The notes under the pieces were generated by a model. It was not told where the DNA came from. It did no database searches and saw only the letters and a list, made by a program, of their open reading frames with translations. Shown one piece after another: positions 1-64,000 of a stretch of DNA of 64,000 bases; positions within the stretch are counted from its first letter, which is position 1; the number at the start of each line of letters is the position of its first letter. The stretch comes from Pseudomonas sihuiensis. GTDB taxonomy: Bacteria > Pseudomonadota > Gammaproteobacteria > Pseudomonadales > Pseudomonadaceae. The translations under genes and the position numbers were made by a program. The stretch spans positions 4,464,001-4,528,000 of the forward strand of contig NZ_LT629797.1 of NCBI RefSeq assembly GCF_900106015.1, given 5' to 3'.

Positions 1-1224
1 CAGGCGCTGGCGGATGCCCAGGGGCAGGCGTTCGGGGAGCATGTCCATGACCTCGCCGAGGTCGAAGCGTGCGGCCATCTGCGTCACACGCGGCTCGATC
101 TCCTCGGCCGGGACATGGAACAGCTGGGCATGCAGTACCAGGTTCTGCCGAACCGTCAGCTCGCCATACAGGGAGAACGCCTGGGACATGTAGCCGACGC
201 GCTTGCGCGTGGCCATGTCGCGCGGGTCGACTGCCTGGCCGAACAGCAGCGCCTCGCCCTCGCTGGCCGGTAGCAGGCCGGTGAGCATCTTCATGGTGGT
301 GCTCTTGCCGCAGCCGTTGGAGCCGAGAAAACCGAAGATCTCGCCACGGCGGATGCGGAACGATACCGAGTCCACCGCGATGAAATCGCCGAAGCGCATG
401 GTCAGGCCCTTGGCTTCGATGGCGATCTCGTTGCTGTCTTGCAGGGGTGGAATGACCACCTGCTGATGGCCGCGGCGGCGTTCCTCGGGCAGCAGGGCGA
501 TAAAGGCCTGCTCCAGGCTGACGCTGTTGGTGCGTGCGCGCAGTTCCGCCGGGCTGCCTTCGGCCAGCACGCGGCCGGCATCCATCGCCACCAGATGGTC
601 GAAGCGCTCGGCCTCCTCCATGTAGGCGGTGGCCACCAGCACGCTCATCTGCGGGCGCTGCGTGCGGATGCGCGCGATCAGCTCCCAGAACTGGTTGCGC
701 GACAGCGGGTCGACGCCAGTGGTCGGCTCGTCGAGGATCAGTAGATCCGGGTCATGAATCAGCGCGCAGCACAGCCCGAGCTTCTGCTTCATGCCGCCGG
801 ACAACTTGCCCGCTGGGCGCTCGCGGAAGGCCGCCATGCCGGTGCTGCGCAGCAGGTCGTCGATGCACCGTTCGCGTTCGGCGGCGTCCTGGCCGAACAG
901 GCGACCGAAGAAATCCAGGTTCTCGAACACCGACAACGTCGGATACAGGTTCTTGCCCAGGCCCTGCGGCATATAGGCGATATGCGGGCAGACGCGGCGA
1001 CGATGGCGGGCATCGGCCATATCGCCGCCAAGCACTTCGATGTTGCCTTCCTGAAGCTTGCGCGCCCCGGCGATCAGCGCCAGCAGGCTGGACTTGCCGA
1101 CGCCGTCCGGGCCGATCAGGCCGACCATGCAGCGGGCTGGCAGGGCCAGGTCGACCTGTTGCAGGGCGTGGGTCTGGCCATAGCGCAGGCCGACGCCAGC
1201 CAGGCGTGCGACCGGCGCGTTCAT
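1..1224 (-). CDS. rbbA: ABC exporter ATPase, RbbA/YhiH type (3' part missing at window edge)
   Basis: Two ATP-binding cassettes lie in tandem in the 408 residues visible. The first has Walker A GPDGVGKS at residues 38-45, signature LSGGMKQK near 143 and Walker [11 protein letters not shown] near 165. The second has Walker [10 protein letters not shown] near 302. In RbbA/YhiH proteins two cassettes are followed by a membrane domain, which would lie beyond base 1. The start ATG overlaps the stop of the upstream membrane-fusion gene by ATGA, so the two are translationally coupled. The pair probably forms an inner-membrane exporter of unknown substrate with a permease further downstream. The E. 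coli relative has also been described as a ribosome-associated ATPase, so the role is uncertain. Confidence 0.85.
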
Positions 1225-2288
1225 TGCGGAACCTTGATCGCCAGATGTGCAGGCCATTCAGCCTCAGGGTCGAGGCGCAGGTAGGCCATGCCGGGCACAC
1301 CGGTCTTCACCTGCTGCAGGTGCTTGCTCAGCAGCTCGGGGTCGATGCGCGCCTTGACCCGGAACATCAGTTTCTCGCGCTCGCTGGCGGTTTCCACGGT
1401 TTTCGGCGTGAACTGGGCGACGCTGGCGACATAACTGACCTTGGCCGGGATCACGTATTGCGGCGCGGCGTCGATCACCAGGCGCACCTCGCTGCCCAAC
1501 GCGACGCGGCCGGCCTGGCGCTCGGGCAGGAAGAAGGTCATGTAGACGTCGGTCAGATCCACCAGGTTGAGCAGCTTGCCGCCGGCACCGAGCACTTCGC
1601 CGGGTTGAGTGACGCGGTATTGCACGCGGCCGGCGCGTGGAGCCTTGAGCTGGCTGTCGTCGATGTCCACCTGCAGCCTCTCGACGCTGGCGCGGGCCGC
1701 TTCGGTCGCCGATTGCGCTTCGATGGCCTGCGACTGGGCTGCAGCTATGCCGGCCTCGGCCGAGCTGACCTGAGCGCGGGCGGCGGCCAGCGCGGCCTCG
1801 GCACTCTGCAGGCGGGCCAGATCGTCATCCAGAGTCTGCTGAGGCAGGGCGTTGCGCTTGACCAGCGTGGCGCTGCGCGCGTGACGTTTGCGCGCGGCAT
1901 CCAGCTCAGCCTGGCGTTGGTGCACCACGGCCTCGGCGGCAAGTTTTTCGCTTTGACGCAGGCTGATCTGGCTGGCGGCGGTGATCTGGCCATTCTCTGC
2001 CTGGCGCAACTGGGCACGGGCCTGGGCCAGCTGGGCTTCGAGCACCTGGGTGTCCATGCGCGCGAGAATCTGGCCGGGCTCGACGAAGTCACCTTCGTCG
2101 ACCTCGATGCTGGCGACGCGCCCGGCGAGTTTGGTCGCCACATCCACTTCGGTGGCTTCGATGCGCCCGTTACCGCTGGCGAAACCCTCGCCCAGCCCCG
2201 CCGGGCGCAGTTGCCACCAGGCTGCGGCCGCCAGCAAGGCCAGGCTGGCGGCGAACAGATAGGGCAGGCGGCGTTTTGCGTTGGTCAT
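1221..2288 (-). CDS. HlyD-family membrane fusion protein of an ABC exporter
   Basis: This is the periplasmic adaptor of the exporter. A single N-terminal membrane anchor (about residues 8-25) is followed by a barrel-sandwich half motif, a long coiled-coil hairpin rich in Ala, Gln and Arg (about residues 75-200), then the second lipoyl half and a beta-barrel domain. The protein has 355 residues. The ATG at 2288 was chosen over one eight codons upstream because AGGGAAG lies five bases before it. Its stop overlaps the ATPase start by four bases. Order and type match the YhiI-YhiH-YhhJ system of other gammaproteobacteria. Confidence 0.87.
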
Positions 2289-2356
2289 CTCGGCTTCCCT
2301 GTAGCGCCCCATGGCTGGAGGCTTTCACGACATTTCCATTGTCTGCCTGATGCGCC

Positions 2357-4213
2357 TCAGGGGCCTTGATGCAGGTCAAGCGCGGGGGGCTGCCACAGGC
2401 AGGTTCGGTTGCGACCCTCATGCTTGGCACGATACAGCGCCTGATCACCCTGGGCGAGCAGTTCGCCTGGCTGTTCGTCGCTCACTGGGTCGACCACCGT
2501 GATACCGATGCTCAGGGTCAGTTGGCCGAACGGGCTGGCCGGGTGATGGATATCCAGGCTGGCGATGGCTGCATGGACGCGCGCGGCGACCTGCTCGGCA
2601 CCCTCCTGATTGGTGTTGGCGAGAATGATCGCGAACTCCTCGCCACCGTAGCGGCAGGCCGTATCGCCTTCGCGTTGCAGGCTGTCGCGCAGGGCTGCAC
2701 TGACTCTGCGCAGGGCATCGTCACCGGCGAGGTGGCCGAGTGCATCGTTGTAGGCCTTGAAGTGGTCTATATCCAGCATCAGCAGCGCCAGGGGCGCGTC
2801 GAGGCGGCGCAGGCGGCGCCATTCGGCGAGCAGTTGCTGATCGAAGTAACGGCGGTTGTACAGCCCGGTCAGGCCGTCGAGCTGTGACAGGCGCTGCAGT
2901 TGCGCTTCCAGTTGCAGGCGCTCGCTGTTGTCGCGGGAAACGGCGATCAGGTATTCGCGGTCATGCAACTGCACCAGTTGGGTGTTGATTTCGGCAGGTT
3001 GGCGACTGCCATCGCGGCGGATCAGCTCGCGCTGGAATATCCGCGAGAGGTTGTCGCGCTGCGCCTGGCGCGCCTGCTCCAGCCAGCGGTGGAAGCCTGG
3101 CAGGAGTTTCTCCGGATCATCGCGCAGCAGCTCGGCGAACTGTTCAGGGCGATAGCCGAGCGTGGCGTAGGTGGCCTGATTCATGTGCAGCAGCTCGCGG
3201 GTGCCGCTGTCGAAGATGAACAGCCCGTCATGGCTGGAGTCGGTCAGGTCCAGCACCAGTTGTAGGCGCTCGCGGTTCTCGCGCAGGCGCTGCTCGGTCT
3301 CTTCGCGGCGTTCGGCCTCCAGCTTGAAGCGGCGGTTGGCCAGTTGCAGGGCATGGGCACGACGGCTGTTCTCCAGGGCCAGGGCCAGGGCGGCGACCAG
3401 TAGCAGGCTGATCGCCAGGCTGGCGCCGAGCACCACGCCGGGCAAGGGCGACTCGAGCTGGTCGAGCAGTTGCTCGGTGGGGCTCAGGCGCAGACTGAAG
3501 TCCTGGTTGTTGAGCAGACTCAGGCCCAGTTGCAGGCTGTGTCGCATATCGGTGTCCGCTGCGCCATGACGGAACAGGCTGTGGCTGTTCTCCAGCAGTT
3601 CGAGGTTAAAGGCTTCGCGATCGATCTGGGTGAGCAACTGCAGCATCAGCGGTTCGACGCGAAATACGCCCTGGAGGAAACCGTCGAACACCTTGGTGCC
3701 GTCATGTTCGCGGTACAGCGGTGTGTAGAGGACGAAGCCGCGTCCGCCCTGGACCAGATCGAAGCTGTTGGAGAAACGTTGTTCGCCGCTCTCGCGAGCC
3801 TCCATCGCCAGTGGGTAATTGGGGTGCTCCGGGTACAGGCGAAAATTCAGCGCCGCTTCGTTGCCGGCCACCGGTAGCAGCCAGCGCATGCGTAGATCGT
3901 CGCCGACCCACTGGATGGATTGATAGGCGGGAAAGCCTTGCAGTACGCGCTCCACCTCCTCCCCCCAACTGGCATGCGGCAGGCGGCCCAGGCTGTTCCA
4001 CAAGCGGGCGATGCGTTCGAGGCTGGCCACCTCCAGGTGCAGCGTGCTCTCCAGCTGACGCGCCAGGCTGCGTGCCTGGTAGCCGATACGCTCATCGACA
4101 CGCTGTTGCTGTACGGCCTCGATCTGACGCCAAAGCAGAACGCTGGCGCCGCTCAGCACCAGTAACAGGAATGCCAGCGCAAGTCGCGCCGGCCAGGGGG
4201 AGGATGCCGGCAT
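2357..4213 (-). CDS. Membrane-bound sensor diguanylate cyclase (periplasmic sensor-PAS-GGDEF)
   Basis: The protein makes cyclic di-GMP from two GTP. A transmembrane helix (about residues 8-28) and a second near residue 265 bracket a periplasmic sensory region of roughly 230 residues resembling CHASE-type sensors. A PAS domain (about 320-430) and a C-terminal GGDEF domain follow. The active-site loop reads CRYGGEEF, so catalysis should be intact. REGD sits five residues before it, matching the RxxD product-inhibition site. The start at 4213 has AGGAG about nine bases upstream; an in-frame ATG 28 codons earlier lacks one. Total 618 residues. The ligand is unknown. Confidence 0.9.
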   Translation of the reverse strand: MPASSPWPARLALAFLLLVLSGASVLLWRQIEAVQQQRVDERIGYQARSLARQLESTLHLEVASLERIARLWNSLGRLPHASWGEEVERVLQGFPAYQSIQWVGDDLRMRWLLPVAGNEAALNFRLYPEHPNYPLAMEARESGEQRFSNSFDLVQGGRGFVLYTPLYREHDGTKVFDGFLQGVFRVEPLMLQLLTQIDREAFNLELLENSHSLFRHGAADTDMRHSLQLGLSLLNNQDFSLRLSPTEQLLDQLESPLPGVVLGASLAISLLLVAALALALENSRRAHALQLANRRFKLEAERREETEQRLRENRERLQLVLDLTDSSHDGLFIFDSGTRELLHMNQATYATLGYRPEQFAELLRDDPEKLLPGFHRWLEQARQAQRDNLSRIFQRELIRRDGSRQPAEINTQLVQLHDREYLIAVSRDNSERLQLEAQLQRLSQLDGLTGLYNRRYFDQQLLAEWRRLRRLDAPLALLMLDIDHFKAYNDALGHLAGDDALRRVSAALRDSLQREGDTACRYGGEEFAIILANTNQEGAEQVAARVHAAIASLDIHHPASPFGQLTLSIGITVVDPVSDEQPGELLAQGDQALYRAKHEGRNRTCLWQPPALDLHQGP

Positions 4214-4262
4214 GGAAAAACTCCTAAGCTCTGTGTGGTGATAGCACAGTGCCGCATGCGAC

Positions 4263-4712
4263 TCAACGCATGGCGAGAATTGCTGTCCATTCGGCATCGC
4301 TCACCGGCATCACCGACAGGCGACTGCCACGTTGTACCAACGCCAGTTCGGCCAGTAGCGGATTGTTCTTCAGGTGCTGCAGCGCCAGCACCTCGTCGAA
4401 GGCTTCGACGAACTCGACGTCCAGAGCGCTCCAGGGGTTCTTCTCGGTACTGGCCTTGGGGTCGTGATAATGGCTTTGCGGATCGAGCGCGGTGGGGTCC
4501 GGGTAGATCTCGCCGGCAATACGTGCAATGCCGGCGATGCCGGGTTGCGGGCAGCTGGAGTGATAGAAGAAGAACAGATCGCCCGGTTTCATTGCGCGCA
4601 TGAAGTTGCGCGCCTGGTAATTGCGTACGCCATCCCAGCGCGTTTTGCCCAGTCGTTGCAGGTCGTGGATGGACAATTCATCGGGTTCGGACTTCATCAG
4701 CCAATAAGGCAT
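4263..4712 (-). CDS. EVE domain protein
   Basis: This 149-residue protein is a single EVE domain (PUA-like fold), of the thymocyte nuclear protein 1-like type. It begins with the family hallmark YWLMKSEPDE and carries WDGVRNYQARNFMR and GDLFFFYHS, which line the proposed modified-base pocket. EVE proteins are thought to recognise modified DNA or RNA bases; the bacterial single-domain form has no settled function. The start at 4712 is preceded by AGGAG. The gene stands alone, divergent from the small membrane protein at 4907. Confidence 0.9.
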   Translation of the reverse strand: MPYWLMKSEPDELSIHDLQRLGKTRWDGVRNYQARNFMRAMKPGDLFFFYHSSCPQPGIAGIARIAGEIYPDPTALDPQSHYHDPKASTEKNPWSALDVEFVEAFDEVLALQHLKNNPLLAELALVQRGSRLSVMPVSDAEWTAILAMR

Positions 4713-4906
4713 GAACTTTGCTCCTGCAGGTCTGTCCGTAAGCGGACGCTCGTTTGAGGGATATCTCCGACGGCCGGTTGGCGCCGGAAATTGCACAGTG
4801 CTTGGCGCTGACGGAAAATGCCCGGCTTAACGCTTGGCGCCGTCGTATTGCACACAACAATAACGCGCGACCAACGCGCGCATTGCCTTGAAGGGGGAGG
4901 CAATAG

Positions 4907-5038
4907 ATGAAACGCAAGCCAGATCTTTTGTGGGTTCTCGTCGTACTGTTCAGTCTGGGCGTGGTTACCACGGGTTACACCCAGAGCCTTTGGGAGCGCC
5001 AGAGCGAAGCTCCGATCAATGTAACGCAGCAGCCCTGA
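4907..5038 (+). CDS. Small single-span membrane protein, 43 residues
   Basis: A short reading frame starts at ATG 4907 behind a very strong ribosome site (GGGGGAGG, six bases upstream). It encodes MKRKPDLLWVLVVLFSLGVV followed by a polar tail. Residues 8-22 form one hydrophobic helix after a positively charged N-terminus, so the protein should sit in the inner membrane with the N-terminus inside. It lies alone on the plus strand between the divergent EVE gene and the end of ygfA. No family with known function is recognised. The strong ribosome site and clean topology make it a credible gene despite its size. Confidence 0.7.
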   Translation: MKRKPDLLWVLVVLFSLGVVTTGYTQSLWERQSEAPINVTQQP

Positions 5039-5092
5039 TTCGCGGACTGCCAGCGTAAGCGCCGCAGGGAACGCGGTGCCGCATCTTTCGAT

Positions 5093-5689
5093 TCAATACC
5101 ACGCCTTGTCCGTCACCGTTGCCTGCAAGGGCACGTCCCAGCTGGCCATCGCCAGTTCTTCCACGCGCTGACATTCATGCGCCAGGCCCAGTAGTGTCGG
5201 CATGTGCCAATTTTTGCGCATGCGCAGATAAGCCAGGCTGCGGTCGTAGAAGCCGCCGCCCATACCCAGGCGCCCGCCGCGATCATCGAAGCCCACCAGC
5301 GGTAGCAGCACCAGATCCAGTGCCCAGACCTTGCGTTGGCGCTTGGGCTGCGTGCGTGGTTCGAGGATGCGGAAGCGATTGCCCGCCAGTTTCTCGTGCT
5401 GGCTGACGCGCTGAAACACCATCTTGGTGCGCGGCCAGGCGCTGAGCACCGGCAGGTAGGTGTGTTTGCCGCGCTTGTGTGCGGCGGCCAGCAAAGGCCT
5501 TGGGTCGATTTCGCCATCGTTGGGCAGGTACAGGGCGATGTGCCTGGCGCGGCGAAACTGCGGGCTTTGTGCCAACTGACGATAGAGGTTACGCGCGGCA
5601 AGACGTTGCTGGCTGCGGCTGAGTGCACGTCGACGCTGGCGCAGCACGCGGCGCAGTTGCGGGCGACTGAGAGTGGCGGGCGTAGTCAT
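5093..5689 (-). CDS. ygfA: 5-formyltetrahydrofolate cyclo-ligase
   Basis: Converts 5-formyltetrahydrofolate to 5,10-methenyltetrahydrofolate with ATP. The 198 residues include an Arg-rich N-terminus with the ATP-binding lysine/arginine cluster, ALYLPNDGEIDPRPL in the middle and the family signature GGRLGMGGGFYDR near residue 150. The gene lies just downstream of 6S RNA on the same strand. This ssrS-ygfA linkage is conserved in gammaproteobacteria, where the two are often cotranscribed. No clear Shine-Dalgarno precedes the ATG. Confidence 0.93.
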   Translation of the reverse strand: MTTPATLSRPQLRRVLRQRRRALSRSQQRLAARNLYRQLAQSPQFRRARHIALYLPNDGEIDPRPLLAAAHKRGKHTYLPVLSAWPRTKMVFQRVSQHEKLAGNRFRILEPRTQPKRQRKVWALDLVLLPLVGFDDRGGRLGMGGGFYDRSLAYLRMRKNWHMPTLLGLAHECQRVEELAMASWDVPLQATVTDKAWY

Positions 5690-5746
5690 GAAAGGAGGTT
5701 CGAACGAGGCGGGTAGCAGCGCTGAAGGTCACTGCTGGAAATGATG

Positions 5747-5923
5747 ACTTCCCGGCGTGCCGCTGTCGGTTTAGCCCTTGAACCCGAAAGTTCAAGGTGG
5801 AGGTTGCAGGAGGCGTTAAGGCTTTCCGTCAGGCGGACATGCACACCGGCCCCAACGTGCAACCCCCGTGGTTGTGCGTATCGGCTCAGGGACATCACCG
5901 ACTGGCGCACACCCCAGGAAGTT
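5747..5923 (-). ncRNA. ssrS: 6S RNA
   Basis: The region between zapA and ygfA encodes 6S RNA on the minus strand. 6S mimics an open promoter and sequesters sigma-70 RNA polymerase. The two ends pair (ACTTCC at 5922-5917 with GGAAGT at 5752-5747, extended by GTGTGCGCC and the matching GGCACGCC side). The interior holds Pseudomonas 6S segments such as CCCTGAGCCGATA, ACGGAAAGCCTTAACGCC and CACCTTGAACTTTCGGGTTC. The length of about 177 nt and the position beside ygfA both fit. The ends are inferred from the closing stem and the -10 box and could be off by several bases. Confidence 0.9.
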
Positions 5924-5929
5924 GCGCCC

Positions 5930-5935
5930 AGTATA
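5930..5935 (-). promoter_or_regulatory. -10 element of the 6S RNA promoter
   Basis: TATACT on the minus strand ends seven bases before the predicted 6S RNA start at about 5923, and matches the sigma-70 -10 consensus at five of six positions. No convincing -35 was seen, so only the -10 is called. Confidence 0.65.
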
Positions 5936-5990
5936 CCCGAACAGAGGGTCTGCGGGGCGGCCTGCGACGAACTGGCAGGCATGGCGGTAC

Positions 5991-6296
5991 TCAGGAACTC
6001 GGATCGTCGGCCAGTGCATGGTCGACACGATCGAGTAGATCGCGCACCTGCTGGCGGGTGGAATTGGCGTCCTGATCCAGGCGCTGCTGCTTGTGCAGCA
6101 GGTCGTGGGTGATGTTCAAGGCTGCCATCACGGCGACACGGTCGGCACCGATCACTTTGCCGCTGGTACGGATCTCGCGCATCTTGCCGTCCAGGTAGCG
6201 AGCCGCACTTTCCAGATTGGCGCGTTCGTCCTGCGGGCAGGCGATGCAATATTCTTTGTCCAGAATGTGGACGGTCACGGTATTCGACTGGGTCAT
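5991..6296 (-). CDS. zapA: Cell division protein ZapA
   Basis: ZapA binds FtsZ and cross-links protofilaments in the Z ring. The 101 residues begin with a beta-hairpin FtsZ-binding head (VTVHILDKEYCIACPQDE), then helix ESAARYLDGKMREIR and a long C-terminal coiled coil. The ATG overlaps the stop of the upstream coiled-coil gene as ATGA, so the two division-type proteins are translationally coupled. The order zapB-like, zapA, ssrS, ygfA is the standard Pseudomonas arrangement. Confidence 0.93.
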   Translation of the reverse strand: MTQSNTVTVHILDKEYCIACPQDERANLESAARYLDGKMREIRTSGKVIGADRVAVMAALNITHDLLHKQQRLDQDANSTRQQVRDLLDRVDHALADDPSS

Positions 6297-6502
6297 GAGT
6301 CCTGCTCCAGGGCTTTAAGGCGCGAAATCATCGATTCGACCTTGTGCCGGGCCATTTCGTTCTTTTCGATCAGATGGGCGCGTTCCTCACGCCAGGCCTG
6401 TTCATTCGCCAGCAGGAGTCGGTTGTGAGCCTTTAGCTGCTCGACACGCTGGATCAAGAGTTCCAGCTTGGCGGTCAATGCGTGCAGATCGGCGTCTTCC
6501 AT
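6293..6502 (-). CDS. TIGR02449-type small coiled-coil protein (ZapB-like)
   Basis: The 69 residues form essentially one continuous coiled coil with heptad leucines (DLHALTAKLELLIQRVEQL and onward) and no membrane segment or cysteine. Proteins of this size and position upstream of zapA are annotated as TIGR02449 and are thought to be ZapB-like partners of ZapA at the Z ring; that role is inferred from context. The stop overlaps the zapA start by four bases. The start faces yecA across a 192-bp divergent promoter region. Confidence 0.82.
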   Translation of the reverse strand: MEDADLHALTAKLELLIQRVEQLKAHNRLLLANEQAWREERAHLIEKNEMARHKVESMISRLKALEQDS

Positions 6503-6694
6503 GGGCTCTCGCTATGGGAGGGAATGGCTGGACTATATAGGCCTGTCCCGGCTACGGGTCAAACCACGGATAGCAGTGGTGTGATGCAGATGACGGCATC
6601 ACTCCGGCGGCCTCGGATGGTCTTGGCGCGTCTGCCGGTGCTAGGATACGAGGCCTCCATTCTAGAGATTGCGCCGCCTGGCGCCTAGCTATCT

Positions 6695-7249
6695 ATGTCG
6701 ATTCCAAGCTCTCCCTACGCCGCCTTCGCCGCTTTGCTCAACAGCGCCGGGCATTCCGTTTCCCCTGCCGAACTGCACGGCCTGCTGCTTGGTCGCAGCT
6801 GTGCGGGCGCTGGCTTCGACGCCGATGCCTGGCTGCTCGACGCGGCCGACCTGCTCGGTGGCGAGCCGCAGGACAACGTGCGTCAGGCGCTGATCGGCCT
6901 GCAGGAAATGGTCAAGGGTGAGCTGTGCAGCGAAGACGTCACCGTGGTGCTGCTGTTGCCGGATGACGAAACCCCGCTGGCGCAGCGCGCGGTCGCTCTG
7001 GGTCAGTGGTGTCAGGGCTTCCTCGGTGGCTTCGGCCTGACCGCTCGCGACGGAGCACTGAGTGCCGAGGCCATGGAAGTGTTGCAGGATCTCTCCGCCA
7101 TCGCCCAGGTGCAGAGTGCACTGGAAGAATCGGAGGATGGCGAGAGCGACTACATGGAGGTGATGGAGTACTTGCGTGTCGCGCCGCTGCTGCTGTTCAC
7201 CGAGTGCGCCAAACCTGCGGCGCCTGCTGCCAAACCCTCCCTGCACTGA
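6695..7249 (+). CDS. UPF0149/YecA-family protein
   Basis: The 184-residue all-helical protein matches the UPF0149 family: [16 protein letters not shown] near residue 25 and [10 protein letters not shown] near residue 105 are the two family signatures. This form lacks the C-terminal SEC-C zinc motif of longer YecA proteins. Function is unknown. The gene opens a plus-strand group yecA-pepP-ubiH-ubiI, with pepP starting 19 bases after its stop. That linkage is conserved across gammaproteobacteria. Confidence 0.9.
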
Positions 7250-7268
7250 TTTTTCGTCGGAGCCTGCC

Positions 7269-8603
7269 TTGATCAGCATCCCCAAGTCCGAATATGCCCG
7301 TCGGCGCAAGGCGCTGATGGCGCAGATGGAACCCAACAGCATCGCCATTCTGCCGGCGGCGCCGGTGTATATCCGCAACCGTGACGTCGAGCATGTCTAC
7401 CGTCAGGACAGCGATTTCCAGTACCTCACCGGTTTTCCCGAGCCGGAAGCGGTGATGGCGCTGATCCCTGGGCGCGAGCACGGTGAATATGTGCTGTTCT
7501 GTCGCGAGCGTGATCCCGAGCGCGAGTTGTGGGATGGCCTGCGTGCCGGCCAGGACGGTGCGATCAGCCAGTTTGGCGCCGACGATGCTTTCCCCATTGG
7601 CGATATCGACGACATCCTGCCGGGGCTGATCGAAGGCCGCGAACGTGTCTATTACGCCATCGGCAGCAATCAGGAGTTCGATCATCGGCTGATGGAGTGG
7701 GTCAACCACATCCGCGCCAAGGCGCGCCAGGGCGCCATGCCGCCAAACGAATTCGTCGCCCTCAACCACCTGCTGCACGACATGCGCCTGTACAAATCGG
7801 CCGCCGAAGTGAAGGTGATGAAGGAGGCTGCCGAGATCAGTGCGCGCGCTCATATCCGTGCCATGCAGGCGAGTCGCGCCGGCCTGTTCGAATATCACCT
7901 GGAAGCCGAACTGGACTACGAATTCCGCAAGGGTGGGGCGAAGATGCCGGCCTATGGCAGCATCGTCGCCGCCGGCCGCAATGCCTGCATCCTGCACTAC
8001 CGCGAGAATGACGCGGCGCTCAAGGACGGCGATCTGGTGCTGATCGACGCCGGCTGCGAGATCGACTGCTACGCCAGCGACATCACCCGCACCTTCCCGG
8101 TCAGCGGTAAGTTCTCGCCCGAGCAGAAGGCCATCTACGAGCTGGTGCTCAAGGCCAACGAGGAGGCATTCAAGTTCATTGCTCCAGGCCGGCACTGGAA
8201 CGAGGCCCATGAGGCCACCGTGCGGGTGATCACTGCCGGCCTGGTGGAGCTGGGCTTGCTCGAGGGTGATGTTGACGAGCTGATCGCCAGCGAAGCCTAC
8301 AAGCCTTTCTATATGCATCGCGCCGGCCACTGGCTGGGCATGGATGTGCATGACGTCGGCGACTACAAGGTCGGCGGGCAGTGGCGCGTGCTGGAGGTCG
8401 GCATGGCGATGACCGTCGAGCCAGGCATCTATATCGCCCCTGACAACGACAAGGTCGCCAAGAAATGGCGCGGCATCGGCGTGCGCATCGAGGACGACGT
8501 GGTGGTGACCAAGACGGGCTGCGAGATTCTCACCAACGGTGTGCCCAAGACCGTTGCCGAGATCGAGGCATTGATGGCGGCCGCGCGCACCGAGGCGGCC
8601 TGA
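7269..8603 (+). CDS. pepP: Xaa-Pro aminopeptidase PepP
   Basis: Cytoplasmic dimanganese aminopeptidase releasing N-terminal residues before proline. Starting from TTG 7269 gives 444 residues, the usual length; GGAG lies seven bases upstream, and an in-frame ATG at 7176 would bury the start inside yecA. The N-terminal domain carries RRKALMAQM and YRQDSDFQYLTGF. The pita-bread catalytic domain has the metal ligands in LIDAGCEIDCYASDITRTFP, HRAGHWLGMDVHD, VEPGIYI and GVRIEDDV. It precedes ubiH by only four bases. Confidence 0.94.
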   Translation: MISIPKSEYARRRKALMAQMEPNSIAILPAAPVYIRNRDVEHVYRQDSDFQYLTGFPEPEAVMALIPGREHGEYVLFCRERDPERELWDGLRAGQDGAISQFGADDAFPIGDIDDILPGLIEGRERVYYAIGSNQEFDHRLMEWVNHIRAKARQGAMPPNEFVALNHLLHDMRLYKSAAEVKVMKEAAEISARAHIRAMQASRAGLFEYHLEAELDYEFRKGGAKMPAYGSIVAAGRNACILHYRENDAALKDGDLVLIDAGCEIDCYASDITRTFPVSGKFSPEQKAIYELVLKANEEAFKFIAPGRHWNEAHEATVRVITAGLVELGLLEGDVDELIASEAYKPFYMHRAGHWLGMDVHDVGDYKVGGQWRVLEVGMAMTVEPGIYIAPDNDKVAKKWRGIGVRIEDDVVVTKTGCEILTNGVPKTVAEIEALMAAARTEAA

Positions 8604-8607
8604 GCCC

Positions 8608-9792
8608 ATGTCACGCGTACAGTTGGCCATTATCGGCGGCGGCCTGGTGGGTGCCAGCCTGGCACTGGCCCTGCAGGACACGGCGCGTCAGCGTGGTTGG
8701 CGCATCGCCCTGATCGAACCCTTCGCCCCGGGCAGCGAATACCAGCCCAGCTATGACGCGCGCTCTACCGCGCTCTCCTATGGCAGCCGGTTGATCTACG
8801 AGCGCCTGGGCCTGTGGCAGAGCATTGCCCAGCGGGCCGAGCCGATTCAGCAGATTCATGTTTCCGACCGCGGCCGCTTCGGCGCCACGCGCCTGCAGGC
8901 CATCGAGGAAGGCGTACCGGCGCTCGGTTACGTAGCTGAGAACGCCTGGCTCGGCCATTGTCTGTGGCAGGCGCTGGATGCGGATGTGATCGAGTGGCGT
9001 TGCCCGGCCGAAGTGGTCGGCATGCAGCGTCTCGACGACGGCTATCGCCTGACCCTGAACGACGAAACCTGCCTCGACTGCGACCTGGCGATTCTCGCTG
9101 ATGGTGGGCGTTCCGGCCTGCGTGAGCAGCTTGGTATCGGCGTCAGCAGCAAGCCTTATGGGCAGAGTGCGCTGATTGCCAACGTCAGCCCGCTGGAGGC
9201 GCACCGCGGGCAGGCCTTCGAGCGCTTCACCGATGACGGCCCGATGGCGCTGCTGCCCTTGAGCGATAACCGCTGCGCACTGGTCTGGACGCGCGCCGCG
9301 GCTGACGCCGAACGTCTGTTGCGCGCCAGTGAGGCCAGTTTTCTCAGCGAGTTGCAGCAGGCCTTCGGTTATCGCCTGGGCGCCTTGCGCCAGGTGGGTG
9401 CGCGGCATCTCTATCCGCTGAGCCTGGTCGAGGCGCAGGAGCAGGTGCGTCCGCATCTGGTGGTGCTGGGCAACGCCGCGCACAGCCTGCACCCCATCGC
9501 CGGCCAGGGCTACAACCTGTCGCTGCGCGATACTCTGGCGCTGGCCGAGGTGCTTATCGATAGCGAGGCAACACTGGGCGATTTCGCCACCCTGCAGCGT
9601 TACCAACAAAGGCAACAGCTCGATCAGCAAATGACCGTCGGCTTCTCCGACCAGGTGACGCGCCTGTTCAGCAACGCGCAGCCGCTGCTGACTGCCGGGC
9701 GCAACCTGGGTTTGCTCGGCCTCGACCTGCTGCCGCCGGCCAAACGCTGGTTCGCCCGTCAGGCCATGGGCATGGGAACCCGCAATCTATGA
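8608..9792 (+). CDS. ubiH: 2-octaprenyl-6-methoxyphenol hydroxylase (ubiquinone synthesis)
   Basis: FAD-dependent aromatic hydroxylase of ubiquinone biosynthesis. The N-terminus has the dinucleotide fold LAIIGGGLVGASLALAL. The second FAD motif reads LADGGRSGLREQLG near residue 165, and the third, VLGNAAHSLHPIAGQGYNL near residue 290, has the Asn-for-Asp change typical of UbiH. The 394-residue length is normal. It is separated from the next flavin hydroxylase gene by a 78-bp gap holding a perfect hairpin. Confidence 0.92.
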   Translation: MSRVQLAIIGGGLVGASLALALQDTARQRGWRIALIEPFAPGSEYQPSYDARSTALSYGSRLIYERLGLWQSIAQRAEPIQQIHVSDRGRFGATRLQAIEEGVPALGYVAENAWLGHCLWQALDADVIEWRCPAEVVGMQRLDDGYRLTLNDETCLDCDLAILADGGRSGLREQLGIGVSSKPYGQSALIANVSPLEAHRGQAFERFTDDGPMALLPLSDNRCALVWTRAAADAERLLRASEASFLSELQQAFGYRLGALRQVGARHLYPLSLVEAQEQVRPHLVVLGNAAHSLHPIAGQGYNLSLRDTLALAEVLIDSEATLGDFATLQRYQQRQQLDQQMTVGFSDQVTRLFSNAQPLLTAGRNLGLLGLDLLPPAKRWFARQAMGMGTRNL

Positions 9793-9806
9793 TCAGCTCC
9801 GCAGAG

Positions 9807-9849
9807 TGCGCTGTGCGCACCTATAGGGAGTCATGATGCGCACAGCGCA
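9807..9849 (+). repeat. Perfect 13-bp stem-loop between ubiH and ubiI
   Basis: TGCGCTGTGCGCA at 9807-9819 is followed after 17 bases by its exact reverse complement at 9837-9849. No T-run follows, so it is unlikely to be a simple terminator. It sits 21 bases before the ubiI start and may stabilise upstream mRNA or limit read-through. Confidence 0.8.
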
Positions 9850-9870
9850 ACCTGGGGTTTAAGGAGTGAT

Positions 9871-11088
9871 ATGCGAGCGGATCTGATCATCGTCGGCGCC
9901 GGTATGGTTGGCAGTACCCTGGCCTTGGCGTTGGAGCACTGCGGTCTGGATATCCTGATTGTCGACGGCAGCCCGCTGAGCGTGGCGCCGTTCGATGCCC
10001 GGGCGCCGTTCGAGCCGCGTGTCAGCGCGCTGTCGATGGCCAGCCAACGCATTCTCGAACGCCTGGGCGCCTGGCAGGGCATCGCCACTCGGCGTGCCAG
10101 CCCCTACGGCGAGATGCGCGTCTGGGATGGCTCTGGCACCGGCAGCATCCACTTCGCTGCGGCCAGCGTGCATGCCGAGACGCTTGGCCATATCGTCGAG
10201 AATCGTGTGGTGCAGGATGCCCTGCTCGAAAGGCTGCACGACAGCCAGATCGGTCTGTTGCCTGGCGCGCGCCTGGAGCAGCTGCGCCGCTCCGGCGATG
10301 ACTGGCTGCTGACGCTTACCGATGGTCGCCAACTGCGCGCACCGCTGCTGGTCGCGGCCGACGGCGCCAACTCCGCGGTGCGTCGCCTGGCCGGCTGTGC
10401 CACGCGCGAATGGGATTATCTGCACCATGCCATCGTCACCAGCGTGCGTTGCGAGCGACCGCACCAGGCCACTGCCTGGCAACGCTTCACCGACGATGGT
10501 CCACTGGCCTTCCTGCCGCTGGCAGGGCCTGCCGGCGAGCATTGGTGCTCGATCGTCTGGTCGACTGTGCCGGTCGAAGCCGAGCGCTTGATGGCGTTGG
10601 ACGACGAGGCTTTCTGCGTCGAACTGGGCAAGGCTTTCGAATCGCGCCTGGGCATGGTGCTGCACGCCGACCGTCGTCTGTGTATCCCGCTGCGCCAGCG
10701 TCATGCCAAGCGTTATGTCGAGCCTGGGCTGGCGCTGATTGGCGATGCTGCGCACACCATCCATCCGCTGGCGGGGCAGGGCGTCAACCTGGGTTTCCTC
10801 GATGCCGCCGTGCTGGCCGAGGTGCTGCTGCATGCCGCTGAACGCGGTGAGCACCTCAGCGATGAGCGCGTGCTGAGCCGTTTCGAGCGTCGGCGCATGC
10901 CGCACAACCTGGCGATGATGGCGGCGATGGAAGGTTTTCAGCGCTTGTTCCAGGCCGACCCGTTGCCGCTGCGCCTGCTGCGCAACGTCGGTCTCGACCT
11001 GGTCGACGGCCAGGCCGAGGCCAAGGCGCTGTTCGTGCGTCAGGCGCTTGGGCTGGCCGGCGACCTGCCGGAACTGGCGCGAGCCTGA
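9871..11088 (+). CDS. ubiI: UbiH/UbiF/VisC-family FAD hydroxylase, probably UbiI
   Basis: A 405-residue paralogue of the preceding UbiH, probably the C5-hydroxylase of ubiquinone synthesis (VisC/UbiI). It has IIVGAGMVGSTLALALE at the N-terminus, VAADGANSAVRRLAG near residue 160 and ALIGDAAHTIHPLAGQGVNL near residue 290. AAGGAG precedes the ATG. Placement directly after pepP-ubiH matches visC in E. coli. Which ring position it hydroxylates cannot be told from sequence alone. Confidence 0.88.
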   Translation: MRADLIIVGAGMVGSTLALALEHCGLDILIVDGSPLSVAPFDARAPFEPRVSALSMASQRILERLGAWQGIATRRASPYGEMRVWDGSGTGSIHFAAASVHAETLGHIVENRVVQDALLERLHDSQIGLLPGARLEQLRRSGDDWLLTLTDGRQLRAPLLVAADGANSAVRRLAGCATREWDYLHHAIVTSVRCERPHQATAWQRFTDDGPLAFLPLAGPAGEHWCSIVWSTVPVEAERLMALDDEAFCVELGKAFESRLGMVLHADRRLCIPLRQRHAKRYVEPGLALIGDAAHTIHPLAGQGVNLGFLDAAVLAEVLLHAAERGEHLSDERVLSRFERRRMPHNLAMMAAMEGFQRLFQADPLPLRLLRNVGLDLVDGQAEAKALFVRQALGLAGDLPELARA

Positions 11089-11146
11089 GCTGACGCAACT
11101 TGTAATAACTGCTGCGTGTCGTCTCGCTGTTTACGTTGAGAAGGCA

Positions 11147-11165
11147 AATAACATTCACTACTATT
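11147..11165 (+). promoter_or_regulatory. Weak Fur-box candidate before the iron-binding protein
   Basis: A 19-bp AT-rich stretch upstream of the iron SBP matches the Fur consensus at about 11 of 19 positions. Iron transport genes are commonly Fur-regulated, but this match is near the level expected by chance and is only a candidate. Confidence 0.25.
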
Positions 11166-11199
11166 CAGCCACTTTGCTCACCCACAAGAGGCTGGTCCC

Positions 11200-12201
11200 A
11201 TGAAGGCTCGCAACGCGCTTCTCGCTGCATTCACCCTCAGCACCCTGGCAACCGCCGTTCAGGCTGCTGATGAAGTGGTGGTCTACTCCGCCCGTATCGA
11301 CGAGCTGATCAAGCCGGTATTCGATCTCTACACCGAGAAGACTGGGGTCAAGGTGAAGTTCATCACCGACAAGGAAGCCCCGCTGATCGCCCGTCTCAAG
11401 GCCGAGGGTGCCAACACCCCGGCTGACCTGCTGATTACCGTCGACGCCGGCAACCTCTGGCAGGCCGAACAGGAAGGCGTGCTGCAGCCGACCAAGTCCG
11501 ACGTGATCGACGCCAACATCCCCGCCCAGTACCGCTCCAGCACCGACAGCTGGACTGGCCTGTCGCTGCGCGCGCGGACCATTTTCTACTCCACCGAGCG
11601 CGTCAAGCCGGAAGAGTTGTCCACCTACGAAGCCCTGGCTGACAAGAACTGGGAAGGCCGCCTGTGCCTGCGCACCAGCAAGAAGGTCTACAACCAGTCG
11701 CTGACCGCCACCCTGATCGAAACCCATGGCGCCGAGAAGACCGAGGAGATCGTCAAGGGTTGGGTCAACAACCTGGCCACCGACGTATTCCCGGATGACA
11801 CCGCGCTGCTGCAGGCCATCGACGCCGGCCAGTGCGACGTGGGCATCACCAACACCTACTACTACGGCCGTCTGCACAAGCAGCAGCCGGATCTGAAGGT
11901 CAAACCTTTCTGGCCGAACCAGGACGACCGTGGCGTGCACGTCAACCTGGCCGGTGCCGGTGTGACCAAGCATGCACCGCATGCCGAGCAGGCCAAGAAG
12001 CTGCTGGAGTGGATGACCACCCCGGAGGCACAGAGCATCTTCGCTGGCGTCAACCAGGAGTTCCCGGCCAACCCGGCGGTCGCACCGTCCGATGAAGTGG
12101 CTGCCTGGGGCAGCTTCAAGGCTGACTCGATCGCTACCGAAGTGGCGGGCAAGCGTCAGGCTGAAGCGACCATGCTGATGGATCGCGCCGGCTGGCAGTA
12201 A
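11200..12201 (+). CDS. Ferric-iron ABC transporter, periplasmic binding protein (FbpA/HitA family)
   Basis: The 333-residue protein begins with a Sec signal peptide cleaved after VQAAD (about residue 22). [19 protein letters not shown] opens the binding-protein fold, and NTYYYGRL near residue 225 supplies the adjacent tyrosines that coordinate Fe(III) in this family. The protein should capture ferric ion in the periplasm. The permease gene follows after 195 bp containing two hairpins, which may make the binding protein more abundant. No cognate ATPase gene is present nearby, as is also the case in P. aeruginosa. Confidence 0.9.
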
Positions 12202-12212
12202 AGGGGATCGCG

Positions 12213-12230
12213 CCCACGCTTCGGCGTGGG
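12213..12230 (+). repeat. UUCG-loop hairpin after the iron-binding protein gene
   Basis: CCCACGC, loop TTCG, GCGTGGG: a perfect seven-pair stem with an extra-stable tetraloop 11 bases after the stop codon. No T-run follows, which suggests a 3'-end stabiliser or weak terminator. Confidence 0.65.
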
Positions 12231-12346
12231 TACGTCGTCAGTGACGCCCCGGCCTATTGGCTTCTGACGCTGGAGCGTCGAGAGCTGCATTTCCACGCGG
12301 AGCGCGGGAACGATCATCGACGAGCACAGCGCTGCCGTTATACTGC

Positions 12347-12370
12347 GACGCCCCGCCTAGCCGGGGCGTC
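12347..12370 (+). repeat. Nine-pair GC hairpin upstream of the iron permease
   Basis: GACGCCCCG and CGGGGCGTC flank a six-base loop, ending 26 bases before the permease GTG. A TATACT hexamer lies just before it at 12340-12345. The hairpin could attenuate read-through from the binding-protein gene or sit at the 5' end of a separate transcript. Confidence 0.65.
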
Positions 12371-12396
12371 GTCATTTGCGTAGTCGAGGAATCCGC

Positions 12397-14013
12397 GTGC
12401 CGCATCCCGTCCAGCGTCGCTGGTACCCCATCGTCCTTGCCGTCGCCGTTCTGGTGCTGATGCCGTTGTCGGTATTGCTGCTGAGCTGGCATGAGGTGGA
12501 TCAGCAGATCTGGTCGCACTTGTGGCAGACACAGATGGCGCGGCTGATTGGCAACACGCTGACGCTGGTGATTGGCGTCGGTGTGGGCGTGACACTGCTG
12601 GGCGTCAGCCTGGCCTGGCTCACCAGCCTTTGCGAGTTCCCGGGTCGGCGCTGGCTGGACTGGGCGCTGATGCTGCCCTTCGCCATTCCCGCCTATGTCC
12701 TGGCCTTCGTCTTCGTCGGCCTGCTGGATTTCGCCGGCCCGGTGCAGACGCTGCTGCGCGAATGGTTCGGCAGCGGCTTGCGCTTGCCGCGCGTGCGCTC
12801 CACCGGTGGTGTGATCATCGTGCTGGTGCTGGTTTTCTACCCCTACGTCTACCTGCTCGCCCGTGGCGCGTTTCTGGCCCAGGGCAAGGGCCTGATGGAG
12901 GCAGCGCGGGTGCTCGGGCAGAGCCCCTGGCAGGCGTTCTGGCGGGTGGCGCTGCCGATGGCGCGACCGGCCATTGGCGCCGGTCTGGCCCTGGCTATCA
13001 TGGAAACCCTGGCCGATTTCGGTGCGGTGTCGGTCTTCAACTTCGACACCTTCACCACGGCGATCTACAAGACCTGGTACAGCTTCTACAGCCTGACCAG
13101 TGCCACCCAGCTGGCCAGCCTGCTGCTGCTGGCGGTGGCGCTGGTGCTCTATGGCGAGCGCCGTGCGCGTGGCGCCGCGCGGCCAGCCAACGAGCGGCCG
13201 CGGGGCAAGGCGCTGTACCACCTGCATGGCTGGAAGGCCTTCGCCGCCAGCGCCTGGTGCGGCCTGGTGTTCGCCTGTGCCTTCGTCATCCCGCTGCTGC
13301 AACTGCTGGCCTGGTTCTGGCAACGCGGCCGCTTCGATCTCGATGAGCGCTACGCCGGGCTGATTCTGCATACCCTTTACCTGGGCGGCATGGCGGCGCT
13401 GATCACCGTCAGTGTGGCCATGCTGCTGGCCTTCGCCCGCCGCCAGGCGCCGAATCGTGGCGTGCGCTTCGGCGTCGCGCTGGGCAATCTCGGCTATGCC
13501 TTGCCGGGTTCGGTGCTGGCGGTGGCAATCATGCTGGCGTTCAGTTTTTTGGATCGTGAACTGGTGATTCCGTTGTCCACTGCACTGGGTGGTGCTGGTA
13601 AGCCCTTGCTGCTGGGCAGTCTGGCAGCGTTGCTGGTGGCTTATCTGATCCGCTTCATGGCGGTGGCCTTCGGGCCGCTGGAGACCAGCCTGGCGCGTAT
13701 TCGTCCGTCCCTGCCCGAGGCTTCGCGCAGCCTTGGCGTTGGCAGCTTTGGGCTGTTCTTCAGGGTCTATCTGCCGCTGCTGCTGCCGGGCACCTTGTCG
13801 GCCGCGCTGCTGGTATTCGTCGACGTGCTCAAGGAAATGCCGGCGACCCTGCTGATGCGTCCGTTCGGCTGGGACACGCTGTCGGTACGGGTATTTGAAA
13901 TGACCAGCGAAGGCGAATGGGCGCGCGCCTCGCTGCCGGCGCTGACCCTGGTGCTGGTCGGCCTGCTGCCGGTGATTCTGCTGATCCGCCGTTCGGCCCG
14001 CGGTTTCGGTTGA
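12397..14013 (+). CDS. Iron ABC transporter permease (FbpB/HitB family)
   Basis: A 538-residue inner-membrane protein with about twelve hydrophobic helices in two homologous permease halves, the fused form typical of FbpB. Each half has an EAA-type loop for the ATPase: MEAARVLGQSPWQAFWRVALP near residue 170 and PEASRSLGVGSFGLFFRVYLP near residue 445. GTG 12397 is preferred because GAGGA lies about seven bases before it; a TTG at 12376 lacks this. Works with the ferric binding protein upstream; its ATPase must come from elsewhere. Confidence 0.88.
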   Translation: MPHPVQRRWYPIVLAVAVLVLMPLSVLLLSWHEVDQQIWSHLWQTQMARLIGNTLTLVIGVGVGVTLLGVSLAWLTSLCEFPGRRWLDWALMLPFAIPAYVLAFVFVGLLDFAGPVQTLLREWFGSGLRLPRVRSTGGVIIVLVLVFYPYVYLLARGAFLAQGKGLMEAARVLGQSPWQAFWRVALPMARPAIGAGLALAIMETLADFGAVSVFNFDTFTTAIYKTWYSFYSLTSATQLASLLLLAVALVLYGERRARGAARPANERPRGKALYHLHGWKAFAASAWCGLVFACAFVIPLLQLLAWFWQRGRFDLDERYAGLILHTLYLGGMAALITVSVAMLLAFARRQAPNRGVRFGVALGNLGYALPGSVLAVAIMLAFSFLDRELVIPLSTALGGAGKPLLLGSLAALLVAYLIRFMAVAFGPLETSLARIRPSLPEASRSLGVGSFGLFFRVYLPLLLPGTLSAALLVFVDVLKEMPATLLMRPFGWDTLSVRVFEMTSEGEWARASLPALTLVLVGLLPVILLIRRSARGFG

Positions 14014-14026
14014 TCAAGACAGCGAT

Positions 14027-14081
14027 GTAGGGCGGGTGCAACCCGCCAGTTTCGGGGCATGGCGGGTTGCACCCGCTCTAC
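14027..14081. repeat. REP-like palindrome, GTAGGGCGGGT family, copy 1
   Basis: Two 21-bp arms (14027-14047 and 14061-14081) starting GTAGGGCGGGTGCAACCCGCC are near-perfect inverted copies around a 13-base loop. Each arm is itself partly palindromic. A second copy lies at 18739-18788. It sits just after the iron permease stop. Confidence 0.8.
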
Positions 14082-14095
14082 GACCTGAAGCCAGG

Positions 14096-14124
14096 ATGAC
14101 CCCCCGGACGCATGCGGCTACAAT
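14096..14124 (+). promoter_or_regulatory. Probable sigma-70 promoter of gcvT
   Basis: ATGACC (four of six to TTGACA) and TACAAT (five of six to TATAAT) are 17 bp apart, about 205 bp upstream of gcvT. A six-pair hairpin (14140-14155) lies early in the predicted leader. No glycine riboswitch core was recognised. Confidence 0.45.
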
Positions 14125-14164
14125 GCGCGCCATTCGCGAGTCGGGGCAGCCCGACAGGACTCAT

Positions 14165-14285
14165 CTAGAAGCGTAGCCGAGGCCGCCAGTGCAAGGCGAA
14201 AGTGGGAGAGAAAGCGGAATGTATTTTTGTACATGAGCATTTCGAGCCCACTTTCAAAGCAGCAATGGCAACGCAGCTAGCTTCT
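14165..14285. repeat. Long imperfect palindrome (MITE-like) in the gcvT leader
   Basis: About 120 bp fold back on themselves: CTAGAAGC at the left end pairs with GCTAGCTTCT at the right, GAAAGTGGG (14199-14207 region) with CCCACTTTC, and ATGTA with TACAT around a TTTTG loop. The composition and nested pairing resemble small non-autonomous mobile repeats. It fills most of the gap between the presumed promoter and gcvT, so it would be part of the gcvT leader RNA. Confidence 0.65.
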
Positions 14286-14328
14286 CGGGGGTCTGAATCG
14301 CTTCGCCAAGCCCGGAAGGAGATAACCC

Positions 14329-15411
14329 ATGGGACAGCGCACCCCCCTCTATGACCTGCACCTGGCACTGGGGGCCAAGATGGTGGATTTCGGCGGCTGG
14401 GACATGCCGCTGCACTACGGTTCGCAAGTGGAGGAGCATCATCAGGTGCGCCGCGAGTGCGGCGTGTTCGATGTCTCGCACATGTGCGTGGTGGACGTGA
14501 GCGGCAGTCAGGCGAAGGCCTTCCTGCAGCGCCTGCTGGCCAACGACGTGGCCCGCCTGGAGAGCCCCGGCAAGGCGCTGTATAGCGCCATGCTCAATGA
14601 GCTGGGCGGGGTCATCGACGACCTGATCGTTTACCTCACCGAGCAGGGTTACCGCCTGGTGGTCAACGCTGGTACCCGTGACAAGGACCTGGCGTGGATG
14701 CATGCCCAGGCGAGCGATTTCGATGTGCAACTGCGCGAGCGTCGCGATCTGGCCATGCTCGCCATTCAGGGGCCGAAGGCGCGCGCACGCGTTTCCGAAC
14801 TGTTGAGCCAGGCACGTGCCGCACTGATCCACGAGCTCAAGCCATTCCAGGGCCTGCCCGAGGGGGACTGGTTCATCGCGCGTACCGGTTATACCGGCGA
14901 AGATGGCCTGGAAATCGTGCTGCCGGTGACCGAGGTGGCGTCCTTCCTCAACGACCTGGTCGGTGCTGGTATTTCGCCTATCGGCCTTGGCGCCCGTGAC
15001 ACCCTGCGCCTCGAGGCGGGTATGAACCTCTACGGCCAGGACATGGATGAACAGGTCAGCCCGCTGGCCGCCAATATGGCCTGGACCATCGCCTGGGAGC
15101 CAGCCGAGCGCGACTTCATCGGGCGCCCGGCGCTGCAGGCGCAGCGCGCCGCCGGTTGCCCGAGCAAGCTCGTTGGCCTGGTGCTGGAGGAGCGTGGCGT
15201 GCTGCGCGCACACCAGGTGGTGCGCGTCGAAGGTATCGGTGACGGTGAGATCACCAGCGGCAGCTTCTCGCCTACGCTGAACAAATCCATCGCGCTGGCA
15301 CGGGTGCCGGCAGCCACTGGGGATCGTGCCGAGGTGGAGATCCGCGGCAAGTGGTACCCGGTGCGGGTGGTCAGGCCAGGTTTCGTGCGCAACGGCAAAA
15401 CTCTTATCTGA
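14329..15411 (+). CDS. gcvT: Glycine cleavage system T protein (aminomethyltransferase)
   Basis: Transfers the methylene carbon from aminomethyl-lipoyl H protein to tetrahydrofolate, releasing ammonia. The 360 residues start [20 protein letters not shown], with [11 protein letters not shown] and VFDVSHMC next, and have the folate-binding region around [12 protein letters not shown] (residue 185) and [20 protein letters not shown] precedes the ATG. gcvH follows after 94 bp; gcvP is not adjacent. Confidence 0.94.
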
Positions 15412-15505
15412 ATCATCAGGTCGTGGTGCTGGCTTCCCCTGGCGCCGCGGCCTGCTAAATTGTCCTGACGGCCCACTTGCCGTCATCGCTTACGAGGAAA
15501 GACAC

Positions 15506-15895
15506 ATGAGCAATATCCCCGCCGATCTGCGTTATGCCGCCAGCCACGAGTGGGCGCGCCTGGAGGCTGACGGCAGTGTGACCGTGGGCATTTCCGACCA
15601 CGCCCAGGAAGCCCTTGGTGACGTGGTGTTCATCGAGCTGCCGGAAGTTGGCAAGCAGCTGAACGCCGGCCAGGAAGCTGGCGTGGTGGAGTCGGTCAAG
15701 GCTGCTTCCGACATCTATGCGCCAGTTGGCGGCGAAGTGATCGCCATCAACGAAGCACTGGCCGACAGTCCGGAAAGCGTCAACAGCGATCCGTACGGCA
15801 GCTGGTTCTTCAAGCTCAAGCCAAGCGATGCCAGCGAGCTGGACAAGCTGCTGGACGCGGCAGCCTATCAGGCTGCTGCTGACGCCGACGCCTGA
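15506..15895 (+). CDS. gcvH: Glycine cleavage system H protein
   Basis: The 129-residue lipoyl carrier that shuttles the aminomethyl group from P to T protein. The start at ATG 15506 is preceded by [15 protein letters not shown] is the family N-terminus, and the lipoylated lysine is in [19 protein letters not shown] near residue 64. A strong terminator follows at once, so transcription is not expected to continue into a gcvP gene. Confidence 0.95.
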
Positions 15896-15914
15896 TTCAT
15901 CTGGCCTCGACCCG

Positions 15915-15943
15915 GAAACCCGCTACGGCGGGTTTCTGCGTTT
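15915..15943 (+). terminator. Rho-independent terminator of gcvTH
   Basis: GAAACCCGC, loop TACG, GCGGGTTTC: nine perfect pairs starting 20 bases after the gcvH stop, followed by TGCGTTT. The stem also contains its own T-run. Confidence 0.85.
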
Positions 15944-15982
15944 CTGGGCTCCGCTAATGAATTCGCTTGTAGGGCGTCAGTG

Positions 15983-16004
15983 GTAGCCCGAATGTAATCC
16001 GGGG
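15983..16004. repeat. Single arm of the GTAGCCCGGATG repeat family
   Basis: GTAGCCCGAATGTAATCCGG matches one arm of the palindromes at 19910, 51862, 55591 and 57729 with two changes. No partner arm follows. Apart from this, the gcvH terminator, the next repeat and the arsR promoter, nothing is seen in the 319-bp gap 15896-16214. Confidence 0.65.
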
Positions 16005-16020
16005 AGTGACGATACCCCTT

Positions 16021-16071
16021 GTGGGAGGCGCTTCAGCGGCGAGCTCTTGTCGCGGCTAAAGCCCCTCCCAC
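16021..16071. repeat. REP-like palindrome, GTGGGAGG variant
   Basis: GTGGGAGGCGCTTCAGC and GCTAAAGCCCCTCCCAC form imperfect inverted arms. The right arm recurs at 41488-41501. This is the GTAGGAGCG-type REP family common between Pseudomonas genes. Confidence 0.65.
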
Positions 16072-16154
16072 GATTGTGCATGCATCGATTGATGCAGATA
16101 GGCGCGCTCCTGTAAGGCCTGTTCAATCCCCTCCTTAACCGCTGGTCAGTTGGG

Positions 16155-16184
16155 CTGACACTTATTCAAAATACAATATATAAA
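16155..16184 (+). promoter_or_regulatory. Probable promoter of the arsR-yeeE operon
   Basis: CTGACA (five of six) and TATAAA (five of six) are 18 bp apart in a strikingly AT-rich 35-bp stretch, 31 bp before the regulator's ATG. Such AT-rich sequence over the core promoter is where BigR/SqrR-type repressors bind their own genes; no clean operator dyad was identified. Confidence 0.5.
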
Positions 16185-16214
16185 AATACACATTGTTTGG
16201 AGTGAAGGTGTCCC

Positions 16215-16529
16215 ATGGATGAACCCATCGATATCCAGCAGCTGCGTGCCAATGCCGACGCTGCCGGGCAGTTGCTCAAGGCATTGGCTAACCCTGATCG
16301 CCTCCTGCTGCTCTGCCAGCTGTCGCAGGGTGAGCGCAACGTCAGTGAGCTGGAGGCGCTGCTTGGTATCCAGCAGCCCACGCTGTCCCAGCAACTGGCC
16401 GTGCTGCGTCGTGAAGGGCTGGTGGCAACCCGTCGCGACGGCAAGCAGATCTTCTATCGCATCAGCAGCCCGGCGGCGCTGGCCGTGATCGAAACCCTGT
16501 ATCGGCTGTTCTGCGGGGGCCAGCAATGA
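16215..16529 (+). CDS. ArsR-family regulator with BigR/SqrR-like cysteine pair
   Basis: A 104-residue winged-helix repressor. The recognition region is VSELEALLGIQQPTLSQQLAVL (helices about 46-70), followed by wing RRDGKQIFYRI. It has only two cysteines, Cys34 in LLLLCQLS and Cys100 in RLFCGGQQ. Their 66-residue separation equals that of the dithiol pair of the persulfide sensors SqrR and BigR, while the metal-binding ELCVCDL motif of arsenic/cadmium sensors is absent. The next gene starts in an ATGA overlap and encodes a sulfur-type channel. I infer a reactive-sulfur-sensing repressor of its own operon. Confidence 0.85.
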   Translation: MDEPIDIQQLRANADAAGQLLKALANPDRLLLLCQLSQGERNVSELEALLGIQQPTLSQQLAVLRREGLVATRRDGKQIFYRISSPAALAVIETLYRLFCGGQQ

Positions 16530-16960
16530 GCATCGACTGGGCCAGCTTCACCCCCTGGACGGCCTTGGCCGGTGGCGCGCTGATCGGTCTGGCCGCCGCC
16601 ATCTTTGCCCTGGCCAATGGCCGCGTGGCCGGTATCAGCGGTCTGCTCGGCAGCCTTCTGCAGCCAGGCGCAGAAGGGCGCGGCGAGAAGGCATTTTTCC
16701 TCCTCGGCCTGCTGTTGGCGCCGCTGCTGTGGGGGCTGTTCGGCGCCTTGCCAGCGATCAGCTTCGATGGCGGCGCGCTGTCGCTGATTGGCGCCGGTTT
16801 GCTGGTGGGCATCGGCACGCGCTACGGCTCTGGCTGCACCAGCGGCCATGGCGTATGTGGCATCTCGCGTCTATCTCCGCGCTCCATGCTGGCCACCCTG
16901 TGCTTCATGGCCACGGGTTTCGCCACGGTCTTTGTTCTACGTCATCTTCTGGGGGGCTGA
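16526..16960 (+). CDS. YeeE/YedE half-size membrane protein (PmpA/PmpB type)
   Basis: A 144-residue inner-membrane protein with four hydrophobic helices. [12 protein letters not shown] near residue 101 is the cysteine-bearing pore motif of the YeeE/YedE (TsuA-like) family, which transports thiosulfate or related sulfur species. E. coli YeeE carries two such halves in one chain; here they are separate genes, as in BigR operons. The ATG overlaps the arsR stop by four bases. Confidence 0.87.
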
Positions 16961-16962
16961 AC

Positions 16963-17382
16963 ATGGCCAGACTGAGCGCATTCTTAGCCGGTCTACTGTT
17001 CGGCCTCGGCCTGCTGCTGGCCGGTATGGCCAACCCGGCCAAGGTGCTGGCCTTTCTCGATCTGGCCGGTAACTGGGACCCGTCTCTCGCCCTGGTGATG
17101 GTGGGTGCCATCTGCGTGGCGGCGTTGCCGTTGCACCTGGCGCAACGGCGCGCCTGGGCACTGCTCGGCGGCGCCATGCAGTTGCCGACGCGTCGTGACC
17201 TCGATGCTCGCCTGATTGGTGGCAGCCTGCTGTTCGGCGTCGGTTGGGGTATCGCTGGCATCTGTCCGGGGCCGGCCGTTGCCATCCTGCTGACCGGGCA
17301 CTGGCAGGCCCTGCTGTTCGTCGCGGCGATGCTCGCCGGGATGCTGATCTTTACTGCGCTGGAAGGCCGGCGCGGACGTTGA
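16963..17382 (+). CDS. YeeE/YedE half-size membrane protein, second half
   Basis: The partner half-channel, 139 residues, with helices at about 3-22, 41-60, 80-100 and 112-132. GMANPAKVLAFLDLAGNWDPSL and WGIAGICPGPAV are family motifs, the latter holding the conserved cysteine. It starts two bases after the preceding gene's stop. Together they should form one sulfur-compound channel. A DUF2892 gene follows in a TTGA overlap. Confidence 0.87.
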   Translation: MARLSAFLAGLLFGLGLLLAGMANPAKVLAFLDLAGNWDPSLALVMVGAICVAALPLHLAQRRAWALLGGAMQLPTRRDLDARLIGGSLLFGVGWGIAGICPGPAVAILLTGHWQALLFVAAMLAGMLIFTALEGRRGR

Positions 17383-17585
17383 CCTGGAGAGCCTCGATCA
17401 AAGCCAATGTTGGAACGCTCGAGCGCAGTCTGCGCATCGCCGCAGGCCTGATTCTTATCGCACTGAGCCTGGCCGGTGTCATCGGTCTGTGGGGCTGGAT
17501 CGGTGTGTTACCACTGGCGACCGGCATCTTGCGCTTCTGCCCGGCGTATCCACTGCTGGGTATCAACACCTGCAAAATGAAATGA
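17379..17585 (+). CDS. DUF2892 (YgaP-transmembrane-like) small membrane protein
   Basis: A 68-residue protein read from TTG 17379, whose start overlaps the stop of the preceding channel gene (TTGA). KANVGTLERSLRIAAGLILI and FCPAYPLLGINTCKMK identify the DUF2892 domain, also the membrane anchor of rhodanese YgaP. Two hydrophobic helices span about residues 18-50; two cysteines sit near the C-terminus. The family often accompanies sulfur-transfer genes, in keeping with the operon. The non-ATG start is the only in-frame choice near the family's normal N-terminus. Confidence 0.8.
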   Translation: MTWRASIKANVGTLERSLRIAAGLILIALSLAGVIGLWGWIGVLPLATGILRFCPAYPLLGINTCKMK

Positions 17586-17618
17586 AACATATCCACTGAG
17601 GTGGCATGCATGTGCGGC

Positions 17619-17632
17619 TTGATGTAGATCAA
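17619..17632 (+). promoter_or_regulatory. ANR/FNR box upstream of cytochrome c peroxidase
   Basis: TTGAT-GTAG-ATCAA is a perfect match to the ANR/FNR consensus TTGAT-N4-ATCAA, centred 78 bp before the ccpA start. Oxygen-limited activation of ccpA by ANR is known in pseudomonads, so activation here is a strong inference. Confidence 0.85.
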
Positions 17633-17702
17633 GTCGCCCCGGGTTTGCGCTGGGCATGGTCAGGACATAACCAGAACAGCCAATACCTGAGGAGATACAC
17701 AC

Positions 17703-18692
17703 ATGCGCACTCTGAGCCTGATGGCCGGGTTGTGCCTGGGCGCCAGCGCCTGGGCCAATGTACCGGGCAACGAACCCGTCGAGCCTATCGCAGCGGCCGA
17801 GATCACCGATCCGGCCAAGGTCGAACTGGGCAAGCAGCTGTTCTTTGACCCGCGCCTGTCGCGCTCGGGGTTCATTTCCTGCAATTCCTGCCACAACCTG
17901 TCGATGGGCGGCAGTGACAACCTGCCGAGCTCCATCGGTCATAACTGGCAGCAAGGGCCGATCAATTCGCCCACGGTGCTCAATTCCAGCCTCAACCTCG
18001 CGCAGTTCTGGGACGGCCGCGCTGCCGACCTCAAGGAACAGGCTGCCGGCCCCATCGCCAACCCGATGGAGATGGCCTTCACTCACATTCTCGCCATCGA
18101 CGTGCTGCGCTCGATCCCGCAGTACCGCGAGTCGTTCAAGGTCGTGTACAAGACCGACGAGATCACCCTGGATGAAGTGACCGACGCCATCGCCGAGTTC
18201 GAAAAGACCCTGGTCACACCCAATTCGCGCTTCGACCTATGGCTCAAGGGCGACCAGCAGGCCATTACCCAGACCGAACTGGAGGGCTACGAGCTGTTCA
18301 AGTCCATCGGCTGCGTCGCCTGTCACAACGGCCCGGCGCTGGGCGGCAACTCGTTCCAGAAGATGGGGCTGGTCGAACCCTATGAAACCAGCAATCCGGC
18401 CGAGGGGGTGGCTGGCCTGACCGGCAAGGACGCCGACCGCTTCAAGTTCAAGGTGCCGACCCTGCGCAACGTCGAACTGACCTATCCCTACTTCCACGAC
18501 GGCGCCTACTGGAAGCTGGAGGAGTCGGTAGACATCATGGCGCGCTTGCAGCTGGGTCGTAAGCTGAGCGAGGAGGAGATCGGCAAGATCACCGCCTTTC
18601 TCAAGACCCTGACCGGCGAGCAGCCGAGCTTCGCCCTGCCGATCCTGCCGCCGTCGAACAACGATACGCCGCGGCCGCAGCCGTTCGAGTGA
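17703..18692 (+). CDS. ccpA: Diheme cytochrome c peroxidase
   Basis: Periplasmic enzyme reducing hydrogen peroxide to water with electrons from c-type cytochromes. A short signal peptide ends near ASAWA (residue 18). Heme-binding motifs are CNSCH at residues 60-64 (peroxidatic domain) and CVACH at 204-208 (electron-transfer domain). FWDGRAADLKEQA and KVPTLRNVELTYPYFHDG are family signatures. The length of 329 residues is typical. The ANR box upstream predicts induction under low oxygen. No maturation genes are nearby. Confidence 0.94.
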   Translation: MRTLSLMAGLCLGASAWANVPGNEPVEPIAAAEITDPAKVELGKQLFFDPRLSRSGFISCNSCHNLSMGGSDNLPSSIGHNWQQGPINSPTVLNSSLNLAQFWDGRAADLKEQAAGPIANPMEMAFTHILAIDVLRSIPQYRESFKVVYKTDEITLDEVTDAIAEFEKTLVTPNSRFDLWLKGDQQAITQTELEGYELFKSIGCVACHNGPALGGNSFQKMGLVEPYETSNPAEGVAGLTGKDADRFKFKVPTLRNVELTYPYFHDGAYWKLEESVDIMARLQLGRKLSEEEIGKITAFLKTLTGEQPSFALPILPPSNNDTPRPQPFE

Positions 18693-18707
18693 GTTGGCGC
18701 TAACGAA

Positions 18708-18731
18708 AACGCCCAGCATGTGCCGGGCGTT
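18708..18731 (-). terminator. Terminator between ccpA and aguA, probably bidirectional
   Basis: AACGCCC and GGGCGTT form a seven-pair stem. Read on the minus strand the stem is followed by TTTTCG, as expected for termination of the agu operon, whose last gene ends at 18794. On the plus strand it lies 16 bases after ccpA but has only a short T stretch. Confidence 0.5.
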
Positions 18732-18738
18732 CATAGAT

Positions 18739-18788
18739 GTAGGGCGGGTGAAACCCGCCAGCAGCGGTGCGGGTTACGCCCGCCCTAC
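18739..18788. repeat. REP-like palindrome, GTAGGGCGGGT family, copy 2
   Basis: Arms GTAGGGCGGGTGAAACCCGC (18739-18758) and GCGGGTTACGCCCGCCCTAC (18769-18788) are inverted copies with two mismatches. Same family as 14027-14081. It lies between the convergent ccpA and aguA genes. Confidence 0.8.
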
Positions 18789-18793
18789 ATGGT

Positions 18794-19900
18794 TCAGCGC
18801 CCTTGCGGCGCCGGCTGCTGCTGGGTGATGCAGTGGATATTGCCACCACCGAGCAGAATCTCGCGGCCCGGCACCATCACCACGCGATGCTCGGGGAAGA
18901 TGCGCTGCAGAATCGCGCGGGCTTCCTCGTCCTTCGGGTCATCGAAGCTCGGCGCGACGATGCCGCCGTTGACGATAAGGAAGTTGACGTAGGAGCCGGC
19001 CAGGCGAACCTCCGGGCTACGCTCCTGGCTGCCGTCGACGATGTCGACGCCCGCGCATTCTTCTGCGGTGGCGTGGATCGGGCCAGGGATCGGCATCTTG
19101 TGCACGGTCAGCTGACGGCCCTTGGCGTCGCGTGCGCTTTCCAGCACACGCATGGCGGCCTGGCAGCGCGGGTAGTTGGGATCGTTCTGATCGTCGGTCC
19201 AGGCCAGCAGCACCTCGCCTGGGCGCACATAGCAGCAGAAGTTGTCGACGTGGCCATCGGTCTCGTCGTTGTACAGGCCGTCGGGCAGCCAGATCACCGT
19301 GTCGATGGCCAGGTGCTCGCGCAGCACGGCCTCGATCTCTTCGCGCGACAGGTGCGGGTTGCGGTTCTTGTTCAGCAGGCACTCTTCGGTGGTGATCAGG
19401 GTGCCTTCGCCATCGACGTGGATTGAGCCACCCTCGAGCACGAAACCTTCGGTGCGATAGCGCTTGCAGCCTTCGATCTCGAGAATCTTGCGCGCCACCT
19501 GGTCGTCACGCAGCCAGGGCCAGTACAGGCCGCCGTCGAAGCCGCCCCAGGCGTTGAAGGCCCAGTCCACTCCGCGCACTTCGCCGCTGGCGTTGGTGAC
19601 GAAGGTCGGGCCGGTGTCGCGCACCCAGGCGTCGTCGGTGGTGATTTCCACCAGACGGATGTTGGCGTCGTCCAGGCGCGCGCGGGCATTTTCGTACTGC
19701 GCTGCGGACACGCAGATGGTCACCGGTTCGAACTGGGCGATGGCCTTGGCCACCGCGGCGAAGGCGGCCTGTGCCGGCTTGCCGCCGTTGCGCCAGTTGT
19801 CCGGGCGCTCGGGCCAGACCATCCAGGTCTGGCTGTGCGGTGCCCACTCGGCGGGCATGTGGAAACCATCGGCGCGTGGCGTGGTGTTCAGCGTGGTCAT
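18794..19900 (-). CDS. aguA: Agmatine deiminase
   Basis: Hydrolyses agmatine to N-carbamoylputrescine and ammonia, step one of the AguAB route from arginine-derived agmatine to putrescine. The 368 residues contain [15 protein letters not shown] at the N-terminus, the Asp/Glu/His residues in [11 protein letters not shown] and [11 protein letters not shown], and the nucleophile Cys357 in [13 protein letters not shown], the same number as in P. aeruginosa AguA. It lies downstream of aguB; the 70-bp gap is almost entirely a perfect palindrome, and AGGTG just outside the stem serves as ribosome site. Confidence 0.96.
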
Positions 19901-19909
19901 GTTTCACCT

Positions 19910-19968
19910 GTAGCCCGGATGCAATCCGGGGAGTCGTGAGAAAAAGCCCCGGATTGCATCCGGGCTAC
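19910..19968. repeat. Perfect 22-bp inverted repeat (GTAGCCCGGATG family) inside the agu operon
   Basis: GTAGCCCGGATGCAATCCGG (first 20 of 22) and its exact reverse complement flank a 15-base loop. It fills the aguB-aguA gap, ending beside the aguA ribosome site and two bases from the aguB stop, so both genes' mRNA ends are shaped by it. Confidence 0.9.
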
Positions 19969-19970
19969 GT

Positions 19971-20852
19971 TCATTCGGATGGGGTTTCACCATCGAGCGT
20001 GGAAAGCGGCCAGTATAGGTTCGGCCGGCGGTCGCGGAACACACCCCAGGCGGTGCGCACCTTCTCCAGCTCGGTCAGATCGAAGCTGTGCACCAGCACG
20101 CCTTCCTCGGTCTGGTTCAGCTCCTCGACCTTCTCGCCGAACTGGTTGGCGATGAACGAGCTGCCGTAGAAGGTGATGTCATAGCCGTCCTGTTCTTCGC
20201 GGCCGATGCGGTTGCTGGCCACCAGCGGCATCAGGTTGGCGCCGGCATGGCCCTGCTGCACACGCTGCCAGTGATCGCGCGAGCTGATGTTGGCATCATG
20301 CGGCTCGCTGCCGATGGCGGTCGGGTAGAAGAGGATTTCCGCGCCCATCAGCGCCATGCTGCGCGCGCATTCCGGGAACCACTGATCCCAGCAGATGCCG
20401 ACACCGATGCGGGCATAAGCGGTGTCCCAGACCTTGAAGCCGGTATCGCCCGGATTGAAGTAGTACTTCTCGTGGTAGCCGGGGCCGTCCGGGATATGGC
20501 TTTTCCGATAAATACCGAGATTGCTGCCGTCGGCATCGATGATGGCGATGCTGTTGAAGCGCGCGCGGCCGGCGCGCTCGAAGAAGCTGATCGGCAGCAC
20601 CACCTGCAGCTCGGCAGCGACCTTCTGGAAGTGCTGGATGGCCGGATTTTCTGCCACCGTGGTGGCCAGCTGGGTGTAGTCGGCGTTCGGTTTCTGGCAG
20701 AAGTAGGGCGCCTCGAACAGCTCCTGGATCAGGATGATCTGGGCGCCCTGGGCTGCCGCCTGGCGCACCAGCCTCTCGGCGTTGGCGATGTTCGCGGGGG
20801 TATCCCAGGAGCAGGCCATCTGGGTCGCGGCGACGGTAACGATACGGGACAT
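19971..20852 (-). CDS. aguB: N-carbamoylputrescine amidase
   Basis: Nitrilase-fold enzyme converting N-carbamoylputrescine to putrescine, CO2 and ammonia. The catalytic triad is visible: Glu in LIQELFEAPYF (residue 44), Lys in YRKSHIPDGPGY and Cys in GVGICWDQWFPE. The length of 293 residues is usual. AAGAGGTG precedes the ATG. The upstream promoter region (20853-21112) separates it from the regulator gene aguR on the same strand. Confidence 0.96.
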   Translation of the reverse strand: MSRIVTVAATQMACSWDTPANIANAERLVRQAAAQGAQIILIQELFEAPYFCQKPNADYTQLATTVAENPAIQHFQKVAAELQVVLPISFFERAGRARFNSIAIIDADGSNLGIYRKSHIPDGPGYHEKYYFNPGDTGFKVWDTAYARIGVGICWDQWFPECARSMALMGAEILFYPTAIGSEPHDANISSRDHWQRVQQGHAGANLMPLVASNRIGREEQDGYDITFYGSSFIANQFGEKVEELNQTEEGVLVHSFDLTELEKVRTAWGVFRDRRPNLYWPLSTLDGETPSE

Positions 20853-21112
20853 GAAGCACCTCTTGGCTCGTTCGCAGGCCGCTCCGGCGGCCCATTCAGA
20901 GTGCCGTGGCTGAACATCGACCAGGGCGGGATGTTCGATTTATATCCGATAAATATCGGCATTAGAAGGTGCTTTGGTCGATTTGGCGAAATTAATGCGA
21001 TTTTTATCGAATTAAATCCATATGCGACGCAGCGGCTCCGTGTGCGCCAATCAACTATGGGGCGAGGAATTGGGGGCTTGGCTTCGGTGGCCTGGCGATC
21101 TCTACACGGGGA

Positions 21113-21754
21113 TTACGCCAGCGGCGCAGGTCTCTTTGGCAGCGCGGACGGCAGATACAGGCCCAGGTAGGCATCGAAAACGCGCATGCCTTCCTCGGCC
21201 AGGCGTGGTGTGATTTCGCCATGCAGTTGCACGGAGCGTGCGTAGACGCGATCACCCAGCTCCATGGCCAGGGCGAATACATCGATATCCGTCGGTAATT
21301 GCGGCAGGGGGAAGTGGCGCTCGAACAATGCTTGCATCAGGCGGCTCAGTTCGATGTCGTGCTGGTGGTCCGCTTGAGTGACTTCGGCCAGGCCGTGCTG
21401 GGCGAGGATCAACTGGCGCGCCGCGGCGTCGCGCGCGTAGATGCCCAGCATGCGTTGTTCGACGATACGCGACAGGTCATGCCAGGTGTTCAGGCTGGCA
21501 TGCTCGACGGGTTCCTGCAGGCAGGCGCGAAAGGCTGCGTGCACGTCCGCGGTCAGCCCTTCGAGCAGGGCCGGTACGCTGGCGAAGAAGTGGTAGACCG
21601 AGGAGGGTGGAATCTTCGCGTGCTCGGCCACGGTGTAGATCGACAGATTGGCCACGCCTTGCTCGGCCAGCAGTTCGCGTGCTGCAGCGAGAATCACGGC
21701 AATACGTGCCTGGCTGCTGGCGCGCGGTTTGCGGGTGCTGGCGGGGCGCGACAT
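21113..21754 (-). CDS. aguR: TetR-family repressor of agmatine catabolism
   Basis: 213 residues; an N-terminal helix-turn-helix (IAVILAAARELLAEQGVANL, then TVAEHAKIPPSSVYHFF) and a helical ligand-binding domain. Its position next to aguBA matches AguR of P. aeruginosa, which represses aguBA until agmatine or N-carbamoylputrescine is present. GAGGAG lies eight bases before the ATG at 21754. A longer upstream reading exists but runs through the neighbouring binding-protein gene in another frame and was rejected. Confidence 0.9.
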   Translation of the reverse strand: MSRPASTRKPRASSQARIAVILAAARELLAEQGVANLSIYTVAEHAKIPPSSVYHFFASVPALLEGLTADVHAAFRACLQEPVEHASLNTWHDLSRIVEQRMLGIYARDAAARQLILAQHGLAEVTQADHQHDIELSRLMQALFERHFPLPQLPTDIDVFALAMELGDRVYARSVQLHGEITPRLAEEGMRVFDAYLGLYLPSALPKRPAPLA

Positions 21755-21825
21755 GGTGAGCTCCTCGGTGGGCGAGGTGCTATTGGACGTCAGGCGGTAT
21801 TGGCGAGGCAAGCCTCGCCATCTGC

Positions 21826-22884
21826 TCAGCTGCCGTCGCGGAAGCGCTGCCAGACGTTGTTGCGTACCTGGGCATGTTTCTCCGAGAGAACCTCCAGTGG
21901 ATACAGGCGGCGCTTGGTGTCCTGATCCGGATACAGGCCGGGCTGCTGCAGCAGGGCGCTGTCGATGAACTGTGCAGAGCTGGCATTGCCGTTGGGGTAG
22001 AGCGTCTCGGCGGTGATCTGGGCGATCACCTGCGGCTGCATCAGGTAGTCGATGAAGCGGTGAGAGAGATCGGGGCGGCTGGCGTTGGCGGGAATCACCA
22101 GGTTGTCGACGAACAGTACCGAGCCCTCGTCCGGTACCACGAAGCGCACTGGCTGGCCGGCCTGGGCTGCGGCCAGGGCATCGCCGATCCAGGCCATGGC
22201 CAGGCACAGGTCGCCGCTGTTGAGATCTTCGATATAGCGTTCGCTGTCGACGTAGCGCAGGTTCGGGCGCAGGGCGTCGAGTATCTCTCCGGCGCGCTCG
22301 ACGCGGCTCGGGGCGCTGCGTGCCAGGCTGCGGCCCTGGTAGTTGAGCAGCAGCGACAGGGTTTCATCCGGCGCATCCAGCACGCTGATGCCGCAACTGG
22401 CCAGGCGCTTGCTCTGTTCGGCGTCGAACAGCAAGCTCCAGCTGTCCGGCAGGGGGCCACCATAGGCGGCCTCGGCTCGGGGGGTATTGATTGCCAGGCC
22501 AACCGCGCCCCACAAGTAGGGGACGGCGTGCTGGTTCTGCGGGTCGACCGCAGCCAGCTTGCTCAGCAGTTGCTTGTCCAGGTGCGTGCGGTTGGGCAGC
22601 AGGTTGAAATCCAGCGGGCGAATGCGGCCGCTGGCGATCAGCCCTGGCAGGTCGTTGTGCGAGGGTACGGCGATGTCGATGGGCTGACCGCTTTCCAGCA
22701 CTTGCGCCAACTCTTCGGCGCTGGCGAAGGTGTGGTACTCGACTTCGATGCCGGTGTCGCGGGTGAAGTTCTCCAGCACCTGCGGCGCGATGTAATCGTT
22801 CCAGTTGTAGACACGGATGCTGTCGGCGGCCTGAGCCAGGCCGCAGCTCAGGCCTAGCAGGATGGCGGCAAGAGCGCGTTGCAT
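21826..22884 (-). CDS. PotF-like periplasmic polyamine-binding protein (orphan copy)
   Basis: 352 residues with a signal peptide ending AQAAD (about residue 20), then VYNWNDYIAPQVLENFTRDTG, the entry signature of spermidine/putrescine-binding proteins. It is more divergent than the three tandem copies at 28412-31831, for example YIEDLNSGDLCLAMAW where those have SDLANG, so its ligand preference may differ. It corresponds in position to PA0295 next to aguR. No transporter genes are attached; it may share SpuFGH. GGGGAG precedes the ATG. Confidence 0.88.
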   Translation of the reverse strand: MQRALAAILLGLSCGLAQAADSIRVYNWNDYIAPQVLENFTRDTGIEVEYHTFASAEELAQVLESGQPIDIAVPSHNDLPGLIASGRIRPLDFNLLPNRTHLDKQLLSKLAAVDPQNQHAVPYLWGAVGLAINTPRAEAAYGGPLPDSWSLLFDAEQSKRLASCGISVLDAPDETLSLLLNYQGRSLARSAPSRVERAGEILDALRPNLRYVDSERYIEDLNSGDLCLAMAWIGDALAAAQAGQPVRFVVPDEGSVLFVDNLVIPANASRPDLSHRFIDYLMQPQVIAQITAETLYPNGNASSAQFIDSALLQQPGLYPDQDTKRRLYPLEVLSEKHAQVRNNVWQRFRDGS

Positions 22885-23024
22885 GAGTAACTCCCCGATT
22901 GATCAAAGCAACAGTATCCGGCGGTCTTGTTCGCCGGGGTTTGATGCATGTCAGCGCAGTCGCCGTACGGCGAACCGCTGGCCCTGGTGCGGAGCGCCAG
23001 AGCAGGCAGTAGTTAGCAGGCAAA

Positions 23025-23196
23025 AAGAAGCCGGCTCTGTCAGGCCGTGTGAAAACTACTGCGCTCGGCCATGCTGCGCTAAAAACAGGCTCAGAATGCT
23101 CATTTACCACTTGTAAACTGCGCTTCTTCGCCTGTTTTTGTCTTGCCTGACCTTCGCTCGCTACGTTTTTACACGGCCTTCTGCGGCCGGCTTTCT
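23025..23196. repeat. Long imperfect palindrome between spuI and the orphan binding-protein gene
   Basis: The segment folds end to end: AAGAAGCCGGC pairs with GGCCGGCTTTCT, AGGCCGTGTGAAAAC with GTTTTTACACGGCCT, AAAAACAGGC with GCCTGTTTTT and TTTAC with GTAAA at the centre. It fills more than half of the 317-bp gap 22885-23201, and its right edge abuts the spuI stop. It looks like a mobile palindromic element now serving as terminator; the rest of the gap shows nothing. Confidence 0.75.
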
Positions 23197-23201
23197 CGGT
23201 G

Positions 23202-24581
23202 TTACACGGTGTGCAGGTACCAGTTGTATTCGAGGTCGGAGATGGTGGTCTCGAACTCCTGCAGCTCGGCTTCCTTGCACGCGACGAAGATGTCGATGTA
23301 CTTCGGATCGATGTACTTGTTCAGCACTTCGCTGTCGTCCAGCTCGCGCAGCGCGTCGCGCAGGTTGTTCGGCAGGCTCTGCTCGAGTTGCTCGTAGGAG
23401 TTGCCTTCGATCGGCTCGCCCGGGTCGATCTGGTTGGTCAGACCGTGGTGGATGCCGGCGAGGATCGACGCCAGCATCAGGTAGGGATTGGCGTCGGCGC
23501 CGGCCACCCGGTGTTCGATGCGCACGGCGTCGGCGCTGCCGGTGGGCACGCGCACGGCCACGGTGCGGTTGTCCAGCGCCCAGCTCGGCGCGTTGGGCAC
23601 GTAGAACTGCGCGCCGAAGCGGCGGTAGGAGTTCACGTTAGGGCAGAGGAAGGCCATGCTCGCGGCCATGGTGTCGAGGATGCCGCCGATGGCGTGGCGC
23701 AGCGGCTGGTTCTCCAGCGGGTTGTCGGCGGCGAAGATGTTCTTGCCGGTCTTCTTGTCCAGCAGCGAGATGTGCACGTGCAGACCATTGCCCGCCTGGC
23801 CCGGGTAGGGCTTGGCCATGAAGGTGGAATCCATTTCATGGTCGTAGGCGATGTTCTTGATCAGGCGCTTGAGCAGCAGCGCATAGTCGCAGGCCTTGAT
23901 GGCGTCTTCGACGTGATGCAGGTTGACCTCGAACTGCGCCGGGGCGCTTTCCTTGACGATGGCGTCGGCCGGGATGTCCTGCTCCTTGGCCGCTTCGAGC
24001 ATGTCCTGCAGGCAATCGACGTACTCGTCGAGGTCGTCGATCAGGTACACCTGGGTCGAATGCGGGCGCTTGCCGGAGATCGGCGAGCGCGGCGGCTGCG
24101 GCCGGCCGTTCACGTTCTCCTGGTCGATCAGGTAGAACTCCAGTTCGAAGGCTGCGCAAATACGCAGGCCCAGTTCGTCGAACTTCTGCACCACCTGGCG
24201 CAATACCTCGCGCGGGTCGGCGAAAAAAGGCGTGCCGTCCAGCTCGTGCATGGTCATCAGCAACTGCGCGGTGGGGCGCTTCTGCCAGGGTTCGTTGCAC
24301 AGGGTATTGGGGATGGGGAAGCAGATACGGTCGGCGTCACCGATATCCAGGCCAAGGCCGGTGCTCTCGACGGTGGAGCCATTGATGTCGAGGGCGAAGA
24401 GCGAGGCCGGCAGGTTGATGCCTTTCTCGTACACCTTGTGCAGAGCGTTTCGATCGATGCGCTTGCCGCGCACCACGCCATTCATATCTGCAATAAGAAG
24501 GTCGACGAACTGGACCTCGGGATGTTCCTTGAGGAACGCGTTCGCTTCGTTAAGCTGAACGGCACGCGGGGGTACCGACAT
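23202..24581 (-). CDS. spuI: Gamma-glutamylpolyamine synthetase (glutamine synthetase fold)
   Basis: 459-residue ATP-dependent ligase joining glutamate to putrescine or another amine, the first step of the gamma-glutamylation route. QFVDLLIADMNGVVRGKRI is the N-terminal signature separating these enzymes from GlnA; AAFELEFYLID, HVHISLLDKKTGKNIF and NSYRRFGAQFYVPNAPSWALDNR form the active site. Divergent from spuB, as spuI is in P. aeruginosa. The start at 24581 is supported by AAGGTG; an in-frame ATG ten codons upstream is less likely. Confidence 0.93.
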   Translation of the reverse strand: MSVPPRAVQLNEANAFLKEHPEVQFVDLLIADMNGVVRGKRIDRNALHKVYEKGINLPASLFALDINGSTVESTGLGLDIGDADRICFPIPNTLCNEPWQKRPTAQLLMTMHELDGTPFFADPREVLRQVVQKFDELGLRICAAFELEFYLIDQENVNGRPQPPRSPISGKRPHSTQVYLIDDLDEYVDCLQDMLEAAKEQDIPADAIVKESAPAQFEVNLHHVEDAIKACDYALLLKRLIKNIAYDHEMDSTFMAKPYPGQAGNGLHVHISLLDKKTGKNIFAADNPLENQPLRHAIGGILDTMAASMAFLCPNVNSYRRFGAQFYVPNAPSWALDNRTVAVRVPTGSADAVRIEHRVAGADANPYLMLASILAGIHHGLTNQIDPGEPIEGNSYEQLEQSLPNNLRDALRELDDSEVLNKYIDPKYIDIFVACKEAELQEFETTISDLEYNWYLHTV

Positions 24582-25378
24582 GATGCAACACCTTTTTGTT
24601 AAATATATCAATCATGCGACTGCATGGGTGTGAGTCAATCCGAAACGCACTTTACTGTCAAGCTGGCCCAATGATGCCCTGTAGTGGGGCGTGGCGGCCA
24701 TTTTTGGGGCATTCCAAGGCCTTTCAGCGGGCTCCAAGCGTTGATCTTTCAGGTTGCTCAGTGGGGTGTGTTCAATTTTTTACAGAGCTATTGTGTAAAA
24801 AAATGAACAAGGCTAAGCTCGGTTCAAACCCATAACAGCAATAATACGGGTGTCTCATGTTTTGCCTGCCGACTACCGGCGTCAGCGTTTGTACCAGTGT
24901 CACGGGTTTTGCCAATGCCTTGCGCTGCCTCGAAATGAGTGTGCGTAAGCGGCGAGCTAGCCATACCAGTGCGCCTCGCCAGGGTGTGACGTCGCAGTCT
25001 TGCCTTTTCGCCCTTGCAGCGCCGCTCGGCCTGCCCGATCGGGCTTTCCCTTCGTTCGATAACCTGCACGATAGCGCACACGACGCCATGGCGCGCCCCT
25101 GTCGGCCGCTTGTGCGGGCCAGTGAGAGGCCTGCTGCATCTGCCGAAGCTGTCGAATGCCCGCCATTGCACGTGCCAGAGGCATTGCTGCAACTGCCGAA
25201 GAGGACGCAGTTTTCTTTGCCTGGTATGCAAACTCGGGTGTCGGAGGTGCTCTGCTCCTAGTAGCATCCACCCGAATATCTCGCCTTCTTTCAGGCCTTT
25301 GGTGAGGCTTGCAGGGAGAAGGCGGGGCAACGCTGAACCCGCTATAACTCAAGCTGGTTCTACAACCCTGAGGTCTCT
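24582..25378. other. Long divergent control region between spuI and spuB (spuA absent)
   Basis: 797 bp without a convincing gene. In P. aeruginosa the amidotransferase gene spuA stands here. The region near spuI is AT-rich and holds a 15-bp palindrome (separate entry). A possible -10, TATAAC, lies at 25343-25348 before spuB, without a recognisable -35. Short frames of 105-168 codons on both strands have no recognisable domain. No SpuA motif (catalytic cysteine, GQ-containing loop or HPE) was found. Confidence 0.6.
24770..24808. promoter_or_regulatory. AT-rich 15-bp palindrome, candidate operator for spuI
   Basis: GTTCAATTTTTTACA (24770-24784) and TGTAAAAAAATGAAC (24794-24808) are inverted copies with one mismatch around nine bases. 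It is 189 bp upstream of spuI and stands out in GC-rich DNA. A dimeric regulator site is likely; identity unknown. Confidence 0.55.
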
Positions 25379-26737
25379 ATGAGTACCAAGTTAGACCAGC
25401 TCACGAGCTGGCTGAAAGAACGCAAAATCACCGAAGTCGAATGCCTGATCAGCGACCTGACCGGCATTGCCCGCGGCAAGATCTCGCCGACCAACAAGTT
25501 CCTCGACGAGAAGGGCATGCGCCTCCCCGAGAGCGTGCTGCTGCAGACCGTGACCGGCGATTACGTCGAGGACGACATCTATTACGACTTGCTGGACGAG
25601 GCGGACATCGACATGTTCTGCCGCCCCGACCCCAACGCGGTCTTCGTCGTGCCCTGGGCCATCGAGCCGACCGCGATGGTGATCCACGACACCTTCGACA
25701 AGCAGGGCAACCCCATCGAGCTGTCGCCGCGCAACATCCTCAAGAAAGTGCTGCAGATGTACGCCGACAAAGGCTGGAAGCCCATCGTCGCACCGGAGAT
25801 GGAGTTCTACCTGACCAAGCGCAACAGTGACCCGGACTTCCCCCTGGTGGCGCCAGTAGGGCGCTCCGGTCGGCCGGAAACCGGTCGCCAGAGCTTCTCC
25901 ATCGACGCAGCCAACGAGTTCGACCCGCTGTTCGAAGACATGTACGACTGGTGCGAACTGCAAGGCCTGGATCTGGACACCCTGATCCACGAGGAAGGCC
26001 CGGCGCAGATGGAAATCAACTTCCGTCATGGCGACGCCTTGCACCTGGCCGACCAGATTCTGGTGTTCAAGCGCACCATGCGTGAGGCCGCGCTCAAGCA
26101 TGACGTGGCGGCCACCTTCATGGCCAAGCCGATCACCGACGAGCCTGGCAGCGCCATGCACATTCACCAGAGCGTGGTGGATCTGAAGACTGGCAAGAAC
26201 ATCTTCTCCAACGACGACGGCACCATGAGCGAGCTGTTCATGCATCACATCGGCGGCCTGCAGAAGTACATCCCCGAGCTGCTGCCGCTGTTCGCGCCGA
26301 ACGTCAACTCGTTCCGCCGCTTCCTGCCTGATACCTCGGCGCCAGTGAACGTGGAGTGGGGCGAGGAGAACCGCACCGTGGGCCTGCGCGTGCCTGAGGC
26401 GACTCCGCAGAACCGTCGCGTGGAAAACCGCCTGGCTGGCGCGGATGCCAACCCCTACCTGGTGCTGGCAGCCACTTTGCTGTGCGGCTACATGGGCATG
26501 GTCGGCGGGGTCAAACCCGGTGCGCCGGTCAAGGGGCGTGGTTATGAGCGCCGCAATCTGCGCCTGCCGGTGACCATCGAGAGCGCCCTTGAGCGCATGG
26601 AAGCCTGCAAGGACGCCGAGAAGTTCCTCGGCGAGAAGTTCATCCGTGGCTATGTCGCGGTCAAGCGTGCCGAGCACGAGAACTTCAAGCGGGTGATCAG
26701 TTCCTGGGAGCGCGAGTTCCTGCTGCTGTCGGTTTAG
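25379..26737 (+). CDS. spuB: Gamma-glutamylpolyamine synthetase, second copy
   Basis: 452-residue paralogue of SpuI and first gene of the spu catabolic-transport operon. EVECLISDLTGIARGKISP is the N-terminal signature; VAPEMEFYLTKRN, AMHIHQSVVDLKTGKNIFS, NSFRRFLPDTSAPVNVEWG and NRLAGADANPYLVLA are glutamine-synthetase-fold active-site segments. It should gamma-glutamylate putrescine or a related amine. The GAGGTCTCT before the ATG gives a usable ribosome site. A repeat cluster separates it from spuC. Confidence 0.92.
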   Translation: MSTKLDQLTSWLKERKITEVECLISDLTGIARGKISPTNKFLDEKGMRLPESVLLQTVTGDYVEDDIYYDLLDEADIDMFCRPDPNAVFVVPWAIEPTAMVIHDTFDKQGNPIELSPRNILKKVLQMYADKGWKPIVAPEMEFYLTKRNSDPDFPLVAPVGRSGRPETGRQSFSIDAANEFDPLFEDMYDWCELQGLDLDTLIHEEGPAQMEINFRHGDALHLADQILVFKRTMREAALKHDVAATFMAKPITDEPGSAMHIHQSVVDLKTGKNIFSNDDGTMSELFMHHIGGLQKYIPELLPLFAPNVNSFRRFLPDTSAPVNVEWGEENRTVGLRVPEATPQNRRVENRLAGADANPYLVLAATLLCGYMGMVGGVKPGAPVKGRGYERRNLRLPVTIESALERMEACKDAEKFLGEKFIRGYVAVKRAEHENFKRVISSWEREFLLLSV

Positions 26738-26749
26738 TCCGGCGCAGCT

Positions 26750-26863
26750 GTAGGGTGGGCTTTAGCCCACCATTGCAGGCCGACTCGGTGGGCTGAAGCG
26801 GATCGCCGCCCGGCCCACCCTACTTGAGCGCGCTGAAGCGGATCGCCGCCCGGCCCACTCTAC
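26750..26863. repeat. Palindrome plus 40-bp tandem duplication between spuB and spuC
   Basis: GTAGGGTGGGCTTTAGCCCA opens a palindrome whose outer arm GCCCACCCTAC lies at 26813-26823. The second half is then repeated: GCTGAAGCGGATCGCCGCCC occurs at 26792 and again at 26832, exactly 40 bp apart, with small differences afterwards. The repeat lies within the operon, so it will be transcribed. Confidence 0.75.
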
Positions 26864-26906
26864 AAGAGTCCGTGAGCCGGCCGCGTTCACAGAAGAAGGT
26901 GTGGTA

Positions 26907-28280
26907 ATGAACAAGCAAGCGAACAACCCCAAGACTGCGCACTGGCAGGCGCTGAGCCAGGCCCATCACCTGGCGCCGTTCAGTGATTACAGGCAGCTGG
27001 CCGAAAAAGGCCCGCGTATCATCACTGAAGCCAAGGGTGTGCACCTGTGGGACAGCGAGGGCAACAAGATCCTCGATGGCATGGCCGGTCTGTGGTGCGT
27101 GGCCGTTGGCTATGGCCGCGAGGAGCTGGTCGAAGCTGCCGCTACGCAGATGCGCCAGTTGCCGTTCTACAACACCTTCTTCCAGACCGCGCACCCACCG
27201 GTGCTGGAGCTGGCGCATGCCATCTCCCAACTGGCGCCGGCCGGCATGAACCATGTGTTCTTCACCGGCTCCGGCTCGGAAGGCAATGACACCATGCTGC
27301 GTCTGGTACGCCACTATTGGGCGTGTAAGGGCCAGCCGAACAAGAAAATCATCATCGGTCGCGACAACGGCTATCACGGCTCCACCGTGGCCGGCGCCAG
27401 CCTCGGTGGCATGAAGTTCATGCACGAGCAGGGCGACCTGCCGATTCCGGGTATCGCGCATATCCCGCAGCCCTACTGGTTCGGTGAGGGCGGTGACATG
27501 AGCCAGGAAGCCTTCGGCATCTGGGCCGCCGACCAGTTGGAGAAGAAGATTCTCGAACTGGGCGAAGAGAATGTCGCGGCGTTCATTGCCGAGCCGATCC
27601 AGGGCGCTGGTGGTGTGATCATTCCGCCGGACAGCTACTGGCCGCGCATCAAGGAAATCCTCGCCAAGTACGACATTCTCTTCGTCGCCGACGAAGTGAT
27701 CTGCGGTTTTGGTCGTACCGGCGAGTGGTTCGGCAGCCAGTATTACGACCTCAAGCCTGACTTGATGACCATCGCCAAGGGCCTGACCTCGGGCTACGTG
27801 CCGATGGGCGGACTGATCGTCAGTGACAAGGTGTTCGAAGTGATCGAGGCACATGGCGATTTCAACCACGGCTTCACCTATTCCGGGCATCCGGTGGCGG
27901 CAGCGGTGGGCCTGGAGAACCTGCGCATTCTAAAGGAAGAAGGCATCGTCGAGCGGGTGAAAGCAGAAACGGCACCATATTTGCATCGTCGTCTACGTGA
28001 GCTGGCGGATCACCCGCTGGTGGGCGAGGTACGCGGTATCGGCATGCTCGGCGCCATCGAACTTGTGCAGGACAAGGCCAGCCGCAAGCGTTACCCGAGT
28101 GACGTGGCTGCCGGCATGGTCTGTCGCGGACACTGCTTTAATAACGGTCTGATCATGCGCGCCGTGGGCGACACCATGATCATTGCGCCGCCGCTGGTGA
28201 TCAGCCCGGCAGAGATAGACGAACTACTGGAAAAAGCACGCAAGTGCCTGGATCTGACCTTGCGTGACCTGTCGGTCTGA
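26907..28280 (+). CDS. spuC: Polyamine:pyruvate aminotransferase
   Basis: Class III PLP aminotransferase, 457 residues, transaminating putrescine, cadaverine or spermidine with pyruvate. [20 protein letters not shown] and [18 protein letters not shown] are family segments; [18 protein letters not shown] and the PLP lysine in [16 protein letters not shown] follow. ATG 26907 is preceded by AGAAGGTG; the GTG two codons earlier is less well placed. It follows spuB, as in the P. aeruginosa spu operon. Confidence 0.94.
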
Positions 28281-28318
28281 ACAACCGCAGTCACAGAAAG
28301 TTGTCAGCGATGCCATGA

Positions 28319-31831
<3,513 letters not shown>

Positions 31832-31838
31832 TCGTTCC

Positions 31839-31861
31839 TGCCCGGCCGCTGGGGTCGGGCA
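31839..31861 (+). repeat. Small hairpin between spuE and spuF
   Basis: TGCCCG and CGGGCA pair around an 11-base loop, starting 8 bases after the spuE stop. With the two hairpins upstream it makes every binding-protein gene end in a stem-loop. Confidence 0.5.
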
Positions 31862-31884
31862 CAATCTTCCGGGAGTTTTCCTAA

Positions 31885-33039
31885 ATGGCTGTTGCCTCCA
31901 GCGCCTACAAAAAAGCCCTCGAGGGAGATCAGACACCCAAAGAGGTGCTGGTCAAGATCGATCGGGTGACCAAGAAGTTCGACGAGACCGTGGCGGTCGA
32001 CGACGTCTCGCTGACCATCAACAAGGGCGAGATCTTCGCCCTGCTCGGTGGCTCCGGCTCCGGTAAATCCACGCTGCTGCGCATGCTCGCCGGCTTCGAG
32101 CGGCCGACCGAAGGGCGCATCATTCTCGATGGTGTCGACATCACCGACATGCCGCCGTACCAGCGACCGATCAACATGATGTTCCAGTCCTATGCGCTGT
32201 TCCCGCACATGACCGTGGCGCAGAACATCGCCTTCGGCCTGCAGCAGGACAAGCTGCCCAAGGCCGAGATCGACGAGCGCGTGGCCGAAATGCTCAAGCT
32301 GGTGCATATGACCCAGTATGCCAAGCGCAAGCCGCACCAGCTCTCCGGCGGCCAGCGTCAGCGCGTGGCTCTGGCACGCTCACTGGCCAAGCGTCCGAAA
32401 CTGCTGCTGCTCGACGAGCCGATGGGCGCGCTGGACAAGAAACTGCGTTCGCAGATGCAGCTGGAGCTGGTGGAAATCATCGAGCGCGTCGGCGTGACCT
32501 GCGTAATGGTGACCCACGACCAGGAAGAGGCCATGACCATGGCCCAGCGCATCGCCATCATGCACCTGGGCTGGATCGCCCAGACCGGTAGCCCGATCGA
32601 TATCTACGAGACGCCGACCAGCCGCCTGGTGTGCGAATTCATTGGCAGCGTCAACCTGTTCGACGGGCAGATCGTCAGCGACGAGGCCGACCACGCGATC
32701 ATCGATTGTCCGCACCTGGACAAGCCGATCTACATTGGCCACGGCGTCAGCACCCGTGCCGAGAACAAGTCCGTCAGCTACGCCCTGCGCCCAGAAAAAC
32801 TGCTGATGGCCACCGCCTTGCCGGCCGACCACGAGCACCCCGAGTACAACTGGAGCCGTGGCCACGTGCACGACATCGCCTACCTCGGTGGTCACTCGGT
32901 GTACCACGTCAAGCTCACTTCCGGGCAGATCGTGCAGTGCTTCATCGCCAACGCCGAGCGCCGCGGCAAGCGCCCGACCTGGGACGATCCGGTGGTGGTG
33001 TACTGGGAAGACGACAGCGGCGTGGTACTGCAATCATGA
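31885..33039 (+). CDS. spuF: Polyamine ABC transporter ATP-binding protein
   Basis: 384-residue PotG-type ATPase. Walker A GGSGSGKST (about residue 55), Q-loop MMFQSYALFPHMTV, signature LSGGQRQRV, Walker B LLLLDEPMGALD and H-loop VTHDQEEAMT are intact, and a C-terminal TOBE regulatory domain begins near residue 290. It powers polyamine import through SpuG-SpuH. Its stop overlaps the spuG start (ATGA). Confidence 0.95.
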   Translation: MAVASSAYKKALEGDQTPKEVLVKIDRVTKKFDETVAVDDVSLTINKGEIFALLGGSGSGKSTLLRMLAGFERPTEGRIILDGVDITDMPPYQRPINMMFQSYALFPHMTVAQNIAFGLQQDKLPKAEIDERVAEMLKLVHMTQYAKRKPHQLSGGQRQRVALARSLAKRPKLLLLDEPMGALDKKLRSQMQLELVEIIERVGVTCVMVTHDQEEAMTMAQRIAIMHLGWIAQTGSPIDIYETPTSRLVCEFIGSVNLFDGQIVSDEADHAIIDCPHLDKPIYIGHGVSTRAENKSVSYALRPEKLLMATALPADHEHPEYNWSRGHVHDIAYLGGHSVYHVKLTSGQIVQCFIANAERRGKRPTWDDPVVVYWEDDSGVVLQS

Positions 33040-33944
33040 AACCGAGCAAACTGGCGCGCTATCTGCCCACTGGGCGGCATGCCGTTATCGGCATACCCTT
33101 CCTCTGGCTGTTCATGTTCTTCCTGCTGCCCTTCATCATCGTGCTGAAGATCAGCTTCGCCGAAGCCGACGTGGCGATTCCGCCCTATACGGAAATCTAC
33201 CAGTGGGCGGACAACAAGCTGACCCTGCTGCTGAATTTCGGTAACTACATCTTCCTCAGCGAAGATGCCCTGTACCTGTCGGCCTACCTGGGTTCGCTGC
33301 AGATCGCCTTCTTCAGCACCTTGCTCTGCCTGGTGATCGGCTACCCGATGGCCTATGCCATCGCGCGGGCGCCGAAAGAGCACCAGACGGTACTGCTGCT
33401 GCTGATCATGATGCCGACCTGGACTGCGATCCTGATCCGCGTCTATGCCTGGATGGGCATTCTCGGCAACAACGGCCTGCTCAACAGCCTGCTGATGGGT
33501 ATTGGTCTGATCGATACGCCGCTGCAGATCCTCAACACCAACACCGCGGTCTATATTGGCATCGTCTATTCGTACCTGCCGTTCATGATCCTGCCGCTCT
33601 ACGCCAACCTGGTGAAGCACGACCTCAGCCTGCTGGAGGCCGCCTCTGACCTGGGTTCGAGCAACTTCAACAACTTCTGGAAGATCACCGTGCCGCTGTC
33701 GAAGAACGGCATCATCGCCGGCTCGATGCTGGTGTTCATTCCGGTGGTTGGTGAATTCGTCATCCCCGAACTGCTCGGCGGCCCGGAGACCCTGATGATC
33801 GGCAAGGTGCTGTGGCAGGAGTTCTTCAACAACCGCGACTGGCCGGTGGCTTCCGCCCTGGCGGTGGTGATGCTGGCGATCCTGATCGTGCCCATCATCC
33901 TGTTCAACCGTAACCAAGCTAAAGAGCTGGAGGGCCGGCCATGA
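33036..33944 (+). CDS. spuG: Polyamine ABC transporter permease, PotH type
   Basis: 302 residues with six membrane helices; the ATPase-docking EAA loop is LLEAASDLGSSNFNNFWKIT near residue 200. The ATG overlaps the spuF stop. The C-terminus ends FNRNQAKELEGRP, and the last 23 coding bases (GCTAAAGAGCTGGAGGGCCG and onward) are the same as the 3' part of the 86-bp repeat units that follow. The stop codon overlaps the first repeat ATG. Confidence 0.94.
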   Translation: MKPSKLARYLPTGRHAVIGIPFLWLFMFFLLPFIIVLKISFAEADVAIPPYTEIYQWADNKLTLLLNFGNYIFLSEDALYLSAYLGSLQIAFFSTLLCLVIGYPMAYAIARAPKEHQTVLLLLIMMPTWTAILIRVYAWMGILGNNGLLNSLLMGIGLIDTPLQILNTNTAVYIGIVYSYLPFMILPLYANLVKHDLSLLEAASDLGSSNFNNFWKITVPLSKNGIIAGSMLVFIPVVGEFVIPELLGGPETLMIGKVLWQEFFNNRDWPVASALAVVMLAILIVPIILFNRNQAKELEGRP

Positions 33945-34030
33945 CTGATCTAATCGCAATGAGCCCGTCATCCTGTTCAACCGGCTTTTTAACCAGACGC
34001 GTGGCTAAAGAGCTGGAGGGCCGGCCATGA
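33941..34030 (+). CDS. 29-residue micro-ORF 1, coupled to spuG
   Basis: ATG 33941 overlaps the spuG stop (ATGA) behind GGAGGG seven bases upstream. The product starts MTDLIAMSPSSC and ends VAKELEGRP, repeating the spuG C-terminus. Its own TGA overlaps the next ATG. It may exist only to relay ribosomes, and no function for the peptide is proposed. Confidence 0.4.
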   Translation: MTDLIAMSPSSCSTGFLTRRVAKELEGRP

Positions 34031-34112
34031 CTGATCTAATCGCAATGAGCCCGTCATCCTGTTCAACCGGCTTTTTAACCAGACGCGTGGCTAAAGAACT
34101 GGAGGGCCGCCC
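33941..34112 (+). repeat. Two tandem 86-bp repeats between spuG and spuH
   Basis: Unit 1 (33941-34026) and unit 2 (34027-34112) differ at two positions only (GAG/GAA and CCGGCC/CCGCCC). Each unit ends with a copy of the spuG 3' end plus the GGAGGG ribosome site and begins with ATGA. The section TCATCCTGTTCAACCG also recurs from spuG, so the unit is a duplication of the spuG end joined to extra sequence. Confidence 0.95.
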
Positions 34113-34116
34113 ATGA
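34027..34116 (+). CDS. 29-residue micro-ORF 2, coupled to spuH
   Basis: Second copy of the micro-ORF with identical predicted residues (both base changes are silent: GAG/GAA and CGG/CGC). It starts in the ATGA of micro-ORF 1 and ends in the ATGA that contains the spuH start. Confidence 0.4.
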   Translation: MTDLIAMSPSSCSTGFLTRRVAKELEGRP

Positions 34117-35000
34117 AGCGTTTCAGTTTCTCCAGCATCATGCTCTGGGCTGGCCTGATCTTCATCTACCTGCCCATGGTCATCCTGGTCATCTACTCGT
34201 TCAACGCCTCGCGGCTGGTAACGGTGTGGGGCGGCTGGTCGGTGAAGTGGTACGTCGGTTTGCTCGACAACACCCAGCTGATGAACTCGGTGATGCGCTC
34301 GCTGGAAATTGCCTGCTACACCGCCATCGCGGCGGTGGCGCTGGGCACCCTGGCGGCCTTCGTGCTGACCCGCATCACCCACTTCAAGGGACGCACGCTG
34401 TTCGGTGGTCTGGTTACCGCGCCGCTGGTGATGCCGGAAGTGATCACCGGTCTGTCGCTGCTGCTGCTGTTCGTGCTGATGGCACAACTGATCGGTTGGC
34501 CGATGCAGCGCGGCATGACCACCATCTGGATCGCCCACACCACCTTCTGCTCGGCCTATGTGGCGGTGGTGGTGTCATCGCGTCTGCGTGAGCTGGACAT
34601 GTCCATCGAAGAGGCGGCCATGGATCTGGGAGCGCGGCCGTGGAAGGTGTTCTTCCTGATCACCGTGCCGATGATCGCACCGTCGCTGGCAGCGGGCGCG
34701 ATGATGTCCTTCGCCCTGTCGCTGGACGACCTGGTGCTGGCCAGCTTCGTCTCCGGTCCGGGTTCGACCACCCTGCCGATGGAGATCTTCTCCGCCGTGC
34801 GCCTGGGGGTTAAGCCGGAGATCAACGCGGTGGCCAGCCTGATCCTGCTGGCGGTGTCGTTCGCCACCTTCCTGGCCTGGTTCTTCGCCCATCGCGCTGA
34901 GGAAAAACGCAAGAAGGCCTTGCAGCAGGCCATGGACGAGACCACCAGTCCGTCCTGGCAGCAGGTCGTCGACAGCCGTCGCAGCACCAGCAGCAACTGA
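34113..35000 (+). CDS. spuH: Polyamine ABC transporter permease, PotI type
   Basis: 295 residues, six helices, EAA loop IEEAAMDLGARPWKVFFLIT near residue 165. Pairs with SpuG. ATG 34113 overlaps the stop of micro-ORF 2 and has GGAGGG seven bases before it, the same arrangement that would have joined spuG to spuH directly before the repeats arose. The original terminator after the gene is split by an insertion. Confidence 0.94.
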   Translation: MKRFSFSSIMLWAGLIFIYLPMVILVIYSFNASRLVTVWGGWSVKWYVGLLDNTQLMNSVMRSLEIACYTAIAAVALGTLAAFVLTRITHFKGRTLFGGLVTAPLVMPEVITGLSLLLLFVLMAQLIGWPMQRGMTTIWIAHTTFCSAYVAVVVSSRLRELDMSIEEAAMDLGARPWKVFFLITVPMIAPSLAAGAMMSFALSLDDLVLASFVSGPGSTTLPMEIFSAVRLGVKPEINAVASLILLAVSFATFLAWFFAHRAEEKRKKALQQAMDETTSPSWQQVVDSRRSTSSN

Positions 35001-35062
35001 GCTTCTGGCTGAAAGCAAAAACGGGCCCCGCAAGTAATGCTGATCAGATAAGTTCGTCACCA

Positions 35063-35095
35063 CCCCCTCCTACTTGCAGTAGAGGGGGCGCTTTT
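35063..35095 (+). terminator. Hairpin with T-run inside the MITE-like element
   Basis: CCCCCTC-CTAC and GTAGAGGGGG pair with one bulged C around TTGCA, followed by CGCTTTTT. It could now end the spu transcript. Confidence 0.7.
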
Positions 35096-35096
35096 T

Positions 35097-35157
35097 GTAG
35101 GAGCCAGCTTGCTGGCGATGCTTTTTATGGCGGATCGCCGGCAAGCCGGCTCCTGCA
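35097..35157. repeat. REP-like palindrome, GTAGGAGCC type
   Basis: GTAGGAGCCAGCTTGCTGGC and GCCGGCAAGCCGGCTCCTGC are imperfect inverted arms within the MITE-like element. A related single arm, GTAGGAGCGGCTTCAGCCGC, lies at 35249-35268 before the CYTH-CHAD stop. Confidence 0.7.
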
Positions 35158-35290
35158 AAGATCGAGTGCAACGGCTTAACTGACTGGCATTAGCCCTGCG
35201 GGGCCCGTTTTTCATGGTGTCACTGATCGGGGCGTTGTGCAGCGATCTGTAGGAGCGGCTTCAGCCGCGATTGTTGTGCCTGCCCAGCCG

Positions 35291-36655
35291 CTATTTCACC
35301 AACGCCTTCCAGGCCTTGAGGCTGCTCACGATCTGCGTCTGAGTCGCACGCAGTTGGCGCTGCTCGTCGTCCAGCTCCTGCTGAGCCAGTTCGTACAGCT
35401 TGTTCAGCTCGCCATACAGGCGGTCGACCTCGGGCACTTCCAGCACCCCACGGGCCAGGCGCAGCCAGACCAGCAGGCGCTCCAGGCGTGGCATCTGCTC
35501 GGCCAGGTCTTCCGGTTGCTGCTGGTAGCGGCGCAGTTGCAGGGCCGTGCCTTCTTCGTTCAGCAGGGTCGGCAGCCAGTTGCCCAGGGCTGCGTTACCC
35601 TGGCGATTGCCGCGATTGTTGCGCTCTGCCGTCCAGCTGCGTTGCAGCAGCCAATACGACATCTTCAGCGACAGCAGGCCCCAGCGGCAGCCATCCAGTT
35701 CGGCGGCGAACAGCGCGGGAGCGTTACGGCGCATGCTGTCGTCGTGCTGCCCGGCCGCCAGGCGCGGACGCCAATCGTCGAGCAGGGCGTCAAGTGCTTC
35801 GCGCAGCTCCCGCGAGCTGGCTCGCGGCGCTGCCTGACCGAGGCTGGCGAGCAGGGCGCGCAGGTCGATCAATTGCTCCAGCCATTGCTGCAACAGGCTC
35901 CAATGACCATTCCAGCGATACTGCTCGGCCAGGCGCTGGCTGGCGCCGAGCAGGTGCCAGGCGAGTGCGGCGAAAGCGTCGTCCAGGCTCATCTCGCCCT
36001 GCAGCTCGGGTGCTGGCAGGCTGAGGTTGTAGCTGCCAGCATCGAACAGACGATAGCCGCGTTCGGCCTTGCTGATGTCGCAGGGCATCAGCGGCAGTTC
36101 GGCAGCCAGTTCGCAGGCCAGCTCCAGCAGCGCGGCGGGTTCGCCCTGGCGCAGTTCCAGCTCCAGTTCGCAGATCTCTTCTTCACCTTCGCCGGCGATT
36201 ACCTTGCCCAGGTCCAGCGCGGCTTCGATGACCACCTTGGCCTTGCCGCGACCCCAGGCGATCTCGGCCTTCTCGCGGACGAAATCAGTGGTGAACAGCG
36301 GTTGCAGGGTTTTCTTGTCCAGCTCGGCCAGGCTGGCCGGCCAGCAACTGTCGTCGAGCTTTTTCAGGTCGAGCTTGGCCTTGCTCAGGTACCAGTCCCA
36401 CTCGTTGCGCTCGGACAGGCCGGCAATGCTCTGGCCGCGACTTTTCAGCGTCTGAATGAACTGCTCGCCGTCGCGGCGCAGGCGCAGCGCGACCTTGGCA
36501 TGGGCCAGGTCGCGGTTCGGGGTGTCGTAGTACTGATTGAACAGCTCGCCGCGTTGCCAGCCGCTCTTGTTGCGTTTCTTCAGCAGCGGGTGCTCGCGCA
36601 GGGCGGCCAGGGTGGCGCGACTGGCACGCAGTTTGATTTCGGTTTCTTTGACCAT
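35291..36655 (-). CDS. CYTH-CHAD domain protein (inorganic triphosphatase-like)
   Basis: 454 residues. The N-terminal CYTH tunnel domain (about 1-200) starts with KETEIKLRAS, the ExExK metal-binding motif, and has strands rich in Glu/Lys such as CELELELRQGE. The C-terminal CHAD domain (about 210-454) is helical with conserved His/Arg and is thought to bind polyphosphate. E. coli YgiF of this layout is an inorganic triphosphatase. It lies beside phosphate-uptake genes, which fits phosphate metabolism. No clear ribosome site was seen. Confidence 0.9.
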   Translation of the reverse strand: MVKETEIKLRASRATLAALREHPLLKKRNKSGWQRGELFNQYYDTPNRDLAHAKVALRLRRDGEQFIQTLKSRGQSIAGLSERNEWDWYLSKAKLDLKKLDDSCWPASLAELDKKTLQPLFTTDFVREKAEIAWGRGKAKVVIEAALDLGKVIAGEGEEEICELELELRQGEPAALLELACELAAELPLMPCDISKAERGYRLFDAGSYNLSLPAPELQGEMSLDDAFAALAWHLLGASQRLAEQYRWNGHWSLLQQWLEQLIDLRALLASLGQAAPRASSRELREALDALLDDWRPRLAAGQHDDSMRRNAPALFAAELDGCRWGLLSLKMSYWLLQRSWTAERNNRGNRQGNAALGNWLPTLLNEEGTALQLRRYQQQPEDLAEQMPRLERLLVWLRLARGVLEVPEVDRLYGELNKLYELAQQELDDEQRQLRATQTQIVSSLKAWKALVK

Positions 36656-36767
36656 GATGGGGAGCTATGTAGCCTTTTATGAAAATGTGACAGACCGATG
36701 ACGCGCGCTGGCGAATGACGAAGCCGATCCCTATACTTGCGACCTTCTCAAAACGGGGGCTTACCCT

Positions 36768-37445
36768 ATGCCTATCAATCCCTTTGTCAGCCTGTTCGGC
36801 CGTTCACCCATCGGCCCCATGCAACAGCATATCGCCAAGGCCCATGAGTGCGCGGCGAACCTGGTGCCTTTCTTCGAGGCCGTAATGGTCGAAGACTGGG
36901 CCAAGGTAGAACAGGTACAACAGGAGATGTCCCGCCTGGAGCACGAGGCCGACAAGCTGAAGAAAAGCGTGCGCCTGCACTTGCCCAAGAGCCTGTTTTT
37001 GCCGGTGCCGCGTTCGGACCTGCTCGAGCTGCTCAGTGTACAGGACAAAGTCGCCAACCGCGCCAAGGACATCGCTGGCCTGATGCTCGGCCGGCAGATG
37101 GCTATTCCACAGCCGTTGCAGCCGCTGATGCGCACCTATGTGCAGCGCAGCGTGGATGCCAGCGCTCAGGCGCTGAAGGCAATGAACGAATTGGACGAGC
37201 TGCTCGAGACCGGTTTCGCCGGCCGTGAAGCTGTACTTGTGGAAACCCTGATCGAGGAGCTCGGTTCGATCGAAAACGATACCGACCGCCTGCAGATCGA
37301 GGTGCGCCGCAACCTGTTCAAGCTGGAGCAGGACCTTCCCCCGGTCGATGTGATGTTCCTCTATCAGATCATCGACTGGATCGGCGACGTCGCCGACCGA
37401 GCCCAACGAGTGGGCAACCGACTGGAACAACTGCTGGCGCGCTAA
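36768..37445 (+). CDS. PhoU-like DUF47/TIGR00153 protein
   Basis: 225-residue helical protein of the PhoU-like DUF47 family. NPFVSLFGRSPIGPMQQHI opens the protein; ENDTDRLQIEVRRNLFKLE and DWIGDVADRAQRVGNRLEQLL carry the conserved acidic residues that bind metals. It is followed 39 bp later by a PiT-type transporter, the usual partner, and probably regulates or gates it. Confidence 0.92.
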   Translation: MPINPFVSLFGRSPIGPMQQHIAKAHECAANLVPFFEAVMVEDWAKVEQVQQEMSRLEHEADKLKKSVRLHLPKSLFLPVPRSDLLELLSVQDKVANRAKDIAGLMLGRQMAIPQPLQPLMRTYVQRSVDASAQALKAMNELDELLETGFAGREAVLVETLIEELGSIENDTDRLQIEVRRNLFKLEQDLPPVDVMFLYQIIDWIGDVADRAQRVGNRLEQLLAR

Positions 37446-37484
37446 GCGCCAGTGTCCTTTCTGGGATCTACGGAAACTAACTTT

Positions 37485-38756
37485 ATGTCTCTAATTGCGG
37501 ACTACGGGCTGATTCTGCTCGTGCTTGCCTGCCTTTTCGGTTTTTTCATGGCCTGGGGTGTTGGGGCCAACGATGTAGCCAATGCTATGGGTACATCCGT
37601 TGGCTCGCGTGCACTTACTATCAAGCAGGCGATCATCATCGCCATGGTCTTCGAGTTTGCCGGTGCCTACCTGGCTGGCGGCGAGGTGACCGAAACCATC
37701 AAGAACGGCATCGTCGATGCCAACATGATCAGCCCCAACCTGATGGTGCTGGGCATGATGTCGGCTTTGCTGGCGGCAGGCACCTGGCTGCTGGTGGCTT
37801 CGACGCGCGGCTGGCCGGTTTCGACCACGCACACCATCGTTGGCGCAGTCATCGGCTTTGCCGCTGTGGGCGTATCAATGGATGCCGTGCACTGGAGCGG
37901 CGTCGGCCCCATCGTCGCCAGTTGGGTGGTCACGCCGATGCTGGCCGGGATCATCTCCTTCTGCCTGTTCGTCAGTGTGCAGAAGCTGATCATCGACACT
38001 GATAACCCCTTCCTGAATGCCAAGCGTTTCGTGCCGCTGTACATGTTCATTACCGGGTTCGTCATCTCGCTGATGACCATGACCAAGGGGCTCAAACACG
38101 TTGGTTTGAACCTCTCCAGTACCGAAGGCTTCATGCTGTCCATCGGTATCGGTGTGTTGGTGATGCTGATCGGTATCGCCCTGCTCAGTCGCATCCACGT
38201 CGATGTCGAGGCAGACAAGACTTTCCACTTCTCCAGTGTGGAGAAAGTGTTCGCGGTGCTGATGATCTTCACCGCCTGTGCCATGGCCTTTGCTCACGGC
38301 TCCAACGATGTGGCCAACGCCGTTGGCCCGCTGGCGGCTATCGTTGGCGTCATTCAGAGCGGCGGTGAGTTGGCGGCAGGTGAGAAGTCGATTGTGCCGG
38401 GCTGGATCCTGTTGCTGGGTGCGCTGGGTATCGTGGTCGGCCTGGCCACCTATGGCTACAAGGTGATCGCCACCATCGGCAAGGAAATCACCGAGCTGAC
38501 GCCCAGCCGTGGCTTCGCTGCCGAGCTGGCGGCTGCCACCACCGTAGTCAGTGCCTCGGGCCTGGGGCTGCCGATTTCTACCACCCATACCCTGGTCGGC
38601 GCCATTCTCGGCGTTGGCCTGGCGCGCGGTATCGGTGCACTGAACCTGGGCATGATCGGCAAGATCTTCCTGTCCTGGATCATTACCCTACCGGCAGGTG
38701 CGATCCTGTCGATCATCTTCTTCTTCATCCTGCGCGCACTGTTCGGCGGAGTCTGA
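37485..38756 (+). CDS. PiT-family inorganic phosphate transporter
   Basis: 423 residues, about eleven membrane helices. The two inverted halves each hold the PiT signature: VGANDVANAMGTSVGSRALT near residue 25 and HGSNDVANAVGPLAAIVG near residue 275. It imports phosphate as a neutral metal-phosphate complex with protons. ATG 37485 is chosen over the GTG 11 codons upstream because it gives the normal PiT length; the ribosome site is weak. Confidence 0.92.
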   Translation: MSLIADYGLILLVLACLFGFFMAWGVGANDVANAMGTSVGSRALTIKQAIIIAMVFEFAGAYLAGGEVTETIKNGIVDANMISPNLMVLGMMSALLAAGTWLLVASTRGWPVSTTHTIVGAVIGFAAVGVSMDAVHWSGVGPIVASWVVTPMLAGIISFCLFVSVQKLIIDTDNPFLNAKRFVPLYMFITGFVISLMTMTKGLKHVGLNLSSTEGFMLSIGIGVLVMLIGIALLSRIHVDVEADKTFHFSSVEKVFAVLMIFTACAMAFAHGSNDVANAVGPLAAIVGVIQSGGELAAGEKSIVPGWILLLGALGIVVGLATYGYKVIATIGKEITELTPSRGFAAELAAATTVVSASGLGLPISTTHTLVGAILGVGLARGIGALNLGMIGKIFLSWIITLPAGAILSIIFFFILRALFGGV

Positions 38757-38824
38757 TTCCGCCCTGGCGGTTTCCCCTGAGGTTGGATGCTCCTATTATG
38801 GAGCTCCGACCCAGGAGAGCGCCG

Positions 38825-39991
38825 ATGCCCTTGCCTTCCCTACGAGAGCAGTTCGCTGCGCTGATCGCCGCGCCATCGGTAAGCTGCACCCAGCCCAATT
38901 GGGACCAGAGCAACGCGCCGGTCATCGAGCTGCTCGCTGCCTGGCTCGGTGATCTGGGCTTCACCTGCGAAACCCAGCAGATCGCCCCGGGCAAGTTCAA
39001 CCTGCTCGCCAGTTATGGCTCTGGCCCTGGTGGTCTGGTGCTGGCCGGGCACAGCGATACCGTGCCCTTCGATGCTGCCTTGTGGCAGACCGACCCTCTC
39101 AAGTTGAGCGAAGTGGGCGACCGCTGGGTGGGCCTCGGCAGTTGCGACATGAAGGGCTTCTTCGTCCTGGCCATCGAGGCCGTGCGACCGCTGCTCGATC
39201 AGCCCTTCCAGCAGCCGCTGCTGATTCTCGCCACCTGTGACGAAGAAAGCTCGATGGCCGGCGCCCGTGCCTTGGCCGCTGCCGGCCGACCGCTTGGCCG
39301 GGCTGCAGTGATTGGCGAGCCGACAGGCCTCAAGCCCATACGCCTGCACAAGGGCGTGATGATGGAGCGCATCGATATTCTTGGGCAAAGTGGCCATTCC
39401 TCCAATCCAGCTCTTGGCCGCAGTGCGCTGGAGGCCATGCAGGATGTCATGGGTGAGCTGCGCGGCCTGCGTGCGCAATGGCAGCGTGAGTTCAACAACC
39501 CGCAATTCAGCGTGCCAGAACCGACACTGAACCTCGGCTGCATCCACGGGGGCGACAACCCCAACCGCATCTGCGGCCAGTGCGCGCTGGAGTTCGACCT
39601 GCGTCCGCTGCCGGGCATGGATCCTGAGCAACTGCGCGAGGCCATTCGCGGCAAGCTGCTGCCACTGGCGCTCAAGCATCAGGTACGCATCGACTATGGC
39701 CCGCTGTTCCCCGCTGTGCCGCCCTTCGAGCAGAAGGCCGATGCGGAACTGGTGCGCCTGGCCGAGCGTCTGACCGGGCATAGCGCGCAAGCGGTGGCGT
39801 TCGGCACCGAAGCGCCTTATCTTCAGCAGCTTGGTTGCGAAACCCTGGTGCTCGGCCCCGGCGATATCGACTGCGCCCACCAGCCCGGGGAGCACCTGGA
39901 GCTGGCGCGCATCGAACCGACCGTGGCCATACTGCGCCAAATGATCCAACACTATTGCCTGACCCGGAGCGAAGACGTGCAGCGACGATGA
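38825..39991 (+). CDS. argE: Acetylornithine deacetylase
   Basis: M20 zinc peptidase-family enzyme converting N-acetylornithine to ornithine. 388 residues from ATG 38825, preceded by AGGAG; the in-frame ATG at 38783 is too long. LAGHSDTVPFD and GSCDMKGF supply metal ligands and the catalytic Asp, CDEESSMAGAR the general base. argA follows 63 bp later. Pseudomonas mainly recycles acetyl groups with ArgJ, so this copy may be accessory. Confidence 0.9.
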   Translation: MPLPSLREQFAALIAAPSVSCTQPNWDQSNAPVIELLAAWLGDLGFTCETQQIAPGKFNLLASYGSGPGGLVLAGHSDTVPFDAALWQTDPLKLSEVGDRWVGLGSCDMKGFFVLAIEAVRPLLDQPFQQPLLILATCDEESSMAGARALAAAGRPLGRAAVIGEPTGLKPIRLHKGVMMERIDILGQSGHSSNPALGRSALEAMQDVMGELRGLRAQWQREFNNPQFSVPEPTLNLGCIHGGDNPNRICGQCALEFDLRPLPGMDPEQLREAIRGKLLPLALKHQVRIDYGPLFPAVPPFEQKADAELVRLAERLTGHSAQAVAFGTEAPYLQQLGCETLVLGPGDIDCAHQPGEHLELARIEPTVAILRQMIQHYCLTRSEDVQRR

Positions 39992-40054
39992 GAGCGACTC
40001 TCTAACCGAACATGACGGCCATGCCGTCTTAGTCTCTACGTTAATGGATTGCTC

Positions 40055-41353
40055 ATGCACGACTACGTCAACTGGCTACGCCACGCCTCGCCCTACATCA
40101 ACGCCCATCGCGACTGCACCTTCGTGGTCATGCTGCCGGGCGAGGGTGTTGCCCACCCGAACTTCGCCAACATCGTTCACGATCTGGTGCTGTTGCACAG
40201 CCTCGGCGTGCGCCTGGTGCTGGTGCACGGCTCGCGTCCGCAGATCGAGGCGCGCCTTGCTGCCCGTGGCCTGACCCCGCATTACCATCGCGACCTGCGC
40301 ATCACCGACGCACCGACCCTGGAATGCGTGATCGACGCCGTCGGCCAGTTGCGTATCGCCATCGAAGCGCGTCTGTCGATGGATATGGCTGCCTCGCCGA
40401 TGCAGGGCTCGCGCCTGCGCCTGACCAGCGGCAACTTCGTCACCGCGCGGCCGATCGGTGTGGTCGATGGCGTCGACTACCACCACACCGGCGAAGTACG
40501 GCGCATCGATCGCAAGGGCATCAACCGCCAGCTCGACGAGCGCAGCATCGTGCTGCTGTCGCCGCTCGGCTATTCGCCCACCGGGGAGATCTTCAACCTG
40601 GCCTGTGAGGACGTCGCTACCCGCGCGGCCATCGACCTGGGTGCGGACAAGCTATTGCTGTTCGGCGCCGAAGACGGTCTGCTCGACGAGCAGGGCAGGT
40701 TGGTGCGTGAGCTGCGCCCGCAGCAGGTGCCAGCGCATCTGGCGCGCCTGGGCAGCAACTATCAGGGCGAGCTACTCGATGCCGCCGCCGAAGCCTGTCG
40801 CGGCGGCGTCAAACGCAGCCATATCGTCAGTTATGCCACCGATGGTGCGCTGCTCAGCGAACTGTTCACCCGTACCGGCAACGGCACCCTGGTGGCGCAG
40901 GAGCAGTTCGAGTCCCTGCGCGAGGCGACCATCGAGGATGTCGGTGGTCTGATCGAGCTGATCAGCCCGCTGGAAGAGCAGGGCATTCTGGTGCGTCGTT
41001 CGCGCGAGGTACTGGAGCGCGAGATCGAGCAGTTCAGCATCGTCGAGCGCGAGGGGCTGATCATCGCCTGCGCGGCGCTGTATCCCATCGCCGATTCCGA
41101 CTGCGGCGAACTGGCCTGCCTGGCGGTCAATCCCGAATACCGTCACGGCGGTCGCGGCGACAAATTGCTCGAGCGGATCGAGGCCAGGGCGCGGGCGCAG
41201 GGGATCAAGACCCTGTTCGTGCTCACCACGCGTACCGCGCACTGGTTCCGCGAGCGCGGTTTCGAGCCGAGCAGTGTCGAGCGCATGCCCACCGCGCGGG
41301 CGTCGCTGTACAACTACCAGCGCAACTCGAAGGTGTTCGAAAAGGCGTTGTAG
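40055..41353 (+). CDS. argA: N-acetylglutamate synthase
   Basis: 432-residue first enzyme of arginine synthesis. The N-terminal amino-acid-kinase-like domain (about 1-280) binds arginine for feedback inhibition and contains LVLVHGSRPQIEARLAARG and RIDRKGINRQLDERSI. The C-terminal GNAT domain (about 285-432) has LAVNPEYRHGGRGDKLLERI, the acetyl-CoA loop. ATG 40055 matches the known N-terminus HDYVNWLRHASPYINAHRD. Confidence 0.94.
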   Translation: MHDYVNWLRHASPYINAHRDCTFVVMLPGEGVAHPNFANIVHDLVLLHSLGVRLVLVHGSRPQIEARLAARGLTPHYHRDLRITDAPTLECVIDAVGQLRIAIEARLSMDMAASPMQGSRLRLTSGNFVTARPIGVVDGVDYHHTGEVRRIDRKGINRQLDERSIVLLSPLGYSPTGEIFNLACEDVATRAAIDLGADKLLLFGAEDGLLDEQGRLVRELRPQQVPAHLARLGSNYQGELLDAAAEACRGGVKRSHIVSYATDGALLSELFTRTGNGTLVAQEQFESLREATIEDVGGLIELISPLEEQGILVRRSREVLEREIEQFSIVEREGLIIACAALYPIADSDCGELACLAVNPEYRHGGRGDKLLERIEARARAQGIKTLFVLTTRTAHWFRERGFEPSSVERMPTARASLYNYQRNSKVFEKAL

Positions 41354-41375
41354 GCGGAGCGAGAGCAGGCCGGAG

Positions 41376-41501
41376 CTGTAGGCGCGGATTTATCCGCGAG
41401 CTTCGCGGCTGAAGCCGCTCCAACGCTGGAGCGATGCAGGAGGCCGAGGCCGAGCATGTAGCCGCGACGGGTTCACCGCTCGCGGCTAAAGCCCCTCCCA
41501 C
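41376..41501. repeat. Two REP-like units after argA
   Basis: Unit 1 (about 41376-41424) reads CTGTAGGCGCGGATTTATCC and ends CTGAAGCCGCTCC; unit 2 (41458-41501) starts TGTAGCCGCGACGGG and ends CTAAAGCCCCTCCCAC. Each has imperfect inverted arms. They fill the gap between convergent argA and the RMF-like gene. Confidence 0.65.
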
Positions 41502-41516
41502 AATGCGTTCAGAGTG

Positions 41517-41708
41517 TCAGGCGCTGTGCTGCTGCAGGCGCATCTGCTCGAAGCCGTCGTCCCAGCCGGCCTCCCAGGCCGCAGCGGGGATTTCGTCAGG
41601 GTAGGGCTGGCGGGTCCTGGGTTGGTCAGTAAGGCCGGCCATATAACCTTGCTGGTAGGCCTTGGTCAGGCTTTCCAGGCTCCATTGCGGCGTGGCGTCA
41701 TCGGCCAT
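41517..41708 (-). CDS. RMF/CrpP-like small protein
   Basis: 63 residues. YQQGYMAGLTDQPRTRQPYP and AAAWEAGWDDGFEQM follow the pattern of ribosome modulation factor (GYQAG, CPY, W-GGW) and of the CrpP family. Such proteins bind ribosomes or were reported in fluoroquinolone resistance; the latter has been disputed. It lies between gshA and argA as an isolated gene. The family call rests on a short pattern, so the role is open. Confidence 0.7.
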   Translation of the reverse strand: MADDATPQWSLESLTKAYQQGYMAGLTDQPRTRQPYPDEIPAAAWEAGWDDGFEQMRLQQHSA

Positions 41709-41833
41709 GGGCGCTGCTCGTCTATCGTCCTTTACCCGGCAATGCTAGCTGGCCGGGCGGCCAGGGGAGTGGCCGCCCATCCTGGCTTTTGCTCCGCTGG
41801 TTGGCTTTGTGACGCAGTCGACGGTTCTTCGCC

Positions 41834-43414
41834 CTACACGGCCAAAGCCAGAATGCTCGCCTGGTAGGCCGCGACGAAAGCATCGAAATCACCCTCGGGC
41901 TGCGCTTCAAGCTCTGCCTGCGCGGCCAGCGAGTCGTGGGCGGCCTGTTCGAAGGCTTGTTGCTGCTGCGCGCTGAGCGGTTGTCCGCGGAAGTATTCGG
42001 CGTGGCGCTGGCTCTGCTGCAGAGCGAACTCGGTGAAGCTCTTGCCCTGACGCAGAATCGCCAGCACCTGGGCCGATGGCGTCATTTCCACATCCGCGAC
42101 CTTGGCTTGCTGCTGCGCCAACGCCTCGATATGCGCGCTGCTGCCTTGGCTGCGATCAAGCAGTTCGGCCAATGGCAGGATGCGTTCGAGCAGTTCGCTG
42201 GCCCAGACTTTGAGTTCTACCTGCTGGCTACCTTTCTGCAGGTGCAGGCCGGGACGCCGCCCCTCCTTGACCACCTTGAGGAAGTTGCTGGTGCAACTGC
42301 TGCACTCGCCGTTTTCCAGTAGCGGGCTGTCTTCCAGTGCGCAGAACAGCAGGAAGGCGTCGATGAAGCGCGCCTGCGCCAGGTCGATGCCCAGCGGCAG
42401 GAACGGGTTGATGTCCAGGCAGCGTACTTCCACGTACTGCACGCCACGGCTCATCAGTGCCTGGATCGGCCGCTCGCCGCTGTAGGTGACGCGTTTCGGG
42501 CGGATGCTTGAGTAGTACTCGTTCTCGATCTGCAGGATGTTGGTGTTCAGTTGCAGCCACTCGTCGCCACGCTTGATGCCAGCTGCGACATAGGCCGGGT
42601 AGGGCGTGCCGACGGCCAGGCGCAGGCTGTCGGTGTAGCTGGCCAGGTCGTTGTAGCAGGGGGTCAGGCCTGACTGCGCGCTGCTCTGGTAGCCCAGGTC
42701 GCTCATGCGCAGGCTGGTGGCGTACGGCAGGTACAGGGTGCTGGCATCCAGCTCCTGCAACTGGTGCGGGCGGCCGCGCATGAAGCCCTTGTCCAGCGCC
42801 GGCGAGGCGCCGAACAGGTACATCAGCAGCCAGCTGTAGCGGCGGAAATTGCGGATCAGCGCGATGTAGCGTGCCGACTGGTAGTCGCGCGCGCTCTGCT
42901 CGCTGCCTTCGCTCTGTTGCTGCAGTTGCCAGAGTTTTTCCGGCAGGGAGAAGTTGTAGTGGATGCCGGCGATGCACTGCATGGTCTTGCCGTAGCGCAG
43001 CGCCAGACCCTTGCGGTACACGTACTTGAGGCGACCGATATTGGAGCTGCCGTAGCGGGCGATGGGAATGGTCTCTTCGTCCGGCAACTGGCAGGGCATC
43101 GACGTGCTCCACAGCAGTTCGCCATTGAGCTTGTCGTAGGCGAAGCGGTGGATGCTGTCCAGTTCGGCGAGGGTGGCGGCCGGATCATTGGCGGTGCCGG
43201 TGATGAACTCCAGCAGCGACTCGGAATAGTCGGTGGTGATCTGCGCATGGGTCAGCGCCGAGCCTAGTGCCTGCGGGTGCGGAGTCAGGGCCAGCTGGCC
43301 GTCGCGAGTGACGCGCAGGCATTCGCGCTCGATGCCATGCAGACACTCGCCCAGCAGGGACAGGTTGGCCGGCTCGCCGAGCTGGGCCAGGCGGCGGGAG
43401 AGAAGGTCGCTCAA
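41834..43414 (-). CDS. gshA: Glutamate-cysteine ligase
   Basis: First enzyme of glutathione synthesis; 526 residues from TTG 43414. TTG is chosen because [13 protein letters not shown] then aligns with the known N-terminus and AGGA lies nine bases upstream; a longer reading from 43465 has no support. [36 protein letters not shown] and [12 protein letters not shown] are proteobacterial GshA signatures. It lies downstream of tex and the thioesterase gene on the same strand. Confidence 0.94.
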
Positions 43415-43517
43415 GATGCAATTCCTAACTGGGCAGTCGCCATAATATGGGGATCGCCCCCGCACTCTGCAAGGGGGCGAACGCTTACCCAGATTAGATC
43501 AGCGAGCGGGGTGCCGA

Positions 43518-43913
43518 TTACACGCAGGCGAAGGTGCCTTGTGCCTTGGCGATCAGCTTGTCGCCCTGCAGCACTTCGGCTTCCACCACCTGGGTGCGGC
43601 GACCTGCGTGCAGTACCTTGGCGTGGCACAGCACGCTGCCCTCGGAGACCGGGCGGATGTAGTTGATCTTGCACTCCAGGGTCACGCTGCTGGGGCCGCC
43701 ATCGCCCAGGCTGTGGCTGGCCTGACCCATGGCGGTGTCGATCAGCGAGAACAGCGCGCCGCCGTGCAGCTTGCCGTGCAGGTTGCGCAGCTCGTCGGTG
43801 AGGGTCAGGCGCACGCGCGCCTCACCGCCGCCGACCTGGAGGATCTCCAGGCCGAGCAGGCGGGAAAAGGCGCTGCTGGCGCCTACGTTGTCGGTGTTGT
43901 CGGTCATGTTCAT
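43518..43913 (-). CDS. Hotdog-fold thioesterase (PaaI/YigI type)
   Basis: 131 residues with the hotdog acyl-CoA thioesterase core: [18 protein letters not shown] is the catalytic helix, and [13 protein letters not shown] and [15 protein letters not shown] form the sheet. Substrate unknown. It starts in a four-base overlap with the tex stop, so it is translated with tex, an arrangement also seen in P. aeruginosa. Confidence 0.9.
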
Positions 43914-46237
43914 TTCTTCAACTGCTTGGCGTTGGCGAACAGGGCGGCCATGCCGCCGGTGGCGGGTGCCGGTTTGTCCTGGCTGGAATGGCGCTCGCTG
44001 CGCGGTGTGTTGCCGCCACGGTTGCCGTTGCCACGCTGACCGCCGCGCGCGCCCTCGACTTTCTCGCCGGGGGTGTCGCCCATGCGCATGGACAGGGCGA
44101 TACGGCTACGCGGTATGTCCACCTCCATCACCTTGACCTTGACCACGTCGCCGGCCTTGACCGCCTCGTGCGGATCCTTGATGAATTTCTCCGACAGCGC
44201 GCTGATGTGCACCAGGCCGTCCTGATGCACGCCGATGTCGACGAAAGCGCCGAAGTTGGTGACGTTGGTCACCACGCCTTCGAGCACCATGCCCAGCTTG
44301 AGGTCGTTCAGCGTTTCCACGCCTTCCTGGAACTCGGCGGTCTTGAACTCCGGGCGCGGGTCGCGGCCGGGTTTGTCCAGTTCCTTGAGGATGTCGCCGA
44401 CGGTGACCAGGCCGAAGCGCTCGTCGGTGAACTTGGCCGGATCGAGGCGCTTGAGGAAGCTCGAGTCGCCGATCAGCGAGCGGATATCGCGGCCGGTGTC
44501 CTGGGCGATGCGCTCGACCAGTGGGTAGGTTTCCGGGTGCACCGCCGAGGCGTCCAGCGGGTTGTCACCGTTCATCACGCGGAGGAAGCCAGCGGCCTGC
44601 TCGAAAGTCTTCTCGCCCAGACGCGGCACCTTCTTCAGTTCGGCGCGCGAGGCGAAGGCGCCGTTGGCGTCGCGGTACTGCACAATGTTTTGCGCCAGGG
44701 TCGCATTGAGGCCGGAGATGCGCGCCAGCAGGGCGGCGGAGGCGGTGTTGACGTCCACGCCGACGGCGTTCACGCAGTCCTCGACCACGGCGTCCAGGCT
44801 GCGCGCCAGCTTGAGCTGCGACACATCGTGCTGGTACTGGCCGACGCCGATGGATTTCGGGTCGATTTTCACCAGTTCGGCCAGCGGGTCTTGCAGGCGG
44901 CGGGCGATGGACACCGCACCGCGCAGCGACACGTCGAGATCGGGGAATTCGCGGGCGGCCAGCTCCGAGGCCGAGTACACCGAGGCGCCGGCCTCGGAGA
45001 CCATCACCTTGGTCAGCTTGAGGCCCGGTACCTTCTTGATCAGTTCGGCGGCCAGCTTGTCGGTCTCGCGGCTGGCGGTGCCGTTGCCGATGGAGATCAG
45101 GTCGACACCGTGCTTGGCGCAGAGCTTGGCGAGGATCGCCAGGGTGCCGTCCCAGTCGTTGCGCGGCGCGTGCGGGTAGACGGTGGCGGTTTCCAGCACC
45201 TTGCCGGTGGCATCAACCACGGCCACCTTGCAGCCGGTGCGCAGGCCCGGGTCGAGCGCCAGGGTGGCGCGCGGGCCGGCCGGGGCGGCCAGCAGCAGGT
45301 CGTGCAGGTTGCGGGCGAATACGCTGATCGCCTCGTCCTCGGCCTTCTCGCGCAGCTCGCCGAGCAGGTCGGTTTCCAGGTGGTTGTACAGCTTGACCTT
45401 CCAGGTCCAGCGCACCACCTCGGCCAGCCATTTGTCGGCGGCACGGCCTTGCGCGCTGATGCCGAAGCGCTCGCCGATCATCACTTCGCAGGGGTGCATG
45501 CTGCCGGGCAGCTCTTCGCCGACCTTGAGGCTGGCGCTGAGAATGCCTTCGTTGCGACCACGGAAGATCGCCAGCGCGCGGTGCGACGGCACGCCCTTGA
45601 GCGCTTCGTCATGCTCGAAGTAGTCGCTGAACTTGGCGCCTTCGTTTTCCTTGCCCGGCACCAGGCGGGCGCTGAGGGTGGCGTTGTCCTTGAGGAAGCT
45701 GCGCAGCTTGTCCAGCAGCGCGGCGTCTTCGGCGAAGCGCTCCATGAGGATGTACTTGGCGCCTTCGAGCACGGCTTTGACGTCGGCGAAGCCCTTCTCG
45801 GTGTCGATGAAGCGCTCGGCTTCCTGTTCGGGCGTCAGGCTCGGATCGTTGAACAGTGCGTCGGCCAGCTCGCCAAGGCCGGCTTCCAGGGCGATCTGGC
45901 CCTTGGTACGGCGCTTTTGCTTGTACGGCAGGTAGAGGTCTTCGAGGCGCGTCTTGGTGTCGGCCAGGTCGATCTCGCGCTTGAGTTCGGGGGTGAGCTT
46001 ACCCTGCTCCTCGATGCTGGCGAGGATCGCCACGCGGCGTTCGTCCAGCTCGCGCAGGTAGCGCAGACGCTCTTCCAGGTGGCGCAACTGGGTGTCGTCG
46101 AGGCTGCCGGTCACCTCTTTACGGTAACGGGCGATGAAGGGCACGGTGGAGCCTTCGTCGAGCAGGGCCACGGCGGCGGCAACCTGTTGCGGGCGCACGC
46201 CCAGTTCATCGGCGATGCGGTTGTTGATACTGTCCAT
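43910..46237 (-). CDS. tex: Transcription accessory protein Tex
   Basis: 775-residue RNA-binding protein associated with RNA polymerase. From the N-terminus: helical Tex domain ([20 protein letters not shown]), YqgF-like RNase H fold ([17 protein letters not shown] near residue 330), helix-hairpin-helix pair ([18 protein letters not shown]) and a C-terminal S1 domain ([20 protein letters not shown] near 655) with a basic Gly/Arg tail. The start [13 protein letters not shown] is the family N-terminus; the ribosome site is weak. Confidence 0.95.
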
Positions 46238-46439
46238 AAATAAAGCTACCCACTGAAGCGACAGGGCGGCCGCAAAGATGCTGGCCAGAGACGAAAGCGG
46301 CGCATTATAAACACCGCATTCGCGAGCGCTGCGAACCGTTGGGGAAAAATCTGCTAACAATGGCTAGAGCGCCCACCCATGCGCCTGAGCGATAATGCCG
46401 CCACCTGCCGTCCTCAGTACGGCTGTCCAAGGAGACGCC

Positions 46440-47177
46440 ATGACCCAGTCCGCTGCCCCTGTCGCCGAAGGCGAGAAGATCCTCATTGTCGATGACGACG
46501 CCCGTTTGCGCCGCTTGCTCGAGCGCTTCTTCGATGAGCAGGGCTATCGCGTGCGCGCGGTGGAAAACGTCGAGCAGATGGATCGTCTGCTGGCCCGCGA
46601 GCTGTTCAATCTGGTGGTGCTCGACCTGATGCTGCCGGGTGAAGACGGCCTGTCCGCCTGCCGCCGCCTGCGTGAGGCCGGCAATCAAATGCCGATCATC
46701 ATGCTCACCGCCAAGGGTGACGAAGGCAGCCGCATCCAGGGGCTGGAGCTGGGCGCCGACGATTACCTGGCCAAGCCCTTCAACCCGCGCGAACTGCTGG
46801 CGCGGATCAAGGCCGTACTGCGCCGTCAGGCACCGGTGGTACCGGGCGCGCCGGGCACCGAAGACGAAAGTGTGACCTTCGGTGAGTACGAGCTGTCGCT
46901 GGCCACCCGCGAGCTGAAGAAGGGCGATGAGGTGCACATGCTCACCACCGGTGAGTTCGCCGTGCTCAAGGCGCTGGTGCAGCATGCGCGCGAACCGCTG
47001 ACCCGCGACAAGCTGATGAACCTGGCCCGTGGCCGCGAGTGGGATGCGCTGGAACGCTCCATCGATGTGCAGATCAGCCGCCTGCGCCGCCTGATCGAGC
47101 CGGACCCGTCGAAGCCGCGCTATATCCAGACCGTCTGGGGTGTGGGTTACGTGTTCGTGCCGGACGGAAAGAAATGA
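46440..47177 (+). CDS. amgR: OmpR-type response regulator (AmgR)
   Basis: 245 residues; receiver domain with acidic pocket DDD near residue 20 and phosphoacceptor Asp in LVVLDLMLPGEDG, then a winged-helix DNA-binding domain ending TVWGVGYVFVPDG. AAGGAG precedes the ATG. With its kinase at 47281 it matches AmgRS of P. aeruginosa (PA5200-PA5199), which controls the envelope-stress response and intrinsic aminoglycoside resistance. Confidence 0.9.
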   Translation: MTQSAAPVAEGEKILIVDDDARLRRLLERFFDEQGYRVRAVENVEQMDRLLARELFNLVVLDLMLPGEDGLSACRRLREAGNQMPIIMLTAKGDEGSRIQGLELGADDYLAKPFNPRELLARIKAVLRRQAPVVPGAPGTEDESVTFGEYELSLATRELKKGDEVHMLTTGEFAVLKALVQHAREPLTRDKLMNLARGREWDALERSIDVQISRLRRLIEPDPSKPRYIQTVWGVGYVFVPDGKK

Positions 47178-47270
47178 AGCTGCAAGCTGCAAGCCACAAG
47201 TTGCAGGCCAATGCGCACGGTACAGCCACTTATAGCCTGAAGCCTGAGGCTTGCCGCTGCACCTCCGGGG
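47174..47270. repeat. Repeat-derived spacer between amgR and amgS
   Basis: GCTGCAA, GCTGCAA, GCCACAA and GTTGCAG follow in near-tandem order, then AGCCTGAAGCCTGAGGCT, itself palindromic. Repeats of this style occur between Pseudomonas genes. It separates two cotranscribed genes by 103 bp, so the kinase may be translated less efficiently than the regulator. Confidence 0.5.
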
Positions 47271-47280
47271 TTTGCCGCTC

Positions 47281-48597
47281 GTGAAGGCTCCCGCCTGGTT
47301 TCCGCAAAGCTTCTTTGCCCGCACCCTCTGGCTGGTGCTGGTCGTCGTGCTGTTCTCCAAGGCATTGACCCTGGTGTACCTGATGATGAACGAGGATGTG
47401 CTGGTCGACCGCCAGTACAGCCACGGCGCGGCGCTGACCTTGCGCGCCTACTGGGCAGCCAACCCCGATGACCGCGACCACATCGCCCAGGCCGCCGGGC
47501 TCAAGCGCATTCCGCGCGACAAGGTGCCGGCCAGCGAACAGCACTGGCCCTACAGCGAAATCTTCCAGCGGCAGATGCAGACCGAGCTCGGCCCCGACAC
47601 CGAAACCCGCGTGCGCGCCACGACGCCGCCGGCGCTCTGGGTGCATGCGCCGAGCCTGGGGGATGGCTGGGTGCGCGTGCCGATGTATCCGCACCCGCTG
47701 CGTGGCCAGCGCATCTGGAGCGTGCTTGGCTGGTTCCTCGCCATTGGCCTGCTGTCCACGGCGGCGGCCTGGATCTTCGTGCGTCAGCTCAATGCGCCGC
47801 TCAAGCGTCTGGTATTCGCTGCCCGCCAGCTTGGCCAGGGACGCAGCGTCAGGCTGCCGGTGAGTGATACGCCGAGCGAGATGACCGAGGTCTATCGTGC
47901 CTTCAACCAGATGGCCGAGGATGTCGAGCAGGCTGCCCGCGAGCGTGAGCTGATGCTGGCTGGCGTCTCGCATGACCTGCGCACGCCGCTGACGCGCCTG
48001 CGTCTGGCCCTGGAGTTCATGGAAAACGACACCGAACTGACCGATGACATGGTGCGCGATATCGAGGACATGGACGCCATTCTCGATCAGTTCCTCGCCT
48101 TCATCCGTGATGGTCGCGGCGAGCCGGTGGAGGAAGCCGACTTCCCCGAGCTGGTGCGTGAAACCCTGGCACCCTATAACCAGGGCAACGAGCGTGTGCG
48201 CCTGTGTCTGGAAGCGATTCCACCGTTTCCGCTGCGTCGGGTATCGATCAAGCGGCTGCTCACCAATCTGGTGGAGAACGCCCTCAATCACGGTGGTGGC
48301 GATGCCGTCGAGGTGGTAGCCAGCCTGGCAGGTGATCACAGCGCGCCCTATGTGGTGTTGAGCGTGCTGGACCGCGGCAATGGTATCGATCCGGCCGAGC
48401 TGGACAGCATCTTCAACCCCTTCATTCGCGGCGACAGGGCGCGTGGTGGGCGCGGCACCGGCCTCGGTTTGGCCATCGTCAAGCGTATCGCGGCGCTGCA
48501 TGGCGGCAGCGTCGAGTTGCGCAATCGCAGTGGTGGCGGCCTGGAGGCGCGGGTGCGTTTGCCGCTTGGCCTGCTCTTGCCGCGCGACGCGGTATAG
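47281..48597 (+). CDS. amgS: EnvZ-type sensor histidine kinase (AmgS)
   Basis: 438 residues from GTG 47281. Helix at about 10-30, periplasmic segment to about 150, second helix (about 152-172), HAMP domain, phosphoacceptor His in LAGVSHDLRTPLTRLRLALE near residue 228 and HATPase domain with NLVENALNHGG, DRGNGI and GTGLGLAIVKRI. Partner of AmgR. The spacer before it lacks a strong ribosome site. Confidence 0.9.
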   Translation: MKAPAWFPQSFFARTLWLVLVVVLFSKALTLVYLMMNEDVLVDRQYSHGAALTLRAYWAANPDDRDHIAQAAGLKRIPRDKVPASEQHWPYSEIFQRQMQTELGPDTETRVRATTPPALWVHAPSLGDGWVRVPMYPHPLRGQRIWSVLGWFLAIGLLSTAAAWIFVRQLNAPLKRLVFAARQLGQGRSVRLPVSDTPSEMTEVYRAFNQMAEDVEQAARERELMLAGVSHDLRTPLTRLRLALEFMENDTELTDDMVRDIEDMDAILDQFLAFIRDGRGEPVEEADFPELVRETLAPYNQGNERVRLCLEAIPPFPLRRVSIKRLLTNLVENALNHGGGDAVEVVASLAGDHSAPYVVLSVLDRGNGIDPAELDSIFNPFIRGDRARGGRGTGLGLAIVKRIAALHGGSVELRNRSGGGLEARVRLPLGLLLPRDAV

Positions 48598-48633
48598 CCG
48601 AACGTTCAATTACCGCGCTCGAGTGCTGGCGAT

Positions 48634-49891
48634 ATGCTGTCAGGCATTCGGGCGCCGCTCTATGCCCTGCCGGAAACCGCAGCCGTTGCCCTGGGCTGGT
48701 GGCTGTTACGGCGCCAGCCTTTCGATCCTGGCCTGAACTGCTGCGGTTCTTGGCCTTCGCGGTGTTGCTGCCGAGTGCCTTGGTAGCGTTCGGCTTGCAG
48801 GGCACTCTTTGCCTGACGGGGTTTCAGGGCAGTGGACGCAGGGCGGTCTGGCGATCTGGTTGAGCAACACCACCAATATGCTGCCCTGACGGCACCCTGG
48901 CTGGCGCTCTGTACGCCGTTGCTGCATGCGCGTGGCTGGCTCCGCGAGCCTGAGCATCAGTCGCTCGCCAGGCGGCTGGCTGTTAGCGACGGACGCATTT
49001 GTCCTGCTGATGCTGCTCAGTGCCCGTCTGCCGACGCAGCTCGTCCTGCTCCTGCTGGGCCTGAGCATGTTGGTTCTGGCGCTGCACCACGCCTTTGCCG
49101 GGGCGTTGTACGGCGTGCTGCTGGTGTGCGCCGTCACGCTGCCGCTGGCGCTGTGGCGCGACAGTCCGGGCTTTGGCGAGCTGGATGTGCAGCGCAACCA
49201 GTTGGACTTCACGGTCGTGCTGCTGATGCTGGCGACTCTGCTGGTCGGGCGTGCGCTGGGCGATCTGCGTCAGGCGCTGGCGCGCAGCGCGCAGATGCAG
49301 CAGCAACTGGCCCGGGCCAACCTGGCGATGGAGGCCAGCCCCCTGGGCATGACCATTGCCGGCGCGCGCCAGGCCGATCTGCCGCTGGTCTACTGCAACG
49401 CCGCCTTCAGCCAGATCACCGGGTACAGCGCCGAGGAGGCGCTGGGGCGCAATTGTCGTTTCCTGCTCGGAGATGAGCGTACCCAGCCGGCGTTGCAGGC
49501 GCTGCGTAATGCCCAGCGTGACGGACGCAGCGGGCATGCCATCGGCAACATGCAACAGCTCAAGGCACAGGGCGTGCGCTTCGCCATCGACGATTTTGGT
49601 GCCGGCTACTCGTCGCTGACCTACCTCAAGCGCCTGCCGCTGGATCGTCTGAAGATCGACCGCAGCTTCGTCGCCGATCTGGATGGCGCTGCGAGCGGGC
49701 GCATGCTGGTGCAGACCATCCTGATGATCGCGCGCAACCTGGAGCTGGAGTGCGTGGCCGAAGGCATCGAGCACGACAGCCAGTTGGCGTTCCTGCGCGA
49801 GCAGCACTGCACCCTCGGCCAGGGTTACCTGTTTGGCCAGTCGATGAGCGAGAGGGCGTTTCTCACCTGGCTGCAGGCGCGGCAGCGCTGA
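48634..49891 (+). pseudogene. Degraded MASE1-PAS-(GGDEF)-EAL cyclic di-GMP gene
   Basis: The remains of a large membrane sensor. The 5' part, from ATG 48634, reads as MASE1-like membrane sequence (LPETAAVALGWWLL; AIWLSNTTNMLP) but in at least three frames with stops. From about 48926 one frame stays open: three hydrophobic helices, then a PAS domain start (NLAMEASPLGMTIAGARQAD) cut off after ALRNAQRDGRS and joined directly to the C-terminal half of an EAL domain (FAIDDFGAGYSSLTYLKRLP). The rest of PAS, all of GGDEF and the EAL motif itself are gone, so no phosphodiesterase or cyclase activity is expected. Confidence 0.85.
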
Positions 49892-49914
49892 GTGTTTTCA
49901 GCAGCAGGGCGCGC

Positions 49915-50820
49915 TCATCCGCGTCCCTTGGTGCGGGTCTGGCCGGGTTCGGCGTTCTTTTCCAGGTACTGGATGATCATCCCGGCGACGTCCTTGCCGG
50001 TGGTGGTCTCGATGCCTTCCAGGCCGGGCGAGGAGTTCACTTCCATCACCAGCGGGCCATGGTTGGAGCGCAAGATGTCCACCCCGGCGACGTTCAGGCC
50101 CATCACGCGGGCAGCACGGACAGCGGTCATGCGCTCTTCCGGGGTGATCTTAATCAGGCTGGCGCTGCCGCCGCGATGCAGGTTGGAGCGGAACTCGCCG
50201 GCCTTGGCCTGGCGCTTCATCGATGCGATCACCTTGTCGCCGACCACGAAGCAGCGAATGTCGGCGCCGCCGGCTTCCTGAATGTATTCCTGCACCATGA
50301 TGTCCTGCTTGAGGCCGAGGAAGGCCTCGATCACCGACTCGGCGGCTTTGTGCGTTTCGGCCAGCACCACACCCATGCCCTGGGTGCCTTCCAGGACCTT
50401 GATCACCAGCGGTGCGCCGCCGACCATCTGGATCAGGTCGGGAATGTCGTCCGGCGAGTGGGCGAAGCCGGTCACCGGCAGGCCGATGCCTTTGCGCGAC
50501 AGCAGTTGCAGGGCGCGCAGCTTGTCGCGCGAGCGGCTGATGGCCACCGATTCGTTGAGCGGATAGACGCCCATCATCTCGAACTGGCGCAATACCGCAC
50601 AGCCATAGAAGGTCACCGATGCGCCGATGCGCGGGATGACCGCCTCGAAACCTTCCAGCGCCTGGCCACGATAGTGGATCTGCGGTTTGTGGCTGGCGAT
50701 GTTCATGTAGGCGCGCAGGGTGTCGATCACCTGCATCTCATGGCCCCGCTGCTGGCCGGCCTCCACCAGACGGCGGGTGGAATACAGGCGCGGGTTGCGC
50801 GACAGCACGGCGATCTTCAT
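49915..50820 (-). CDS. rimK: Ribosomal protein S6 glutamate ligase
   Basis: 301-residue ATP-grasp enzyme adding glutamates to the C-terminus of ribosomal protein S6. [20 protein letters not shown] is the family start; [19 protein letters not shown] and [14 protein letters not shown] form the ATP and metal site. It overlaps the upstream rimB gene by four bases. In P. fluorescens RimK changes the proteome and is controlled by RimA, RimB and cyclic di-GMP. Confidence 0.95.
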
Positions 50821-51287
50821 TGGGCACCTGGAAGGGCAGAGGAAAGTGAGGGTTTGTCCTGCACATAGCTGAGTGCCGGATTGACTAGTAGTTGGCCGGT
50901 GATCAGCGCCTTGGAGCCAAGTAGTACGCGATAACGCATGGTCTTGCGGCAGGCCAGGGTGAATTCCACCGGCCACAGCAGATCACCGAGGGCCAGGTGC
51001 GTGCGGATCACGTAGCGACTCTGCGTCTGGCCATTGGAGCTTTTGATGCGTTTGACCGAAACCAGCGGCGCCTCGCAGCGATGACGGCGCTGCACCTGAG
51101 TGCCGAGGTAGGCGGTGAAACGTACCCAGTCCTCGCCGTCACGCTGGAACGGCTGAATATCGCTGGCGTGCAGGCTCGAGGTGCTGGCGCCGGTGTCGAT
51201 CTTGGCGCGCAGGCCGATGATGCCGAGTTCGGGCAGATTGATCCATTCACGCAGGCCGATCACGCTGAGTGGGTCAAAAGTCTTCAA
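50817..51287 (-). CDS. rimB: Retropepsin-like protease RimB
   Basis: 156 residues with the aspartic-protease motif [14 protein letters not shown] near residue 30, of the family formerly called ATP-dependent zinc protease. It starts at TTG 51287 and its stop overlaps the rimK start (ATGA). In P. fluorescens RimB acts with RimK on S6 modification. No intact rimA is present on this strand next to it; a wrecked EAL gene lies beyond rimK. Confidence 0.85.
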
Positions 51288-51400
51288 GGTGAGAGTGCCC
51301 CCTGCGGCCTACACGGCCTATGATTGCGCGCATTCTAGTTGTGCCTTGTGACAACTGCATCTGGCCTGCGTGCCGGATGCGAAATCCATCAGAGAGCGAG

Positions 51401-51829
51401 ATGAGCGAAAAAGACGACGACAAGGTGCGCCTGGACAAATGGCTCTGGGCCGCGCGTTTCTACAAGACCCGCGCCCTGGCCAAGGCGGCCATAGAAGGTG
51501 GCAAGGTGCATCATCGTGGCGAGCGCTGCAAGCCGGGCAAGGAACCGAAGATCGGCGACGAATACGTGCTGCGCACCGGTTTCGATGAACGCACCGTGGT
51601 CGTGCTGGCATTATCCAGCGTCCGCCGTGGTGCGCCCGAGGCGCAACTGCTGTATCGCGAGACGGAAGAAAGTATCGCCCGCCGCGAGCAGGCCGCGGCC
51701 ATGCGCAAAGCTGGCGCCGTGGGTATGCAGACCGATGGTCGGCCGAGCAAGAAGCAGCGCCGGCAGATCCATCAGTTCAACGAACAGCAGGAAGGTGGCC
51801 TGCGCCACCCCTGGGCGGATGAGGATTAG
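51401..51829 (+). CDS. hslR: Heat-shock protein 15 (HslR), S4-domain RNA-binding protein
   Basis: 142 residues. RLDKWLWAARFYKTRALAKA and IEGGKVHHRGER form the S4 RNA-binding domain. HslR binds stalled 50S subunits that carry a nascent chain and helps recycle them. GAGAGCGAG precedes the ATG 51401. Divergent from rimB. Confidence 0.92.
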   Translation: MSEKDDDKVRLDKWLWAARFYKTRALAKAAIEGGKVHHRGERCKPGKEPKIGDEYVLRTGFDERTVVVLALSSVRRGAPEAQLLYRETEESIARREQAAAMRKAGAVGMQTDGRPSKKQRRQIHQFNEQQEGGLRHPWADED

Positions 51830-51861
51830 GCGCAAGCCTGTAGGAGCGAGTCGCGTTGTTT

Positions 51862-51920
51862 GTAGCCCGGATGAAATCCGGGGGAATCATATCGACCCTC
51901 CCGGATTGCATCCGGGCTAC
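51862..51920. repeat. REP palindrome, GTAGCCCGGATG family, between convergent hslR and PAP2 genes
   Basis: GTAGCCCGGATGAAATCCGG (51862) and CCGGATTGCATCCGGGCTAC (ending 51920) are inverted arms with one mismatch. The position between gene ends suggests a two-way terminator. Confidence 0.8.
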
Positions 51921-51925
51921 CCGCT

Positions 51926-52721
51926 TCAGCGCCCGCTGATGATGCTCATGCGGCCCAGCAGCGGCAGCTTGGCCAGGCGCGAGGTAATTGGCAGGGTAAT
52001 CTTCTCCAGCCATTCGCTGGCGCGATAACCCAGTGGGGTGTAGCAGCTCCAGGCCAGCGCCAGCAGGCTGAGGAATACGCCGCCGACAAAGGCATCCGCC
52101 CCCCCAGTGAGCACCGGCCACCAGGCGCGGCAGGATGCCGGTCACGGTAATGGCCCAGACCAGCAGCAGACGCCAGCCGCGGGCAAAGAAGCTCATGAAA
52201 TAAGCCCAGATCAGCAGCACCGAGGCGTGGTCGCCGGGGAAGCTGCGGCTGGCGCTGTCCTTCAGGTCCCAGCGTTCTTCCCAGGCCGGGAACATCTCGG
52301 TCAGGCGCGCGCTGCCTTCTACTACCAGAGAAGGGCTGGCGTGCTGCCAGCCCATGTATTCGACCAGGTCGGCGAACAGCACGCGCATCAGCAGCATCAC
52401 GATCAGGGCGACCAGAAAAGCGAACAGCGCCCGGCGTACCTGCGGCCCGGTGAATACCAGATCGGCCTTGAGCATGACCGCCAGCATCACCACGCCGACA
52501 CCCGCATCCACTGGGCGCATGCTGCCGATGGCCCAGACGTGTGCCCACAGGCCGCCAGCATGTACTGGATCGTTGAGCAGCTTGAACAGCCACAGGTCGA
52601 AGGCGTCCCACAACTCGCGAGTGGGCTGCCACAGCCAACTGACGAGCAGCACGACGGCCACGACATGGCAGACCAGCATGGCGCGTGGTTGCCAGTGACG
52701 ATTGATGAACGTGCTCGACAT
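51926..52721 (-). pseudogene. PAP2-family phosphatase with a frameshift in a G7 tract
   Basis: Membrane phosphatase related to lipid phosphatases, with five or six helices. The motifs KDSASRSFPGDHASVLLIWA and RLVAGAHW are present. After residue HW the frame is lost at seven consecutive G (52099-52105, minus strand). Removing one G restores ADAFVGGVFLSLLALAWSCY to the family-like end LLGRMSIISGR and 264 residues. As given, translation continues in the wrong frame to 51777. A phase-variable tract, a true mutation and a sequencing error are all possible. Confidence 0.8.
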
Positions 52722-52937
52722 GGGAAATCCCTTTGCAGTTTTATGACAGGCCTGACCTCAGGCGCGCGGATGATAGGCAGTGCTGGCGCCTAAACAAGGG
52801 CGGCAGCACAGTCGTTCAGCCAAGGTTCAGCGGCTGATTCCTGCTGTGTGAACACGCTCACATGATGTTCGGGCCTTGGTTGTGCTGGCGTTTGTGCATA
52901 AAATCGCCAGCCTTTTATAGACCCTGGGCCAGCCGCC

Positions 52938-53825
52938 ATGAACGACTTCAGTCAACGCTTTCTCTTCGACGACACCGACGTGCGAGGCGAAATGGTCGCG
53001 TTGCGCGAAAGTTACGCTCATGTGCTGGCCAAGCACGCCTACCCGCAGCCAGTGGCGCAACTGCTCGGCGAGATGATGGCCGCCGCCGCCTTGCTGGTCG
53101 GCACCCTCAAGTTCGACGGCCTGCTGGTACTGCAGGCGCGTTCCGACGGCCCGCTGTCGCTGCTGATGGTCGAATGCTCCAGCGCTCGTGAGCTGCGCGG
53201 CATTGCCCGCTATGACGCCGAGCAGATCGGCGCCGATGCCGACCTGCAGAGTCTGATGCCCAATGGCGTGTTGGCCATTACCATCGACCCGACCCGGGGC
53301 CAGCGTTACCAGGGCATCGTCGATTTGGATGGCGTCGACCTGGCCGAGTGCCTGTCCAACTACTTCGCCAGCTCCGAACAGCTGCCGACCCGCTTCTGGC
53401 TCAAGGCCGACGGCCAGCGCGCGCGCGGCCTGCTGCTGCAGCAACTGCCGCCGCACCATCAGACCGAAGCGGAAGAACGCGCCGAGAGCTGGAACCACGT
53501 ACTGACCCTGGCCGACACACTGACTGCCGAAGAGCTGCTCGGCCTGGACAACCCGACCCTGCTGCATCGCCTCTACCATGAAGAGAACGTGCGCCTGTTC
53601 GACGAGCAGCCGCTGCAATTCCGCTGCAGCTGCTCGCGTGAGCGCTCGGCCAGTGCCCTGGTCAGCCTCGGCCAGGCCGATGCCGAACTGCTGCTGGCCG
53701 AGCAGGGTGGCAGCGCGGTGATCGATTGTCAGTTCTGCAACGAGCGCTACGCCTTCGACGCCGCCGACATTGCCCAGCTGTTCGCCGGTGCCGGTAGCGA
53801 GGCACCGTCGCAGACGCGGCATTGA
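52938..53825 (+). CDS. hslO: Redox-regulated chaperone Hsp33
   Basis: 295 residues. The C-terminal zinc-redox switch has all four cysteines: FRCSCSRER (CxC) and [11 protein letters not shown] (CxxC), about 30 residues apart. Oxidation releases zinc and activates holdase function. The N-terminal domain has [19 protein letters not shown] sequence [20 protein letters not shown]. Follows hslR across the PAP2 gene as in related species; pckA follows. Confidence 0.95.
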
Positions 53826-53916
53826 TGAGCTTTTCTAAACGATAGCCGTTCTCTATCAGATCGGAGGCTGCCAAGCAGTTCGCTTTTCTGGCATACTCCC
53901 GCGACTTTTTTACCGT

Positions 53917-53940
53917 GTAGTGCAGTTGCCCCTGTACTAC
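53917..53940 (+). promoter_or_regulatory. Stem-loop in the pckA leader
   Basis: GTAGTGCAG and CTGTACTAC pair over nine positions (one G-U) around six bases, 42 bp before pckA. A CATACT hexamer at 53892-53897 is a possible -10 upstream. A role in mRNA stability or control is possible. Confidence 0.4.
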
Positions 53941-53982
53941 ACAACGTTCGGAAGACTCGGCCAGCGGCCGACGGGGACCCTC

Positions 53983-55524
53983 ATGACGCAAGCCAACAAC
54001 GCCGTGTACACCGACATCAGCGCCGCGCAACTGGTCGAAGAAGCCATTCGCCGTGGTGAAGGGGAACTGGCCGCCAACGGCGCGCTGGTCGTACGTACCG
54101 GTCATCGCACTGGCCGCTCGCCGGCCGACCGCTTCATCGTTCAGGAGCCGAGCACCGAGGCGCAGATCGCCTGGGGCGCCATCAACCGTCCGTTCCCGGC
54201 CGACAAGTTCGACGCCCTGTGGGATCGCGTCGCGGCGTTCAATAACGCCCAGGAGCACTTCGTCTCCCACGTTCACGTAGGTTCTGCCGAAGAGCACTAC
54301 CTGCCGGTGAAGATGACCACCGCGACCGCCTGGCAGAACCTGTTCGGCCGTCAGTTGTTCATCAACCCGACCACCTACAACCAGGCTGGCAAGGCCGAGT
54401 GGCAGATCCTCAACGTTGCCAACTTCGAGTGCGTGCCTGAGCGTGACGGCACCAACTCCGATGGCTGCGTGATCATCAACTTCGCCGCCCGCAAGGTGCT
54501 GATCGCCGGCATGCGTTACGCCGGTGAAATGAAGAAGGCCATGTTCTCCGTGCAGAACTTCCTGCTGCCGGAAAAGGACGTGCTGCCGATGCACTGCGCC
54601 GCCAACATCGGCGAAGAGGGCGACGTGACTCTGTTCTTCGGTCTGTCCGGTACCGGCAAGACCACCCTGTCAGCCGACGAGTCGCGTTACCTGATCGGTG
54701 ACGACGAGCACGGCTGGGGCGAAGGCGTGGTGTTCAACATCGAAGGCGGCTGCTACGCCAAATGCATCGACCTGTCCGAGAAGAACGAGCCGGTGATCTG
54801 GAAAGCCATCCAGTTCGGCACCGTGCTGGAAAACGTCGTGCTCGACGAGCAGCGCACCCCCGATTACGCCGATGACAGCCTGACCCAGAACAGCCGCGCG
54901 GCCTACCCGCTGGAGTACGTCGAGAAGCGTAGCGAGAAGAACCTGGGCGGTGAGCCGAACGCGGTGATCTTCCTAACCTGCGACCTCACTGGCGTACTGC
55001 CGCCGGTGTCGATCCTCAACAACGAGCAGGCCGCCTACCACTTCCTGTCCGGCTACACCGCGCTGGTCGGCTCCACCGAAATGGGTTCGGGCGGCGGCAT
55101 CAAGTCGACCTTCTCCACCTGCTTCGGCGCGCCGTTCTTCCCGCGTCCGGCTGGCGTCTACGCCGAGCTGCTGATCAAGCGCATCAATGCCTTCGGCTCC
55201 AAGGTCTACCTGGTCAACACCGGCTGGACCGGCGGTGGCTACGGCGTCGGCAAGCGTTTCAACATCCCCACCACCCGTGGCGTGATCGCCGCTATCCAGA
55301 GCGGTGCGCTGATCGGTGCCGAGACCGAGCACCTGCCGATCATCAACCTGGATGTGCCCAAGGCCGTTCCGGGCGTCGAGACCAACCTGCTCAACCCGCG
55401 CAATACCTGGGCTGACAAGAACGCCTACGACGAAGCCGCCAAGGGCCTGGCCAAGCTGTTCATCGACAACTTCGCCAAGTTCGATGTCAGCGAGGCGATC
55501 AAGAACGCCGGCCCGCAGCTGTAA
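53983..55524 (+). CDS. pckA: Phosphoenolpyruvate carboxykinase (ATP)
   Basis: Converts oxaloacetate and ATP to phosphoenolpyruvate, opening gluconeogenesis. 513 residues from ATG 53983. The kinase P-loop is [15 protein letters not shown] near residue 230; [13 protein letters not shown] and [20 protein letters not shown] complete the active site. A terminator with UUCG loop follows. An earlier in-frame TTG (53920) is not supported by homologues. Confidence 0.96.
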
Positions 55525-55544
55525 GCTGAGCCGCGCTTCTGACC

Positions 55545-55571
55545 AAGCCGCCTTCGGGCGGCTTTGTCATT
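55545..55571 (+). terminator. Rho-independent terminator of pckA
   Basis: AAGCCGCC, loop TTCG, GGCGGCTT, then TGTCATTT, starting 21 bases after the pckA stop. Eight perfect pairs. Confidence 0.85.
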
Positions 55572-55590
55572 TATGGCGTGGTGGTCGCGG

Positions 55591-55644
55591 AGCCCGGATG
55601 AAATCCGGGATGGCTGGTGACCCTTCCCGGACTTTATCCGGGCT
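55591..55644. repeat. REP palindrome, GTAGCCCGGATG family
   Basis: AGCCCGGATGAAATCCGGGA (55591-55610) and TCCCGGACTTTATCCGGGCT (55625-55644) are inverted arms with two mismatches, between the pckA terminator and recQ. Confidence 0.8.
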
Positions 55645-55716
55645 ACGTTCCATGGCGTACCCTGGCGAACCGCGTTATGGTCAGGGGCCATTCAGCGGTC
55701 AACGGAGTGACAGCGC

Positions 55717-57635
<1,919 letters not shown>

Positions 57636-57639
<4 letters not shown>

Positions 57640-57702
57640 GAGCGAGCTCTGCTCGCGAATATTGCTGCGGCAAAGGGCTTCGCGAGCAGAGCTCGCTCCT
57701 AC
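57636..57702. repeat. Perfect 24-bp REP palindrome overlapping the recQ stop codon
   Basis: GTAGGAGCGAGCTCTGCTCG (first 20 of 24) at 57636-57659 and its exact reverse complement at 57679-57702, loop 19 bases. The recQ stop TAG is bases 57637-57639, i.e. within the repeat's GTAGGAG end. Confidence 0.92.
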
Positions 57703-57728
57703 AAAGGTAAGTCCCATAGCCAGTCCCA

Positions 57729-57785
57729 TAGCCGGATGCAATCCGGGGAATACGGGTCGCTATGCCCCGGATTGCATCCTGGCTA
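57729..57785. repeat. REP palindrome, GTAGCCCGGATG family, after recQ
   Basis: TAGCCGGATGCAATCCGGGG (57729-57748) and CCCCGGATTGCATCCTGGCT (57765-57784) form near-perfect arms, between convergent recQ and the lipoprotein gene. Confidence 0.75.
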
Positions 57786-57840
57786 CCTGGCCAGCTTGTG
57801 TGCACCATCGGTGCTTGGGATTCGGTGCGCGCGGCGCACC

Positions 57841-58440
57841 CTACGGGTTAGCGCGTTGCCCTTCGGCCAGCGTCCAGTCCACCAGCTCGCGGGACAATCG
57901 ATCGCCAGCCTGACCGAAGGCTTTCACTACTGCAGCAATCGACGTATCACTCGCCGGCTGACTGACGCTGAAGCGGCGGCTGGCTAGGATGTGCTGATCA
58001 CGGGCATCGACCAGGCGTACGTCGAGCTGGATCAGCGCCTCGGGGCGGCCGTCACGATACTGGCTATGGAAACTGCGCAGGTCGCTGACCAGCTCCAGGT
58101 CGGCCTGCAGACGTTGCTCTTCGTTGCTCAATGCCTGAACGCGGCCGTCATCCTGAAACGCGTCGAGCAGACGGCCGCGCAGCAACTGTGGCGTGCGCTC
58201 GCTCCAGCGCACGCCCTGGTAGGTGTTGACCAGCCCCGGCTCGGGCAGCACGACGATGCGCGTGCCGTCGAGCAACTGGCTGCTGACCGGGCTGTTGACC
58301 CGCAACGACCAGTCGACGCGCTGAGTTTGCGCCGGCAGCGCGGCGCCTGGCAGCAGGTAGATATCCAATGGTTCGCTCTGCGGCAGGATCGAGCAGGCGC
58401 CGAGCAGGCCGACGGCCAACAGCAGGGACAGACGCTTCAT
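57841..58440 (-). CDS. PqiC/ABC-transport auxiliary lipoprotein
   Basis: 199 residues with lipoprotein signal LLLAVGLLGACSIL, so Cys16 would be lipid-modified. The mature part is of the PqiC/YmbA family (LPGAALP, then LRSFHSQYRDG and ALIQLDVRLVDARDQHILASR), outer-membrane partner of MCE-type lipid transport. The ATG overlaps the stop of the MlaD-like gene (ATGA). Last gene of the four-gene operon. Confidence 0.85.
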   Translation of the reverse strand: MKRLSLLLAVGLLGACSILPQSEPLDIYLLPGAALPAQTQRVDWSLRVNSPVSSQLLDGTRIVVLPEPGLVNTYQGVRWSERTPQLLRGRLLDAFQDDGRVQALSNEEQRLQADLELVSDLRSFHSQYRDGRPEALIQLDVRLVDARDQHILASRRFSVSQPASDTSIAAVVKAFGQAGDRLSRELVDWTLAEGQRANP

Positions 58441-59354
58441 GGTTGGAACTCCTTGATGCTGTCGTTGCGCAGCAGGTAGCCGGTGGGGTCCTGCTCCAGG
58501 CGGCGGGAGAAGCTGCGCAGGGCGCCGAGGGTATCGCGCAGTTCGCCAATCGCCGGGCCCAGCTCGCCCAGACCCTGCATGCCACTGTCCAGCGCACTGC
58601 GATTGCTTTCCAGCAACTGCTCGATGCTGCGGCTGCTGCGTTCCAGCGAGGCCATCAGACGCTCGGCATTGTCCAGCGCCTGACTGCCCTGGCCGTCGAG
58701 CAGACGGTTGGCGGTGCGCATCAGTTCGGCCGCCTCGCGGGTGGCGGCACTGGTCTGACGTAGGGTTTCGCCCAGCTCATCACGTTGCTCGGCGATGCCG
58801 GCAGTGGCCTGTTCCAGATTTTCCAGCGTGCGCGACACGCGCTCGGCGTTCTCGCGTGACAGCATGCGGTTGGCGCGATTGAGCAGGCGGGTGATGTTGA
58901 CCACCAGGTCCTCGCCATTGGCCATCAGCCGGGACAGTGGCGAACGGTCGGCGATGATGATGCCTGGCTGGCCATCCTTGCCCTCCAGCGGCGGGCTTTC
59001 CGGGCTGCCGCCGTGCAGCTGGATTACCGCCAGGCCGGTGACGCCGGTGATCGCCAGGCGCGCGCGGGTGTCCTGCTTGATCGGGGTATGGCCGACGATG
59101 CGGATACGCGCGCGCACGGTGCGCGGATCGTTGGGATCGAGCCCCAGGCTGATCACGTCGCCGACCTTGATCCCGCTGTATTGCACCGCGCTGCCCTGTG
59201 ACAGGCCAGTGACCGCTTCGTTGAAGATCACCTCGTAATCGGTGAAGGCGCGATCGGCACCGGCCTTGTTCAGCCACAGGGCGAACAGCAGCGCGGCGCC
59301 CACCGTGAGCACGGTGAACAGGCCGATCAGCACGTGATGGGCTCTGGGTTCCAT
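58437..59354 (-). CDS. MCE/MlaD-family lipid-binding protein
   Basis: 305 residues: N-terminal membrane anchor (about 8-30) with VLIGLFTVLTVGAALLFALW, an MCE domain (about 35-145, GLSQGSAVQYSGIKVGDVIS) and a long C-terminal helical tail rich in Gln/Arg (LENLEQATAGIAEQRDELGE). The MCE ring carries phospholipids across the periplasm in Mla/Pqi systems. It begins directly after the ATPase stop (TGA ATG). Longer than E. coli MlaD (183 residues) because of the tail. Confidence 0.9.
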   Translation of the reverse strand: MEPRAHHVLIGLFTVLTVGAALLFALWLNKAGADRAFTDYEVIFNEAVTGLSQGSAVQYSGIKVGDVISLGLDPNDPRTVRARIRIVGHTPIKQDTRARLAITGVTGLAVIQLHGGSPESPPLEGKDGQPGIIIADRSPLSRLMANGEDLVVNITRLLNRANRMLSRENAERVSRTLENLEQATAGIAEQRDELGETLRQTSAATREAAELMRTANRLLDGQGSQALDNAERLMASLERSSRSIEQLLESNRSALDSGMQGLGELGPAIGELRDTLGALRSFSRRLEQDPTGYLLRNDSIKEFQP

Positions 59355-60140
59355 TCATTGACTCCTTGCCGCGGTGGCGGCCTGCGCAGCCGCGCGTCCG
59401 CGCGGGCCGTGAAAATATTGCTGAATCCAGGCATCGTCGGTGGCAGCCACCACGTCCAGGCGGTCGGCCACCAGCACCTTTTTCTGTGCCAGCACCGCGA
59501 CCCGGTCGCAGATGCTGTAGAGCGTGTCCAGGTCGTGAGTGACCAGAAATACACTCAGGCCCAGGCTGTCGCTGAGGGTACGGATCAACTGGTCGAAGGC
59601 CGCCGCGCCAATCGGGTCGAGGCCGGCGGTGGGTTCGTCGAGAAACAGGATGTCCGGGTCCAGTGCCAGGGCGCGGGCCAGGGCGGCGCGCTTGACCATA
59701 CCGCCGGACAGCGAACTGGGGTATTTGTCGGCGGCATCCTGCGGCAGGCCGGCCAGGGCGATCTTGACCCTGGCCAGGCGTTCGGCTGCCGCGCGCGACA
59801 GGCCGGCGTGTTCGATCAGCGGCAGGGCGATGTTCTCGCTGACGGTCAGCGAGGAGAACAGCGCGCCGCGCTGGTACAGCACGCCGAAGCGCCGTTCCAG
59901 TTGCGAGCGCCGCTCGGCCGGCAGGCTCAGCAGTTCCTCGCCGAACACCCGTACGGTGCCGGCATTGGGCTGGCGCAGGCCGACGATGCTGCGCAGCAGC
60001 ACGGACTTGCCGGTCCCCGAGCCGCCTACCACGCCAAGTATTTCGCCGCGATATAGGTCGAAGTCCAGATGCTGATGCACCACCTGTGTGCCGAACTGGT
60101 TGCACAGGTCGCGTACCTCGATGATGGTCTCCTGGCTCAC
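59355..60140 (-). CDS. MlaF-type ABC transporter ATPase
   Basis: 261 residues from GTG 60140, overlapping the permease stop (GTGA). Walker A GGSGTGKSVLL near residue 43, signature LSGGMVKRAALARAL and Walker B ILFLDEPTAGLDP are intact. The signature SGGM-KR is typical of the Mla-type lipid transport ATPases. It should power the STAS-permease at 60137. Confidence 0.9.
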   Translation of the reverse strand: MSQETIIEVRDLCNQFGTQVVHQHLDFDLYRGEILGVVGGSGTGKSVLLRSIVGLRQPNAGTVRVFGEELLSLPAERRSQLERRFGVLYQRGALFSSLTVSENIALPLIEHAGLSRAAAERLARVKIALAGLPQDAADKYPSSLSGGMVKRAALARALALDPDILFLDEPTAGLDPIGAAAFDQLIRTLSDSLGLSVFLVTHDLDTLYSICDRVAVLAQKKVLVADRLDVVAATDDAWIQQYFHGPRGRAAAQAATAARSQ

Positions 60141-61276
60141 CAGCCCATCTCCATCAGGAACAACGCCGCCAGGGCGTCGAGTAGGATGACCACGAAGATC
60201 GACTGCACCACCGCCGAGGTGGTGTGCTCGCCCACCGATTGTGCGCTGCCGCTGACCTTGAAGCCTTCCAGACAGCCGATCAGGGCGATCAGGAAAGCGA
60301 AGATCGGTGCCTTGAGCAGGCCAACGAGGAAGTGCTGCAGCAGGTCGCTGTCCTGCAGGATCGACAGATACATGGTCGGCGAGATGTCCAGGCTCAGTGC
60401 ACAGACCAGCGCGCCGCCGAGCATGCCGCTGAGCATGGCGATGAAGGTCAGGATCGGCAGGGCGATGAGCATCGCGAACACCCGCGGCAGCACCAGCAGC
60501 TCGACGGGGCTCAGACCGAGGGTGCGGATGGCGTCGATCTCCTCGTTGGCCTTCATCGAGCCGATCTGTGCGGTGAAGGCGCTGGCGGTGCGCCCAGCCA
60601 TGAGAATCGCGGTGAGCAGCACGCCGAACTCGCGCAGGAAGGAGAACGCCACCAGGTTCACCGTGTAGATGGTGGCACCGAAGTCGGCGAGGATGGTGGC
60701 GCCGAGAAAGGCGACCACGGCACCCACCAGAAAGGTCAACAGGGCGATGATGGGCACGGCGTTGAGGCCGCACTGTTCCAGATGAGCGGTCAGCGAGGTC
60801 AGGCGCCAGCGCGCCGGGCGCAGCAGGATCGTCAGCATGCCGCTCAGGGTCAGGCCCATGAAGCCGAGCAGTTCCCGGCCTTGGCACCAGGTGCCTTCCA
60901 CCGCCTCGCCGATATGTCCGAGCACTTCGCGCAGTGCCGAAGGTGTGGCGTGTTCCTGTACCTGCTGAGTGCCCGCCATGGTGTCTGCCACTGCCAGCAG
61001 CAAGGCGCGGCGCTCGGCGCTCAGGCTGTCCTGTTGCGCCAGTTGGCGCAGGCGCTCACAACCCAGCAGTTCCACCAGCAGCGCAGCGCCGGCGGTATCC
61101 AGTGCGGCCAGTTCGTCGAGGTCGATGTTTTCCCGGCCGTGCAGGCGTTCGCGCAGGGCCAGGACCTGAGGTTCGAGTCGGCTGTAATGGGCCAGCGTCC
61201 AGTCGCCACCGATGCGCAGGCCGCTGGCGGCGTCCGTGCTGCTGGTCTGGAGCGGGATCAGGTATGGCGTGGTCAT
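60137..61276 (-). CDS. MlaE-type permease with N-terminal STAS domain
   Basis: 379 residues. Residues about 1-100 form a STAS domain (LDELAALDTAGAALLVELL), followed by an MlaE permease with six helices; GRTASAFTAQIGSMKANEEIDAIRTLG is the conserved cytoplasmic loop. In E. coli MlaB is a separate STAS protein; here the fusion replaces it. First gene of the operon on this strand; no own mlaC gene is attached. Substrate probably phospholipid, direction unknown. Confidence 0.92.
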   Translation of the reverse strand: MTTPYLIPLQTSSTDAASGLRIGGDWTLAHYSRLEPQVLALRERLHGRENIDLDELAALDTAGAALLVELLGCERLRQLAQQDSLSAERRALLLAVADTMAGTQQVQEHATPSALREVLGHIGEAVEGTWCQGRELLGFMGLTLSGMLTILLRPARWRLTSLTAHLEQCGLNAVPIIALLTFLVGAVVAFLGATILADFGATIYTVNLVAFSFLREFGVLLTAILMAGRTASAFTAQIGSMKANEEIDAIRTLGLSPVELLVLPRVFAMLIALPILTFIAMLSGMLGGALVCALSLDISPTMYLSILQDSDLLQHFLVGLLKAPIFAFLIALIGCLEGFKVSGSAQSVGEHTTSAVVQSIFVVILLDALAALFLMEMGW

Positions 61277-61395
61277 GGCGACAGCTTAGCGCAGCCAGGG
61301 GCTGCCAGGCCAGTCGCGCTGTTCAGACTGTGTCGGCGGCACGGCGCATAAGCTGCTAGGTCACCCCAACGTTCGGATGACGAGCGCATGGGCTA

Positions 61396-61445
61396 GGGTC
61401 TGTTGCCGTTTCGCGCACGGCTTGCGTCGAAATGCCAACAGACCC
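61396..61445. repeat. 50-bp palindrome before the lipid-transport operon
   Basis: GGGTCTGTTG and CAACAGACCC are perfect outer arms; the next eight or so bases also pair (GCCGTTTCG with CGAAATGCC). It lies just after the glycine-zipper gene stop and 120 bp before the permease start and may end the zipper transcript. Confidence 0.7.
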
Positions 61446-61455
61446 CAGGCATCCG

Positions 61456-61898
61456 TCAGTGACGGCGCCAGTGCTTGTGGTGCTTCTTGTGTTTCTTGCC
61501 ATGGTAGTGGCGGTGATGCTTGCCGCGACGGTCATCGTCATAGCTGGCATTGCCCATGTAGTTGCCCAGTGCGCCACCGGCGCCGCCACCGACTGCCGCA
61601 CCGACCACGCCGCCGGTGTTGCCACCAACCTGCTGCCCGACGACGTTGCCACCGGCTGCGCCCAGCGCGCCGCCAATGGCGGCTTCAGTACGGCTGCGGC
61701 GATCCGCGCCGACCATGCTGCCGGCAGCGCCACCGAGACCGGCACCGACCGCAGCGCCAGTGTTGCCACCGACCTGCTGACCAACCATCGCACCCACTGC
61801 GCCACCTAGTGCGCCGCCCAGGCCGGCCTCGGTATTGCCGGCAAAGGCAAAACCGCCGCTAGTCAGGCCAAGGGAAAGAAGAGTTGCAGAGACTTCAT
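61456..61898 (-). pseudogene. Glycine-zipper protein gene with a one-base loss at its start
   Basis: The in-frame product is Gly/Ala-rich (AGLGGALGGAVGAMVG and onward: repeats of GGNTG, GGAxG) and ends in a His/Lys tail (HHRHYHGKKHKKHHKHWRRH), a glycine-zipper surface protein. The frame runs VSATLLSLGLTSGGFAFAG, a signal peptide, but has no start codon. ATG 61898, with GAGGTGTCC before it, is in another frame and hits TGA after 11 codons. One extra A in ATGAAGTC would give MKVSATLLSLGLTS. So either one base was lost or the read is wrong. A GTG start at 61797 would drop the signal peptide. Confidence 0.75.
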
Positions 61899-61981
61899 GG
61901 ACACCTCGATAACAGAAACCGCCAGATGGCGAGCGTTATGCCATTGACCAGCGATTTCTGTACGAGGTTCCTGGCCGCCGG

Positions 61982-64000
61982 TCAGCTGGTTGCGCTGCTG
62001 CCCAGCAGATTGCCGCCGCTGGCAGCCTGCAGGCGGATGGCGACGAACTTGCTGGTCGGTGTGCTGCTGCCGACGCCGGCGCTTTCCAGCGGCACCAGCG
62101 GATTGGCTTCGGGGAAGTAAGCAGCGGCCTGGCCGGCCGGGATATCGAAAGCGAGCAGGGTGAAACTGCTCACCCGGCGTTCGATGCCATCGTTCCACAA
62201 CGAGCGGATGTCCACCTTCTGACCGGGCTTGAAGCCCAGGCGCAGGATGTCCGCCTCGTTGGCGAAGAGCACATCGCGCTGCCCGCGCACGCCGCGATAA
62301 CGGTCGTCGAGGCCGTACACCGTGGTGTTGTACTGATCGTGCGAGCGCAGGGTCTGCAGGATCAGATCCGGCGTCTCACCGCTTTCGCGCACCTGCGGGG
62401 GCAGCAGGTCGTCGAGCAGCGCATTGGCCTTGAAATTGGCCTTGCCGGATGCCGTTTTCCACTGGCGCGCGCCGGCCGAGTTGCCGAGGTAGAAGCCGCC
62501 GGGGTGAGCGACACGCTGGTTGAAATCCTGGAAGCCGGGGATGGTGTCGGCGATCAGCTCGCGGATGCGGTCGTAATCGGCGATCAGCGCGCCCCAGTCC
62601 ACCGGGTGGTTGCCCAGAGTGGCCTTGGCGATCCCGGCGACGATGGCCGGCTCCGAACGCATCTCGCTGCCGGAGAGCGGTTCGAGCTGACCGTAGGAGG
62701 CGTGGATCATGCTAAACGAATCTTCCACCGTCACCGCCTGCGGGCCGCTGGCCTGCAGGTCGATATCGGTACGGCCGAGGCACGGCAGGATCAGCGCGTC
62801 GCGGCCGACGGTGAGGTGACTGCGATTGAGCTTGGTGCTGATCTGCACGGTGAGCTCGCAGCTCTGCAGCGCCTTGTGCGTACGCGGGCTGTCCGGCGTG
62901 GCCTGGGCGAAGTTGCCGCCGAGGCCGATGAATACCTTGGCCTGGCCGTCGATCATGGCGTTGATCGCCTCGACGGTGTTGTGGCCATTCTCGCGCGGTA
63001 CCTTGAACTGAAAGCGCTTTTCCAGGGCGTCTAGCAGCGTGACCGGCGGGCGGTCGTTGATGCCCATGGTGCGGTCGCCCTGCACGTTGCTGTGTCCACG
63101 TACCGGGCACAGGCCGGCGCCGGGGCGGCCGAGGTTGCCGCGCAGCAGTTGCAGGTTGACGATTTCCTGGATGGTGGCCACCGAATGGTGGTGCTGGGTG
63201 ATGCCCATGGCCCAGCAGATGATGACCCGCTCGGCGCGGCGGTACATGCGCGCCGCCTGTTCGATCTCCTGCAGGCTGAGGCCGGACTGAGCCTGCAGCG
63301 CCTCCCAGCTGCAGTCGTCGAGCAGCTTCAGGTAGGCCTCGACACCATCGGTGTGCTCGGCGATGAAGGCATGGTCGAACACCGCTGCTTCACCCTTGGC
63401 CTGCGCCTCGCGCTCCCACTGCAGGAGGAACTTGGCGATGCCGCGCATGGCGGCCATGTCGCCGCCCAGGGCCGGACGGAAGAACGCGGTGTTCAGCGGC
63501 TCGGAGCCGTTGGTGAGCATCTCCAGCGCGTGTTGCGGATGCTGGAAGCGCTCCAGGCCACGCTCCTTCAGTGGGTTGAAGCAGACCACCTGGGCGCCGC
63601 GTTTGACCGCCTCGCGCAGCGGTTCGAGCATGCGCGGGTGGTTGGTGCCGGGGTTCTGGCCGAGGACGAAAATGGCGTCGGCATGCTCGAAATCGTTGAA
63701 AGTCACGCTGCCCTTGCCGATGCCCACGCTTTGGCCGAGGGCGACGCCGCTGGCCTCGTGGCACATATTCGAGCAGTCGGGGAAGTTGTTGGTGCCATAG
63801 GCGCGCACGAACAACTGGTAGAGGTATGCCGCCTCGTTGCTGGCCCGGCCGGAGGTGTAGAACTCGGCGTGATCCGGACTCGGCAGCGCCTTCAGATGCC
63901 TGGCAATCAGGGCGAAGGCTTCGGCCCAGGTGGTCTTCGTGTAGCGATCGGTGCTGGCGTCATAGCGCATTGGGTGGGTCAGGCGGCCCTGGTATTCGAG
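61982..64000 (-). CDS. FdhF/YdeP-family molybdopterin oxidoreductase (N-terminus beyond window)
   Basis: At least 672 residues, cut at the right edge before its start. The visible part has LEYQGRLTHPMRYDASTDRY, NMCHEASGVALGQSVGIGKG, the domain-II segment VFVLGQNPGTNHPRM and the dinucleotide-binding C-terminal domain from about DLILQTLRSHDQYNTTVYGLDDR. This matches YdeP, a formate dehydrogenase-like protein with a bis-molybdopterin cofactor and unknown substrate, linked in E. coli to acid stress. No iron-sulfur motif is seen in this part. Confidence 0.9.
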   Translation of the reverse strand, partial: LEYQGRLTHPMRYDASTDRYTKTTWAEAFALIARHLKALPSPDHAEFYTSGRASNEAAYLYQLFVRAYGTNNFPDCSNMCHEASGVALGQSVGIGKGSVTFNDFEHADAIFVLGQNPGTNHPRMLEPLREAVKRGAQVVCFNPLKERGLERFQHPQHALEMLTNGSEPLNTAFFRPALGGDMAAMRGIAKFLLQWEREAQAKGEAAVFDHAFIAEHTDGVEAYLKLLDDCSWEALQAQSGLSLQEIEQAARMYRRAERVIICWAMGITQHHHSVATIQEIVNLQLLRGNLGRPGAGLCPVRGHSNVQGDRTMGINDRPPVTLLDALEKRFQFKVPRENGHNTVEAINAMIDGQAKVFIGLGGNFAQATPDSPRTHKALQSCELTVQISTKLNRSHLTVGRDALILPCLGRTDIDLQASGPQAVTVEDSFSMIHASYGQLEPLSGSEMRSEPAIVAGIAKATLGNHPVDWGALIADYDRIRELIADTIPGFQDFNQRVAHPGGFYLGNSAGARQWKTASGKANFKANALLDDLLPPQVRESGETPDLILQTLRSHDQYNTTVYGLDDRYRGVRGQRDVLFANEADILRLGFKPGQKVDIRSLWNDGIERRVSSFTLLAFDIPAGQAAAYFPEANPLVPLESAGVGSSTPTSKFVAIRLQAASGGNLLGSSATS

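Follow-up and report, generated by a model that had tools for sequence, protein, structure and literature searches.

Coupled micro-ORFs at the spuG–spuH joint of Pseudomonadaceae: a probable translated relay between two permease genes

Between two coupled permease genes of Pseudomonas sihuiensis, spuG and spuH, lie two 86-bp units whose 29-codon frames most probably act as a translated relay, carrying terminating ribosomes from spuG to spuH. We regard the units as a likely translated bridge because all 57 inserted joints in our set are crossed without a break although most of the peptide drifts, and the most likely reason for the frames to stay open is that translation of spuH requires termination-reinitiation.

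The repeated joint in Pseudomonas sihuiensis

The window, by which we mean the whole stretch of 64,000 nucleotides that was analysed, is part of a 5.48-Mb single-contig genome. Read 5′ to 3′, three solute-binding protein genes and an ABC ATPase gene are followed by two permease genes of family PF00528, according to the ORFs and Pfam. The operon is predicted to encode a polyamine transporter; polyamines are the presumed substrate, and the names spuF, spuG and spuH are putative ones that follow the preliminary description and gene order. The nearest named relatives of the window's SpuG are found in Pseudomonas sp. 8O (99%) and in P. mendocina PSB00032 and P. composti (96%).

As the preliminary description had it, two 86-bp units occupy positions 33941-34116, and the ORFs and the repeat search agree that each carries a 29-residue micro-ORF. 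Both micro-ORFs encode the same peptide, MTDLIAMSPSSCSTGFLTRRVAKELEGRP (29 aa), and its AKELEGRP end is also the C-terminal end of SpuG, a likeness that had been pointed out. The two 86-nt copies delimited by the repeat search are 100% identical, and the two differences that had been called silent fall in the 27-nt third copy, where both are indeed silent (GAG/GAA and CGG/CGC). A 21-nt stretch of spuG recurs at 95% identity in each unit, so the unit holds pieces of spuG's own 3′ end. Three ATGA overlaps join spuG, the two micro-ORFs and spuH into four coupled frames, as proposed earlier; the 4-nt (or 1-nt) stop/start overlap by which ATGA termination-reinitiation pairs are recognized is thus present at all three joints of the window, and the distance from GGAGG to ATGA is the same at each. 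The window contains two occurrences of a 23-mer taken from the unit, with 0 of 100 shuffles giving a match at up to three mismatches, and a 251-nt query found a single place across the whole P. sihuiensis genome.

Table 1 Genes, micro-ORFs, repeat copies and joints of the locus, in positions of the window
Feature	Position	Strand	Basis
spuF-type ATPase gene (ATGA joint to spuG at 33036-33039)	31885..33039	+	sequence, ORF, Pfam
spuG-type permease gene (BPD_transp_1)	33036..33944	+	ORF, Pfam PF00528
spuG segment, 95% copy in each unit (33963-33983, 34049-34069)	33890..33910	+	repeat family D4
First 86-bp copy (spuG end and most of unit 1)	33918..34003	+	repeat search
GGAGG Shine-Dalgarno (SD)-like site 5′ of micro-ORF 1, within spuG	33929..33933	+	sequence, pattern match
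Micro-ORF 1, 29 codons and stop	33941..34030	+	ORF list, chain verified; ATG start
ATGA overlap spuG/micro-ORF 1	33941..33944	+	sequence, ORFs
Second 86-bp copy	34004..34089	+	repeat search
GGAGG 5′ of micro-ORF 2, within micro-ORF 1	34015..34019	+	sequence, pattern match
Micro-ORF 2, 29 codons and stop	34027..34116	+	ORF list, chain verified; ATG start
ATGA overlap micro-ORF 1/micro-ORF 2	34027..34030	+	sequence, ORFs
Third copy, 27 nt, joint only (AKELEGRP end, SD-like site, ATGA)	34090..34116	+	93% identical, repeat search
GGAGG 5′ of spuH, within micro-ORF 2	34101..34105	+	sequence, pattern match
ATGA overlap micro-ORF 2/spuH	34113..34116	+	sequence, ORFs
spuH-type permease gene (BPD_transp_1)	34113..35000	+	ORF, Pfam

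Inserts at coupled joints among relatives

Relatives were searched for two occurrences of GGAG-8 nt-ATGA spaced 68-98 nt apart, with any spacing within that range accepted and no open frame required. Within the genus, 49 of the 398 genomes gave a match, and 27 of these 49 hold a spuG–spuH unit, 26 with both genes located and one (G269) through a 99% match running to the end of a contig. A draw from the family gave matches in 42 of 248 genomes, and 20 of the 193 genomes outside the genus carry a spuG–spuH unit with both genes located. When the order was drawn upon, 9 of 194 genomes matched; three (G000, G113 and G411) belong to Pseudomonadaceae, and the loci of the six from other families, which were covered by the pattern search alone, yielded no spuG–spuH pair. 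At least six more inserts (L221, L224, L227, L241, L242 and L243) were present in 44 genomes of 13 genera lacking a pattern match at the joint, and GTGA replaces ATGA in three of these six. The unit starts of L241-L243, from genus g6, are GTGA and not ATGA.

Units stand at the spuG–spuH joint in seven Pseudomonadaceae genera (g1, g6, g9, g10, g12, g15 and g16), in 0, 1 or 2 copies per joint and in forms of 77 to 86 nt. A spuG–spuH pair was present in 258 of 293 loci, which gave 205 distinct joints and, after four paralogous joints were dropped, 201: 57 with an insert and 144 without, the latter having a 4-nt (141) or 1-nt (3) overlap and possibly including a few paralogues. Inserts are over-represented in this set, since loci with a pattern match were fetched deliberately.

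At all 57 inserted joints, coupled ORFs lead from spuG to spuH without interruption, 61 ORFs in total and none with an in-frame stop; because of kinship by descent the 57 do not count as independent events. The relay ORFs are 26, 27, 28, 29, 40 or 83 codons long and start with ATGA (58) or GTGA (3). Every insert is built of pieces of 77, 80, 83, 86, 119 or 248 nt, all of them 2 mod 3, so that the early remark on a unit length that preserves the ATGA joint extends to the whole set. Among the 60 distinct relay ORFs, frame +1 has a stop in 36 and frame +2 also in 36, and letter-shuffled unit cores are open half of the time. With 156 core differences and 0.038 stops per random substitution, about six stops were expected and none was observed. 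Since the search itself demanded SD-like sites and ATGA at the ends, the inserts found by the pattern are a test of length and open frame alone; the inserts found without it, in the named loci and the six pattern-missed loci, follow the rule too, ends included. Inserts that we take to be REP-like from their palindromic look are relayed as well, whether as a 119-nt piece alone (L221), after a unit (L175) or as a piece inside a unit (L014). As a control, the gap between spuE and spuF, which do not overlap, takes 33 distinct values in 78 of the 80 named loci, with residues 0, 1 and 2 mod 3 in 11, 12 and 10 of them; this uncoupled gap in the same operon follows no mod-3 rule.

In the proposed relay, ribosomes would terminate and then restart at each ATGA, and the micro-ORFs would bridge the gap in two or three 4-nt steps. 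A bare gap of 82 or 168 nt would be expected to uncouple spuH, given that in E. coli a 38-nt gap lowered reinitiation by 80-90% in two gene pairs and eliminated it in another, as reported in the portion of PMC10666635 cited here, which also states that the last 15 nt of the upstream gene suffice for reinitiation. Overlapping gene pairs are described in an excerpt of PMC6728339 as coupled, with the SD contributing in most, and the E. coli pair bioBF appears in that excerpt as showing no coupling. Selection would presumably purge inserts that break the chain, SpuG and SpuH being partner permeases; the enrichment for complex subunits among overlapping pairs, mentioned in the cited part of PMC10666635, suits such a pair. 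From the conservation of the chain we infer that spuH depends on upstream translation, and de novo initiation on spuH may be an alternative to coupling. Gain and loss of units would proceed by recombination between the repeated joints, for which direct repeats would offer an easy path.

A second joint, judging by its reading frames, has found the same relay solution. There, a gene of enoyl-CoA-hydratase type is followed by one of biotin-carboxylase type, presumably liuC and liuD, and the loci of 30 of the 36 genomes searched were read (L294-L323), the other six being left out. Inserts are present in nine genomes (loci L294-L300, L320 and L322; G109, G380, G060, G180, G377, G287, G316, G265 and G123), four of them picked by the pattern and five without it, and in every one of the nine a single ORF spans the insert, its joints being -4, -1 or +2 nt. 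Seven contain a copy of the upstream gene's own tail and SD, as identified by eye, and two are REP-like with 49 codons; the joint of P. sihuiensis itself (L314) has no insert. At a joint before an ETF-domain gene (PF01012), the five inserts examined (L033, L049, L143, L155 and L156) are all relayed; their selection relied on the pattern, in which the ends are set but the frame is free, and a sixth row (G008:C7) was left out. These five are of two palindromic kinds, with an ORF of 23-30 codons, a TGATG joint upstream and ATGA downstream. Elsewhere, at G006:C96:84894-85104, pattern matches each with GGAG and ATGA lie 39 nt apart; this spacing is a multiple of 3, so they probably belong to an in-frame protein repeat.

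A wider generalization would be that relay ORFs arise and are lost time and again in Pseudomonadaceae, at tightly coupled operon joints that are unrelated to one another, out of gene tails or REP palindromes, with the peptide irrelevant, frame and stop-start joints everything, and the number of steps a heritable dial of the partner ratio. We offer it tentatively and think it rather improbable as a whole.

Copy number and alternative readings

Unit number differs between close relatives at the species level, with one genome per species, which is the mark of a VNTR. At 94.3-97.0% spuGH identity to the window genome, L062, L010 and L009 have no unit and L004, L003 and L052 have one, and the window has two; L145 (93.7% spuGH identity) has the 77-nt form, with spuG's native frame kept. 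On a tree of both genes, some branches of which are weakly supported, insert presence changes at least 36 times. The suggested expansion and contraction of the repeat is therefore seen between species, and the idea of the same two units everywhere does not hold for the sibling genomes, where the count is 0, 1 or 2.

Added to the relay, an adaptive dosage dial is conceivable though unlikely: some ribosomes would be lost at each step, 0, 1 or 2 units would set SpuH below SpuG, and the number would be selected. Copy numbers of 0, 1 and 2 among relatives at 94-97% spuGH identity, the presence of units in seven genera, and reporter work that often gives reinitiation below 100% (in the sections of PMC6728339 and PMC10666635 used here) agree with it, and from the sequences copy number is a plausible setter of the SpuH:SpuG ratio. 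However, the patchiness, with at least 36 changes, fits neutral repeat turnover equally well, and 144 of the 201 joints lack units.

It is very unlikely that the unit is an RNA element, that is, a hairpin or anti-SD controlling spuH. Many single units fold, hairpin columns pair at 0.64 in register against 0.22-0.53 in eight slid registers, and SD pairing slightly exceeds that of shuffled cores in 77-nt units (0.85 vs 0.78) and in 83-nt units (0.75 vs 0.66). On the other side, partition-function SD pairing of the 86-nt units is hardly above that of shuffled cores (0.85 vs 0.83) and equal to that of unit-free joints, the 80-nt units lie below their shuffled cores (0.59 vs 0.80), and two-sided changes number 5 in register against 12 and 14 in the slid registers -4 and -3. 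Covariation above the slid controls, the mark of a structured RNA, was not found in the units. The unit hairpin was rejected as the main explanation, being the best of nine registers yet without covariation, as was SD masking by a 5-pair helix of unit columns 45-49 with the SD columns (92% paired), which partition-function pairing did not bear out. Because predicted SD pairing is 0.83 without units and 0.85 with 86-nt units, the units do not seem to raise the dependence of spuH on coupling. At insert-free joints, SD pairing is 0.83 against 0.76 with shuffled spuH starts, and is higher in 101 of 134; the start of spuH (34113-34157 in the window, and the same place in relatives) pairs with the SD and may favour dependence on coupled ribosomes.

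We give equally little credence to a dispersed mobile repeat of the MIRU kind inserted at the joint. The distribution is patchy, as such a repeat would have it, and MIRUs are said in the cited part of PMC12548453 to enter at start codons, leaving a joint of -4 nt. Yet the unit has a single place in its own genome, the only genome searched for this; it holds spuG's own tail, as the liuC–liuD-type units hold that of their upstream gene; and unit divergence tracks spuGH divergence (Mantel r 0.46, n 36, 0/2000 permutations).

Still less probable is a functional small peptide, such as a subunit of the transporter or a nascent chain that senses polyamines. In 21 disjoint pairs, two of them within one genome, unit core differences by codon position number 50/52/54 with a pN/pS of 1.06, and spuG tails in the same set give 24/9/78 and 0.05. 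A second pairing of 25 pairs gave 1.25 for the core and 0.23 for the last 8 codons, with 0.03 and 0.07, respectively, for spuG; pairs in these calculations are not fully independent. Purifying selection on the peptide is thus not seen in the core, the last 8 codons being the exception. In 33 of 54 units these last 8 residues are the same as the end of the SpuG encoded next to them, and they may have a peptide role, but such a constraint is expected where the SD sits, and could stem from conservation of the SD or from exchange with spuG. Against a peptide stand also the substitution of REP-like sequence for the unit (L221) and the middle of the unit, which is read in two frames across species (STGSPS type and LFNRLS type), making the peptide wholly different while its length and ends persist. 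Since the core varies freely across species, the two silent differences in the window are no sign of peptide selection, and a Pfam search of the micro-ORF returned no family. As far as sequence comparison can tell, what persists is the open frame with its joints, whereas most of the peptide is free to change; this is not the behaviour of a peptide gene, and in this respect the preliminary description is to be corrected.

Concerted evolution of the units with their own spuG tail is suggested by the comparison of 53 units, in which shuffled pairing reached the actual one in 0 of 10000 trials, a result confounded by relatedness. When the closest relative whose tail differs served as the comparison, the own spuG was better for the inner segment in 24 cases, worse in 8 and tied in 4; for the last 24 nt the figures of 27 better, 21 worse and 6 ties are not clear.

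There is next to no chance that an assembly artefact made the doubling: although contig C50 of the 99% identical relative G269 breaks inside the repeat, it does so 49 nt into a second unit whose start the break itself needs, and this, together with the two units each of G001 and G482 (mutually diverged by 6 and 7 core differences), means that the doubling is not peculiar to the P. sihuiensis assembly, single units moreover standing at dozens of distinct joints.

Significance and comparison with known systems

The joint provides a natural experiment on translational coupling, with dozens of inserts of related and unrelated sequence in one place, all translatable, and by contrast an uncoupled gap in the same operon that drifts through all frames. 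It points to a natural class of ORF whose translation appears to be selected and most of whose peptide does not, and it cautions catalogues of small proteins that a conserved ORF is not the same as a conserved peptide. The joints with 0, 1 and 2 units are a ready series for measuring ribosome survival per reinitiation step. Among titles and abstract starts of the open-licence literature, we recognized no account of spuG–spuH inserts or of relay ORFs formed by tail duplication.

The closest known kind of element is the mycobacterial MIRU, reportedly described by Supply et al. in 1997, an example being the senX3-regX3 locus. The cited part of PMC12548453 presents MIRUs as repeats, apparently mobile, whose insertion at a start codon couples their ORF at -4 nt; they are likely retained because the gene is then hardly disturbed. 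The spu units resemble them, by the same partial source, as short repeats at an operon joint with an internal ORF, and the unit ORF has the -4 nt coupling to the adjoining gene. MIRUs are mobile and occur in many mycobacteria, whereas the spu units, compared with them by description only, are confined to a single locus and built of the preceding gene's tail; dispersed copies were looked for in G000 alone, where one place was found. Because of this one place in their own genome and the neighbouring gene's tail inside them, we do not class the spu units as MIRUs.

Like ATGA termination-reinitiation pairs, as outlined in excerpts of PMC6728339 and PMC10666635, the window joints have a 4-nt overlap, an SD in the upstream ORF and likely partner subunits; unlike those gene pairs as far as outlined, the spuG–spuH joint has a pair of additional ORFs stacked in it, whose peptide core is not conserved. 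Integron ORF-11 and the short ORFs in attC sites are similar in that translation, not the peptide, serves the next gene, but they are part of a recombination site, whereas the spu units are a gene-tail duplication (PMC8876359, in the part cited). Bicistronic design leaders likewise couple a short ORF to the following gene; in the cited portions of PMC5995908 and PMC12548453 these leaders are engineered and come first, whereas the spu micro-ORFs sit between two coupled genes.
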